Origin: Cyanobacteria bacterium M_surface_7_m2_037
GTDB taxonomy: Bacteria; Cyanobacteriota; Cyanobacteriia; PCC-6307; Cyanobiaceae
Length of the DNA: 40,698 nucleotides
Direction: 5' to 3'
NCBI GenBank assembly: GCA_016882585.1
Contig: VGPP01000002.1
Location: 1 to 40,698 of the forward strand
Under the pieces are notes generated by a model. It made no database searches. It was not told where the DNA came from and saw only the letters and a list, made by a program, of their open reading frames with translations. The position numbers were made by a program, and so were the translations under genes. Positions 1-40,698 of this stretch are shown here, in pieces (within the stretch, counting starts at the first letter, position 1; every line of letters begins with the position of its first letter).

Positions 1-157
1 TTCAAATGGAGCCTGCAAACGATCTGGTCAAAGGATCAGCAACGCCAGTGAGGCCGTGGATTGCTTTGGTATCAGGCGCCCTCATCGCTGGGTGTGCCAC
101 CACACCATCGGTTTGCCTTGATGGTGGTGTCAAGCGGCGGCCCAGGCACCGGCCGGG

Positions 158-283
158 ATGCGCAATGTTCGCAAGGGGCACCGGATCATCCGCGCCGACT
201 GGCTGGAGAAGACCAACAAAGAATCGGGTGTGCCTGATATCGGCATCCAGGCGGAGTGGGCGCCGGTGGTGGAACGGGAGTGA
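158..283 (+). CDS. Possible 41-aa ORF or gene remnant
   Basis: A short ORF from ATG with a plausible soluble composition (begins MRNVRKGHRI, includes IRADWLEKTN, ends VVERE). It is too short for the ORF track. The frame is open for about 40 bases upstream and is then closed by a TGA. No family is recognised. It could be the tail of a decayed gene or a chance ORF. No ribosome binding site is evident. Confidence 0.2.
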   Translation: MRNVRKGHRIIRADWLEKTNKESGVPDIGIQAEWAPVVERE

Positions 284-648
284 TTGGAACAGCGAGCAGG
301 CTGACAATCCACCACGTCGTCTGCACCATCGTGGTGTTGCAGCCTCACGACACGTGCTCGCAGGAAGTTTGACTCTTCTGATTGGGCTGAGTGATGTCCA
401 GATCCAAGGGGTCTGTGCTCGATGGAGCAACCGCCGCATCAACGGATCTGAGGCCTACGGGATGCTGCAGCTCAAGCAGTTGCCTTCTGCTCCGTACCCC
501 GGTGCAACGCAGGCTGACCGTATGGATGCCGCTGTGGCACAAGTGTGCAGATCCCGGCTACAGCTTCCGGGAACCTAGTTCGTTGCAGCAAGCGCACGCC
601 GTAAGCGATTAGTCGCCACGCGGCGGCGGGACTTGAGGATGTCACACG

Positions 649-702
649 GCGCCAGGGCTTCGCGAGCCGGTGTGGCTGCTGCGCAGACACCGGCCCTGGC
701 GC
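649..702. repeat. Large imperfect inverted repeat (hairpin)
   Basis: GCGCCAGG (649-656) and GCCGGTGT (666-673) pair with ACACCGGC (687-694) and CCTGGCGC (695-702). This gives a 16-bp stem with a 9-nt bulge on the left arm and a 13-nt loop. No T tract follows, so it is not a standard terminator. It lies in otherwise featureless DNA. Confidence 0.6.
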
Positions 703-957
703 TCGCGTGATCTCTTGTGTCCTTGCCGCCGCCGGGAAGTGTGGCGTTGGTTCGTGTCACCCAGCGCCCTCCCGCGGCTGCGGTGGCCGAGCTGTCTCAG
801 GCCTGCCTGATCCTCCTGGAAGCGTCTGTAGCGGCTGCGTTCTGGGCACTTGATCGGTGCTCGGCTTTCAGAAGAGTTGCCGCACTGCTGATGCCCTAGG
901 TGGCCAGATCTAGAGCCATAAAGATTCAAGAAGAGCGCCCTACCAGTCCCATCTCAG

Positions 958-988
958 TTGGCGCATAGTACGCCCGTACTGATACAAT
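958..988 (+). promoter_or_regulatory. Promoter with embedded LexA-type (SOS) operator
   Basis: AGTACGCCCGTACT at 967-980 is a perfect 6-2-6 inverted repeat. It matches the AGTAC-N4-GTACT pattern known for cyanobacterial LexA boxes. A good -10 hexamer TACAAT lies at 983-988 and a possible -35 TTGGCG at 958-963, so the operator sits between the two promoter elements where a repressor would block polymerase. The first gene starts at 1035 with AGGAG 7 nt upstream. The match is seen; LexA control is inferred. Confidence 0.65.
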
Positions 989-1034
989 GAAGGGGTGATC
1001 AAGGGATGGCCTCCGCTGTAGCAGGAGCCCTTGA

Positions 1035-1553
1035 ATGAACTCCTTCTGCGCTCTTTTTCTTTCCATGCTTTCACTCACTCAGGCCGCCGCGTTGGCACCG
1101 CCTGCTGCTTCCTTATTCAGCTCGCTGTTTCTCCCTGGCAGTGGCCAGCTGGTGATCGTGGCCGGTGGTGGCCGTGATCTCACCTGGCCTTCCGAGCTGA
1201 TCGCCACCCATCTCTTACGGGCCTCCAGTGGCCGCATCGTGCAGGCCCTGCTCCATGGCGCTGCCCGCGGCGCGGATCAAGCCATCACCTCAGCGGCCGA
1301 TCAGCTCGGCTGGCCCCAGATCCCCTACCCCGCTGCCTGGCGTGATCACGGCCGCGCCGCTGGCCCGATCCGCAATCGCCAGATGCTCGAGCGCTCGCTC
1401 GATCTGGTTGCCGCTCTCCCCCTGGGCGCGGCCCTGCTCGTGATCGCCTTTCCCGGTTCCCGCGGCACCGCCTCCCTGGTGGATCGGGCCCGCCGCCTCA
1501 GCCGGAGCTCGGCCATCCCCATCGAGGTGATCGAAATCGCGGCAGCGGCATAG
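1035..1553 (+). CDS. SLOG-superfamily protein, DUF2493/YspA-like
   Basis: 172 aa. A Rossmann-like SLOG fold is indicated by the nucleotide-binding start LVIVAGGGRD (about 39-48), then HGAARGADQA (74-83), the DUF2493 signature WRDHGRAAGPIRNRQML (102-118) and FPGSRGTASLV (139-149). Members of this DprA/LOG-related superfamily are thought to bind nucleotides or nucleotide-derived ligands and are common in phages and accessory regions. The exact role is unknown. The first 38 residues are hydrophobic and lie outside the domain, so the true start could be further in; however, ATG 1035 has AGGAG 7 nt upstream. It is the first gene after the LexA-type promoter and is followed by Gp157 and Rad52-family genes on the same strand. 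Confidence 0.8.
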   Translation: MNSFCALFLSMLSLTQAAALAPPAASLFSSLFLPGSGQLVIVAGGGRDLTWPSELIATHLLRASSGRIVQALLHGAARGADQAITSAADQLGWPQIPYPAAWRDHGRAAGPIRNRQMLERSLDLVAALPLGAALLVIAFPGSRGTASLVDRARRLSRSSAIPIEVIEIAAAA

Positions 1554-1630
1554 CCGCTTGCGATGGGGCTCTGCTCGCTCGCCGGAGCCCCGCTTTCCAC
1601 ACCACTCACCCTCCTCACACACGCATACCC

Positions 1631-2284
1631 ATGTCAGTTGCCATCCCCGTCACCACACCTCCCGCCGATACCCCGCAATTGCCCACCATCTGGGAGCTCG
1701 GCACCGAACTCCAGGCCGAAACCCACTGGATTGCTCCCCTCTCCGAGCGCCTCGACACAGAGGACGACGACGAACGCGCCCTCGCCATCGCCGATCTCGA
1801 GGAATCCCTGGCCCTCGAGGACAACAAACGTGAGGCCTTCATCCGCAAAGCCGATGCCACCTGCTGGGTGATCGAACGCCTGCGCGCAGAAGCCAGCTAC
1901 CACCTCACTCAATCCAAGCGCTTCTCAGCCCTCGCCAAACGAGAAGACAACCGCGCTGACGCCCTCGAATCCACCCTCATTCACCTCCTCTCCCGCCTCG
2001 ATCCATCCGCCACCGCCCACCACCTCACCGATCACCACCTCTCCTCCCGCACCACAGAAGCCATCGAGATCGATGACCCCGATCTCCTTCCCCCAGACCT
2101 CCTCACCACCCAAACCACCACCACCCCCAACAAAACCTCCATCAAGGCCAGCATCCGCGCCCTCATCTCATCCGCCACCTCAGGCCTCCCCAAACCAGAA
2201 GCCGCCCACCTCGCCTTCTCCCTCTCCGCCACCGCCGTCCCAGGCGCACGCCTAATCAAACCCCGCCACTGGTCCATCACCTGA
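1631..2284 (+). CDS. Siphovirus Gp157-family protein
   Basis: 217 aa, starting ATG 78 bases after the SLOG gene. The layout fits the Gp157 family of phage recombination regions: an acidic helical N-terminus (about 15-125, including EDDDERALAIADLEESLALE and a predicted coiled region), then an EIDDPDLLPPDLL segment (about 145-157) like the family's substrate-like IDD..IP motif, then a Lys-rich KTSIKASIRALI stretch and the conserved C-terminal VPGARLIKPRHWSI. Gp157 proteins usually sit beside single-strand annealing proteins in phage genomes, as here, but their biochemical role is not settled. The coding strand is unusually rich in C and poor in G from about 1950 to 2290. Confidence 0.8.
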   Translation: MSVAIPVTTPPADTPQLPTIWELGTELQAETHWIAPLSERLDTEDDDERALAIADLEESLALEDNKREAFIRKADATCWVIERLRAEASYHLTQSKRFSALAKREDNRADALESTLIHLLSRLDPSATAHHLTDHHLSSRTTEAIEIDDPDLLPPDLLTTQTTTTPNKTSIKASIRALISSATSGLPKPEAAHLAFSLSATAVPGARLIKPRHWSIT

Positions 2285-2425
2285 GGGGGCCAGGGGCCCC
2301 TTCGCAATGGGGTTTTGCAGTGGCGGGCCCAGGTGGGATCTCTTGCTCCGGCTCGGCACCGCAGCCCCCTAGTGGTTGCAGCCCCTCACTCCTTTCTCAC
2401 TCCACACACACTCGCTTTCTTCACC

Positions 2426-3310
2426 ATGGCCATCACATCGACAGCTACCAATCACGCCACTCCGGTGGTGCGCCGTAGCGCAACCAATCGACCGCCATCG
2501 ACGCTGCAGCTGCTCCGGGAATCCCTGAGCCAAGAAGCTGGTGCTCAACTATCGCCCTCACCTGCAACATCCCAATGCGATCCCCCCTTTGGGGGGTTGA
2601 GTAAGCGGCAGGTGGCGTTGCTTTCGGCTCCGCTCGATCGCGCCAACGTGCGCCAGCGCGAGCAGGGCCGCAGCCGCGTGAGCTATCTCGAGGGTTGGCA
2701 GGTGATCGCAGAAGCCAACCGCATCTTTGGCTTTGATGGCTGGGAGCGCTCCACCTTGATCAGCCGCTGCGTGGCCGAACACGAGCGCCCGATTGGCCGT
2801 GATCGCAAAAGCGGCTGGGGCGTGACCTACATCGCCCGCGTGCGCATCACCATCACCGCCGGAAACCGCACCCTCATCCGTGAGGGCTCCGGCGCCGGCC
2901 ATGGCATCGACGCCGACCTGGGCCTGGCCCATGAATCGGCCCTCAAGGAAGCCGAAACCGATGCCACCAAGCGGGCGCTGATGACCTTCGGGAATCCCTT
3001 TGGCCTGGCGCTCTACGACAAGCAGCAACGCCAGGTGAGCAGCGCAGCTGCGGCGCAGCCGGCCCCGGTGGCAACGACAGGCAAAGCGGTGCACGCCGAG
3101 GCCAAGGATGCTCCACTCCCACCCGCTGCCATCACCAGGCTGCAGGAACAGATCAAGGCCCTCGCCCCTGCTCGCCTCGAGGCCTTTGCCAAGGGCTTCC
3201 GCGCTGCCTTCCAGGTGCCTGATGCCATGCCATCCCTGGCGGGGTTGATCACCACCAGCCGCCACCAGCGCTGGATTGAGGGCTTCCTGGCCCAGAGCAC
3301 TGCGGGCTGA
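2426..3310 (+). CDS. Rad52-family single-strand annealing protein
   Basis: 294 aa. The start was moved from the track's 2315 to ATG 2426 because the upstream part has no domain content. Residues about 59-200 match the Rad52/Rad22 fold: SKRQVALLSAPLDRANVRQR, then YLEGWQVIAEANRIFGFDGW (88-107), a beta-rich middle with TYIARVRITI, GSGAGHG (155-160), and the helix ALKEAETDATKRALMTFGNPFG (172-193), which is the family hallmark. Such proteins form rings that anneal complementary single strands and mediate RecA-independent recombination. A flexible Ala/Pro linker (about 203-233) leads to a helical C-terminus of about 60 residues, possibly a partner-binding domain. It is the last gene of the putative SOS module and ends convergently with the gene at 3366-3659. 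Family call is firm; function is by homology. Confidence 0.85.
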   Translation: MAITSTATNHATPVVRRSATNRPPSTLQLLRESLSQEAGAQLSPSPATSQCDPPFGGLSKRQVALLSAPLDRANVRQREQGRSRVSYLEGWQVIAEANRIFGFDGWERSTLISRCVAEHERPIGRDRKSGWGVTYIARVRITITAGNRTLIREGSGAGHGIDADLGLAHESALKEAETDATKRALMTFGNPFGLALYDKQQRQVSSAAAAQPAPVATTGKAVHAEAKDAPLPPAAITRLQEQIKALAPARLEAFAKGFRAAFQVPDAMPSLAGLITTSRHQRWIEGFLAQSTAG

Positions 3311-3331
3311 TCCGCCCACTGGGAGCAGCAG

Positions 3332-3354
3332 AAAAGGCCGGCCCGTGGCCGGCC
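3332..3354 (-). terminator. Intrinsic terminator of the 97-aa gene
   Basis: Read on the minus strand, GGCCGGCC-ACG-GGCCGGCC (3354-3336) forms an 8-bp GC stem followed by TTTT. It lies just beyond the stop of the minus-strand gene at 3366. The same stem could slow transcription from the Rad52-family gene on the plus strand, but it has no T tract on that side. Confidence 0.7.
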
Positions 3355-3365
3355 CTGCCTTCCGC

Positions 3366-3659
3366 TCACCTGAGCCCTGCGGCTGCAGCAGCCTGATGAG
3401 CGGCCACCTCAGCCTCCTGATCGGCTTCGATGGCCTGATCAATGGCCTCCACCCGCTCGAGGAACCCAGCCATCGCTGGCAGCAACTCCTCCTCGAGCAG
3501 GGTGATCTCCTCCTCCCCATAAGGGTGATCAACCCAGGGCCTCGGGATCAACAGACCTCTTGCGGTGTGTGTGGCCAGGAGCATCTCCACGGCTCGATAG
3601 CAGGACTCCACCAGGGCAACGGGATCTTCTGAACCACCGATGAACTCAGGGCTGAGCAT
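3366..3659 (-). CDS. Small acidic hypothetical protein, 97 aa
   Basis: Starts at ATG 3659 (MLSPEFIGGSEDPVALVESC) rather than the longer track start at 3779, whose extra residues come from the repeat region. The product is acidic and helical (EEEITLLEEELLPAMAGFLE, then QAIEADQEAEVAAHQ) with no membrane segment or signal peptide. It has no recognised family. Reality is supported by an open frame with balanced composition and a strong intrinsic terminator directly after its stop. It is convergent to the Rad52-family gene and lies just outside repeat copy A, so it may belong to the phage-like accessory region. Confidence 0.55.
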   Translation of the reverse strand: MLSPEFIGGSEDPVALVESCYRAVEMLLATHTARGLLIPRPWVDHPYGEEEITLLEEELLPAMAGFLERVEAIDQAIEADQEAEVAAHQAAAAAGLR

Positions 3660-3742
3660 GACGACCTGACGCCCTACGGCGCAGCGACGGGACGCCTTCA
3701 GGACCGCCCCGCCAATCAAGGGGCGAGTCCATCCGCTGATGC

Positions 3743-3890
3743 GCGGTGAGCACCGGCACCGCCGGGGCGATCGCGCCACACCAACCAGTCAGCTCGCCTC
3801 GCGTCAGCCCTTGATCAGGGGCGATCCTGAGGTGCCCGGCGCGGCGCTTCTTGCGGTGCGTCCTGAGCCGGTGGGGTGCATCTTGCGGGG
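3743..3890. repeat. Direct repeat copy A, about 148 bp
   Basis: By eye this stretch aligns with 12699-12845 in the same orientation, with about eight mismatches and two single-base gaps. It includes a perfectly shared run of more than 30 bases around CGCGTCAGCCCTTGATCAGG. The gaps shift any reading frame between copies, so it is not a conserved coding sequence. This copy contains a HIP1 palindrome (3767-3774). The two copies bracket the guanidine island. Confidence 0.85.
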
Positions 3891-3988
3891 TGCTCAATCT
3901 GTTCAGAAGCACTTGTGACTTGGTATTGGTTGTAACAAGTCTGGTCGGTGGCGATCGATACGTTGAAAAAGCTCATTGCAGGAAGCTC

Positions 3989-4138
3989 TTGCGGCAATTC
4001 AGATCCCTTTGCCTTGTGTTTGGCCTGCTCCTAGTGGCTGCTTTTGGCTCGGTTGCTACTGCTCATCCCGATCACCAACAGATGGGGCAGCAAGCGCAGC
4101 AACACGACCATGACCACGAGCACAGCGAAAAACGCTGA
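3989..4138 (+). CDS. Putative small secreted His-rich peptide
   Basis: About 49 aa from TTG 3989; no in-frame ATG exists except the track's 3851, which lies inside the repeat. AGGAAG lies 3 nt upstream of the TTG, closer than usual. The product has a signal-peptide-like core (SLCLVFGLLLVAAFGSVATA) and a short mature part rich in His, Gln and Asp (QQHDHDHEHSEKR), typical of metal binding. It sits just upstream of the guanidine riboswitch and a nickel enzyme operon, so a role in nickel handling outside the membrane is possible, but this is inference. The start and even expression are uncertain. Confidence 0.4.
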   Translation: MRQFRSLCLVFGLLLVAAFGSVATAHPDHQQMGQQAQQHDHDHEHSEKR

Positions 4139-4194
4139 CACGCCCAGCCGTAGCGATCGCGACGGTTTTTGAGCTGCGGTTGCATCACTGTTTT

Positions 4195-4300
4195 GAAGCG
4201 GGAGTGATACCTAGGGTTCCGGCTCATCCGAGTGCTGGTCCGAGAGGTATCGGTCGGTACGCCGACTGCACGGAGGGACAAAAGCCCGGGAGACCGCTTC
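4195..4300 (+). promoter_or_regulatory. Guanidine-I (ykkC) riboswitch
   Basis: The closing stem P1 is GAAGCGG (4195-4201) with CCGCTTC (4294-4300). Between them are the conserved ykkC-class blocks CTAGGGTTCCGG, GGTCCGAGAG and, near the 3' side, ACGGAGGGACAAAAGCCCGG followed by GAGA. This class senses free guanidine and turns on downstream genes. It ends 19 bases before the ATG of the hydrolase gene. No intrinsic terminator is obvious, so control may act on translation or early elongation. It strongly supports reading the downstream genes as guanidine genes. Confidence 0.93.
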
Positions 4301-4319
4301 TCTCCACTTCACTCTTGCC

Positions 4320-5510
4320 ATGACATCTGACTCAGGTGCTGCGGGCGCCTTTGACCGTTCGCAGTCAACAGAGGGGCAGCGCGCTCTCGAAAAGGAACGC
4401 TCCCTCCCCCTCACTGGTTGGCAACAAGAGGTCGACCAAGCCCATCGCTTCGGCTTGGAAGCTGCCGACAGCATTGTTGACAGGAACATCTCTACGTTCT
4501 CCAGAGGCGAGTTGCCCCACTTCGCGGGCATCAACACCTTCATGAAGGCGCCCTACATCGAAGATGTGAATCGCGTCGGCGAATTTGACGTCGCCATCGT
4601 TGGTGTGCCCCATGACAGCGGCACTACCTACCGGCCAGGAACCCGTTTTGGCCCGCAGGGGATTCGTCGGATTTCAGCGCTGTACACACCGTACAACTAC
4701 GAGATGGGTGTAGATCTGCGGGAACAGATCACCCTCTGTGATGTGGGCGATATTTTCACGATTCCAGCGAATAACGAGAAGAGCTTCGATCAGATTTCGA
4801 AGGGCATTGCCCACGTGTTTGCGAGCGGCGCCTTCCCGATCATCCTCGGCGGCGATCACTCGATCGGATTTCCCACGGTCCGTGGCGTCTGCCGCCATCT
4901 GGGCGACAAGAAGGTGGGCATCATCCACTTCGACCGCCATGTCGACACCCAGGAGATCGACCTCGACGAGCGCATGCACACCTGTCCGTGGTTCCACGCC
5001 ACGAACATGGCCAATGCGCCGGCTAAGAACCTGGTGCAGCTCGGCATCGGCGGCTGGCAGGTTCCCCGTGAGGGCGTGAAGGTCTGCCGTGAGCGCGGCA
5101 CCAATGTGCTCACGGTGACTGACATCACCGAAATGGGCCTCGAGGCCGCTGCGCAATTTGCGATTGAGCGCGCCACCGATGGCACCGATTGCGTTTACAT
5201 CTCCTTTGACATCGATTGCATCGATGCTGGATTTGTACCAGGCACCGGATGGCCTGAGCCGGGTGGTTTGCTGCCCCGTGAAGCGCTGAAGCTTCTCGAG
5301 TTGATTGTGCGCAATGTGCCGGTCTGTGGTCTTGAAATTGTGGAGGTTTCACCGCCCTACGACATCAGTGACATGACCTCACTGATGGCCACTCGGGTGA
5401 TCTGCGACACCATGGCCCACCTGGTGGTGAGCGGTCAGCTGCCTCGCAAGGAAAAGCCCAGCTGGATCAGCGATGTCTGCAACATGAATGTGGATCAGAA
5501 GTGGAGATAG
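4320..5510 (+). CDS. gdmH: Nickel-dependent guanidine hydrolase
   Basis: 396 aa, ureohydrolase (arginase/agmatinase) fold. Known members of this subfamily (Synechocystis Sll1077) hydrolyse guanidine to urea and ammonia using nickel. Metal-site motifs are GGDH (177-180), DRHVD (205-209) and SFDIDCID (295-302), with Glu in VEVSPPYD near 342. DRHVD in place of the usual DAHxD, and an N-terminal extension of about 85 residues including LPLTGWQQEV and TFSRGELPHFAGINTF, fit the guanidine hydrolase branch rather than agmatinase. It is directly behind a guanidine-I riboswitch and followed by dedicated nickel chaperone genes. An annotation pipeline would probably call it agmatinase; context argues against that. 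Confidence 0.92.
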   Translation: MTSDSGAAGAFDRSQSTEGQRALEKERSLPLTGWQQEVDQAHRFGLEAADSIVDRNISTFSRGELPHFAGINTFMKAPYIEDVNRVGEFDVAIVGVPHDSGTTYRPGTRFGPQGIRRISALYTPYNYEMGVDLREQITLCDVGDIFTIPANNEKSFDQISKGIAHVFASGAFPIILGGDHSIGFPTVRGVCRHLGDKKVGIIHFDRHVDTQEIDLDERMHTCPWFHATNMANAPAKNLVQLGIGGWQVPREGVKVCRERGTNVLTVTDITEMGLEAAAQFAIERATDGTDCVYISFDIDCIDAGFVPGTGWPEPGGLLPREALKLLELIVRNVPVCGLEIVEVSPPYDISDMTSLMATRVICDTMAHLVVSGQLPRKEKPSWISDVCNMNVDQKWR

Positions 5511-5514
5511 TCCC

Positions 5515-5895
5515 ATGCATGAAGTCGACATGACGAAATGCCTGGTGCTCTCCATGAATGAGTGGCGCCAACAGCATGAGCCATCTTTGCCAGTGGTGTC
5601 TCAGGTGCATCTGCAAGTGGGTGATTTCACCTGTGTGGAGCCCGAGCAGCTGGTGCACACCTGGCGCATCGCCATCCAGAACAGCTGGTTGGCCGGCGCT
5701 GAGCTCAAGATCGAGCAAATCCCACTCGTTGCCCGCTGCGTGTGCTGCAACAGCACCTATTCGCCCAGCGCTGATCAGGCCTACCAATCGCCCTGTTGCA
5801 GTCATCCCATGGAAGACATTGTGAGTGGACGTGAGCTGCGGATTCGCTCTGTTGACTACAGCCTCAACCCTGAACTTGCCCCCTTGTCAGCCTGA
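5515..5895 (+). CDS. ghaA: HypA-like nickel chaperone for guanidine hydrolase
   Basis: 126 aa starting at ATG 5515 (MHEVDMTK), 4 bases after gdmH. The Met-His-Glu start is the nickel site of HypA proteins. The zinc site reads CVCC (75-78) and CCSH (94-97), so the last ligand of the second CxxC is His rather than Cys. In HypA the zinc domain links nickel binding to partner recognition. There are no hydrogenase genes in the window; the operon position with gdmH and the HypB-like gene matches the accessory pair described for guanidine hydrolase. It probably delivers nickel together with the next gene product. Confidence 0.88.
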
Positions 5896-5897
5896 TC

Positions 5898-6611
5898 ATG
5901 CACATGCCTCTGGAAGACACACTCGGTCTGAATCTGCTGGCAGCCAATCAGCACCAGGCAGAGCACAACCGTGAGCATTTCGATGCCTGGGATCTGCTCT
6001 GCCTCAACGTGATGAGCAGCCCGGGTGCAGGCAAAACATCACTGCTCGAGCGCTCACTCGCCGCGCTGGCCACCGACCACTCCATGGCGGTGCTTGAAGG
6101 CGACATGACCACCCAGTTGGATGCCGATCGCCTCGAGGCTGTGGGTGTGCCAGTGGTTCCCATCACCACCGGCCGCGCCTGTCACCTCGACGCATCGATG
6201 GTGAGCGGTGGTGTGAAGCTGCTACGCCAACGGCTGGATCCGGCCGCCCTCGATCTGTTGTGGGTGGAGAACGTGGGCAACCTGGTGTGCCCAGCGGAAT
6301 TTGAGGTGGGCGAGCACCGCAAGGTAGCGCTGCTGAGCGTCACTGAGGGTGATGACAAACCGCTCAAATATCCGGTGATGTTCCGGGAAGCCGATTGCGT
6401 CTTGATCACCAAGACCGATCTCCTCCCTTATTTGCCTGTGGACATCGAGCGCATTGAGGCTCACATCCATCAGGTGAATCCGCGTTGCACCGTGTTGCGG
6501 GTGTCGGCCACCAGTGGTGAGGGCCTGGACGAGTGGCATCGCTGGGTTCACCAACAGCTGGCTGATCAGCGCCAGAGCCGGGCGGCCGCTCCTGCCCTCG
6601 TGACCGTATGA
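5898..6611 (+). CDS. ghaB: HypB-like nickel-insertion GTPase for guanidine hydrolase
   Basis: 237 aa, SIMIBI-class GTPase. P-loop SSPGAGKTS (about 41-49), the HypB-type switch region [31 protein letters not shown] with the conserved Cys at the nickel/dimer site, and the guanine-specificity motif TKTDLLP. The N-terminus lacks the long His-rich tail of some HypB proteins, though MHMPLED carries a His. Two bases separate it from ghaA, and its stop overlaps the next start by 4 bases (ATGA), so translation is likely coupled. Expected role: GTP-driven nickel loading of GdmH. Confidence 0.9.
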
Positions 6612-7960
6612 ACGCCCCTCAGAACCTGGAAGCCCTGCGGGCTGAGCTTGCAGACAAGGGCGTGCGCTACGCCCTGGCGAGCTTCGTGGATCTGCATGGG
6701 GTCTGCAAGGCCAAGGCCGTGCCGATCGATCACCTCCATGCGATGGCATCCGGTTCCGAGCTGTTCACTGGCGCAGCTCTGGATGGGGTCCCCCAGGACG
6801 TCAGCGATGACGAGGTGGCTGCGATTCCCGATCTGAGCTCGGCTGTGGTGCTGCCCTGGCGGCCCGACACCGTCTGGTTTGCCAGCAATCTCCACCTAGG
6901 CAGCGACCCGTTTGAGGCCTGTAGTCGCAACATCCTCAGTCGGGTGCGAGACCAGGCGGCAGCCATGGGCTTGCGCTTCAACCTCGGGGTGGAAACGGAG
7001 TTTTTCGTGCTGCGGCGAGCAACCGATGGCCAGCTCGTTCCCGCCAGTGCCAACGACACCCTCGATAAACCCTGCTACGACCTTCGCGGTCTGCTCGACA
7101 ACCTCGATTGGCTCGGAGAGCTCGTGCAGGCCATGAATGGTCTGGGTTGGGGGGTTTATTCGTTTGATCACGAAGATGGCAATGGTCAGTTTGAAACCGA
7201 CTTCGGCTACGCCGACTGTCTGACCACGGCGGATCGCGTCACCTTCTTCCGGTTGATGGCACGGGAGATCACGCGCAAGCACGGCCTGATCGCCAGCTTC
7301 ATGCCAAAGCCCTTCGCTGATCGCACGGGCAGCGGCGCTCACTTCAATATGTCGCTGGCCGACTCACAGCAGGGGCACAACCTGTTTGCTCCGGCTGATG
7401 GCAGCGCGGCCTGGGTGAGCGAGATGGGCCTGCAGTTCATGGCCGGGATCCTCCGTCATGCACCGGCGATCTGCGCGGTGATGGCTCCAACGGTGAACAG
7501 CTACAAGCGCTTAGTGGTGCAAGGAAGCATGAGCGGCTTCACCTGGGCGCCGGTCTTTGTTTGCTATGGCAATAACAACCGCACCAACATGTTGCGCATT
7601 CCCGGAGCTGGCAGCCGGGTGGAATGTCGCGCTGCCGATAGCTCCTGCAATCCCTATCTGGCGGCAGCCATGTTGCTTGCCGCTGGTCTTGAAGGAATCC
7701 GGGAGGGCCTGGATCCCGGGCCCCCCAACCTTGTGAATGCCTATCGCCTCACCCCAGAGGAACGGGCTGCCAGGGGGCTCACCACCCTGCCTCGCACCCT
7801 GGGGGAGGCGATTGAGGCGTTTGCTGCCGATCCCCTCTCCCGAGAGGTGTTCGGCGATGCCATGGCCGAGGCCTACACCGCCTTCAAGCGCGATGAATGG
7901 AACAGCTTCCACGGCGCCATCTCCGACTGGGAGAGGGATCGCTATCTGGAGCTGTTCTGA
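6608..7960 (+). CDS. glnT: Type III (GlnT-like) glutamine synthetase family ligase
   Basis: 450 aa with both glutamine synthetase domains: N-terminal beta-grasp (about 15-100) and a C-terminal catalytic domain with GVETEF (127-132, metal Glu residues), [31 protein letters not shown] and [19 protein letters not shown]. All main catalytic motifs look intact. This branch (GlnT, near gamma-glutamylmethylamide synthetases) joins glutamate to ammonia or to small amines. Its start overlaps ghaB. In a guanidine operon it could capture released ammonia, or glutamylate an amine made from a substituted guanidine. The first is simpler; the second would explain why a dedicated non-GlnA enzyme is kept. The true acceptor is unknown. 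Confidence 0.85.
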
Positions 7961-7993
7961 TCCCCTTTTACTCCTCAACCTCCACTGATCGTC

Positions 7994-8995
7994 ATGCGTC
8001 CACTCAAGTCACGTCGTTCTCGTCTGCTGGCCACGTTGATGCTGTTAGGCCTGGCCGGCTCCAGCCTCACCGCCTGCACCAAGCCCGGTGCTGAGGCGCC
8101 GGTGCGTGTGGGGTACAGCGCCTGGCCGGGTTGGATTCCGCTGAAGGTCACTGAAGACAAGGGGCTGTTCAAGAGCGAAGGCGTCCCGGTCACCCTGCAG
8201 TGGTTCGACGGCTACCTCGATTCGATCAACGCCCTTAACGCCGGCCAGCTCGATTGCAACAGTCAGACCCTCGGCGACACGATCAGTTCAATTGCCGGTG
8301 GTGCTGAGCTCCAGGTGGTGCTCACCAACGACTATTCCACGGGCAATGACCAGATCATTGCGGCGCCTGGCATCAAGACCGTTGCCGATCTGAAGGGCAA
8401 GCGGGTCGCGGCTGAGGAAGGCACTGTTGATCACTACCTGTTACTCCTGGGTCTGAAGAAGGCCGGCCTGAGTTCTAAGGACATCACCTTCGTTCCCCTG
8501 GAAACAGGTGCGGCTGCGGCTGCTTTTGCGGCGGGCAAGGTGGATGCCGTTGGTGTCTTCGCTCCCTTCACCACCCAGGCCCTCAAGCGTCCGGGCAGCA
8601 CCACGCTGTTCTCCTCGAAGGATTTCCCGGGCGCAATCAGTGATCACCTGGTGTGCCGCAAGGAGTTTGTGGCGAAGAATCCGGAGAAGGTTCAGAAGCT
8701 GGTGAATGCATGGTTCGCCACCCTCAAGCAGATCAAGGCCGACCCTGCTCCCGCACTGGCGATCATGGCGGAACGTGCTGGTGTGACTGAGCCGGAATAC
8801 AAGGAGTACGACGCCGGGACAACAATCCTGACGCTGGAGCAGAACAAGCAGGCCTTCAAGCCGGGCAGCACCATGCTGTCGCTCCCGTTTGCGGCCAAGG
8901 AGATCGGCAACTTCCTCCAGGAAGTTGGTCTGGCCAAGACGGCTCCTCCGCTTGAAGGCGTGCTTCAGCCCCAGTTTGTGGATGGTGTGAAGTAA
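7994..8995 (+). CDS. ABC transporter substrate-binding lipoprotein (NitT/TauT type), likely guanidine-related
   Basis: 333 aa. A lipoprotein signal peptide ends in the lipobox LTAC with Cys28. The mature part is an SsuA/THI5-like periplasmic binding fold: VRVGYSAWPGWIPLKVTEDKG at the start, then FDGYLDSINALNAGQLDCN and VADLKGKRVAAEEGTVDHYLL. Automatic annotation would read nitrate, sulfonate or taurine. Position behind gdmH, ghaAB and a guanidine riboswitch, as in the Synechocystis sll1077-1082 cluster, points to guanidine or a related cation. It starts 33 bases after glnT and is followed 2 bases later by the permease gene. Confidence 0.87.
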   Translation: MRPLKSRRSRLLATLMLLGLAGSSLTACTKPGAEAPVRVGYSAWPGWIPLKVTEDKGLFKSEGVPVTLQWFDGYLDSINALNAGQLDCNSQTLGDTISSIAGGAELQVVLTNDYSTGNDQIIAAPGIKTVADLKGKRVAAEEGTVDHYLLLLGLKKAGLSSKDITFVPLETGAAAAAFAAGKVDAVGVFAPFTTQALKRPGSTTLFSSKDFPGAISDHLVCRKEFVAKNPEKVQKLVNAWFATLKQIKADPAPALAIMAERAGVTEPEYKEYDAGTTILTLEQNKQAFKPGSTMLSLPFAAKEIGNFLQEVGLAKTAPPLEGVLQPQFVDGVK

Positions 8996-8997
8996 CG

Positions 8998-9762
8998 ATG
9001 GACCGGCGTTCTTGGATCAACGAGCCCTGGTTATTGGGTGCCGCCGGTGTTGCGGTGGTGCTCATCCTGTGGAGCTTGATCACCTCCACCGGTGCGGTGG
9101 ACAAGTTGTTCCTTCCCAGCCCTGCGGCTGTACTGAGCGCCGGACAGCAGCAGGCCCAAGCAGGCCTGCTCTGGCGGGATTTCACGGCCAGCGTGGGCAG
9201 GGTGTTTGGCGGTTTCGCTCTGTCGGCCGCCGTGGCCTTGCCACTGGGGATTGCCATGGGTTCGAACGTGGTGATCTGTCGTCTGCTGGAGCCCTTGATG
9301 GGCCTGATCCGCTACATGCCGGCTCCAGCCTTCATCCCCCTCCTCATCATTTACTTCGGGTTGGGTGAGCTGCCCAAGGTTCTACTGATCTTCATCGGCA
9401 CTGTATTCTTCAACACGCTGATGATCATGGATGCGGTGAAGTTTGTACCGCGGGAGCTGATCGAAACAGCGCTCACTTTGGGCGGGCGTGGTTTGCCGAT
9501 CCTCACCCGTGTGGTGACCCCCTATATCGCACCACAGGTGTTGGATGCCTACCGCATCAACATGGCCTCAGCCTGGAACCTGGTCATTGTTGCCGAACTC
9601 GTTGCGGCCACCGAGGGTCTCGGTAAACGCATCAGCCTCGCGCAGCGATTCCTACGTACCGACGAGATCTTTCTCGGGCTGATTGTGGTCGGGCTGATTG
9701 GTTTGGCCATCGATCTGAGCTTCCGCCTACTCATGCGCCGCACCTGCTCCTGGGCCAACTAA
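8998..9762 (+). CDS. ABC transporter permease, NitT/TauT type
   Basis: 254 aa with about six hydrophobic segments. The first is at about 10-28 (LLGAAGVAVVLILWSLI), then segments around FGGFALSAAVALPLGIAMG, FIPLLIIYFGLGELPKVLLIFIGTVFF and a final LGLIVVGLIGLAIDLSF. The EAA-like coupling loop is in ELIETALTLGGRGLPILTRVVTP. It forms the membrane channel of the importer with its two neighbours. The gene starts 2 bases after the binding-protein stop. Confidence 0.9.
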   Translation: MDRRSWINEPWLLGAAGVAVVLILWSLITSTGAVDKLFLPSPAAVLSAGQQQAQAGLLWRDFTASVGRVFGGFALSAAVALPLGIAMGSNVVICRLLEPLMGLIRYMPAPAFIPLLIIYFGLGELPKVLLIFIGTVFFNTLMIMDAVKFVPRELIETALTLGGRGLPILTRVVTPYIAPQVLDAYRINMASAWNLVIVAELVAATEGLGKRISLAQRFLRTDEIFLGLIVVGLIGLAIDLSFRLLMRRTCSWAN

Positions 9763-9772
9763 CGCAACCGCC

Positions 9773-10543
9773 ATGCACCTACAGGTTTCAAACGTCTGCA
9801 AAAGCTTCGGCCGTGGATCGAATGCCAAGCTGGTGCTGGATCAGGTGAGTTTTTCCCTGGAGTCCGGCGATTTCAAAGCGCTGGTAGGCAGCTCCGGCTC
9901 AGGTAAGTCAACGGTGATGCGCCTGATCGCCGGGCTCGATCAGCCCAGCTCCGGCGTGATCAGCATGGATGGCCAGCCTGTGAGGGGGCCTGGCTCGGAC
10001 CGGGGCATGGTGTTCCAGAAATACAGCCTCTATCCCTGGCTCACGGCTGCAGAGAACGTGGCCTTTGGGATGCAGCTGCAGGGGCGCTCCAAGCAGGAGG
10101 TGCGTGAGCGCACCAGCTACTTCCTTGATGTGGTGGGTCTGGCTGATTCAGCCCGGCGGATGCCCAGGGAACTCTCGGGCGGTATGCAGCAGCGGGTCGC
10201 GATTGCCAGAGCCCTGGCAGCGGAGCCGAAACTGCTACTGCTCGATGAACCCTTCGGTGCACTCGACATCCAGATCCGCGAATCGATGCAGGAATTTCTG
10301 CATGAGCTCTGGCGCCAAACCGGTCTCACGGCTCTGCTGATCACTCACGATCTGGAAGAAGCGCTTCTCCTGGCCAGTGAGGTGCACATCATGGCTCCCT
10401 CACCAGGGCGGATTGTGCGCACGGTGAAGGTGGATCTTGACCGCCGCGACATGGCTCATCTGCGCGTGTCGCAACCCTTCCTCGAGCTGCGAGAAGACCT
10501 GGCCCGTTCCCTGCGGGGCCTGGAGCCAGCCGGGGTTCGATGA
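9773..10543 (+). CDS. ABC transporter ATPase, NitT/TauT type
   Basis: 256 aa nucleotide-binding subunit. Walker A GSSGSGKST (39-47), Q-loop in MVFQKYSLYPWLT, signature LSGGMQQR, Walker B LLLLDEP, D-loop FGALD and switch His in LLITHDLEEA. It energises the importer formed with the two upstream genes. It begins 10 bases after the permease and stops 4 bases before the Rieske oxygenase start, so the transcript clearly continues. Confidence 0.92.
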   Translation: MHLQVSNVCKSFGRGSNAKLVLDQVSFSLESGDFKALVGSSGSGKSTVMRLIAGLDQPSSGVISMDGQPVRGPGSDRGMVFQKYSLYPWLTAAENVAFGMQLQGRSKQEVRERTSYFLDVVGLADSARRMPRELSGGMQQRVAIARALAAEPKLLLLDEPFGALDIQIRESMQEFLHELWRQTGLTALLITHDLEEALLLASEVHIMAPSPGRIVRTVKVDLDRRDMAHLRVSQPFLELREDLARSLRGLEPAGVR

Positions 10544-10547
10544 GCTG

Positions 10548-11585
10548 ATGGTTGCGTTGCTCAACCAGCCGTTTCTGGCTTCTTCGCTCTACGTCTCACC
10601 CACCGTTGCTGAACGTGAGCGGCAGCTCTACAGCAATCGGCTCTGGCATCCACTCACTAGCTCCACCGCGATCCCCGAGGGTCATGTCCAGGCCTTTGAG
10701 CTTCTGGATGTGCCGCTCCTGGTCACCCGTCAGGGCGGTGTGCTGCGCGCTTTTCTCAACCGCTGCCCCCATCGGGCTGTGGCCCTGCAGCAGCCCAGCG
10801 ATGGCGCCACACCCTGCCGGCGCCTGGTGTGTCCGTATCACGGTTGGACCTACGACCTCGAGGGGCGGCTGATGGCGGCGGCCCGGGAAGCCGAGTTTCT
10901 GGAACCGTTCAATCGCGACGATTGGCCCCTGCCGCCGGTCCGATGCCGAGAACGGATTGGCTTGGTCTGGGTGGCTCTGGGCGACGATCCGCTGCCGTTG
11001 GAGGCGCAGCTGGATTTGTTGCTTGAGGAGGCAGGAGAAAGCCTTGAGCAGCCCAGGCAGCTGTTGCGCCGCAGCGCACTCAGCCTGGATTGCAACTGGA
11101 AGATCGCCCACGACAACACCCTCGACGACTACCACGTGGCGATCGCTCACCCCACGACCCTGCATCGCGAGCAGGGCCCCGTTCGCCACTACAGACACGC
11201 CGTCAGCGACCACGCCACGTTGTTGGCGACCCCTTATCCCGATGGCGGTGAGTTACTCACCTTTGGAATGGCCCCCTGGACCCACCTACTGCTTTGGCCT
11301 GATGGCCGTCTGGCGTTGATTCAGTTCCCGCCGCTGGAGGTGGAGCGCTGTCGCATGGAGATCTGGCTGCTGGGGGATGCGGCTTTCGAGGCCCAGGCCG
11401 ATGCCTGGATGGAGCAACTCCAACACTTTCTGGTGGAGGACAAACGCCTGGTGGAAGCGGCCCAGCTTGGCTATCGCAGTGGTTTCACTCCTGGACCCGC
11501 CCACCGGCTTGAGCTGCGCATTCTTCAGCAGCAGAGCCTCTACCGCCAGCTGATGGGGATCAGCGATGGAGAGCGCCTTGCTTGA
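10548..11585 (+). CDS. Rieske non-heme iron oxygenase, alpha subunit type
   Basis: 345 aa, starting at ATG 10548, 4 bases after the ATPase gene; the track's earlier start is inside that gene. Rieske [2Fe-2S] ligands are C73-P-H75 and C95-P-Y-H98. The mononuclear iron site is in DNTLDDYHVAIAH (H196, H201) with the third ligand probably Asp298 in VEDKRLVEAAQ. These enzymes hydroxylate or N/O-demethylate substrates with electrons from a separate reductase; none is encoded nearby. Family members include choline, betaine and aromatic oxygenases. Operon membership suggests an amine or substituted guanidine substrate; this is inference. The 3' end overlaps the convergent TIM-barrel gene by 26 bases. 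Confidence 0.87.
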   Translation: MVALLNQPFLASSLYVSPTVAERERQLYSNRLWHPLTSSTAIPEGHVQAFELLDVPLLVTRQGGVLRAFLNRCPHRAVALQQPSDGATPCRRLVCPYHGWTYDLEGRLMAAAREAEFLEPFNRDDWPLPPVRCRERIGLVWVALGDDPLPLEAQLDLLLEEAGESLEQPRQLLRRSALSLDCNWKIAHDNTLDDYHVAIAHPTTLHREQGPVRHYRHAVSDHATLLATPYPDGGELLTFGMAPWTHLLLWPDGRLALIQFPPLEVERCRMEIWLLGDAAFEAQADAWMEQLQHFLVEDKRLVEAAQLGYRSGFTPGPAHRLELRILQQQSLYRQLMGISDGERLA

Positions 11586-12420
11586 GCCATTGGGCCATGG
11601 CCGTGTTGATCTCGAGTAGATCGGCAACGGGCATGCCGGTGAATGGAAGGGTGGGGAGATAACCATCGGGCCCGAATTCAGGTGTGATCGTGGGCCGCTC
11701 CACACCCCGCTCTATCTGGCTGTTGATCAACAGTGCCCAGCAGCGGCGATGGGCCTCGAGCGCTTCGCCCGCTTCCGGCGCAAAGGGATGACTCACCGAG
11801 GGGCCCTGCGCATGGCCGACCCTGGCATGAATGTGATCCACCCGATTGGCCATGGCGCTGACCGGCTCCAGCTCTGGCGTCATCAGCCGTTCGCTGACGG
11901 CACACCAGTGGCTGAGATCGGCGGTCAGCCGCAAACGCGGGTGCCGTTCCAGGCAATCGGCGATCGTCCAGGGATTGAAGAGGCTGCGACTGCGGTGCGT
12001 CTCCACGCTCACTGGGCAGCTGCAGTCCTCCACCAGGTTCAAGAGCTCCTCCAAAAACTGGTCCTGGATGGCGCTGCTCCAGCTATCGCTGCCAGTGATC
12101 AAGGTGATGCGTTCAGGCCGGAGACGTTCTGCGCGTGGCAGTTGTTCAGCCAGTTCCGCCAAATGCTGCTCAGGGCTGACGGCGAGATCGGGCACGTAAT
12201 CGCCGCCACTGATCAATTCCACGACCAGATCCAGTTGGCTGACCTTCAGTGCGTCGATGGCCCGGAGTGGTTCTAAACCTGCGAGGGCTGGATGGAGCAG
12301 GTTCACTTCCAGTCCGTCGAACCCCGAGCATTCGGCGCGGGCGATCGCTTCATCCCAGGTGCCATTGAACCCCCAGAGGCTGTGGAACAGCTTCAGGTGT
12401 GTGGCAGTCGCCTCAGCCAT
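11560..12420 (-). CDS. TIM-barrel sugar isomerase/epimerase-like protein
   Basis: 286 aa, AP-endonuclease-2/xylose isomerase-like superfamily. Putative metal ligands sit at strand ends: Glu in VVELISGG, Glu/His in SVETHRSRSLFNP, Asp/His in LTADLSHWCAV, His in DHIHARVGHAQG and Glu in ITPEFGPDGY. Such enzymes isomerise sugars or cyclitols or act as metal hydrolases; the substrate cannot be told. It converges on the Rieske oxygenase gene with a 26-base overlap and shares its strand with the 57-aa gene 17 bases upstream. It lies inside the repeat-bracketed island, so a role linked to the guanidine genes is possible but unproven. Confidence 0.8.
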   Translation of the reverse strand: MAEATATHLKLFHSLWGFNGTWDEAIARAECSGFDGLEVNLLHPALAGLEPLRAIDALKVSQLDLVVELISGGDYVPDLAVSPEQHLAELAEQLPRAERLRPERITLITGSDSWSSAIQDQFLEELLNLVEDCSCPVSVETHRSRSLFNPWTIADCLERHPRLRLTADLSHWCAVSERLMTPELEPVSAMANRVDHIHARVGHAQGPSVSHPFAPEAGEALEAHRRCWALLINSQIERGVERPTITPEFGPDGYLPTLPFTGMPVADLLEINTAMAQWLKQGALHR

Positions 12421-12437
12421 GGGCGCTGTGCCCGATC

Positions 12438-12611
12438 TCAGGCTGTTTGATCAAGATCAGACCCTGTGAAGGCATCCGGCTGGATCCCCAGGTAAACGGC
12501 CTCTTTGAAGAGAGCAGCTTTGGCGTCCGCGTCGTTGTCGGCCACGGCCTTGGCGAAACGCACGCGCAGCGATTCGATCAGGTTTTGGCGCTGACGCTCG
12601 GTGCCTGTCAT
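12438..12611 (-). CDS. Small hypothetical protein, 57 aa
   Basis: Begins at ATG 12611 (MTGTERQRQNLIESLRVRFA) and ends 17 bases before the TIM-barrel gene, so the two probably form an operon. The product is soluble and helical: AKAVADNDADAKAALFKEAVYLGIQPDAF. No family is recognised. The longer ORF in the track (from 12740) runs into the repeat and is not believed. An inverted repeat (12651-12684) lies just upstream. Confidence 0.55.
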   Translation of the reverse strand: MTGTERQRQNLIESLRVRFAKAVADNDADAKAALFKEAVYLGIQPDAFTGSDLDQTA

Positions 12612-12650
12612 CTGACCTGTATCCCTGGGAGTCAATTTAGGCGTGCCTCG

Positions 12651-12684
12651 TCCAGAGAACGCAACATCCTCGTCCATCTCTGGA
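12651..12684. repeat. 8-bp inverted repeat upstream of the 57-aa gene
   Basis: TCCAGAGA (12651-12658) and TCTCTGGA (12677-12684) are perfect complements separated by 18 bases. The pair lies between repeat copy B and the start of the minus-strand operon at 12611, about where a promoter or operator would be. It could equally be a hairpin. Confidence 0.45.
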
Positions 12685-12698
12685 TGGTGACAAGCTCC

Positions 12699-12845
12699 GC
12701 GGTGAGCACCGGCAGCGCCGGAGCGATCTCGCCACGTCAACCAGTCACTCGCCTCGCGTCAGCCCTTGATCAGGGGCGATCCTGGAGGTGCCCGGCGCGG
12801 CGCTTCTGGTGGTGCGTCCTGAGCCGGTGGGGTGCATCTGGCGGA
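12699..12845. repeat. Direct repeat copy B, about 147 bp
   Basis: Second copy of the repeat at 3743-3890, same orientation, roughly 93 percent identical by eye. Shared blocks include CGGTGAGCACCGG, CGCGTCAGCCCTTGATCAGG and CGTCCTGAGCCGGTGGGGTG. No reading frame is preserved between copies. It marks the right edge of the guanidine island. Confidence 0.85.
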
Positions 12846-12927
12846 CTGCAGAACCCTGCCGATGGAGCTAGCGGTCAATGCAGCGAAGCCAGTGATCCAT
12901 GCCGACCAGCGGGCTCTCCGCGATCTC

Positions 12928-12958
12928 TTGACTCTCCAGTAACTGGAGCCGTCACAGT
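12928..12958 (+). promoter_or_regulatory. MerR-type promoter before the glutaredoxin-MauE gene
   Basis: A -35 TTGACT (12928-12933) is followed by the perfect palindrome CTCCAGT-A-ACTGGAG and, after a 19-base spacer, a weak -10 CACAGT (12953-12958). A long 19-base spacer holding a dyad is the hallmark of MerR-activated promoters. The TTGACTCTCC start is shared with the promoter at 14937-14967 next to the MerR gene. Confidence 0.6.
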
Positions 12959-12985
12959 GAAGGGATCCCCGCTCCTGTGGCAGTC

Positions 12986-13711
12986 ATGGCCACTCCCGTC
13001 CTCTCTGCAGTCCGGCTGTATCGGATGGATCTGCCGGATCACCCCTGCCCCTGGGGCCTGCGGGCTGTTCGGCTCCTGCAGGAGCACCAGATCCCCTATG
13101 AAGACCATCGCCTCACGAGCACCCAAGCGGTGGAGGGCTTCAAGGCCGCCCATGGCGTGGCCACCACCCCGCAGATCTTTGCCGGGGATGAGCGAATCGG
13201 TGGTTACAGCGATCTGGCGCTCCGGCTTGGTGTGAGGCCGGAATCAGCCGATGTGTCGTACACGCCCGTCGCGGCTGTGTTTCTCACCGCCGCCTTGATG
13301 GCGGTGGTTCTGGCAGCAGGTGTTGGCGGCTTCATGGGACTGGCCATCTGTCTGCTGGCCATGCTCAAGCTCATGGATGTGGAGGCGTTCGCCGCCAGCT
13401 TCCGCAAATACGACCTGCTCAGCCAGCGCTGGCGGGCCTGGGCGCGCCTCTATCCCGGTATCGAGCTGCTCATCGGGCTTGGCATCTTGGTGCAACGACA
13501 GCAACCTGCCGCGCCGCATCTGATAGGAGGTCTTGCCCTGCTGCTCGGCGCCATGGGCATGGTGTCGGTGGGCAAGGCGGTGTTTGTGGATCACCTGGCC
13601 TTGAATTGCGCCTGCGTGGGCGGCAACTCCAAAACCCCACTGGGCGTGGTGAGTTTTGCGGAGAATCTGCTGATGGCCGTGATGGGAGTGGTGATGCTCG
13701 TGGGCGGCTGA
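12986..13711 (+). CDS. Glutaredoxin-MauE fusion membrane protein
   Basis: 241 aa from ATG 12986 (GTG 12977 is an in-frame alternative with GAAGGGA upstream). Residues about 8-75 are glutaredoxin-like: RLYRMDLPDHPCPWG with a single active-site Cys21 (CPWG, not CPxC), then TTPQIFAGDERIGGYSDL, which resembles the glutathione-site cis-Pro region. Residues about 90-240 have four hydrophobic segments of the MauE/DoxX type, with NCACVGG near 210 as a second Cys pair and a final segment LLMAVMGVVMLVGG. Such proteins are thought to pass electrons or thiols across a membrane. A MerR-type promoter lies upstream, linking it to the metal cluster. Confidence 0.8.
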   Translation: MATPVLSAVRLYRMDLPDHPCPWGLRAVRLLQEHQIPYEDHRLTSTQAVEGFKAAHGVATTPQIFAGDERIGGYSDLALRLGVRPESADVSYTPVAAVFLTAALMAVVLAAGVGGFMGLAICLLAMLKLMDVEAFAASFRKYDLLSQRWRAWARLYPGIELLIGLGILVQRQQPAAPHLIGGLALLLGAMGMVSVGKAVFVDHLALNCACVGGNSKTPLGVVSFAENLLMAVMGVVMLVGG

Positions 13712-13717
13712 GGCTGC

Positions 13718-14002
13718 TCAGGCGCGTGCCCGATTGCTCGAGACGAGCATCGCCACTCCGGAGGCGATCACCACCAGGGTGAGGACTCCAAGCGGCAGTG
13801 AGTAGTAGGGCTGCAGGTTGATCGGGCCGAACTTGCCGGTGTGGATCTTGAGCAGCCAGAAGGCATCAATCCCGCGCTCGAGGAGCAGGCTGTAGAGCGA
13901 GCCACTGGCTGCTGTGAGCAAGAGCGGTGCGGCGGCAATCGGTACCACCAACCGGTGGGCGCGGCGGAACTTAATGCTGAGGGAGCGAGGAAACGGTTTC
14001 AT
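13718..14002 (-). CDS. Small PepSY-like two-helix membrane protein
   Basis: 94 aa. The sequence begins with a basic stretch (FRRAHRLVVP) followed by a hydrophobic helix (IAAAPLLLTAASGSLYSLL), a loop with WLLKIHTGKFGPINL and a second helix (LPLGVLTLVVIASGVAMLV). This matches small cyanobacterial PepSY-associated membrane proteins, often found near metal resistance genes. Its start overlaps the DUF3721 gene stop by 4 bases, and it is the last gene of the minus-strand operon. Confidence 0.65.
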   Translation of the reverse strand: MKPFPRSLSIKFRRAHRLVVPIAAAPLLLTAASGSLYSLLLERGIDAFWLLKIHTGKFGPINLQPYYSLPLGVLTLVVIASGVAMLVSSNRARA

Positions 14003-14229
14003 TCCTGGCGCAATTCCTGGTGCAGCATCGCCTCATGGCCGCAGGGCATCCAGAGGCCGTTGTTCTGGTGCGTTCCCTTGCACCCGAGTTCCTTGGCCCG
14101 TTTCTCAGCATCGGCCTGCGTTTTGTAGAGGCCCTTGGCGTGGGCCAGGGCCTGGGTTGGGATCAGCAGCCCGCAGAACAGGGCCATGGCACACAGCGCC
14201 ATGCAGCGATCAGAAACGGAAGAGAGCAT
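13999..14229 (-). CDS. Secreted DUF3721-family protein
   Basis: 76 aa with a signal peptide (CMALCAMALFCGLLIPTQALA) and a short mature domain: AKGLYKTQADAEKRAKELGC, then KGTHQNNGLWMPCGHEAM. The two Cys plus His pattern (GCKGTHQ and MPCGHE) is typical of DUF3721 and suggests metal binding or a disulfide. It overlaps the DUF305 gene by about 20 bases and the PepSY-like gene by 4 bases, so the three are probably cotranscribed. Confidence 0.75.
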   Translation of the reverse strand: MLSSVSDRCMALCAMALFCGLLIPTQALAHAKGLYKTQADAEKRAKELGCKGTHQNNGLWMPCGHEAMLHQELRQE

Positions 14230-14911
14230 CGAATTGGTAGTACTCAGGCTTGTTGAGTCCGTCGTGCCTGAGCATGCGCCGCAGCTCGATGATCTCTTGG
14301 CGTTGGGTCACGATGATCTGCCGGGCCAACCGCTGAATCGTGGGGTTGCGGGTCTTGTGAAGGGCATCGTGCGCCATCAGCAGCGCACCGCCGTGGTGGA
14401 CAAGCATCCCTTCCAAGAACCAGGTCACCCGGTTTTCACGATTGGGAGTGGTGCCCATCATTTGCATGGCCTGGATCTGGGCTGCGCTCATGCGGGTGAG
14501 ATCAGCCATCGCATTGGGATTCCCGCCGCTCTTGAGGGTCACGGGATACACCGGTGCCTCGGGGTACCAGGCCTTGCGCCACTGGCCCATCGCCTTGATC
14601 TCCTGGGCCTGATCCCGCCAGATCGCCTTGCTGAGGGCCCCCACGCCAGGCACGCCGATATCAAACACGAATTCACTCATCCGCAACGCACCGCTGTGGT
14701 GCTGCACCATCGCGTCGATCCAGCGCAGGTCGTAGGTGCTGCCCGCTGGTCCCACATCGTGGTTGTGGGCGCTGTGGTCGATCCCGGCTGATCCGGCGCC
14801 TGCCGCGGGAGCTGGCGTTGTGTGGTGGTGATGGTGGTTGTGATCCATCTGGGCCCAGGCGGCAGGGGCCGCCAGAGCGATCAGAGCCATCAAGGCAACG
14901 GCACGGCGCAT
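14210..14911 (-). CDS. Secreted His-rich DUF305 protein, CopM-like
   Basis: 233 aa from ATG 14911 (MRRAVALMALIAL); the track's longer start lies across the promoter. A signal peptide ends near AAPAAWA. Next comes a His cluster (MDHNHHHHH) and two DUF305 half-repeats: WIDAMVQHHSGALRMSE and FLEGMLVHHGGALLMAH, each with the HHxGAxxM signature on a ferritin-like bundle. DUF305 proteins such as CopM of Synechocystis bind copper in the periplasm. Likely role: copper or related metal buffering outside the cytoplasm. It is first in its operon, driven from a MerR-type promoter facing the regulator gene. Confidence 0.85.
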   Translation of the reverse strand: MRRAVALMALIALAAPAAWAQMDHNHHHHHTTPAPAAGAGSAGIDHSAHNHDVGPAGSTYDLRWIDAMVQHHSGALRMSEFVFDIGVPGVGALSKAIWRDQAQEIKAMGQWRKAWYPEAPVYPVTLKSGGNPNAMADLTRMSAAQIQAMQMMGTTPNRENRVTWFLEGMLVHHGGALLMAHDALHKTRNPTIQRLARQIIVTQRQEIIELRRMLRHDGLNKPEYYQFDALFRF

Positions 14912-14936
14912 GGGGCGTGGACCAGAACGTGCTTTT

Positions 14937-14967
14937 AGGATCAGTTCTCCTGTTGGTGGAGAGTCAA
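14937..14967 (-). promoter_or_regulatory. MerR-type promoter before the DUF305 operon
   Basis: On the minus strand TTGACT (14967-14962) is followed by a 19-base spacer with the dyad CTCC-ACCAACA-GGAG and then GATCCT (14942-14937) as a poor -10. This is the classic MerR layout with an elongated spacer. The -35 abuts the GTG start of the divergent MerR gene, so the same site could also control the regulator. Confidence 0.65.
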
Positions 14968-15348
14968 GTGGCTGCGGCACCACTCCTGAAGATCGGCGAC
15001 GTCTCAGCCCGCTCCGGCCTCACGGTGAAAACCATCCGCTTCTACTGCGATGAGGGGCTGATCCATCCCGTGAGCCGCTCGGAGGGTGGCTTCCGCTTGT
15101 TCAGCTCGGATGTGTTTGCAGACCTCACCTTCATTCGCACCCTGCGAGCTCTGGATATCCCTCTCCCGGACGTGCTGAAGATTCTGGAATCGCGCCGCTC
15201 CGGCGTGTGCACCTGCGCTTCGTTGCAGAACACCATCCAAACCAAAGCCGGTGAAATCGAAGCCAAGATCAGCGCTCTGCGCGAGATGCATGTGGAATTG
15301 CTGGAACTCCTCAACAACTGGCAAGACTGCGGAGGACGCAAGGGATAG
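14968..15348 (+). CDS. MerR-family metal-responsive regulator
   Basis: 126 aa from GTG 14968; GTG 14956 is possible. The winged helix-turn-helix is at about 8-50 (LLKIGDVSARSGLTVKTIRFYCDEGLI, then EGGFRLFSSD). A long dimerisation helix follows at about 85-118. Cys81 and Cys83 (GVCTCASLQ) at the start of that helix and Cys121 near the C-terminus are where metal-sensing members bind thiophilic ions. It is divergent to the DUF305 operon with a MerR operator between them. The sensed ion cannot be told; copper is suggested by the DUF305 target. Confidence 0.87.
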   Translation: MAAAPLLKIGDVSARSGLTVKTIRFYCDEGLIHPVSRSEGGFRLFSSDVFADLTFIRTLRALDIPLPDVLKILESRRSGVCTCASLQNTIQTKAGEIEAKISALREMHVELLELLNNWQDCGGRKG

Positions 15349-15463
15349 CCCCATCGAGCCGTGGGTGCAGTAGGGCGAAGAGGATTCAACGATTACTCTC
15401 CAGCAGGTTTCGCAACTTTCTTCAGGGCCTTCAACGAATCGGTTACATATTCTTTACGCCTTC

Positions 15464-15745
15464 ATGACAATTTACGTGGGTAACATCTCCTTCGATGCCG
15501 AAGTGGAGGACCTCCAAAGCCTGTTCGGCGAGTACGGCCCTGTACGCAAGTGCAGCCTGCCCCTCGATCGCGATACGGGCCGCAAGCGTGGTTTCGCCTT
15601 TGTGGAGATGACCAACGACTCCGATGAGAAAAAGGCCATCGACGACCTTCAAAACGTGGAGTGGATGGGCCGGATGATTCGGGTCAACCTCGCCAAACCA
15701 CGCACCGGCGGTTCAGGCGGCGACGGCGGTGGCAACCGCTGGTAA
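15464..15745 (+). CDS. RRM-type RNA-binding protein
   Basis: 93 aa, one RNA recognition motif over about residues 1-80. RNP2 is IYVGNI (3-8) and RNP1 is KRGFAFVEM (about 45-53), followed by a short Gly-rich tail (GGSGGDGGGNRW). These Rbp proteins are typical of cyanobacteria and are often cold-induced; they bind mRNA or assist RNA localisation. A 115-base leader separates it from the merR gene, and a strong terminator follows, so it is monocistronic. Confidence 0.95.
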   Translation: MTIYVGNISFDAEVEDLQSLFGEYGPVRKCSLPLDRDTGRKRGFAFVEMTNDSDEKKAIDDLQNVEWMGRMIRVNLAKPRTGGSGGDGGGNRW

Positions 15746-15773
15746 TGCGCAGCAGCGCCTTGCGCAGGCTCAG

Positions 15774-15796
15774 CCGCCCACCAGGGCGGTTTTTTT
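15774..15796 (+). terminator. Intrinsic terminator of the RRM gene
   Basis: CCGCCC (15774-15779), loop ACCA, GGGCGG (15784-15789), then seven T. It lies 28 bases after the stop codon. Confidence 0.9.
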
Positions 15797-15821
15797 CATG
15801 CCTCCGCCATCCCAAGGGCCC

Positions 15822-16079
15822 TCAGCGTTGGGCCGTTTCAGGCTTGCGGAACAGGCCATCGAGGTAATGGCGCACCACCGGCTTGTCCTGGCAGCCCTGC
15901 TGGAACAGGAAGCCAGCCAGGGCCGATTGCATCAGGCGGTATTGGTCCCACTGGGGGTGCTGCTCGATAAACCCAACCATCGACTCGAACAAATCAGCCG
16001 GGAACTGGTTTTCCACACTCACGTGTTCCGGCATGTGGTCGGGAATCGCCTGCATCGCACCTCGCTCGCTCTGACCCAC
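15822..16079 (-). CDS. DUF2811-family cyanobacterial protein
   Basis: Up to 85 aa; the internal ATG at 16055 (MQAIPDHMPEHVSVENQFP) may be the true start and would give 77 aa. The core LFESMVGFIEQHPQWDQYRLMQSALAGFLFQ and the end VVRHYLDGLF fit the small DUF2811 family of unknown function, found in cyanobacteria. No signal peptide. Convergent with the RRM gene. Confidence 0.75.
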   Translation of the reverse strand: MGQSERGAMQAIPDHMPEHVSVENQFPADLFESMVGFIEQHPQWDQYRLMQSALAGFLFQQGCQDKPVVRHYLDGLFRKPETAQR

Positions 16080-16506
16080 CCATCAGCGCATGCAGAGCAG
16101 CCCGCCGTCAAAACGGGCCGCAAGCGGCCGCTGAATGGAGTCGCAATCCAAGAAGCACTGCAGCGCAACAGCTTTGCCGCCTGAACGCAGCGGTAGCGGG
16201 CTGCTGCTGGTGCCCGCTCCGGCGGCTGTCAAGGGGAGAAGTGTTTTCCGGATCGATCCGGATGTCGCCAGACAGCCACTTGAATCTGCGCTGAGACCCA
16301 TGGGGAAAACCTGTGGAAAAGTCCGTAGGTGCTGTGGGTAGGTTCGCTCTTCAGCGCTGCTGATCGGTCGCAGCAGCTGGGCAAGCAATCGCGATCTGAG
16401 CCCAATCCGGTGCAGAACGCCCCTTGACCGATCCCGAGGCAACCGCGCCGAATGCAGCACCGCAGCAGCAATCGTGTTTAAGAGGAGGGCATTGCGCGAG
16501 TTCGCC
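16080..16506. other. Intergenic region with DnaA-box-like pair
   Basis: About 430 bases between the DUF2811 gene and the alcohol dehydrogenase with no believable ORF. At 16301-16320 are TGGGGAAAA and TGTGGAAAA, 2 bases apart in the same direction. The second is the exact complement of TTTTCCACA, the cyanobacterial DnaA box. No further boxes or AT-rich element were seen nearby, so this is not called an origin. The ORFs in the track here are shadows. Confidence 0.5.
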
Positions 16507-17505
16507 GTGTCGATCACTGTCTGGCAGGCCCTGGAAGCTGGCGCCCCCCTGGTGCCCGGCACCCGGCCCAGGCTGGAACCCGCAGCCGATGAGCTCGTGC
16601 TGGAGGTGCTGCACTGCGGGCTCTGCCACAGCGATCTCTCCATGCTCGACAACCACTGGGGCATGAGCAGCTACCCCCTGGTTCCAGGCCATGAGGTGGT
16701 GGGCCGAGTTGTGGAGGTGGGCCCTGGGGTGAATCCTGCGCTGATCGGGGAGCTGCGCGGGCTTGGCTGGATCTGCGGCAGCTGCAGCCATTGCCCGCAG
16801 TGCCTGGGCGGCACGGGCAACCTCTGTGCCTCGCTCGAAGCCACGATCGTGGGCCGCCAGGGAGGGTTTGCCAGCCATGTCACCGCTCGCCAGGATTGGA
16901 CCATTCCCTTGCCGGAGGGCATGGATCCCGCTGCGGCGGGTCCGCTGTTCTGCGGGGGCATCACCGTGTTTGCACCGCTCGTGGATGAAGCGGTGTCGCC
17001 CACGGCCCATGTAGCGGTGATCGGCATCGGCGGCCTGGGCCACATGGCGCTGCAGTTCGCCAGGGCCTGGGGCTGCGAGGTCACCGCGCTCACCACCAAC
17101 CTTGCGAAAGCGGAGGAGGCCCGTGGATTTGGCGCCCACCATGTGCAGGCGCTCGATCAGCTCGGTGAGCTGCCGGGGCGCTTTGATCTGGTGATCAACA
17201 CGGTGAACCAAGCGCTGCCGTGGGCTGATGTGATGGGCTCGCTGGCCCCCCGCGGGCGCCTGCATCAGCTGGGTGCTGCGCTCGATCCGATCCAGGTGGG
17301 CGCCTTCGATCTGATCATGGCTCGCCGATCGATCACAGGCAGCCCCACCTCCTCACCCGCCAGCCTGTTGAAGATGGTGGACTTCTGCGTGCGTCACAAC
17401 ATCCGCCCCGCAGTGGAGCACCTGCCGATGGATCGCATCAATGAAGCGATCGCCCGCTTGCGCCAGGGAGATGTGCGCTATCGCTTCGTGCTTGATGCCA
17501 TCTGA
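16507..17505 (+). CDS. Zinc-dependent alcohol dehydrogenase, YahK/CAD type
   Basis: 332 aa from GTG 16507; GTG 16474 or TTG 16492 are alternatives, and AGGAGG at 16483-16488 would suit a start near here. Catalytic zinc residues lie in CGLCHSDL and PLVPGHEVVG; the structural zinc site is CGSCSHCPQCLGGTGNLC. The nucleotide-binding signature is GIGGLGHMALQFA. This branch reduces aldehydes to alcohols with NADPH in related proteins (YahK, cinnamyl alcohol dehydrogenases). Likely a broad aldehyde reductase in the cytoplasm. The physiological substrate is not evident from the neighbours. Confidence 0.88.
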   Translation: MSITVWQALEAGAPLVPGTRPRLEPAADELVLEVLHCGLCHSDLSMLDNHWGMSSYPLVPGHEVVGRVVEVGPGVNPALIGELRGLGWICGSCSHCPQCLGGTGNLCASLEATIVGRQGGFASHVTARQDWTIPLPEGMDPAAAGPLFCGGITVFAPLVDEAVSPTAHVAVIGIGGLGHMALQFARAWGCEVTALTTNLAKAEEARGFGAHHVQALDQLGELPGRFDLVINTVNQALPWADVMGSLAPRGRLHQLGAALDPIQVGAFDLIMARRSITGSPTSSPASLLKMVDFCVRHNIRPAVEHLPMDRINEAIARLRQGDVRYRFVLDAI

Positions 17506-17582
17506 GGTCGTTGACCAGGGCAGCGCGTTGCCTGGGCCACAACCCGTGGCCATGGTGGGGGTCTGCGCCTGAACCAAACACG

Positions 17583-18896
17583 GTGACCAATAGCCAGCGG
17601 CCCGATTCCCTTGCCTTGTTGCTGGATCAGGAAAGGCAGCGGCTGCCCTGGCTGGTGCCCATTCGCCACAGCCGCATGGCGGAGAGCCCGTTTGCCTTCT
17701 TTCGCGGTGCTGCGGCCGTGATGGCCTCGGATCTGTCGCGGCAACCCCACTCCGGGCTGATGGTGCAGCTGTGCGGGGATGCCCACCTCCTGAACTTCGG
17801 CTTTTATGCCTCGCCGGAGCGGCAACTGCTGTTCGACATCAACGACTTTGATGAAACCCACCCCGGGCCGTTCGAGTGGGACCTGATCAGGCTGGCCACG
17901 AGCCTGGTGCTGGCGGCCCGCAGTTTGGGGTTAAGGGAGTCGCAGCAGAACAAAATCTGTCGCCGCGGCATGAAGGCGTATGCCGAAGCGATGGCGCACT
18001 TCGCAGCGCTGCCGTTCCTTCAGATGTGGTCGCTGAAGTTGCCCCTGACGGTGCTGATCAAGGAAAAAGCCGGTGCCAATTTCCGTCGCCATCTCGAGCA
18101 GGTCACTGCGGCCGCCCTACACCGCAATAACCGTCAGGCGGTGCGCAAACTCTGCGAAAGCGATCAGAACGGTTGTCTGCGCTTTCGCCATGAACCACCT
18201 CTGATCTGGCGCTTTGATCAACTGCCGCCCGAATGGATCTCAGACATGAACTGGACGGACTGGCTCGATCAGATCAAGGTTCATTACATGAACAACCTCC
18301 CGGCCGCGCAACGGCATGTCATGGCGCAATTCAAGGTCAGCGACGCGGCCTTGAAAGCGGTGGGCGTGGGTTCCGTGGGTACGCGCTGCGCAGTGACGGT
18401 GTTTGTGGGGGATCATCCCGATGATGTCTTGGTGCTCCAAGGGAAGCAGGCCGTGAGCTCGGTGTTGGCGCCCTATCTCGATGAGGTTGTGCCCGAACAT
18501 CAGGGCAAGCGTGTGGTGCAGGGGCAGCGCTTGATGCAAACCGCCAGTGATCCCTTCCTCGGCTGGGGCACCAATCCGCTCGGCAATCACATTTACTTCC
18601 GCCAATTTCGTGATTGGAAAGCCTCGGTGGACGTCAGTCAGTTGGATGCAGACGGCCTGAAGGATTACGGCAAGCTCTGCGGTTGGACCTTGGCCAAAGC
18701 CCATGCCCGCAGCGGTGATCGCCGGGCAATTGCGTCTCAGATCAAAGACCCGAAACTGTTTGCGCAAGCCCTCTGGGATCAGGCCCAAGCCCATGCCGCC
18801 CTGGCCGAAGCCGACTATCGGCTGCTGCTGGAAGGGATCGCAGCAGGCCGGATCGCCACGGCCGGGGCGAAGCTTGAGCCAACGCCCTCCGCATGA
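17583..18896 (+). CDS. DUF2252 family protein (kinase-like fold)
   Basis: 437 aa from GTG 17583; the track start at 17511 is also open. Characteristic DUF2252 blocks are SPFAFFRGAAAVMASDL, LCGDAHLLNFGFYASPE, FDINDFDETHPGPFEWDLIRL and, near the end, GWTLAKAHARSGD. The fold is related to aminoglycoside phosphotransferases; GDAHLLNFG and DINDFDE resemble catalytic and metal-binding loops. No substrate is known for this group. It follows the alcohol dehydrogenase on the same strand. Confidence 0.85.
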   Translation: MTNSQRPDSLALLLDQERQRLPWLVPIRHSRMAESPFAFFRGAAAVMASDLSRQPHSGLMVQLCGDAHLLNFGFYASPERQLLFDINDFDETHPGPFEWDLIRLATSLVLAARSLGLRESQQNKICRRGMKAYAEAMAHFAALPFLQMWSLKLPLTVLIKEKAGANFRRHLEQVTAAALHRNNRQAVRKLCESDQNGCLRFRHEPPLIWRFDQLPPEWISDMNWTDWLDQIKVHYMNNLPAAQRHVMAQFKVSDAALKAVGVGSVGTRCAVTVFVGDHPDDVLVLQGKQAVSSVLAPYLDEVVPEHQGKRVVQGQRLMQTASDPFLGWGTNPLGNHIYFRQFRDWKASVDVSQLDADGLKDYGKLCGWTLAKAHARSGDRRAIASQIKDPKLFAQALWDQAQAHAALAEADYRLLLEGIAAGRIATAGAKLEPTPSA

Positions 18897-18909
18897 ACAC
18901 GGAGTCCAC

Positions 18910-18928
18910 ACCGCTGCTCAGCAGCGGT
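18910..18928. terminator. Hairpin between convergent genes
   Basis: ACCGCTGCT and AGCAGCGGT form a perfect inverted repeat with one central base. It lies between the DUF2252 stop (18896) and the stop of the minus-strand gene at 18939. There is no T tract on either side, so termination is only suggested by position. Confidence 0.35.
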
Positions 18929-18938
18929 TGCCCTTGGC

Positions 18939-19238
18939 TCAGAAGCCCTTCGCACTGCAATGGGCCACGCTTCCCTGCAGTGAGGTCTGCAGATCGCTCC
19001 AGTTATTGGCGGGGAAGGCCGCTTCAAAGCCCTGGATGTTGGTGTTCAAGATCGCCAGGGCCTGGCTGCGCAGCGAGCATTCCTGAGGTTTGTTGTTGGC
19101 CCGCAGGGCCACAATGGCGCCGTTGAGCAGGCTTTGCAGCTGCTGCTGTTGAGCCACCAGCTCAGGGGGAACGTCCTGCGCCAGTGCCGGTGTGAACGCT
19201 GACGCGCTGAGGAGCAGGGCGGCAAACAGGCGACGCAT
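18939..19238 (-). CDS. Small secreted hypothetical protein
   Basis: 99 aa from ATG 19238 (MRRLFAALLLSASAF) with a clear signal peptide ending near TPALA. The mature part is helical and Gln-rich (LVAQQQQLQSLLNGAIVALR) and contains two Cys (QECSLRSQA and VAHCSAKGF) that could form a disulfide in the periplasm or lumen. No family recognised. Confidence 0.65.
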   Translation of the reverse strand: MRRLFAALLLSASAFTPALAQDVPPELVAQQQQLQSLLNGAIVALRANNKPQECSLRSQALAILNTNIQGFEAAFPANNWSDLQTSLQGSVAHCSAKGF

Positions 19239-19286
19239 CAGAGCTGGGATCAATCGCAAGCCATCATCAACCGCCAACCGCTTGAA

Positions 19287-19505
19287 TCACCACATCCACT
19301 CATCCGGCGAGGGGATGCCGTTCTCCCGGCGCACCCGGGCGATGCGGGCTTCCTGCTTGGCCTGCTCCTCGGAGCGACTCAGCCAGGGCCGCCGCCGCTC
19401 CCCGGAGCGCGCGAGATCCAGAGCCGACGGCAGACGCACCACCGTCCATTCCGCTTGATCAAGAGGAGCTGCAGAGGAAGGATGCGGCAAGGTGAACGGC
19501 GGCAT
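19287..19505 (-). CDS. Small hypothetical protein
   Basis: About 72 aa from ATG 19505 (MPPFTLPHPSS); ATG 19514 is also possible. It has a basic helical centre (RSEEQAKQEARIARVRRENG) and ends PSPDEWMW. No signal peptide or known domain. It is divergent to the secreted protein gene at 19597, whose upstream region it overlaps. Moderate support only. Confidence 0.5.
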   Translation of the reverse strand: MPPFTLPHPSSAAPLDQAEWTVVRLPSALDLARSGERRRPWLSRSEEQAKQEARIARVRRENGIPSPDEWMW

Positions 19506-19596
19506 CGCGAACACTTCATCACCTCACAGCGTTGGGGCTGCCGTCAAGCGCAACGGGCTCGATCGCGGCATGCTGGGCGTCTGCCGCCGCCGTGCC

Positions 19597-20022
19597 ATGC
19601 CAGCCCGCCTCGCCGTTGTGCTCACCGCCCTCGCGCTGGTGGCACCCGCTGCCCTGGCCGAGCCTGGCTCGCCGCAACCGGTGCTGATCGACTGCGCCGG
19701 CAAGGGCGTGAGCCGCCCCAGCGCCATTCAGATCTCCTGCGCCGATGGCGGGATCATGGTGAGCGACATCCGCTGGAGCCGCTGGGACATGAACGGCGCC
19801 AAGGGCACCGGCAACCTGGTGGTGAACAGCTGCATCTACAAGGGCGGGCCCAGCTGCGTGGAAGGCCAAACCATGAGCTACCCGGCAGCCCTGAGCCTGG
19901 GGCGGCCCGCCAGCGGTGAAGGCATCACCGTGCTCAGCGAACTCAAGCTGCGCTTCCGTGATCAGGGCCCAGCCGGCCTCACCAGCGGCAGCTACCGGCT
20001 CAACAATCAGCGGCGCCCCTGA
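19597..20022 (+). CDS. Secreted hypothetical protein with Cys pairs
   Basis: 141 aa from ATG 19597 (MPARLAVVLTALALVAPAALA); ATG 19570 is an alternative. A signal peptide is followed by a mature domain with four Cys (LIDCAGKG, ISCADGG, NSCIYKG and PSCVEGQ), probably two disulfides. The motif WDMNGAKGTGNLVVNSC recalls small secreted proteins seen in actinobacteria and cyanobacteria. Function unknown. A DUF427 gene follows 32 bases later on the same strand. Confidence 0.65.
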   Translation: MPARLAVVLTALALVAPAALAEPGSPQPVLIDCAGKGVSRPSAIQISCADGGIMVSDIRWSRWDMNGAKGTGNLVVNSCIYKGGPSCVEGQTMSYPAALSLGRPASGEGITVLSELKLRFRDQGPAGLTSGSYRLNNQRRP

Positions 20023-20054
20023 GGCCACCATGATGGGCCTTTCGCGAGCAGCCC

Positions 20055-20333
20055 ATGCAAGCCAGCTGGAAGGGAGCGGTGATCGCCAGCAGCGACGACA
20101 TCGTGAAAGTGGAAGGCAACGCCTACTTCCCGGCCGACAGCCTGGTGATGGAGCACCTGCAGCCCTCGGATCACCGCACCACCTGCGGCTGGAAGGGAGA
20201 AGCCCACTACTACAACGTTGTGGTGAACGGTGAGGTGAACAGCAATGCCGCCTGGTTTTATCCCGAGCCGAAATCGGCCGCTGCCGAGATCAAAGGGCGG
20301 GTGGCGTTCTGGCGCGGCGTTGCAGTGGGCTGA
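20055..20333 (+). CDS. DUF427-family protein
   Basis: 92 aa, complete and of usual length for the family: MQASWKGAVIASSDD, EGNAYFPADSL, TTCGWKGEAHYYNVVVNGE, AAWFYPEPKSAAAEIKGRVAFWRGV. It is a small all-beta cytoplasmic protein of unknown function that is widespread in bacteria. The conserved W..YP.P..A..I.....F motif is intact. Confidence 0.9.
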   Translation: MQASWKGAVIASSDDIVKVEGNAYFPADSLVMEHLQPSDHRTTCGWKGEAHYYNVVVNGEVNSNAAWFYPEPKSAAAEIKGRVAFWRGVAVG

Positions 20334-20345
20334 CGGCGAAACGGA

Positions 20346-20624
20346 TCACTCAAACGCGGTGATCAACACCGGCACGGTGACGATCGGATCGAAGCTGTTC
20401 GCCGGGGTGGATGAAACGGGCGCGGCCTGAGGCACCGGCGCCGGTGCCGACCGCCGGCGCGACCCACCACCACCGCTAGCCGCCGCTGAGCCACCCCGGC
20501 GTGTGCCGCCAGCGCTCGAGCGCTGAATGGGCTGCTCCTTCAGATCGCTGCGCACCTGGTTGAGCAGCTTGTAGTGGTTGGTGCTGCTGTATTTGCGCAG
20601 CAGGGCTGGATCCCAGCTCATCAA
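20346..20624 (-). CDS. Conserved cyanobacterial hypothetical protein
   Basis: 92 aa; the second Met (20621) is an equally likely start. The N-terminus MSWDPALLRKYSSTNHYKLLNQVRSDLKEQPI is of a type I recall from many Synechococcus and Prochlorococcus genomes. The middle is a low-complexity Gly/Ser/Arg region, and the end VTVPVLITAFE is hydrophobic. No function known. Convergent to the DUF427 gene. Confidence 0.65.
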   Translation of the reverse strand: MMSWDPALLRKYSSTNHYKLLNQVRSDLKEQPIQRSSAGGTRRGGSAAASGGGGSRRRSAPAPVPQAAPVSSTPANSFDPIVTVPVLITAFE

Positions 20625-20687
20625 GCAACGGTCTTGGGTCGTTGGATGAGCCTAGGCGGGCCCAGGAGCCCGGGAAAGCGTGATAAC

Positions 20688-20702
20688 TTGTCACAGCGAC
20701 AA
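20688..20702. promoter_or_regulatory. Short inverted repeat upstream of peroxiredoxin
   Basis: TTGTC-ACAGC-GACAA, a 5-bp dyad next to a GATAAC that could be a -10. It lies 70 bases before the peroxiredoxin ATG. It could be a redox regulator site; support is weak. Confidence 0.25.
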
Positions 20703-20772
20703 CTGGAAGTCGATCCGCCTACGGGTTTCCTCGAGCGGTGCTTCCCCGTCCAACCCACACTCTTGCGTACCT

Positions 20773-21363
20773 ATGTCCAGGCTCGTCGGTCTGCAGGCCC
20801 CCGATTTCACCGCCACCGCTGTGGTGGATCAGGAGTTCAAGGAGGTGACCCTCTCCTCCTACCGCGGCAAGTACGTGGTGCTGTTCTTCTACCCGCTCGA
20901 CTTCACCTTCGTGTGCCCCACGGAGATCACCGCGTTCTCCGACCGTTACAGCGAGTTCTCCAGCCGCAACTGTGAAGTGCTGGGCGTGTCGGTGGACAGC
21001 CAGTTCTCCCACCTGGCCTGGATCCAGACCGACCGCAAGAACGGCGGTATCGGCGACATCGCCTACCCCCTGGTGGCCGACCTGAAGAAGGACATCGCCC
21101 GCGCCTACGAGGTGCTCGACGAGGATGCCGGTGTGGCCCTGCGCGGTCTGTTCATCATCGATCCCGATGGTGTGATCATGCAGAGCACCATCAACAACCT
21201 GCCCGTGGGCCGCAGCGTGGATGAAACCCTGCGTCTGCTGCAGGCCTTCCAGCACATCCGCAACAACCCCGACGAGGTGTGCCCCGCCAACTGGACCCCC
21301 GGCGAAAAGACCATGAACCCCGACCCCGTGAAGAGCAAGGAGTTCTTCGCAGCCGTGAACTGA
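20773..21363 (+). CDS. Typical 2-Cys peroxiredoxin
   Basis: 196 aa from ATG 20773. Peroxidatic Cys48 in FTFVCPTE, resolving Cys170 in EVCPANW, and the GGIG motif ([11 protein letters not shown]) that marks eukaryote-like, overoxidation-sensitive Prx1/AhpC enzymes. It reduces hydrogen peroxide and alkyl hydroperoxides with thioredoxin electrons, an important role next to oxygenic photosynthesis. Monocistronic: a terminator follows directly. Confidence 0.96.
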
Positions 21364-21385
21364 GTTCATCTCAGCCGATCTGCTC

Positions 21386-21410
21386 AGGGGCTCTTCGGGG
21401 CCCCTTTTTT
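21386..21410 (+). terminator. Intrinsic terminator of peroxiredoxin gene
   Basis: AGGGGC with GCCCCT forms a stem around a TCTTCGGG loop, followed by six T. It begins 22 bases after the stop. Confidence 0.85.
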
Positions 21411-21420
21411 GATGGCTGGA

Positions 21421-22371
21421 TCAGGTGCTCAGCAACCGCAGCTCGCCGGAGCGGCCATCCAGCTCCGCCAACCGGCCCATGGGTAGGGCCAGGTTGGGGC
21501 GACCGTGGCCAACGGGCAGATCCCGCACCAGCGGCACCCCCAGCGGTGCCAGCCGCTCCTGCAGGATCTCCTGCATCGAGAAATCGCCCGGGAGCACGTC
21601 GTCTTCCGCCCAGCTGAAGCGGCCGAGGCCGATCCCGGACACACCCTCCAGCAGCCCACTGGTGCGCCATTGGGTGAGCTGGCGATCAATCCGATACGGC
21701 GCCTCGCCCGTGTCTTCCAACACCAGAATCGCGCCCTTCAACCGCGGCAGCCAGGGCGTGCCGATCAGGCTGGTGGCGATGGTGAGATTGCTCACCACCA
21801 GGGGCCCGCGCGCGATGCCCCCCTGCACCGGGCCGCCTTGAAGCGGCGCCACAGGCCTGTGTTGCAGCAGGGCCACCAACCGCTGCCACGCGGCGGCATC
21901 ACCCCCAAACCAGCCGTGCACGCCACCCAGGCTGCCCGCCGCCCATTGCGCCAAGAGCAGGGCTGAACAATCGGAGAAGCCCACGCACCAGCGCGGCGAA
22001 GCGGGCACTGTGAAACCCGCCTCCAGCACACGCGCACTGCCCCACCCCGCGCCCACGTAAAACAGCGCATCCACACGCGGATCCAGCCAGGCCTGCTGCA
22101 AGGCCCCGAGGCGCTGGCGATCGGAGCCAGCAAACCAGCGCCACCGCTGGCGGAGTGACGGCGGCCGAAGCAGCTCCCAACCTTCTGTGGCGCAGCGCAG
22201 GCTGAGCTGCTCGAGCATCGGATCCGCCGGATCTAACCACGTGCCCGGTGCCAGGGCCGCAACGCGGCTGCCGCGTCGCAGGGGGGCGGGCTGCGATCCG
22301 CCGGCCCGCGCTGCCGCCCAGCTGCTGCCTGCGAGGGCAAGACCCGCCTGCAGCACCTGGCGGCGCTTCAT
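21421..22371 (-). CDS. ldcA: LD-carboxypeptidase (S66 family), exported
   Basis: 316 aa. The N-terminus MKRRQVLQAGLALAGSSWAAARA has twin arginines and a hydrophobic core, so export by the Tat or Sec route is likely. Catalytic residues of S66 peptidases are visible: Ser133 in GFSDCSALL, Glu in LVLEDTGEAPYRID and His in PVGHGRPN. Such enzymes remove the terminal D-Ala from murein tetrapeptides for peptidoglycan recycling; most are cytoplasmic, so an exported form is notable. It follows purQ after 7 bases on the same strand. Confidence 0.85.
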   Translation of the reverse strand: MKRRQVLQAGLALAGSSWAAARAGGSQPAPLRRGSRVAALAPGTWLDPADPMLEQLSLRCATEGWELLRPPSLRQRWRWFAGSDRQRLGALQQAWLDPRVDALFYVGAGWGSARVLEAGFTVPASPRWCVGFSDCSALLLAQWAAGSLGGVHGWFGGDAAAWQRLVALLQHRPVAPLQGGPVQGGIARGPLVVSNLTIATSLIGTPWLPRLKGAILVLEDTGEAPYRIDRQLTQWRTSGLLEGVSGIGLGRFSWAEDDVLPGDFSMQEILQERLAPLGVPLVRDLPVGHGRPNLALPMGRLAELDGRSGELRLLST

Positions 22372-22378
22372 CGCCGGC

Positions 22379-23032
22379 TCAACCGATCAGGCTGGCCAGC
22401 AAGCGACGCCCATCCACACCACCGGTGGCTGGATCACAAGCCCGCTCCGGATGGGGCATCAGGCCGAGCACATTGCCCTGGCTGTTGGTGAGGCCAGCCA
22501 CATTGCCCACCGAGCCATTGGGGTTGCTGCAGTAGCGCAGCACCACCTGCCCTGAATCCTCCAACTGCTTGAGCAGCTCGGGATCGGCTTGATAGCGGCC
22601 CTCGCCATGGGCGATCGGGAAGTTCACCACCTCACCACGGCTGTAGCCCTGCAGCCAGGAGCACTGGCCCGGTTCCACCCGCAGCTGGGTGGGCTCACAG
22701 ATGAAGTGCAGCTTCTGGTTGCGCGTCAGCGCTCCAGGCAGCAGACCCATCTCCGTGAGCACCTGAAAGCCGTTGCAGATGCCGAGCACCCGCCCACCAC
22801 GCTCCGCGAAGGCAGCCACCTCCTGCAGCACCGGGGCAAAGCGAGCGATCGCGCCGCAGCGCAGGTAATCGCCGTAGCTGAACCCCCCCGGGATCACCAC
22901 GGCATCGAGGCCGCTGAGATCGCGCTCCTCATGCCAGAGAAACCGGGTCTGGATGCCGAGGCAGCCTTCAGCGGCCCATTGCACGTCCCGGTCGCAGTTG
23001 GATCCGGGGAACACCACCACACCAAGGCTCAT
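22379..23032 (-). CDS. purQ: Phosphoribosylformylglycinamidine synthase, glutaminase subunit
   Basis: 217 aa class I glutamine amidotransferase. Nucleophile Cys86 in LGICNGFQ, and the His/Glu pair in LMPHPERA near the C-terminus. The start [16 protein letters not shown] is typical of PurQ. It feeds ammonia to PurL in the fourth step of purine synthesis, and PurS, encoded next to it, bridges the two. It ends 7 bases before ldcA and begins 2 bases after purS. Confidence 0.97.
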
Positions 23033-23034
23033 CG

Positions 23035-23304
23035 TCAGGCTCCTGCGCTGCTGTCGTCCTTGAGTTCGAGGGTCCAGTTCTCGATCACGGGGTTGGCGAG
23101 AAGGCGGTCGCTGAGCAGCTCGAGCTGGGCGCGGGCCGCCTGCGCATCCGCAGCCTCCAGTTCCACCTCAACGGCCTTGCCGATGCGCAGCTTGCTCACG
23201 CCATCCACGCCCAAGCGAGCGGCGGCAGCCCGGGTGGCCTCCCCGGCGGGATCGAGCACCGACGGCCTGAGGGACACCAACACGCGGGCGGAGAAGAGCG
23301 GCAC
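23035..23304 (-). CDS. purS: Phosphoribosylformylglycinamidine synthase, PurS subunit
   Basis: 89 aa from GTG 23304 ([20 protein letters not shown]); the track's ATG at 23349 would add 15 residues not seen in the family. [16 protein letters not shown] and [14 protein letters not shown] are the family core. It is the small bridging subunit of the PurLQS complex. First gene of the purS-purQ-ldcA set. Confidence 0.93.
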
Positions 23305-23380
23305 CTGAGCTCCACGAGGATTGTTAAATCTTGGCAGGCCGGCTGCCACACCCCCTTGTGCATGGTCACGGTGGAGGTAG

Positions 23381-23743
23381 ATGCCGCAACGCCGGCCCGT
23401 GGCCCCTCACCGATTGCCAAGCCAGCTGCTGCACGCGGCCTTGCTGGTGGTGCCGTTGCTGCCACCGGTGGCTGCCCGCGGCCAATCAGCCCTGAGCGTG
23501 CCCCTGGAATGCCAGCTCAAGCAGGGGCGCTGGCAACCCTGCACCCTCACCATCGAGCAGATGGGCGAGCACTGGTGGCTGCAGATCGGTGAACAGCGCC
23601 TGGTGTTCCGCAGCGATGGTCGGGGCAGCGTCACCCTGAGCGACCCCGCTGGTGGGAGCCGCAGCGTTCAGCCGCTCTGGACCGCCCAGCGCGAATTGTG
23701 CTGGGACGGGGTGTGCACGAAAGGAGAGTTTCCCCTCGACTGA
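23381..23743 (+). CDS. Secreted hypothetical protein
   Basis: 120 aa. An N-terminal basic stretch and hydrophobic core (LLHAALLVVPLLPPVAARG) suggest a signal peptide. The mature part is predicted beta (LSVPLECQLKQGRWQPCTLTIEQMGEHWWLQIG) with four Cys, including ELCWDGVCTKGEFPLD at the end. No named family. Divergent to purS and convergent with the CobW gene. Confidence 0.7.
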   Translation: MPQRRPVAPHRLPSQLLHAALLVVPLLPPVAARGQSALSVPLECQLKQGRWQPCTLTIEQMGEHWWLQIGEQRLVFRSDGRGSVTLSDPAGGSRSVQPLWTAQRELCWDGVCTKGEFPLD

Positions 23744-23775
23744 GCTGCGCTGGTGGCGGCTCGGTGCCCCAGGGC

Positions 23776-24834
23776 TCAGGCGCTTTGGATCGCCTGCTTC
23801 AGAGCCGCGCCATCCACCGCCAGACCCAGCGCCACCAGTTCCAGGCCATCGGCTGCAGGCCGCTCGCCGGGGGCCTGGCTGTCGAACCAGCACTCCAAGC
23901 GAGGACCAACCGCCTGAATCTGCAGGGGATGGCGTTTGCCGAGCAGCCAGGCACGCCCCTTCAGGCGCAGCAGGGTTTGATCCCGGATCTGGCTCTCCAG
24001 TACAGCCTCCAGCCGGCTGCGATCGAGGACTCCGCTCCAACGCACCACCGCGGACTGCATCGCCACGTGGCTGTGGTCGTGATCCTCGTGATCGTGATGG
24101 TCGTGGTCGTGGGAATGATGGTGGTGGGCCGCGTGGTCGTCGCGCTCAAGCCCCAGCAACAGCGCTGCCGGCACGTCGCCCCGTTGCATCGGCACCACCG
24201 ACACGCCGGCTCGAACCTGGGCCGTGAGCTGCGCCTGGAGCTCTGCAACCTGCTCAGCCTCGAGCCGGTCGGCGCGGCTGAGCAGCACCAGATCCGCCGC
24301 TTTCAATTGATCATCGAACAGCTCCTGGATGCTGCTGATGTGATCAAGGTTGGGATCGGCCTGGCGCTGGGCTTCCAAGGCAGCGGGATCGCCCACCACA
24401 CTGCCGGCGGCGAGGGCTTCACCATCCACCACCGTCACCACACCACTCACCCGGGTGCGCGTACGGATTTCAGGCCAGCCAAAAGCCTGCACCAAGGGCA
24501 CAGGCAGAGCCAGGCCACTGGTTTCCACCACGATGCCGTCGAGCTGATCGGCCCGCTCCAGCAGCGTTTGCATCGTGGGCAGGAACTCATCCTGCACGGT
24601 GCAGCACAGGCAGCCGTTGGCCAGTTCCACCACGCGGCCGTCGAGCTCCTCCTCGGGGCAGAAGCCGCAGCTGCGGATCAGATCACCATCGATCCCCACC
24701 TCGCCGAACTCATTCACCAACACTGCCAGCCGCAGCCCGCTGTTCAACAACAGCTGCCGCAACAGGGTCGACTTACCGGCACCCAAAAAACCCGTCACCA
24801 CGGTGACGGGCAAACGCTTGCTGGTGGCGTTCAT
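23776..24834 (-). CDS. CobW-family (COG0523) metallochaperone GTPase
   Basis: 352 aa. P-loop GFLGAGKST (15-23), metal motif CLCC (75-78), Walker B-like DGIVVETSGLA, and guanine motif SRAD. A His/Asp-rich loop at about 234-265 (HHHHSHDHDHHDHEDHDHSH) separates the GTPase from the C-terminal CobW domain. Such proteins load zinc, cobalt or other metals. Here a cobalamin riboswitch and a HupE/UreJ-type transporter lie upstream in the same operon, so cobalt supply for cobalamin synthesis is the best reading. The two genes are 1 base apart. Confidence 0.9.
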   Translation of the reverse strand: MNATSKRLPVTVVTGFLGAGKSTLLRQLLLNSGLRLAVLVNEFGEVGIDGDLIRSCGFCPEEELDGRVVELANGCLCCTVQDEFLPTMQTLLERADQLDGIVVETSGLALPVPLVQAFGWPEIRTRTRVSGVVTVVDGEALAAGSVVGDPAALEAQRQADPNLDHISSIQELFDDQLKAADLVLLSRADRLEAEQVAELQAQLTAQVRAGVSVVPMQRGDVPAALLLGLERDDHAAHHHHSHDHDHHDHEDHDHSHVAMQSAVVRWSGVLDRSRLEAVLESQIRDQTLLRLKGRAWLLGKRHPLQIQAVGPRLECWFDSQAPGERPAADGLELVALGLAVDGAALKQAIQSA

Positions 24835-24835
24835 C

Positions 24836-25426
24836 TCAACCCACCAGGGCGGTCCAGCTGAACGCGCCGCCGATGCCGATCAAGCTGCCCGCAAGCAGGG
24901 TGCGGGCCTGGCCATCCAGGCGTTGGGCCACACCGCGGAGGCTGATCAAGGCCACCAGCAACAGCGCACCCTGGCTGAACAGCAGGCCCAGGAGATAGGT
25001 GGCAATCGGAGTGCTCTCCCACCCGATCACCGTGCTGCTGAGCACGTAGCCGTGCAGCGCAAAGGCCGGCAACAGCAACATCTGAGGCAGGCGGCGCAGC
25101 ACCACCAGTCCTTCCACCACCAGCGTCAGCGACACCAACAGCTCAGCCGCCGGCAAACCAGGCCACACCAGGCCAAGGGCGGTGCCGCCCAGGCCAACGG
25201 CCAGCAGGGTGAGCATCCAGCGACCCGAGCGCTGCAGACCCACCAGCGCCAGCGCCACCAGGAACAGCAGATGATCAGGGCCAAGCAGGGGGTGAGCCAA
25301 ACCGCTCAACAGGCCCGTGAAGGCGTTGGGCACCAGGTGCATGGCCTCCATCGGGTGATGGGCCAGAGCGGGCCCGGCCACCAGCAGGGCCAGAGCGCCG
25401 GCAACCGGCATGAGGCGTTGAATCAT
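24836..25426 (-). CDS. HupE/UreJ-family metal transporter, probably cobalt
   Basis: 196 aa from ATG 25426 (MIQRLMPVAGALALL); the longer track ORF enters the riboswitch. A signal peptide ends at GPALA. The mature protein starts with a His-rich segment (HHPMEAMHLVPNAF) and the signature GLAHPLLGPDHLLF, followed by about six membrane helices. HupE/UreJ proteins carry nickel or cobalt. Control by a cobalamin riboswitch argues for cobalt. Cotranscribed with the CobW gene. Confidence 0.87.
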   Translation of the reverse strand: MIQRLMPVAGALALLVAGPALAHHPMEAMHLVPNAFTGLLSGLAHPLLGPDHLLFLVALALVGLQRSGRWMLTLLAVGLGGTALGLVWPGLPAAELLVSLTLVVEGLVVLRRLPQMLLLPAFALHGYVLSSTVIGWESTPIATYLLGLLFSQGALLLVALISLRGVAQRLDGQARTLLAGSLIGIGGAFSWTALVG

Positions 25427-25467
25427 GTCTTGGCCTGGTCCGCGCCAGGGGTGAGGGAGCAACAACC

Positions 25468-25596
25468 GGCGGGCGTTCTGACTGCGAACGCGGCCTCAGC
25501 CCCGTTCGATCACAGCTGCGGGACAGCGCCGGATTCGCACCGGACTTTCCCCGTTTCCTCTTCGGGCTGATCCCCCGAAGAACCGATCCCATCAAT
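25468..25596 (-). promoter_or_regulatory. Cobalamin (B12) riboswitch
   Basis: On the minus strand the core reads GGAAACGGGGAAAGTCCGGT, then GCGAATCCGGCGCTGTCCCG and CAGCTGTGA, which is the conserved B12-box region. The flanking sequence with CGAAGAGG and the 3' end with GTCAGAACGCC fit the class. It lies about 40 bases before the HupE-type gene start. Binding of cobalamin is expected to switch the operon off. Confidence 0.92.
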
Positions 25597-25632
25597 GTAG
25601 TGGGTCTGGGCGATCCGGCTGCTCAGGCCAGT

Positions 25633-26157
25633 TCAACGGCAATTCAAGCTGTCGCGGGTCACCACACCGGTGCGGGCATTGGTGCCGCTGGCGCGGCTGC
25701 AGAGCGCCTTCTGCTGCGGCAGATCCAACACCGCATCGGTGAAATCAGCGCCAGTGATCGTGGCGCCGGTGAACTTGCTGTTCATCAACATGGAGTTGCG
25801 CAGCACGGCATCGGTGAGGTCGGCGTTGTCGAAGCGGCTGGCAAACGCCACGGCGTCTTCCAGGTCGGCGCCGCGCAGATCAGCGCCTTGCAGGTTGGCG
25901 GTGTTGAACACCGCGCCGCGCAGATCGCTCTGGCTGAAGTTGAAGCCTTCCAGGTTGGTCTTCAGGAACTCCTGCTGCTGCAGGTTGCGGCCGTGCATAT
26001 CGGGCTGGAGATCCTGAAGGCTGCGCTGGCCGCGCAGCTCCGGCGCCGTGATGGCGGCAGCGCTCTGGCTCCAGAGCACCAACGGCAGCAGCAGAACCAG
26101 TGCCGCCCGCAGCGCGCCCCGCAGGGCGCTGGCATGGGAGCGGGGGAGCGGCAACAC
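25633..26157 (-). CDS. Exported pentapeptide-repeat protein
   Basis: About 174 aa if GTG 26157 is the start (LPLPRSHASALRGALRAALVLLLPLVLWSQSAAA); no in-frame ATG is near, so the start is uncertain. A signal-like hydrophobic core is followed by pentapeptide repeats of the A(D/N)LxG type: FSQSDLRGAVFNTANLQGADLRGADLEDAVAFASRFDNADLTDAVL. It forms a right-handed quadrilateral beta helix. Similar cyanobacterial proteins are found in the thylakoid lumen. Function unknown. Cys residues near the end (LCSRASG and LNCR) could pair. Confidence 0.8.
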   Translation of the reverse strand: MLPLPRSHASALRGALRAALVLLLPLVLWSQSAAAITAPELRGQRSLQDLQPDMHGRNLQQQEFLKTNLEGFNFSQSDLRGAVFNTANLQGADLRGADLEDAVAFASRFDNADLTDAVLRNSMLMNSKFTGATITGADFTDAVLDLPQQKALCSRASGTNARTGVVTRDSLNCR

Positions 26158-26212
26158 GACAGCACTACGTTGGGCAGCCAAGTTATTGCAGGCAGCCGCC
26201 GCAGCGCGACCG

Positions 26213-26884
26213 ATGAGCAAGACCCTACGGGTGGTGGTTCCGCCCCATCCCCTGATCGGCCATTGGCTCACGCTGCTGCGCGATCGCGAGACGCCGCAGG
26301 CCCTGTTCAACACCGCCATGGCGGAGCTGGGGCGCTGGCTCACGTATGAGGCGATGCGCGATTGGATCCCCTACCAACGCGTGCAGGTGCAAACGCCGCT
26401 GGCCAGCACGGAAGGCACCGTGGTGGATGGCTCGGTTCCGATGTTGGCGGTCCCGATGCTGCGCGGCGGGCTCACCCTCTGGGAAGGAGCACGCCCGGTG
26501 GTTCCCAGTGCCGCTGTAGCCCATGTGGGCGTGAGCTATGGCGATGGCTCAGCGCCAGCAGCCCTGTGGTGCAACACCCTGCCGGAAGCGATCCCAGCGC
26601 GGGCCGGCGTGTTGGTGTTTGCGCCGCAGGTGGCACGGGGCGACAGTGTGCTGCGGGTGCTCGAGCAGCTCGAGCAGCGCGGCGTGGGCGGCCAGCGGCT
26701 GCGCGTGATCACGGCGCTGGCCGCTAGCCCGGGCCTGAAGAAGCTGGGTGAGCGCTACGAAGACCTCACGATCTACACCGCCTGCATCGATGCGGAGCTC
26801 GACGGCGAAGGGCGCATCCTGCCGGGCCTCGGTGACGCCGAGCAACGGCTCTATGGCCTCGGCCAGACGAACTTCGTAGGCTGA
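26213..26884 (+). CDS. upp: Uracil phosphoribosyltransferase-like protein
   Basis: 223 aa from ATG 26213. The family N-terminus is clear: VVVPPHPLIGHWLTLLRDRETP, FNTAMAELGRWLTYEAMRDW, LRGGLTLWEGA. The end ILPGLGDAEQRLYGLGQTN matches the Upp uracil-binding region (PGLGDAGDRxFGT). The usual PRPP loop (DPMLATGGS) reads APQVARGDS here, losing the acidic residue and two glycines. Salvages uracil to UMP if active; otherwise a divergent paralogue. Divergent from the pentapeptide gene. Confidence 0.8.
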   Translation: MSKTLRVVVPPHPLIGHWLTLLRDRETPQALFNTAMAELGRWLTYEAMRDWIPYQRVQVQTPLASTEGTVVDGSVPMLAVPMLRGGLTLWEGARPVVPSAAVAHVGVSYGDGSAPAALWCNTLPEAIPARAGVLVFAPQVARGDSVLRVLEQLEQRGVGGQRLRVITALAASPGLKKLGERYEDLTIYTACIDAELDGEGRILPGLGDAEQRLYGLGQTNFVG

Positions 26885-26910
26885 GCGCACACGTTTCCAA
26901 GCACGGCGCG

Positions 26911-27207
26911 ATGGCCAACCGAGACAGCGGTTCCAGCTCCCTGGGCACCCTGCTGGCCGGTGCCCTGATCGGTGCCGCCGGCCTCGGCTGGTGGTTGCTG
27001 TCTGAGGCGGAGCGGCGCCGGAGTGAGCAACGCCAGAACCGCAGCCTGCGTCTGAATCGGCTCTCCTGGAACGAAGACGAAGCTCTTGAAGAACCAGCCG
27101 CCAGCCGGCCCCTGCGCGAAACCGAGCTGCAAGACAAGGTGCACGAACTCAACCAGGCGATCGAGGATGTGCGCCGCCAGCTGGAGAGCATGAGCACCCA
27201 GAACTGA
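26911..27207 (+). CDS. Small single-helix membrane-anchored protein
   Basis: 98 aa: a short N-terminus, one transmembrane helix ([21 protein letters not shown]) and a charged, partly coiled-coil cytoplasmic tail ([22 protein letters not shown]). Conserved in type with picocyanobacterial small membrane proteins, but no function is known. Lies between upp and ilvD on the same strand. Confidence 0.75.
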
Positions 27208-27260
27208 GCCAGGGCGGGCCGGGCTGCTCGGTAGGTTGCTGCTACGACATTGCCGCAGCC

Positions 27261-28949
27261 ATGCTCCGCTCCGCCGCGATCACCCAGGGCATCCAGCGCT
27301 CCCCCAACCGCGCCATGCTTCGGGCGGTGGGCTTCGGCGACGGCGACTTCAACAAGCCGATCATCGGCATCGCCAACGGCTACAGCACGATCACGCCCTG
27401 CAACCTGGGCCTCGACGACCTGGCCCGCCGGGCCGAAGAGGCTGCGCACGCCTCCGGCGCCATGCCCCAGATGTTCGGCACCATCACGGTGAGCGATGGC
27501 ATCTCCATGGGCACCGAAGGGATGAAGTACTCCCTGGTGAGCCGTGAGGTGATCGCCGATTCGATCGAAACGGCCGTGAACGGCCAGAGCATGGATGCGC
27601 TGCTGGCCATCGGCGGCTGCGACAAGAACATGCCTGGCGCCATGCTGGCCATGGCCCGCATGAACGTTCCCTCGATCTTTGTGTATGGGGGCACGATTAA
27701 GCCGGGCAAGCTCGGCGCCTGCGATCTCACTGTGGTGAGCGCCTTTGAGGCGGTGGGTCAGTTCAGCGGCGGCAAGATCGATGAGCAGGAGCTCACGGCG
27801 ATCGAGAAAAACGCCTGCCCGGGCGCTGGTAGCTGCGGCGGCATGTTCACCGCCAACACGATGAGTGCGGCCTTTGAGGTGCTGGGCCTGAGCCTGCCCT
27901 ACAGCTCCACCATGGCGGCGGAGGATCCGGAAAAAGCCGATAGCGCCGCCCGCAGCGCCGAAGTGCTGGCCGAGGCGATCAAGGCCGACATCCGCCCTCG
28001 CGATCTGCTCACCCGCGAGGCCTTTGAAAACGCCATCAGCGTGATCATGGCCGTGGGGGGCTCCACCAACTCGGTGTTGCACCTGCTCGCCGTCGCCCGC
28101 ACCGCCGGCGTGGATCTCTCCATCGACGACTTCGAGACGATCCGCCAGCGCGTGCCCGTGATCTGCGATCTCAAGCCCAGTGGCCGTTACGTGACCGTGG
28201 ATCTCCACCAGGCCGGTGGCATTCCCCAGGTGATGAAGCTCCTGCTCGATGCCGGCCTGCTGCACGGCGACTGCAAAACGATTGAAGGGAAGACCCTCAA
28301 ACAGGTGCTCGCCGATGTGCCCTCCGAGCCTCCCGCCGGGCAAGACGTGATTCGCCCGCTGAGCAACCCGCTCTACGCCAAGGGGCACCTGGCGATCCTC
28401 AAGGGCAACCTGGCCGAAGAAGGTGCCGTGGCCAAGATCAGCGGCGTGAAAAATCCGGTGATCACCGGCCCCGCCCGCGTGTTCGAGAGCGAGGAAACCT
28501 GCCTCGCCGCCATCCTCGACAAGCAGATCAACCCCGGCGATGTGGTGGTGGTGCGCAACGAAGGTCCCGTGGGTGGCCCCGGCATGCGCGAGATGCTCAG
28601 CCCCACCGCCGCGATCGTGGGCCAGGGCCTGCTCGATTCCGTGGCCCTGATCACCGATGGCCGCTTCTCGGGCGGCTCCTTCGGTCTGGTGATCGGCCAC
28701 ATTGCCCCTGAGGCCGCCGTGGGCGGCACCATCGGTCTGGTGCAGGAAGGCGACAGCATCACGGTGGATGCCAACCAGCTGCTGATCCAGCTCAACGTGG
28801 ATGAGGCCGAGCTGGCCGCACGCCGCGCCGCCTGGACCAAGCCCGAACCGCGCTACCGCACTGGTGTACTGGGCAAGTACGCGCGCTTGGTGAGCTCGAG
28901 CAGCAAAGGGGCTGTGACGGATCAGGCCGAACTCACGGCCAATCGCTGA
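27261..28949 (+). CDS. ilvD: Dihydroxy-acid dehydratase
   Basis: 562 aa, full length. Cluster ligands Cys47 (ITPCNLG), Cys120 (GGCDKNMPG) and Cys192 (GAGSCGGMF) match the enzyme's [2Fe-2S] form. It dehydrates dihydroxy acids to 2-keto acids in valine, leucine and isoleucine synthesis. The start [20 protein letters not shown] is typical. Its stop is 2 bases from the stop of the convergent gene at 28952. Confidence 0.97.
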
Positions 28950-28951
28950 GC

Positions 28952-29395
28952 TCAGCGCAAGCGAATCACCCGGCCTCGGCCCACCGCCGGGGCTGGGATT
29001 GAGTGTGCCCGCTGCGCTGCAGAAGCCATGGGCAGTGCCGCGAAGTGCCCCAACTGCATGAGCCGTTGCTGCAGCTGATTCCACTGCGGACGGCTGAGCT
29101 CAGCCAACTCCTCCTCACTCACCAGCCAGTGCGCTGCTGCTGATTCATCGCACCAGCGGGCCAAATGGCGCATCGCGGAACCATGGGCACCACGGTTTCG
29201 GAACGCGTCCATCGACTGCATGTCCTGCCAGAGCGTCAGGGTCCAGTGGGCATGCTGCCGGTCGCGCAGCAACTGAAGGCCCACCAAGCCATCAGCACGC
29301 AGGGATTGCCAGATGGAGCGAAACACGAACAGGCCAAAGCCTGGATAAGAGCGCCAAGACTGCAGACGCAGGCGCGTGAGAGAAACCAAAGGCAT
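28952..29395 (-). CDS. DUF3291/ABM-like conserved protein
   Basis: 147 aa. The sequence LQLLRDRQHAHWTLTLWQDMQSMDAFRNRGAHGSAMRHLARWCDES resembles the dimeric alpha/beta barrel (antibiotic biosynthesis monooxygenase / DUF3291) fold, with a helical tail. Such proteins are often heme- or substrate-binding but the role here is unknown. It overlaps the upstream gene by 1 base (TGATG), so it is translationally coupled. Confidence 0.65.
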   Translation of the reverse strand: MPLVSLTRLRLQSWRSYPGFGLFVFRSIWQSLRADGLVGLQLLRDRQHAHWTLTLWQDMQSMDAFRNRGAHGSAMRHLARWCDESAAAHWLVSEEELAELSRPQWNQLQQRLMQLGHFAALPMASAAQRAHSIPAPAVGRGRVIRLR

Positions 29396-29847
29396 CAGCT
29401 GGCTCGCTCGTCGATATCCACCAACAGCGCCCGGATCCGGCGGCAGAGCGCTTCCAGGGCAGCGCCCTCGCTGGGCCTGTCGCAGCGTTCACCGCTAGCG
29501 GCCTGCATCCACACCGGATGGCTCCCGTGCCAGAGCAGTGGGGCCTGCTCATCGCTCACAAGGCTGAGCATCAGATGGAGATCGTCTCCACTGCGGTAGA
29601 TCTCCAGCTCGAGATCGCGCTCAGGGCTGCGCTCACCGCCTGCAGTGCGCGCCTCGATCAGCACCACACAATCACTGCAATCGCCGATGGTGGAGGGCGG
29701 CTCACCGCTGAACCGCAGGGCGTGGCGATAGGGCTTGAGGCAAAGATCGGCCGCCTTGGCCAGGGCCATCAGCAATGGATCCAGACCCGCTTCGGCATCC
29801 TCCGCGCCAAACAAACCAAGATCCATCGGCTCTTCAGCGTGAGACAT
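29395..29847 (-). CDS. Conserved hypothetical acidic protein
   Basis: 150 aa from ATG 29847 (MSHAEEPMDLGLFG), chosen because AAGGAG lies 9 bases upstream; the track's 29868 start is less likely. It has no signal peptide or membrane segment. The core CVVLIEARTAGGERSPERDLELEIYRSGDDLHLMLSL is predicted beta, with a C-terminal helix (ALEALCRRIRALLVDIDER). No family name recalled. Middle gene of a minus-strand set from pgl down to 28952. Confidence 0.7.
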   Translation of the reverse strand: MSHAEEPMDLGLFGAEDAEAGLDPLLMALAKAADLCLKPYRHALRFSGEPPSTIGDCSDCVVLIEARTAGGERSPERDLELEIYRSGDDLHLMLSLVSDEQAPLLWHGSHPVWMQAASGERCDRPSEGAALEALCRRIRALLVDIDERAS

Positions 29848-29860
29848 CAGGCTGAACTCC

Positions 29861-30412
29861 TTAAACAACCGCCTGGATCGAGCGGATCAGGAGGTGTAGA
29901 TCACCGGGCCTGAAGCCCGGGTTGCGGCCGCCCATGTCGCCGAACTTGGAGTGGAGGATCTGCAAACGCGTCACACCCGCTGGATCGAAGCGCACCGGCA
30001 ACCCCACCGGTGTGGCGCGAACACTCGGAGTGAGGCGATTGAAGGGAATCACCACCGTGGAGGTGCCACCTGGCCGCGTGGAAAATTCCGCCACCCAACG
30101 CAAACCGCCAGGAATCAGCTCCGTTAGCCCAGCCACGCCATCGCGGCAGGCCACGGCGAGCTTGTAGCGGCGACCATCGCCATCGAGCTCCAACTCCAGG
30201 GCGCCATAGGCGGAGAGATCCAGCGGCGGATCAAACACCGGCGAGCGGCAGCTCACGAAACCGCCACCCTCTGGCTCTACAAACGCCTCAAGCACCAGAC
30301 CGGCACTGGTGGCCTGCACACCACCGCGGCTGCGCCCTCCCATGATCGTGTCATTGAGGGCTTGCCAGCCGGCGAAACCATCGCCGCTGGCGATGGGCAG
30401 AGGAGCGAGCAT
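29861..30412 (-). CDS. CIA30-family protein
   Basis: 183 aa. Family features are FAGWQALNDTIMGGRSRGGV at the start, LDLSAYGALELELDGDGRRYKL, and RLQILHSKFGDMGGRNPGF near the end. CIA30/NDUFAF1 relatives assist complex I assembly in mitochondria; cyanobacterial members may act in NDH-1 or photosynthetic complex biogenesis, but this is unproven. It overlaps pgl by 1 base. Confidence 0.85.
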   Translation of the reverse strand: MLAPLPIASGDGFAGWQALNDTIMGGRSRGGVQATSAGLVLEAFVEPEGGGFVSCRSPVFDPPLDLSAYGALELELDGDGRRYKLAVACRDGVAGLTELIPGGLRWVAEFSTRPGGTSTVVIPFNRLTPSVRATPVGLPVRFDPAGVTRLQILHSKFGDMGGRNPGFRPGDLHLLIRSIQAVV

Positions 30413-31140
30413 CAGAGTCCTTGCGCTGCCTCAGTGTCGGCCAACACCAGAACAGGGGCCTGGGGTTGCACGAGCTTGGCGGGGGTGCGCTCGGCTGGCT
30501 CCGCTGGATCCAGCAGCCGCTGCAAGGCCTGACGCTTGCCTGCACCACTCACCAAGAAGATCACCTGCCGCGCCGCGCTGAGCACGGGAGCCGTGAGGCT
30601 GATGCGCTCCAGGCCTTTGCCGGCCCCGATCGTCACCAGACGGGTGCGCTCCTGGGTGGCCGCTGTTCCGGGGAACAGCGAGGCCGTGTGGCCGTCATCG
30701 CCCAGGCCAAGCAGCATCACGTCAAACCGCGGTGGATCGCCGGGGCAGAGCTCGCGCACGTAGGCCTCAAACGCATCCACAGAGGCGGATGGCGAGTCGA
30801 GTTCGGTGGGCACTGGATGGAAGCGGGCCGCCGCACCTGGCCCGCCCTCCGCCAGCAAGGTGTCGCGCAGCATGCGCGCATTGCTGGCTGGATCGGTGGG
30901 CGGCACCCAGCGCTCATCGCCGAGCACCACATCCACGCGGTTCCAGGGGAGATGTTCCTGGTTGAGCACGCGATAGGCCGCCGCCGGCGTGGTGCCGCCG
31001 GAGAGGGCGATATGGGCGCGATCGCGCTGATCGAGGGCCAGATCGAGCAGCGCAGCGATCTGCTCAGCGCACTGACGCGCGAGCTGGGTGGCATCGCTGG
31101 CCACCTCCAGTTTGTAAGTGGTGGGAGAGGGGGTCATCAA
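30412..31140 (-). CDS. pgl: 6-phosphogluconolactonase
   Basis: 242 aa (or 241 from the second Met). IALSGGTTPAAAYRVL, VDVVLGDERWVPPTDPASN, RFDVMLLGLGDDGHTASLFPG and VIFLVSGAGKRQAL are the family's active-site and sugar-phosphate-binding blocks. It hydrolyses 6-phosphogluconolactone in the oxidative pentose phosphate pathway, and the next enzyme (gnd) is encoded 9 bases upstream on the same strand. Confidence 0.95.
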   Translation of the reverse strand: MMTPSPTTYKLEVASDATQLARQCAEQIAALLDLALDQRDRAHIALSGGTTPAAAYRVLNQEHLPWNRVDVVLGDERWVPPTDPASNARMLRDTLLAEGGPGAAARFHPVPTELDSPSASVDAFEAYVRELCPGDPPRFDVMLLGLGDDGHTASLFPGTAATQERTRLVTIGAGKGLERISLTAPVLSAARQVIFLVSGAGKRQALQRLLDPAEPAERTPAKLVQPQAPVLVLADTEAAQGL

Positions 31141-31149
31141 AGCGCCCCC

Positions 31150-32565
31150 TCACATCCACTCGGTGTGGAAGGTGCCAGGTTGATCCACACGCTCGTAGGT
31201 GTGGGAGCCGAAGCAGTCGCGCATGGCTTGCACCAGGTTCTGGGGCAGGCGGCCGGTGAAGTAGCTGTCGATGTAATCGAGGGAGCTGCTCAGGCACGGC
31301 ACGGGGATGCCAGCGGCGGCGGCACCGGCCACCACGTGGCGCAGACCGCCGATGCGGCGTTTGATCTGATCGGCGAACCAGGGATCCACCATCAGGTTGG
31401 GCAGATCAGCCTTGGCGGTGTAAGCGTTCTGGATGCGCTGCAGCAGGCGCGCGCGAATAATGCAGCCACCCTTCCAGATCTGGCCGATGGCCGACATGTC
31501 GAGGTTGTAGTTGTGCAGCTTGGACGCCTCCTGAAGCAGTGCCATGCCCTGGGCATAGCTGGCGATGCAAGCGAGCACGCAGCCATCCATCAGGGGAGCC
31601 ATCGCATCGGCGGGGCTGCCCAGATCCATGGCCCGTGATGCGGGCGGCGGCAGGATCGATTCAGCAGCCATCCGCTCGGCGCGCATCGAGCTGAGCACGC
31701 GGGCGTTGAGAGCGGCGTAGATGGTGGGCACGGGCACGCCCATCTGCAGAGCGCTCTCCACGGTCCACAGGCCGGTGCCCTTCTGGCCGGCGGCATCCAC
31801 GATCTTCTCCACCAGATCAGCGCCGTCGGCGGGATCTTTGGTGCGCAGGCAGATTTCGGTGATCTCCACCAGGAACGACGACAACTCCTCGGAGGCGTTC
31901 CACTGCTTGAGCACCTCGGCCATGGCATCGCCGTTCATGCCGGCGCTGCGCTTCATCAGGTCGTAGGCCTCAGCCAGGATCTGCTCGATGCCGTATTCGA
32001 TGCCGTTATGCACGGTCTTCACGAAGTGGCCGGCACCACCAGGACCGATGTAGGTGACGCAGGGGCCGTCGTCCACCTGGGCGGCCATCTTGCGCACCAG
32101 GCTCTCGATGGCGTCGTAGGCGGCCTTGGTGCCCCCGGGCATCATGCTCGGGCCCTCCAGGGCACCCTTGGCACCGCCGGAAACGCCCATGCCGATGTAG
32201 CCGAAGCTCTTGCTTTCCAGCTCAGCAACGCGGCGCTCGGTGTCGGTGTAGAGCGAGTTACCGCCGTCGATCAGCAGATCGCCTTCCTCGAGCAGCGGCG
32301 AGATCTGCTGAATCATGGCGTCGATCGGATCGCCCGCCTTGATCATCATCAGGATGCGGCGCGGGCGCTCCAGCTTGCCCACGAAATCCTCCAGGGAGCT
32401 GGCGCCGATGATCTGCTTACCGGCACCCCGGCCTTTGAGAAACTCCTCGGTCTTGGCGTAGGTGCGGTTGTACACGACGCTGGAGAAACCGTTGCGCTCG
32501 GCATTGAGCACCAGGTTTTCTCCCATCACACCAAGGCCGATCAGGCCGAAATGGGCCTTGTCCAT
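31150..32565 (-). CDS. gnd: 6-phosphogluconate dehydrogenase (decarboxylating)
   Basis: 471 aa from ATG 32565 (MDKAHFGLIGLGVMGENL), the usual length; the track's 494-aa form has an unsupported extension. Rossmann GLGVMG, IDGGNSLYTDTERR, GVSGGAKGALEGPSMMPGG and VHNGIEYG with the catalytic Lys just before it (HFVKTVHNGIEYG). It makes NADPH and ribulose-5-phosphate, mainly in the dark in cyanobacteria. Forms a gnd-pgl unit. Confidence 0.97.
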   Translation of the reverse strand: MDKAHFGLIGLGVMGENLVLNAERNGFSSVVYNRTYAKTEEFLKGRGAGKQIIGASSLEDFVGKLERPRRILMMIKAGDPIDAMIQQISPLLEEGDLLIDGGNSLYTDTERRVAELESKSFGYIGMGVSGGAKGALEGPSMMPGGTKAAYDAIESLVRKMAAQVDDGPCVTYIGPGGAGHFVKTVHNGIEYGIEQILAEAYDLMKRSAGMNGDAMAEVLKQWNASEELSSFLVEITEICLRTKDPADGADLVEKIVDAAGQKGTGLWTVESALQMGVPVPTIYAALNARVLSSMRAERMAAESILPPPASRAMDLGSPADAMAPLMDGCVLACIASYAQGMALLQEASKLHNYNLDMSAIGQIWKGGCIIRARLLQRIQNAYTAKADLPNLMVDPWFADQIKRRIGGLRHVVAGAAAAGIPVPCLSSSLDYIDSYFTGRLPQNLVQAMRDCFGSHTYERVDQPGTFHTEWM

Positions 32566-32653
32566 CACGAGGTTTGAAGTGGTTGTGATCAGTGTGGCGA
32601 GGCTGCACCGATGGCGCAGCCCCTTCGTTGCCAACTGGCAACGTCGACGTGCT

Positions 32654-33949
32654 TCAGATCACGGTGCCGTCGGCGATGGTGGCGTTCTTCACCACCACCA
32701 CGATGCCGTTGCGGATGTAGAAGCCGAGCTCAGGCCGGTCTGCTTCCTCCACGTGGTCCTTGTTCACGATCGTCACGTCGCGACCGATGCGCACGTTCTT
32801 GTCGAGGATGGCGCGCTTCACCGTGGTGCCACCCCCCACGCCCAGCGGTGTGCCGCCACGCTCGCGCAGCACGGCGCGCTCTTCGCTTGATTCAAAGAAG
32901 TCGTTGCCCATCACCAGGGTGTCTTGCAGCACCACCTCGTCTTCCACGCGGGTTCGTACGCCGAGCACGCAGTGATGCACGCTGCAGGCCTTGAGCATCG
33001 AGCCCTCGCCGATGATCGATTGCGTTACCTGGGCATCGAGCATCTTGGTCGGGGGCAGGTAGCGGGGGCGTGTGTAGATCGGGAACTGCTCGTCGTAGAA
33101 GGAGAAGGCCGGGTTGGGCTGATCGGTGAGCGCCAGGTTGGCTTCGTAGAAGGCGCCGATGGTGCCGATGTCTTCCCAGTAGTCGTCGAAGAGGAAGCTC
33201 TGCAGGTGATCGCCGCGCTTGAGCGCCTCGGGGATGATCTCCTTGCCGAAATCGGTGGCGCTGGGGTTCTTGGCCAGCAGATCGAACAGGGTGTCGCGGC
33301 TGAACACATAGATGCCCATCGACGCCAGGTAGGGGCGCTTCAGGGCTTCATCAGCAGGCAGGCCAAGGCGTGAGGTATCCACCCACATCGCTTTGAGCTC
33401 CTCGCCCTTGGGCTTCTCGCGGAACTCCTGGATGCGGCCGTGGTCGTTGGTGTGCATCAGGCCAAAGCCCTCGGCTTGGGCAGCATCCACCGGCAGGGCG
33501 CCGATGCTCACGTCGGCACCGGTGGCGATGTGGTGATCCACAAAGGTGCTGTAGTCCATCCGGTAGAGCTGGTCGCCGGAGAGGATCAGGTAGTGGTCCA
33601 CATCCCACTCCTGAAACAGCCACTGGTATTTGCGCACCGCATCAGCCGTGCCTTCAAACCAGCTGGGGCTCTCCGGGGTTTGCTGCGCCGCCAGGACCTC
33701 CACAAAACCCTGACCGAAGCCGGAGGAGAGGTTGTAGCTCTGGGTGAGGTGCCTGTTCAGCGAGGCACTGTTGAACTGCGTCAACACGTACATCTTGTTG
33801 ATGCCGGAGTTGATGCAATTACTGATCGGAATATCAATCAGGCGATATTTGCCGGCCAGAGGCACCGCGGGCTTGGCGCGCATCTTGGTGAGCGGATAGA
33901 GGCGCGTGCCGGCTCCGCCGCCGAGAATGATCGCCAGAACGCGCTTCAT
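32654..33949 (-). CDS. glgC: Glucose-1-phosphate adenylyltransferase (ADP-glucose pyrophosphorylase)
   Basis: 431 aa. Nucleotide site [27 protein letters not shown]-type catalytic region as [11 protein letters not shown], substrate site [11 protein letters not shown], sugar-phosphate site ASMGIYVF, and the C-terminal left-handed helix with the allosteric 3-phosphoglycerate region [12 protein letters not shown]. It makes ADP-glucose for glycogen. Neighbours gnd and hemA give the order I associate with marine Synechococcus. Confidence 0.97.
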
Positions 33950-34092
33950 ACCTGATCCCTAGTGCCTTGGGCGCCAAGACGGTAGGCGAAGCAATGCCCT
34001 CACCGAAACCCTTCTGAGCAGATTGGCTGCAAACAGCAAGGGCGCGTCACAACAGACGCCTCAGCAGGTCTCCGGGAGCACAGAAGAATGGC

Positions 34093-35397
34093 TCAATCCT
34101 GGCTGTCGTGCAGCTCAAACAGGTCCTGGAGCACCTGCATCGCCTGATGGCGCTGTTGGCGGGGTTGGGGTGCCCGCAGATTGGTCACGGGGGTGTGCAG
34201 GATCTTGTTGATGATCCCTTTGGTGAGGGCCTCCACCACCTTGCGCTCCCGCGCCGAGAAGTCGGGACCCATGCGGCTGAGCGCCTTCTGCAGCTCCTGT
34301 TCGCGAATCGCCTCCAGTTGGGTGCGCAGGCGATTGGCCACCGGCACGGCCTCAAGGCCATCCCACCAATCGAGAAAATCGCGCCCTTCCTGGCGCAGCA
34401 TCCCCTCGGCTTCCGCCGCGATTTCCCGGCGAGCCTCCTGGTTGCGGGCCACCACCTCCTGCAGATCATCCACGTCGTAGGAGTCGACGCCGCTCAGATC
34501 GCCAACACCGGCAGCGATGTTGCGGGGCACGCCGATGTCCACCAGCATCAGCGACGAGCGGCGGTTGAGCTTCTCCAGCCGCTCCACGGTGATGATCGGC
34601 TCATCGGCGCCGGTGCTGGTGAACACCAGCGAACAGGTGCTCAAGCAGTGATTGAGATCCGTGAGGGGACGGCACTGCACAGGCAGCCCAGGGAAATCGG
34701 CAGCCATCTGCTCCGCCCGCTCCACCGTGCGGTTGAGCAGCACCACACCGCGGGCGCCTTTGGCCTGCAGGTGCTGCAACAGCAAGCGGGCCATGCGCCC
34801 GGCGCCCACAACGGCGATCTGCTCTTGATCCAGCGGCACCAGATCGTCGACGCCGCGGGCCTGCCCCACCTTCAGCTGGGCAAGCTCCACGGCCGCGGAG
34901 CTGATCGAAACGGCGCCCGTACCCAGATTGGTTTCACTGCGCACCCGTTTGCCGGTGCTCACCGCCTGGTTGAGCAGCCGGTTGAGGATGGGGCCGATGG
35001 AGCGGTACTCCTGGCCCAGGCGCACCATCTTCTTCACCTGGGAAAGGATCTGACCCTCGCCCAGCACCAGGGAGTCAAGTCCGGCGGCCACCCGCATCAG
35101 GTGGGCGACGGCCTCCTCGTGGTGGTAGGTGAACAGATGGGGGGTGAGTTCTTCGAGCTGCAGCCCGGAATGGGCGCTGAGGAAGTGGCCAACCGCTCCC
35201 ACGCCATGCTCCGGATGGCGCAGCAGCGTGTAGATCTCGAGCCGGTTGCAGGTGCTCAGGATCGAGGCCTCCAGCACCTCATCGCTGGCACGCAGCCGCT
35301 GCAGAGATTCCTCGATCGCCTGCTCGGCAATGCTGAGCCGTTCCCGGATCTCCACCGGGGCCGTGCGGTGACTGAGGCCGACGACGGCGATGTGCAT
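34093..35397 (-). CDS. hemA: Glutamyl-tRNA reductase
   Basis: 434 aa. Catalytic Cys50 in LSTCNRLEIYTLL; GLSHRTAPVEIRERL at the N-terminus; GEGQILSQVKKM; NADPH-binding VVGAGRMARLLLQHL; and SSAAVELA. It reduces glutamyl-tRNA to glutamate-1-semialdehyde, the first step of tetrapyrrole (chlorophyll, heme, bilin) synthesis. Between glpX and glgC. Confidence 0.97.
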   Translation of the reverse strand: MHIAVVGLSHRTAPVEIRERLSIAEQAIEESLQRLRASDEVLEASILSTCNRLEIYTLLRHPEHGVGAVGHFLSAHSGLQLEELTPHLFTYHHEEAVAHLMRVAAGLDSLVLGEGQILSQVKKMVRLGQEYRSIGPILNRLLNQAVSTGKRVRSETNLGTGAVSISSAAVELAQLKVGQARGVDDLVPLDQEQIAVVGAGRMARLLLQHLQAKGARGVVLLNRTVERAEQMAADFPGLPVQCRPLTDLNHCLSTCSLVFTSTGADEPIITVERLEKLNRRSSLMLVDIGVPRNIAAGVGDLSGVDSYDVDDLQEVVARNQEARREIAAEAEGMLRQEGRDFLDWWDGLEAVPVANRLRTQLEAIREQELQKALSRMGPDFSARERKVVEALTKGIINKILHTPVTNLRAPQPRQQRHQAMQVLQDLFELHDSQD

Positions 35398-35498
35398 GGA
35401 GCGGAAACGAAACGTGCGAGGAGGGGCGAAGCCGTAAGGCCGAACGAAGGCGGGGTGCCCTGATGGTGTTCAGAGCATCCCGTCCCGTGTCGCTGAGA

Positions 35499-36503
35499 TC
35501 AGCGCAGAGCGATGCTCTGAGCGCCGTCCTTGATGTGCACGGTTGTGGTGAAGCGTGCGGTGTTGTCGAGGGTGCTGATCACCAGGGAGCTGGTGCGGGT
35601 GCAGTCCTTCTCGAACTTCACGCCATCGAACAGCAGACCATCGGTGATGCCGGTGGCGGCGAACACCACGTTCTCGCCGCAGGCCAGCTCGTCGGCTTCG
35701 TAGATGCGGTCGGGATCGCTGATGCCCATCTCAGCCAGGCGGGCCAGGTTGCCTTCCTTGGTGAGGCCTTCCCACTCGGAGGTCTGCGCCACGGCCGGGT
35801 CGTACACCAGCTGACCCTGGAAGTGACCACCCAGAGCGCGCAGAGCGGCGGCGGAGATCACACCCTCGGGGGCAGCGCCGATGCCCATCAGGCAGTGGGT
35901 GCCGGTGCCGGCGAAACCACAGGCGATGGCGGCCTGCACGTCGCCATCGGAGATGGGCTGCACGCGGGCGCCGGTGGCGCGGATCTCCTTGATCAGATCC
36001 TTGTGGCGGGCGCGGTCCATCACCACGATCACCAGCTCATCCTTGGGGATGCCCAGGCACTGGCTGAGGATCTCGATGTTCTCGGTGGCCGACTTGCGGA
36101 TGTCCACCTTGCCCTTGGCGGCCGGGGGAGCGGCCAGCTTCTTCATGTAGAAGTCGGGCGCGTTGAACAGACCACCGCGATCTGAGGCGGCCAGCACGGC
36201 CATCGAACCGCGCTGGCTGTTGGCGCAGAGGTTGGTGCCTTCGCAGGGGTCCACAGCGAAATCCACGCCGGGGCCGGTGCCGCTGCCCACTTCCTCACCG
36301 ATGTAGAGCATCGGCGCTTCATCGCGCTCGCCCTCGCCGATCACGATGCGGCCCTGCATCTGGATCTTGTACATGCGCTCGCGCATGGCTTCCACGGCGG
36401 CAGCATCAGCCTCGTTCTTGAGGCCCATGCCGGTGAGCTTGGCGGAAGCGATGCCGGCCTGCTCAACAACCTCGAGAATTTCTTGAATCAGGGTGCGATC
36501 CAC
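35499..36503 (-). CDS. glpX: Class II fructose-1,6-/sedoheptulose-1,7-bisphosphatase
   Basis: 334 aa. Metal-site motifs: [15 protein letters not shown] and the [10 protein letters not shown] loop (usually DP.EGTN), then [19 protein letters not shown]. In cyanobacteria this dual enzyme serves the Calvin cycle and gluconeogenesis. Divergent from rpe, another Calvin cycle gene, across a 232-base gap. Confidence 0.97.
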
Positions 36504-36701
36504 AGGCGGTGCAGCGAAGGGAAGGGGAGGTCAACGCCAGGAGGTGCTTGGGATCGTGACCGCCGGAACCGCGTGAACAGCCGGTTCGGCCAGCAACACC
36601 AAGGCCTTTCAGGCTTGAAGCGCCGCTCACTGTATCAGTGCTTCCCGAGGGAATTCGCGCACCAGCAGGCGCCCTTCAAAGGCCGTTGGAAGGTGCATTC
36701 C

Positions 36702-36707
36702 TACAAT
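36702..36707 (+). promoter_or_regulatory. Possible -10 element for rpe
   Basis: TACAAT, 28 bases before the rpe ATG, in the 232-base divergent region between glpX and rpe. No convincing -35 is seen at 16-18 bases upstream. The rest of this gap shows no ORF. Confidence 0.35.
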
Positions 36708-36735
36708 CACCCCTCTCCCTGCCAGCAGCGCTGCC

Positions 36736-37419
36736 ATGAGCACCAAACCCCTGGTGATCTCGCCGTCGATCCTTTCGGCCGATTTCTCCCGCCTCGGCGA
36801 TGACGTGCGCGCTGTGGATCAGGCCGGTGCCGACTGGATTCACGTGGATGTGATGGATGGCCGCTTCGTGCCCAACATCACCATCGGTCCCCTGATCGTG
36901 GAAGCTCTGCGTCCTGTCACCCAGAAGCCCCTCGACGTTCACCTGATGATCGTGGAGCCGGAGAAATACGTGGCGGATTTCGCCAAGGCCGGCGCCGACA
37001 TCATTTCTGTGCAAGTGGAAGCCTGCACCCACCTGCACCGCAACCTCGCCCAGATCAAGGATCTCGGCAAGATGGCCGGCGCTGTGCTCAACCCCGGCAC
37101 CCCGATCGACACCCTCGAGTACTGCCTCGAGCTGTGCGACCTGGTGCTGGTGATGAGCGTGAACCCTGGCTTCGGCGGCCAGAGCTTCATCGAGAACCAG
37201 GTGCAGAAGATCCGCGACCTGCGCCGCATGTGCGATGAGCGCGGCCTCGATCCCTGGATCGAAGTGGATGGCGGCATCAAGGCCGAAAACGCCTGGAAGG
37301 TGATCGAAGCCGGCGCCAACGCCATCGTGAGTGGCTCGGGTGTGTTCAACCAGCCCAGCTACGCCGATGCCATCACCGGCATCCGCAACAGCAAGCGGCC
37401 TGTGGCTGTGGCGGCCTGA
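36736..37419 (+). CDS. rpe: Ribulose-phosphate 3-epimerase
   Basis: 227 aa TIM barrel. Metal and catalytic motifs: [55 protein letters not shown] and [11 protein letters not shown], then [10 protein letters not shown] for phosphate. It interconverts ribulose-5-phosphate and xylulose-5-phosphate. Followed by a strong two-way terminator. Confidence 0.97.
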
Positions 37420-37481
37420 TCGCCGCAAGAGCTGACGCCTTTTTCAACCACCAAGGCCTGCTCCCCGCAGGCCGGTACAAC

Positions 37482-37524
37482 AAAACCGCCAGTCCGTACA
37501 ACTTGTACAGATTGGCGGTTTTTT
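37482..37524. terminator. Bidirectional terminator between rpe and ccsA
   Basis: AAAACCGCCA on the left pairs with TGGCGGTTTT on the right, giving A and T tracts suited to termination both ways. Inside the stem is a second palindrome, GTACAA-C-TTGTAC. It lies between the convergent rpe and ccsA genes. Confidence 0.9.
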
Positions 37525-37615
37525 CGTTGGCGCGGATGGTTCTCGTCTGCAGCGCGTTGCGGTGGCGCCCGCCGCTGAATCGCCGCTGAGCCACCGCAAA
37601 GCCTGTGGGCGCTGA

Positions 37616-38536
37616 TTAAGCGCTCAGGAACCAGCCGTAGCTGTGCAAGCCAATGCCCAGCAGGTTCACGCCGATGTAGCAAACGCAAATCACCACCAGA
37701 CCCGCCACCGCCACCATCGCCGGGCGCCGGCCCTGCCAGCCGCGGCTCAAACGGGTGTGCAGATAGGCGGCGTACACCAGCCAGCAGATGAGCGCCCAGG
37801 TTTCCTTGGGGTCCCAGCTCCACCAGCTGCCCCAGGCTTCATTGGCCCACACCGCACCGCTCACGATGCCGATCGAGAGCAGTAGGAAGCCCACCGTGAT
37901 CGTGCGATAGCTGAGGCTGTCGAGCTGTTCACTCAGCGAGAGGGTGGCGCTGCTGAGCTGCAGGCCCGCGGGTGCACCACCTTCGGTGGCCAGGCTGGCT
38001 TGGCGGAAGGCGCCGCTGCCGATGGAACTGCTGCGTAGCTCGAGCTGTTGACCGCGATCGGTGAACAGCACCGCCAGAGAGAGCAGCGAACCCACCAACA
38101 GGGCCGCATAGCTCACCATGATCACGCTCACGTGCATCACGAGCCAGCTGGAGCGCAGAGCCGGCACAAGCGGAGCAGCCTGCTGCAGCTGATCGGGCAG
38201 GGCGAAGCTGGCAAAGGCCACACAACCGAGCCCCATCGGGGTGGCTGCGGCCGCCACGATCGGCGAGGGATAGCTGCGCTCCACCAGCAACTGGGTGAGC
38301 GTGCAGGCCCAGGCCAGGAAGCAGAGCGATTCGTAGAGGTTGCTGATCGGGAAATGGCCCGACTGCCACCAGCGCAACACGAGCTGAGCGGTGAGGGCCA
38401 GGTTGGCCGCCGCCACCATCAAACGCACAGCCTGGCTGCCCTGGCCGCCGCCGCTCACACTCCAGAAGGCCAGGGGAAGTGCCAGCAACAACAAGGCGAA
38501 GGCACCGAGGCCAAGGGCCAGAACCGGATCGGTCAC
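37616..38536 (-). CDS. ccsA: Cytochrome c biogenesis protein CcsA (system II)
   Basis: About 306 aa if GTG 38536 starts ([17 protein letters not shown]); the track's N-terminal extension overlaps the LptF/G gene and is not believed. Several membrane helices, and the heme-handling signature [18 protein letters not shown] near residue 225, with conserved His in VMHVSVIM and LHTRLSRGW. With CcsB it delivers and ligates heme to apocytochromes c on the lumen side. Confidence 0.93.
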
Positions 38537-38589
38537 GAAAAGGGAGAACAGTTCGAGGAATGGCGCCCAGTCTGCCGTGAAGGGCGGGC

Positions 38590-39798
38590 TCAGCGGCTGG
38601 CTTGTCTCAACAGCACAAGACCACCCGCCAGGCCGATGAACACCGGCATCCAGGCGGCGAAAAAGGGCATCAAGGTGCCTTTGATCCCCAGCGAGCTGAA
38701 AATGAACGACATCAGGTAATACCCGAAGATCAGCAGCACGCTGATGCCAAAGCCCTGGCTGCGGCTGGTGCGGGCATTCGGGCGCACCCCAAGGCTGCTG
38801 CCGATCAGCCCGAACACCAGGCAAATGGCCGGAAAGGCGAATTTCTCCTGGATGCGCACCCGCAAGCGCCGTGCTTCCTTGCGATCGCCGGCTTGCTCCA
38901 GCAGCGCTTCAGCCCGCCAAGCCTGAGCCACGGTCATCTGGGCTGCATCGCTGGGCAGCTTGCCCACATCCAAGGGCGCCTTGGTGAAGGGGTAGAAGTA
39001 GCGATCGAAATCAGCCGAGGTGGTGCGGTTGTTGGCGCTGTCGATATCCACAATCCGGCCATCGCGAAACTCCCACATGCTGCGGGGCTCGTTCCACACG
39101 CCGGTCTTCGCGATCAGCAGCTGTTGGTGGCCGGCCTTGGTGAAATCCACCAGGGTGACTTCATACATCTTGCCCTCGCGAAAACGGCGGGCATAAAACA
39201 GCTGAGCCAGGTCATTGCCGGTGCGCTCCCGGCCCTTGTCATCGATGCTGGTGAGCTGGGCGTAGCGCGAATACACCACGTTGTCGCCCCGCTCAGCGGC
39301 CACCGAGCGTCCAAGGGCGGAATCGAGTGTGTCGGCAGCCGCGAGGTTGGCGCTGGGCACGATCACATCGTTGAACACAAAGGTGAGCAGCGTCATCAAC
39401 GCCGCCACCATCAGCGCCGGAACCACCATCCGCCAGGTGGGCACACCGATGCTGCGCAAGGCGGTGAGTTCGCTGGAGCTCGAGAGCCGGCTGAAAGCCA
39501 GCAACGTGGCCATCAAGGTGGCCATGGGGAAGGAGAGCACCAGGAAGCCCGGCAACCGGAGCCCCAACACCTGCATCGCCACCAGTGGCGGCAGGCCGGC
39601 TTCGGCCACCTTGCGCACCAGCTCAAACACCACCCCCACCGACAGCGATACCGCGGTGAAGGCGGCAATGCCAAACAGCAGCGGGCCGAGCAACTCCGAA
39701 GACAGCCAACGATCCATCAACGGCAACCGCTGCCATTGGCGCCTCAACCGCTGCAGCTGGCGCTGGAGAGGGTCGATGAAGGAAGGAAGGGAACTCAC
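38590..39798 (-). CDS. LptF/LptG-family permease (YjgP/YjgQ)
   Basis: 402 aa. N-terminal helices (about 27-120, including [19 protein letters not shown] and [30 protein letters not shown]), a large periplasmic domain, and three C-terminal helices ([31 protein letters not shown] and a last one). The ELTALRSIG coupling helix meets LptB. Cyanobacteria have one such gene where E. coli has two. It transports LPS or a related lipid to the outer membrane. Overlaps lptB by 4 bases. Confidence 0.93.
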
Positions 39799-40523
39799 AG
39801 CTTGAAGTCCTCCCCGAGATAGTGGCGCCGCACCAGGGGGTCGTTGGCCATTTCGCGCGAGGGCCCGCTGGCCAGGATGCTGCCCTCGGTGAGGATGTAG
39901 GCCCGATCGGTGATGGCGAGGGTTTCGCGCACGTTGTGATCGGTGATCAGGATCCCCATGCCGCGATCGCGCAGCCGGGCGATCAGGCTCTGCAGATCGG
40001 CCACGGCCAGGGGATCCACCCCGGCAAACGGTTCGTCCAAGAGCAGATAGCGCGGGCCGTGTTCCCCCACAGCCAGGGCGCGAGCCACTTCGCAGCGCCG
40101 GCGTTCACCGCCGGAGAGCTGGAAACCTTTGCGCTCCACAAACGGGCGTAGATGAAAGTCATCCACCAGCTCTTCCACCCGCTGGCTGCGCTGGTTGCGG
40201 GGTGCCGCACTTTCCTGCAGGGCCAGCAGAAGGTTGTCGCGCACGCTGAGGTTGCGGAACACACTCGCTTCCTGGGGCAGATAGCCGATACCCAGCCGTG
40301 CCCGCTGAGGCATCGAAAGATCGGCCACCGATTGGCCATCCATCACCACGGCACCCGAATCGGGCCGCAGCAATCCCGTGACCAGATTGAAGGTGGTGGT
40401 TTTACCCGCACCGTTGGGCCCAAGCAGACCCACCACTTCGCCAGGATTGAGGTTGAGGCTCACCTGCTTCACCAGGGGCCGCCCACCGATGGTGAGCGCC
40501 ACATGATCCAACACCAAGCTCAT
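39795..40523 (-). CDS. lptB: LPS export ABC ATPase LptB
   Basis: 242 aa. Walker A GPNGAGKTT, Q-loop GYLPQEASVF, signature LSGGERRRCEVARALA, Walker B YLLLDEPFAGVDP and switch His in LITDHNV. The sequence is close to the LptB pattern (FRNLSVRDNLLLAL, LGEDFKL at the end). It powers the LptF/G permease encoded just downstream. Its start overlaps the lptA-like stop by 4 bases (ATGA). Confidence 0.96.
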   Translation of the reverse strand: MSLVLDHVALTIGGRPLVKQVSLNLNPGEVVGLLGPNGAGKTTTFNLVTGLLRPDSGAVVMDGQSVADLSMPQRARLGIGYLPQEASVFRNLSVRDNLLLALQESAAPRNQRSQRVEELVDDFHLRPFVERKGFQLSGGERRRCEVARALAVGEHGPRYLLLDEPFAGVDPLAVADLQSLIARLRDRGMGILITDHNVRETLAITDRAYILTEGSILASGPSREMANDPLVRRHYLGEDFKL

Positions 40524-40698
40524 GGCTGAGCGGCCGCAGCGGGTGTTGCCGCCGCGGGAGCCGTCGCTGAGGTTGCGGGTTTCTGCGGAATCCGAACGCG
40601 GCTGAACACCTGCTGGCCCGTGGGGGGTATGGCAATCAGCCGCTCACCATCCACCAGATACACCACCCGTTCCGCCCGGATCAAATTGCCCCCCTCCT
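40520..40698 (-). CDS. lptA: LptA/OstA-like protein, 3' end only
   Basis: Partial: the window ends inside the gene. About 58 C-terminal residues are readable, starting GGNLIRAERVVYLVDGERLI, then PTGQQVFSRVRIPQKP and an Ala/Pro-rich tail. The beta-strand pattern fits the end of the LptA/OstA jellyroll that bridges the periplasm. Too short for the ORF track. Operon with lptB and lptF/G. Confidence 0.7.
   Translation of the reverse strand, partial: EGGNLIRAERVVYLVDGERLIAIPPTGQQVFSRVRIPQKPATSATAPAAATPAAAAQP

Follow-up and report, generated by a model that had tools for sequence, protein, structure and literature searches.

A predicted SOS-controlled SLOG-Gp157-Rad52 operon of Cyanobiaceae, carried by tRNA-integrated prophages and, in one lineage, apart from them

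Three consecutive genes of a cyanobacterial contig, encoding a SLOG protein, a Gp157-family protein and a Rad52-family protein, probably form an operon under SOS (LexA) control that encodes a single-strand annealing system of phage type (SLOG, Gp157, Rad52/Sak). As judged from sequence comparison, this module mostly goes, in Cyanobiaceae, with prophage islands integrated at tRNA genes, where it belongs to the accessory, att-proximal end on the side away from the integrase. The copy studied here would belong to a lineage, termed A, that sits in the chromosome without these prophages. The window, i.e., the whole stretch of DNA analyzed (40,698 nucleotides), is one entire contig (C2) of a genome that is 69% complete in 209 contigs. 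In freshwater picocyanobacteria, an abundant group, the module would link DNA-damage signalling with annealing recombination of phage type. As a kind, phage SSAP modules under SOS control are known already; the gene set, its placement, its multiplicity and an upstream hairpin are new, and searches of an open-access library found no paper describing the trio.

Table 1. Features of the module and its flanks
Feature	Position	Strand	Basis
3' end of small host gene (FKWSLQTIWSKDQQRQ*), left flank of module	1..51	+	Synteny
Long imperfect hairpin (R1) upstream of promoter, RNA or DNA element	606..753	+	Covariance, full-length matches
Predicted LexA operator AGTACGCCCGTACT	967..980	.	recA-operator matrix score 17.5 (maximum 19.2)
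Extended -10 element TGATACAAT, overlapping operator	980..988	+	GTACTGNTANAAT-type element in 52/66 module copies
SLOG (YAcAr/YspA) protein, 162 aa	1065..1553	+	PF10686, E 2e-8, 34.2 bits (cut-off 28.2)
Sipho_Gp157 family protein, 217 aa	1631..2284	+	PF05565, E 4e-13, 50.3 bits (cut-off 28.6)
Rad52-family single-strand annealing protein, 294 aa	2426..3310	+	PF04098, E 5e-40, 137 bits (cut-off 20.3)
Conserved small ORF, flank outside operon	3366..3659	-	Found downstream of lineage A modules; bounds variable spot
Lineage B operator site AGTGCGTTTGTACT			

Module proteins and the predicted LexA operator

The first-pass annotation named the three genes as SLOG, Gp157 and Rad52-family, and these names stand: all three are intact, and each product scores above its curated Pfam cut-off. 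The SLOG reading frame opens at 1035; as the upstream ATG is missing in most relatives, whose proteins start with an internal MLSL or MCSL, the start is probably at 1065. The modelled protein (pLDDT 84) has the type-II LOG structure 5wq3 as its nearest fold (E 4e-4), with ShosA (8zva, E 0.012) also among the matches, and a PF10686 match above cut-off together with the LOG fold match places it in the SLOG/LOG fold. This fold is shared with DprA and ShosA; unlike them, the module protein is short, single-domain and of the YAcAr family, and its ssDNA binding is only putative. At the position of the catalytic Glu in the LOG motif PGGxGTxxE, all 11 aligned SLOG copies have Leu, which makes catalysis of the LOG cytokinin phosphoribohydrolase type unlikely. 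A LOG-like fold without this Glu makes a binding role likelier, and the protein may bind a nucleotide or ssDNA rather than act as a LOG enzyme.

The Gp157 protein matches phrog_253, "Mu Gam-like end protection," in PHROGs (E 5e-14). Its model, a long helix with a small alpha/beta domain, is of low confidence (pLDDT 70), and a fold search of the PDB with this model returned no match, so that Gam as an identity found no structural support. The protein might conceivably be a partner of the Rad52-like protein, perhaps as a modulator of DNA ends or of a nuclease. For the latter protein, the profile matches RAD52 structures, with 8g3g as the best (E 1e-17), and by family membership the annealing of complementary single strands would be the best-founded part of the mechanism. 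Its C-terminal domain is conserved. A gene from a prophage replication cluster (L302 7385-8110; G018:C38 47385-48110) encodes a C-terminal domain common with the module Rad52 (33% over 207-290), which hints at a shared docking domain.

The operator matrix was built only from recA operators, those of 10 congeneric genomes, in all of which [CG]GTAC[AG]CCTGTACT lies upstream of recA. With this matrix, lineage A module promoters score 17.5 to 18.3, apart from one copy at 13.8; elsewhere, umuD-type genes reach up to 15.5 and lexA-type genes 9.4. Of 11 lineage A loci, 9 share AGTACGCCCGTACT exactly, and the other two differ from it by a single base. The main lineage B promoters keep AGTGCNNNNGTACT and score mostly 9 to 12.7, their weaker operators having an AGTGC half-site. 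GTACTGNTANAAT is an operator half-site that runs into the extended -10 element, and the predicted operator lies over the promoter as at recA. As the operator is of the recA type and is kept across lineages, in almost all copies, the comparison supports SOS (LexA) control of the operon, and the LexA-like promoter of the first-pass annotation is borne out as a prediction. LexA would occupy the operator overlapping the -10 element, from which DNA damage would presumably free it. A genome-wide count of the palindrome AGTACNNNNGTACT was discarded as evidence for SOS control, with about three sites per genome, near chance and mostly away from SOS genes.

The published cyanobacterial LexA box is RGTACNNNDGTWCB (PMC3091678), with which AGTACGCCCGTACT agrees save at one position. 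Operator type is thus a likeness to the LexA regulon of cyanobacteria, as is the lexA box GGTACAAATGTATT, identical to that given there for Prochlorococcus MED4. The passages of PMC3091678 that were consulted name recA, umuD and lexA as targets and do not mention an SSAP operon of the module kind.

Recurrence and placement in prophage islands

The Rad52 protein occurs in 14 of 25 genomes of the same genus, with many copies in several, and the order SLOG-Gp157-Rad52 was found in 16 of the 17 loci read first, the exception being cut by a contig end. A Rad52 profile scan of public genomes gave 184 relatives. Among the best 79 loci, 70 hold the full trio, 8 of the 9 others are cut by a contig end, and nearly all come from Cyanobium, Vulcanococcus and freshwater Synechococcus. 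The Gp157 profile finds matches in 14 of 59 genera of Cyanobiaceae: 73 of 400 genomes have the family, as do 58 of the 251 good ones, and a genome holds up to about seven module copies. A survey of other cyanobacteria, as had been proposed, thus shows that dozens of Cyanobiaceae genomes carry the three-gene set with its order unchanged. Median dN/dS values for the three genes among the closest eight lineage A copies are 0.20, 0.16 and 0.20; by this measure, the module is under purifying selection. One contig from a MAG labelled Hyphomonadaceae (L184) encodes a partial Rad52, 81% identical, and is probably a mis-binned cyanobacterial contig.

Lineages A and B are split by Gp157 profile score at 326 bits, a threshold chosen after seeing the data. 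Two strains that can be cultured, Vulcanococcus limneticus LL and Synechococcus sp. HJ21-Hayes, have copies of both lineages. The integrase family near modules is too divergent for PF00589, whose match is sub-threshold, and therefore needed a dedicated profile (A4, our own), with tyrosine-recombinase residues read by eye. This integrase lies within 3 kb of the module in 26 of 104 lineage B copies, and a terminase of the type found in genome G009 lies within 80 kb in 31 of the 104. Terminases within 100 kb of a lineage B module are on the opposite strand every time and mostly downstream.

Three att-bounded islands of 49 to 61 kb (G009, G018:C38 and G123) hold the module between att repeats together with phage structural genes, the module lying a short way in from the end that does not carry the integrase. 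In G009, a 56,093-bp unit occurs twice in tandem with 100% identity, the copies overlapping by a 46-bp att sequence that is the 3' end of tRNA-Gly(CCC); since G009 was assembled from a metagenome, an excised form that was co-assembled could also account for the tandem. By Pfam, the unit encodes a terminase (PF17289), a DUF4055 portal-like protein, a GP7 major capsid protein, a primase and a VRR-NUC protein; the integrase occupies one end, and the module lies 0.8 kb in from the opposite end. Single-copy islands occupy the same tRNA-Gly(CCC) in G123, a one-contig genome (48.8 kb), and in G018:C38 (60.7 kb). At another locus (L186), a portal homologue with 52% identity to that of G009 directly follows rad52. 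The first-pass statement that no phage structural genes are around is accordingly true within the window and fails for sister copies, which sit in prophages that encode a terminase, a portal-like protein and a capsid protein. In such prophages, the annealing system would serve recombination at induction. A search with the portal family PF04860, which gave no match in 11 genomes, had misleadingly suggested that there are no prophages; the portal here is of the DUF4055 type.

The tRNA-Gly prophage family is large (L295-L301, at G009:C18 84274-196505; L302-L305; L306-L308). Its terminase is 37% identical to that of S-CBS2 and is found in 42 of 60 module genomes, with up to 18 matches in one. The family is apparently undescribed so far. 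A widespread prophage family in freshwater picocyanobacteria contrasts with the view of one paper that lysogeny is apparently rare in this group, no inducible prophage being reported there from Synechococcus or Prochlorococcus isolates (PMC6157547).

Among cyanophages, where a search for the trio had also been suggested, the only Gp157 match in the phage collection (32%) is from S-LBS1, an integrase-bearing freshwater cyanosiphovirus of 34.6 kb with a pfam00589 integrase and a siphovirus-gp157 gene (PMC6157547). Resemblance to this phage stops at Gp157, with neither a Rad52 match nor the trio detected in it. In phages, rad52/22 genes stand in a context of SSAP and SSB followed by replication genes (PMC8093625). 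Like these Rad52/Sak modules of temperate phages, the operon has a Rad52/22-family SSAP with small partner genes; unlike them, it is a SLOG-Gp157-Rad52 set predicted to be under LexA that lies either at the att-proximal end of a prophage or independently in the host chromosome.

Lineage A and the window copy

None of the 18 lineage A copies is near an integrase (3 kb) or terminase (80 kb), an absence which, many contigs being short, is shown for only about eight copies on long contigs. The G009-type terminase is absent from 9 of 10 lineage-A-only genomes, including that of the window, which also lacks a match to integrase profile A4. Within the window, no integrase, att repeats or structural genes are seen beside the module, and no adjoining tRNA was found. 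The left edge coincides with the contig end, beyond which phage structural genes might have been expected to adjoin if the module were a simple prophage remnant. By synteny with four relatives, the first bases appear instead to be the end of a small host gene, which in G018:C20, G009:C24, G019 and G001 ends about 1 to 2 kb ahead of the lineage A module; window positions 1-607 are 88% identical to the first two of these. The window copy, its left flank syntenic with host genes, does not have the setting of a prophage gene. On the right, the order module, small ORF, guanidine hydrolase recurs in G208.

The Rad52 tree unites the 11 rows of the lineage A core in one clade (97/97), nested in a clade with prophage and viral-contig copies (99/97); the divergent A copies of G004 and G019/G001 have no firm placement in the A clade. 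Taken together, the window copy looks like a phage-type operon kept by the host. The description of the genes as a domesticated, stand-alone set suits lineage A only, because paralogous copies sit inside tRNA-integrated prophages. The window copy could also be a decaying prophage remnant, the phage having left or eroded and the operon being a relic without host function. Sister copies borne by prophages are in line with this, as is a second lineage A Rad52 copy of the window genome, on C119 (L003 2929-3399), which is truncated with an eroded N-terminus. We nevertheless hold a remnant to be unlikely: the three genes are intact, lineage A has a dN/dS of about 0.2, both operator and hairpin are preserved, and the flanking order is common to several genomes of two genera. 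The truncated copy adjoins a DUF433/DUF5615-like pair and a ZnuA-like gene.

For an operon kept by the host, SOS-induced annealing recombination is the most likely role, and in lineage A it would amount to damage-induced annealing repair and exchange of neighboring cassettes. RecA independence and a sensor or effector role of SLOG, both suggested in the first-pass annotation, are conjectural. Should lineage A prove to serve the host, it would clearly exemplify how a phage recombination operon is taken over under the host SOS switch, and it would be a possible recombineering tool for cyanobacteria.

Neighboring cassettes, the upstream hairpin and the right flank

The spot behind rad52 is variable. 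In 8 of 11 lineage A loci, a toxin-antitoxin (TA) pair stands right behind rad52, ahead of the conserved small ORF where there is one; overall, by our own reading, about 21 of 88 loci have such a pair as the next gene. These pairs, on the same strand, are DUF433/DUF5615, BrnT with an antitoxin, or nucleotidyltransferase/HEPN. Such a spot would be expected if the module served genomic-island mobility, homologous exchange at the att-proximal end swapping or stacking cassettes behind rad52 and whole prophages. The frequent adjacency of the integrase and the identical 56-kb prophages of G009 point the same way, although islands collect TA genes anyway and the tandem may be an assembly of the excised form. 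We see this as a minor possibility. In SXT/R391 ICEs, mobile elements that respond to SOS, bet-exo supplies an annealing recombinase of phage type and raises recombination, a parallel for annealing-driven exchange of islands. Unlike these conjugative elements with Bet and an exonuclease, the module operon has no exonuclease, and no conjugation genes are seen.

Many module loci also hold TA pairs, Abi_2 and DUF499/HmaC defense genes, and SLOG families are part of NAD+/ADPr conflict systems (PMC9503650). The operon might on these grounds act in anti-phage defense or superinfection control, SLOG sensing or processing a nucleotide signal and Gp157/Rad52 acting on the DNA ends of invading phage. 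This seems distinctly improbable to us, as PADLOC models match none of the three proteins up to E 0.01, LexA control and SSAP homology indicate DNA recombination, and prophages themselves carry the operon. At L049 13188-16289 and in relatives, a DUF499 ATPase resembling HmaC forms with its neighbors a defense cluster inside a prophage island.

Upstream of the promoter, the long imperfect hairpin has folding z scores of -3.5 and -4.0 on the two strands. Across 22 sequences, 98.5% of the cells at its 30 pairs are standard, against 35 to 49% in slid controls, and both-side changes occupy 34 cells, against 10.2 in shuffles (0/500). Full-length covariance matches precede the modules of lineage A and of deep-branching copies, two of the matches being displaced by about 4 kb; the hairpin is not recognized in the main lineage B and has no match in Rfam. 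As its inner part recurs elsewhere in module loci as a weaker repeat, only the full-length hairpin is module-linked, and with few G-U pairs, a DNA hairpin fits as well as RNA. At the speculative end, hairpin, operator and the three proteins would be one SOS-triggered recombination system, the hairpin being a structured RNA or the single-strand DNA substrate of SLOG/Gp157/Rad52, that drives exchange of phage ends and TA cassettes, first in prophages and then, host-owned, in lineage A; we rate this a long shot.

A repeat of about 152 bp (3745-3896 and 12698-12849), about 90% identical to copies behind modules of relatives, is a dispersed element. Misassembly at this repeat on the right side was considered and set aside, G208 having the same gene order. 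Further right, a guanidine-I riboswitch (4200-4294) precedes an agmatinase-family gene, likely a guanidine hydrolase, and opens a guanidine-use cluster (4200-7960, on to about 11585) in which HypA, HypB and a type III glutamine synthetase-like gene follow and which also holds an ABC transporter and a Rieske-type oxygenase. A cobalamin riboswitch lies at 25451-25602 on the minus strand.
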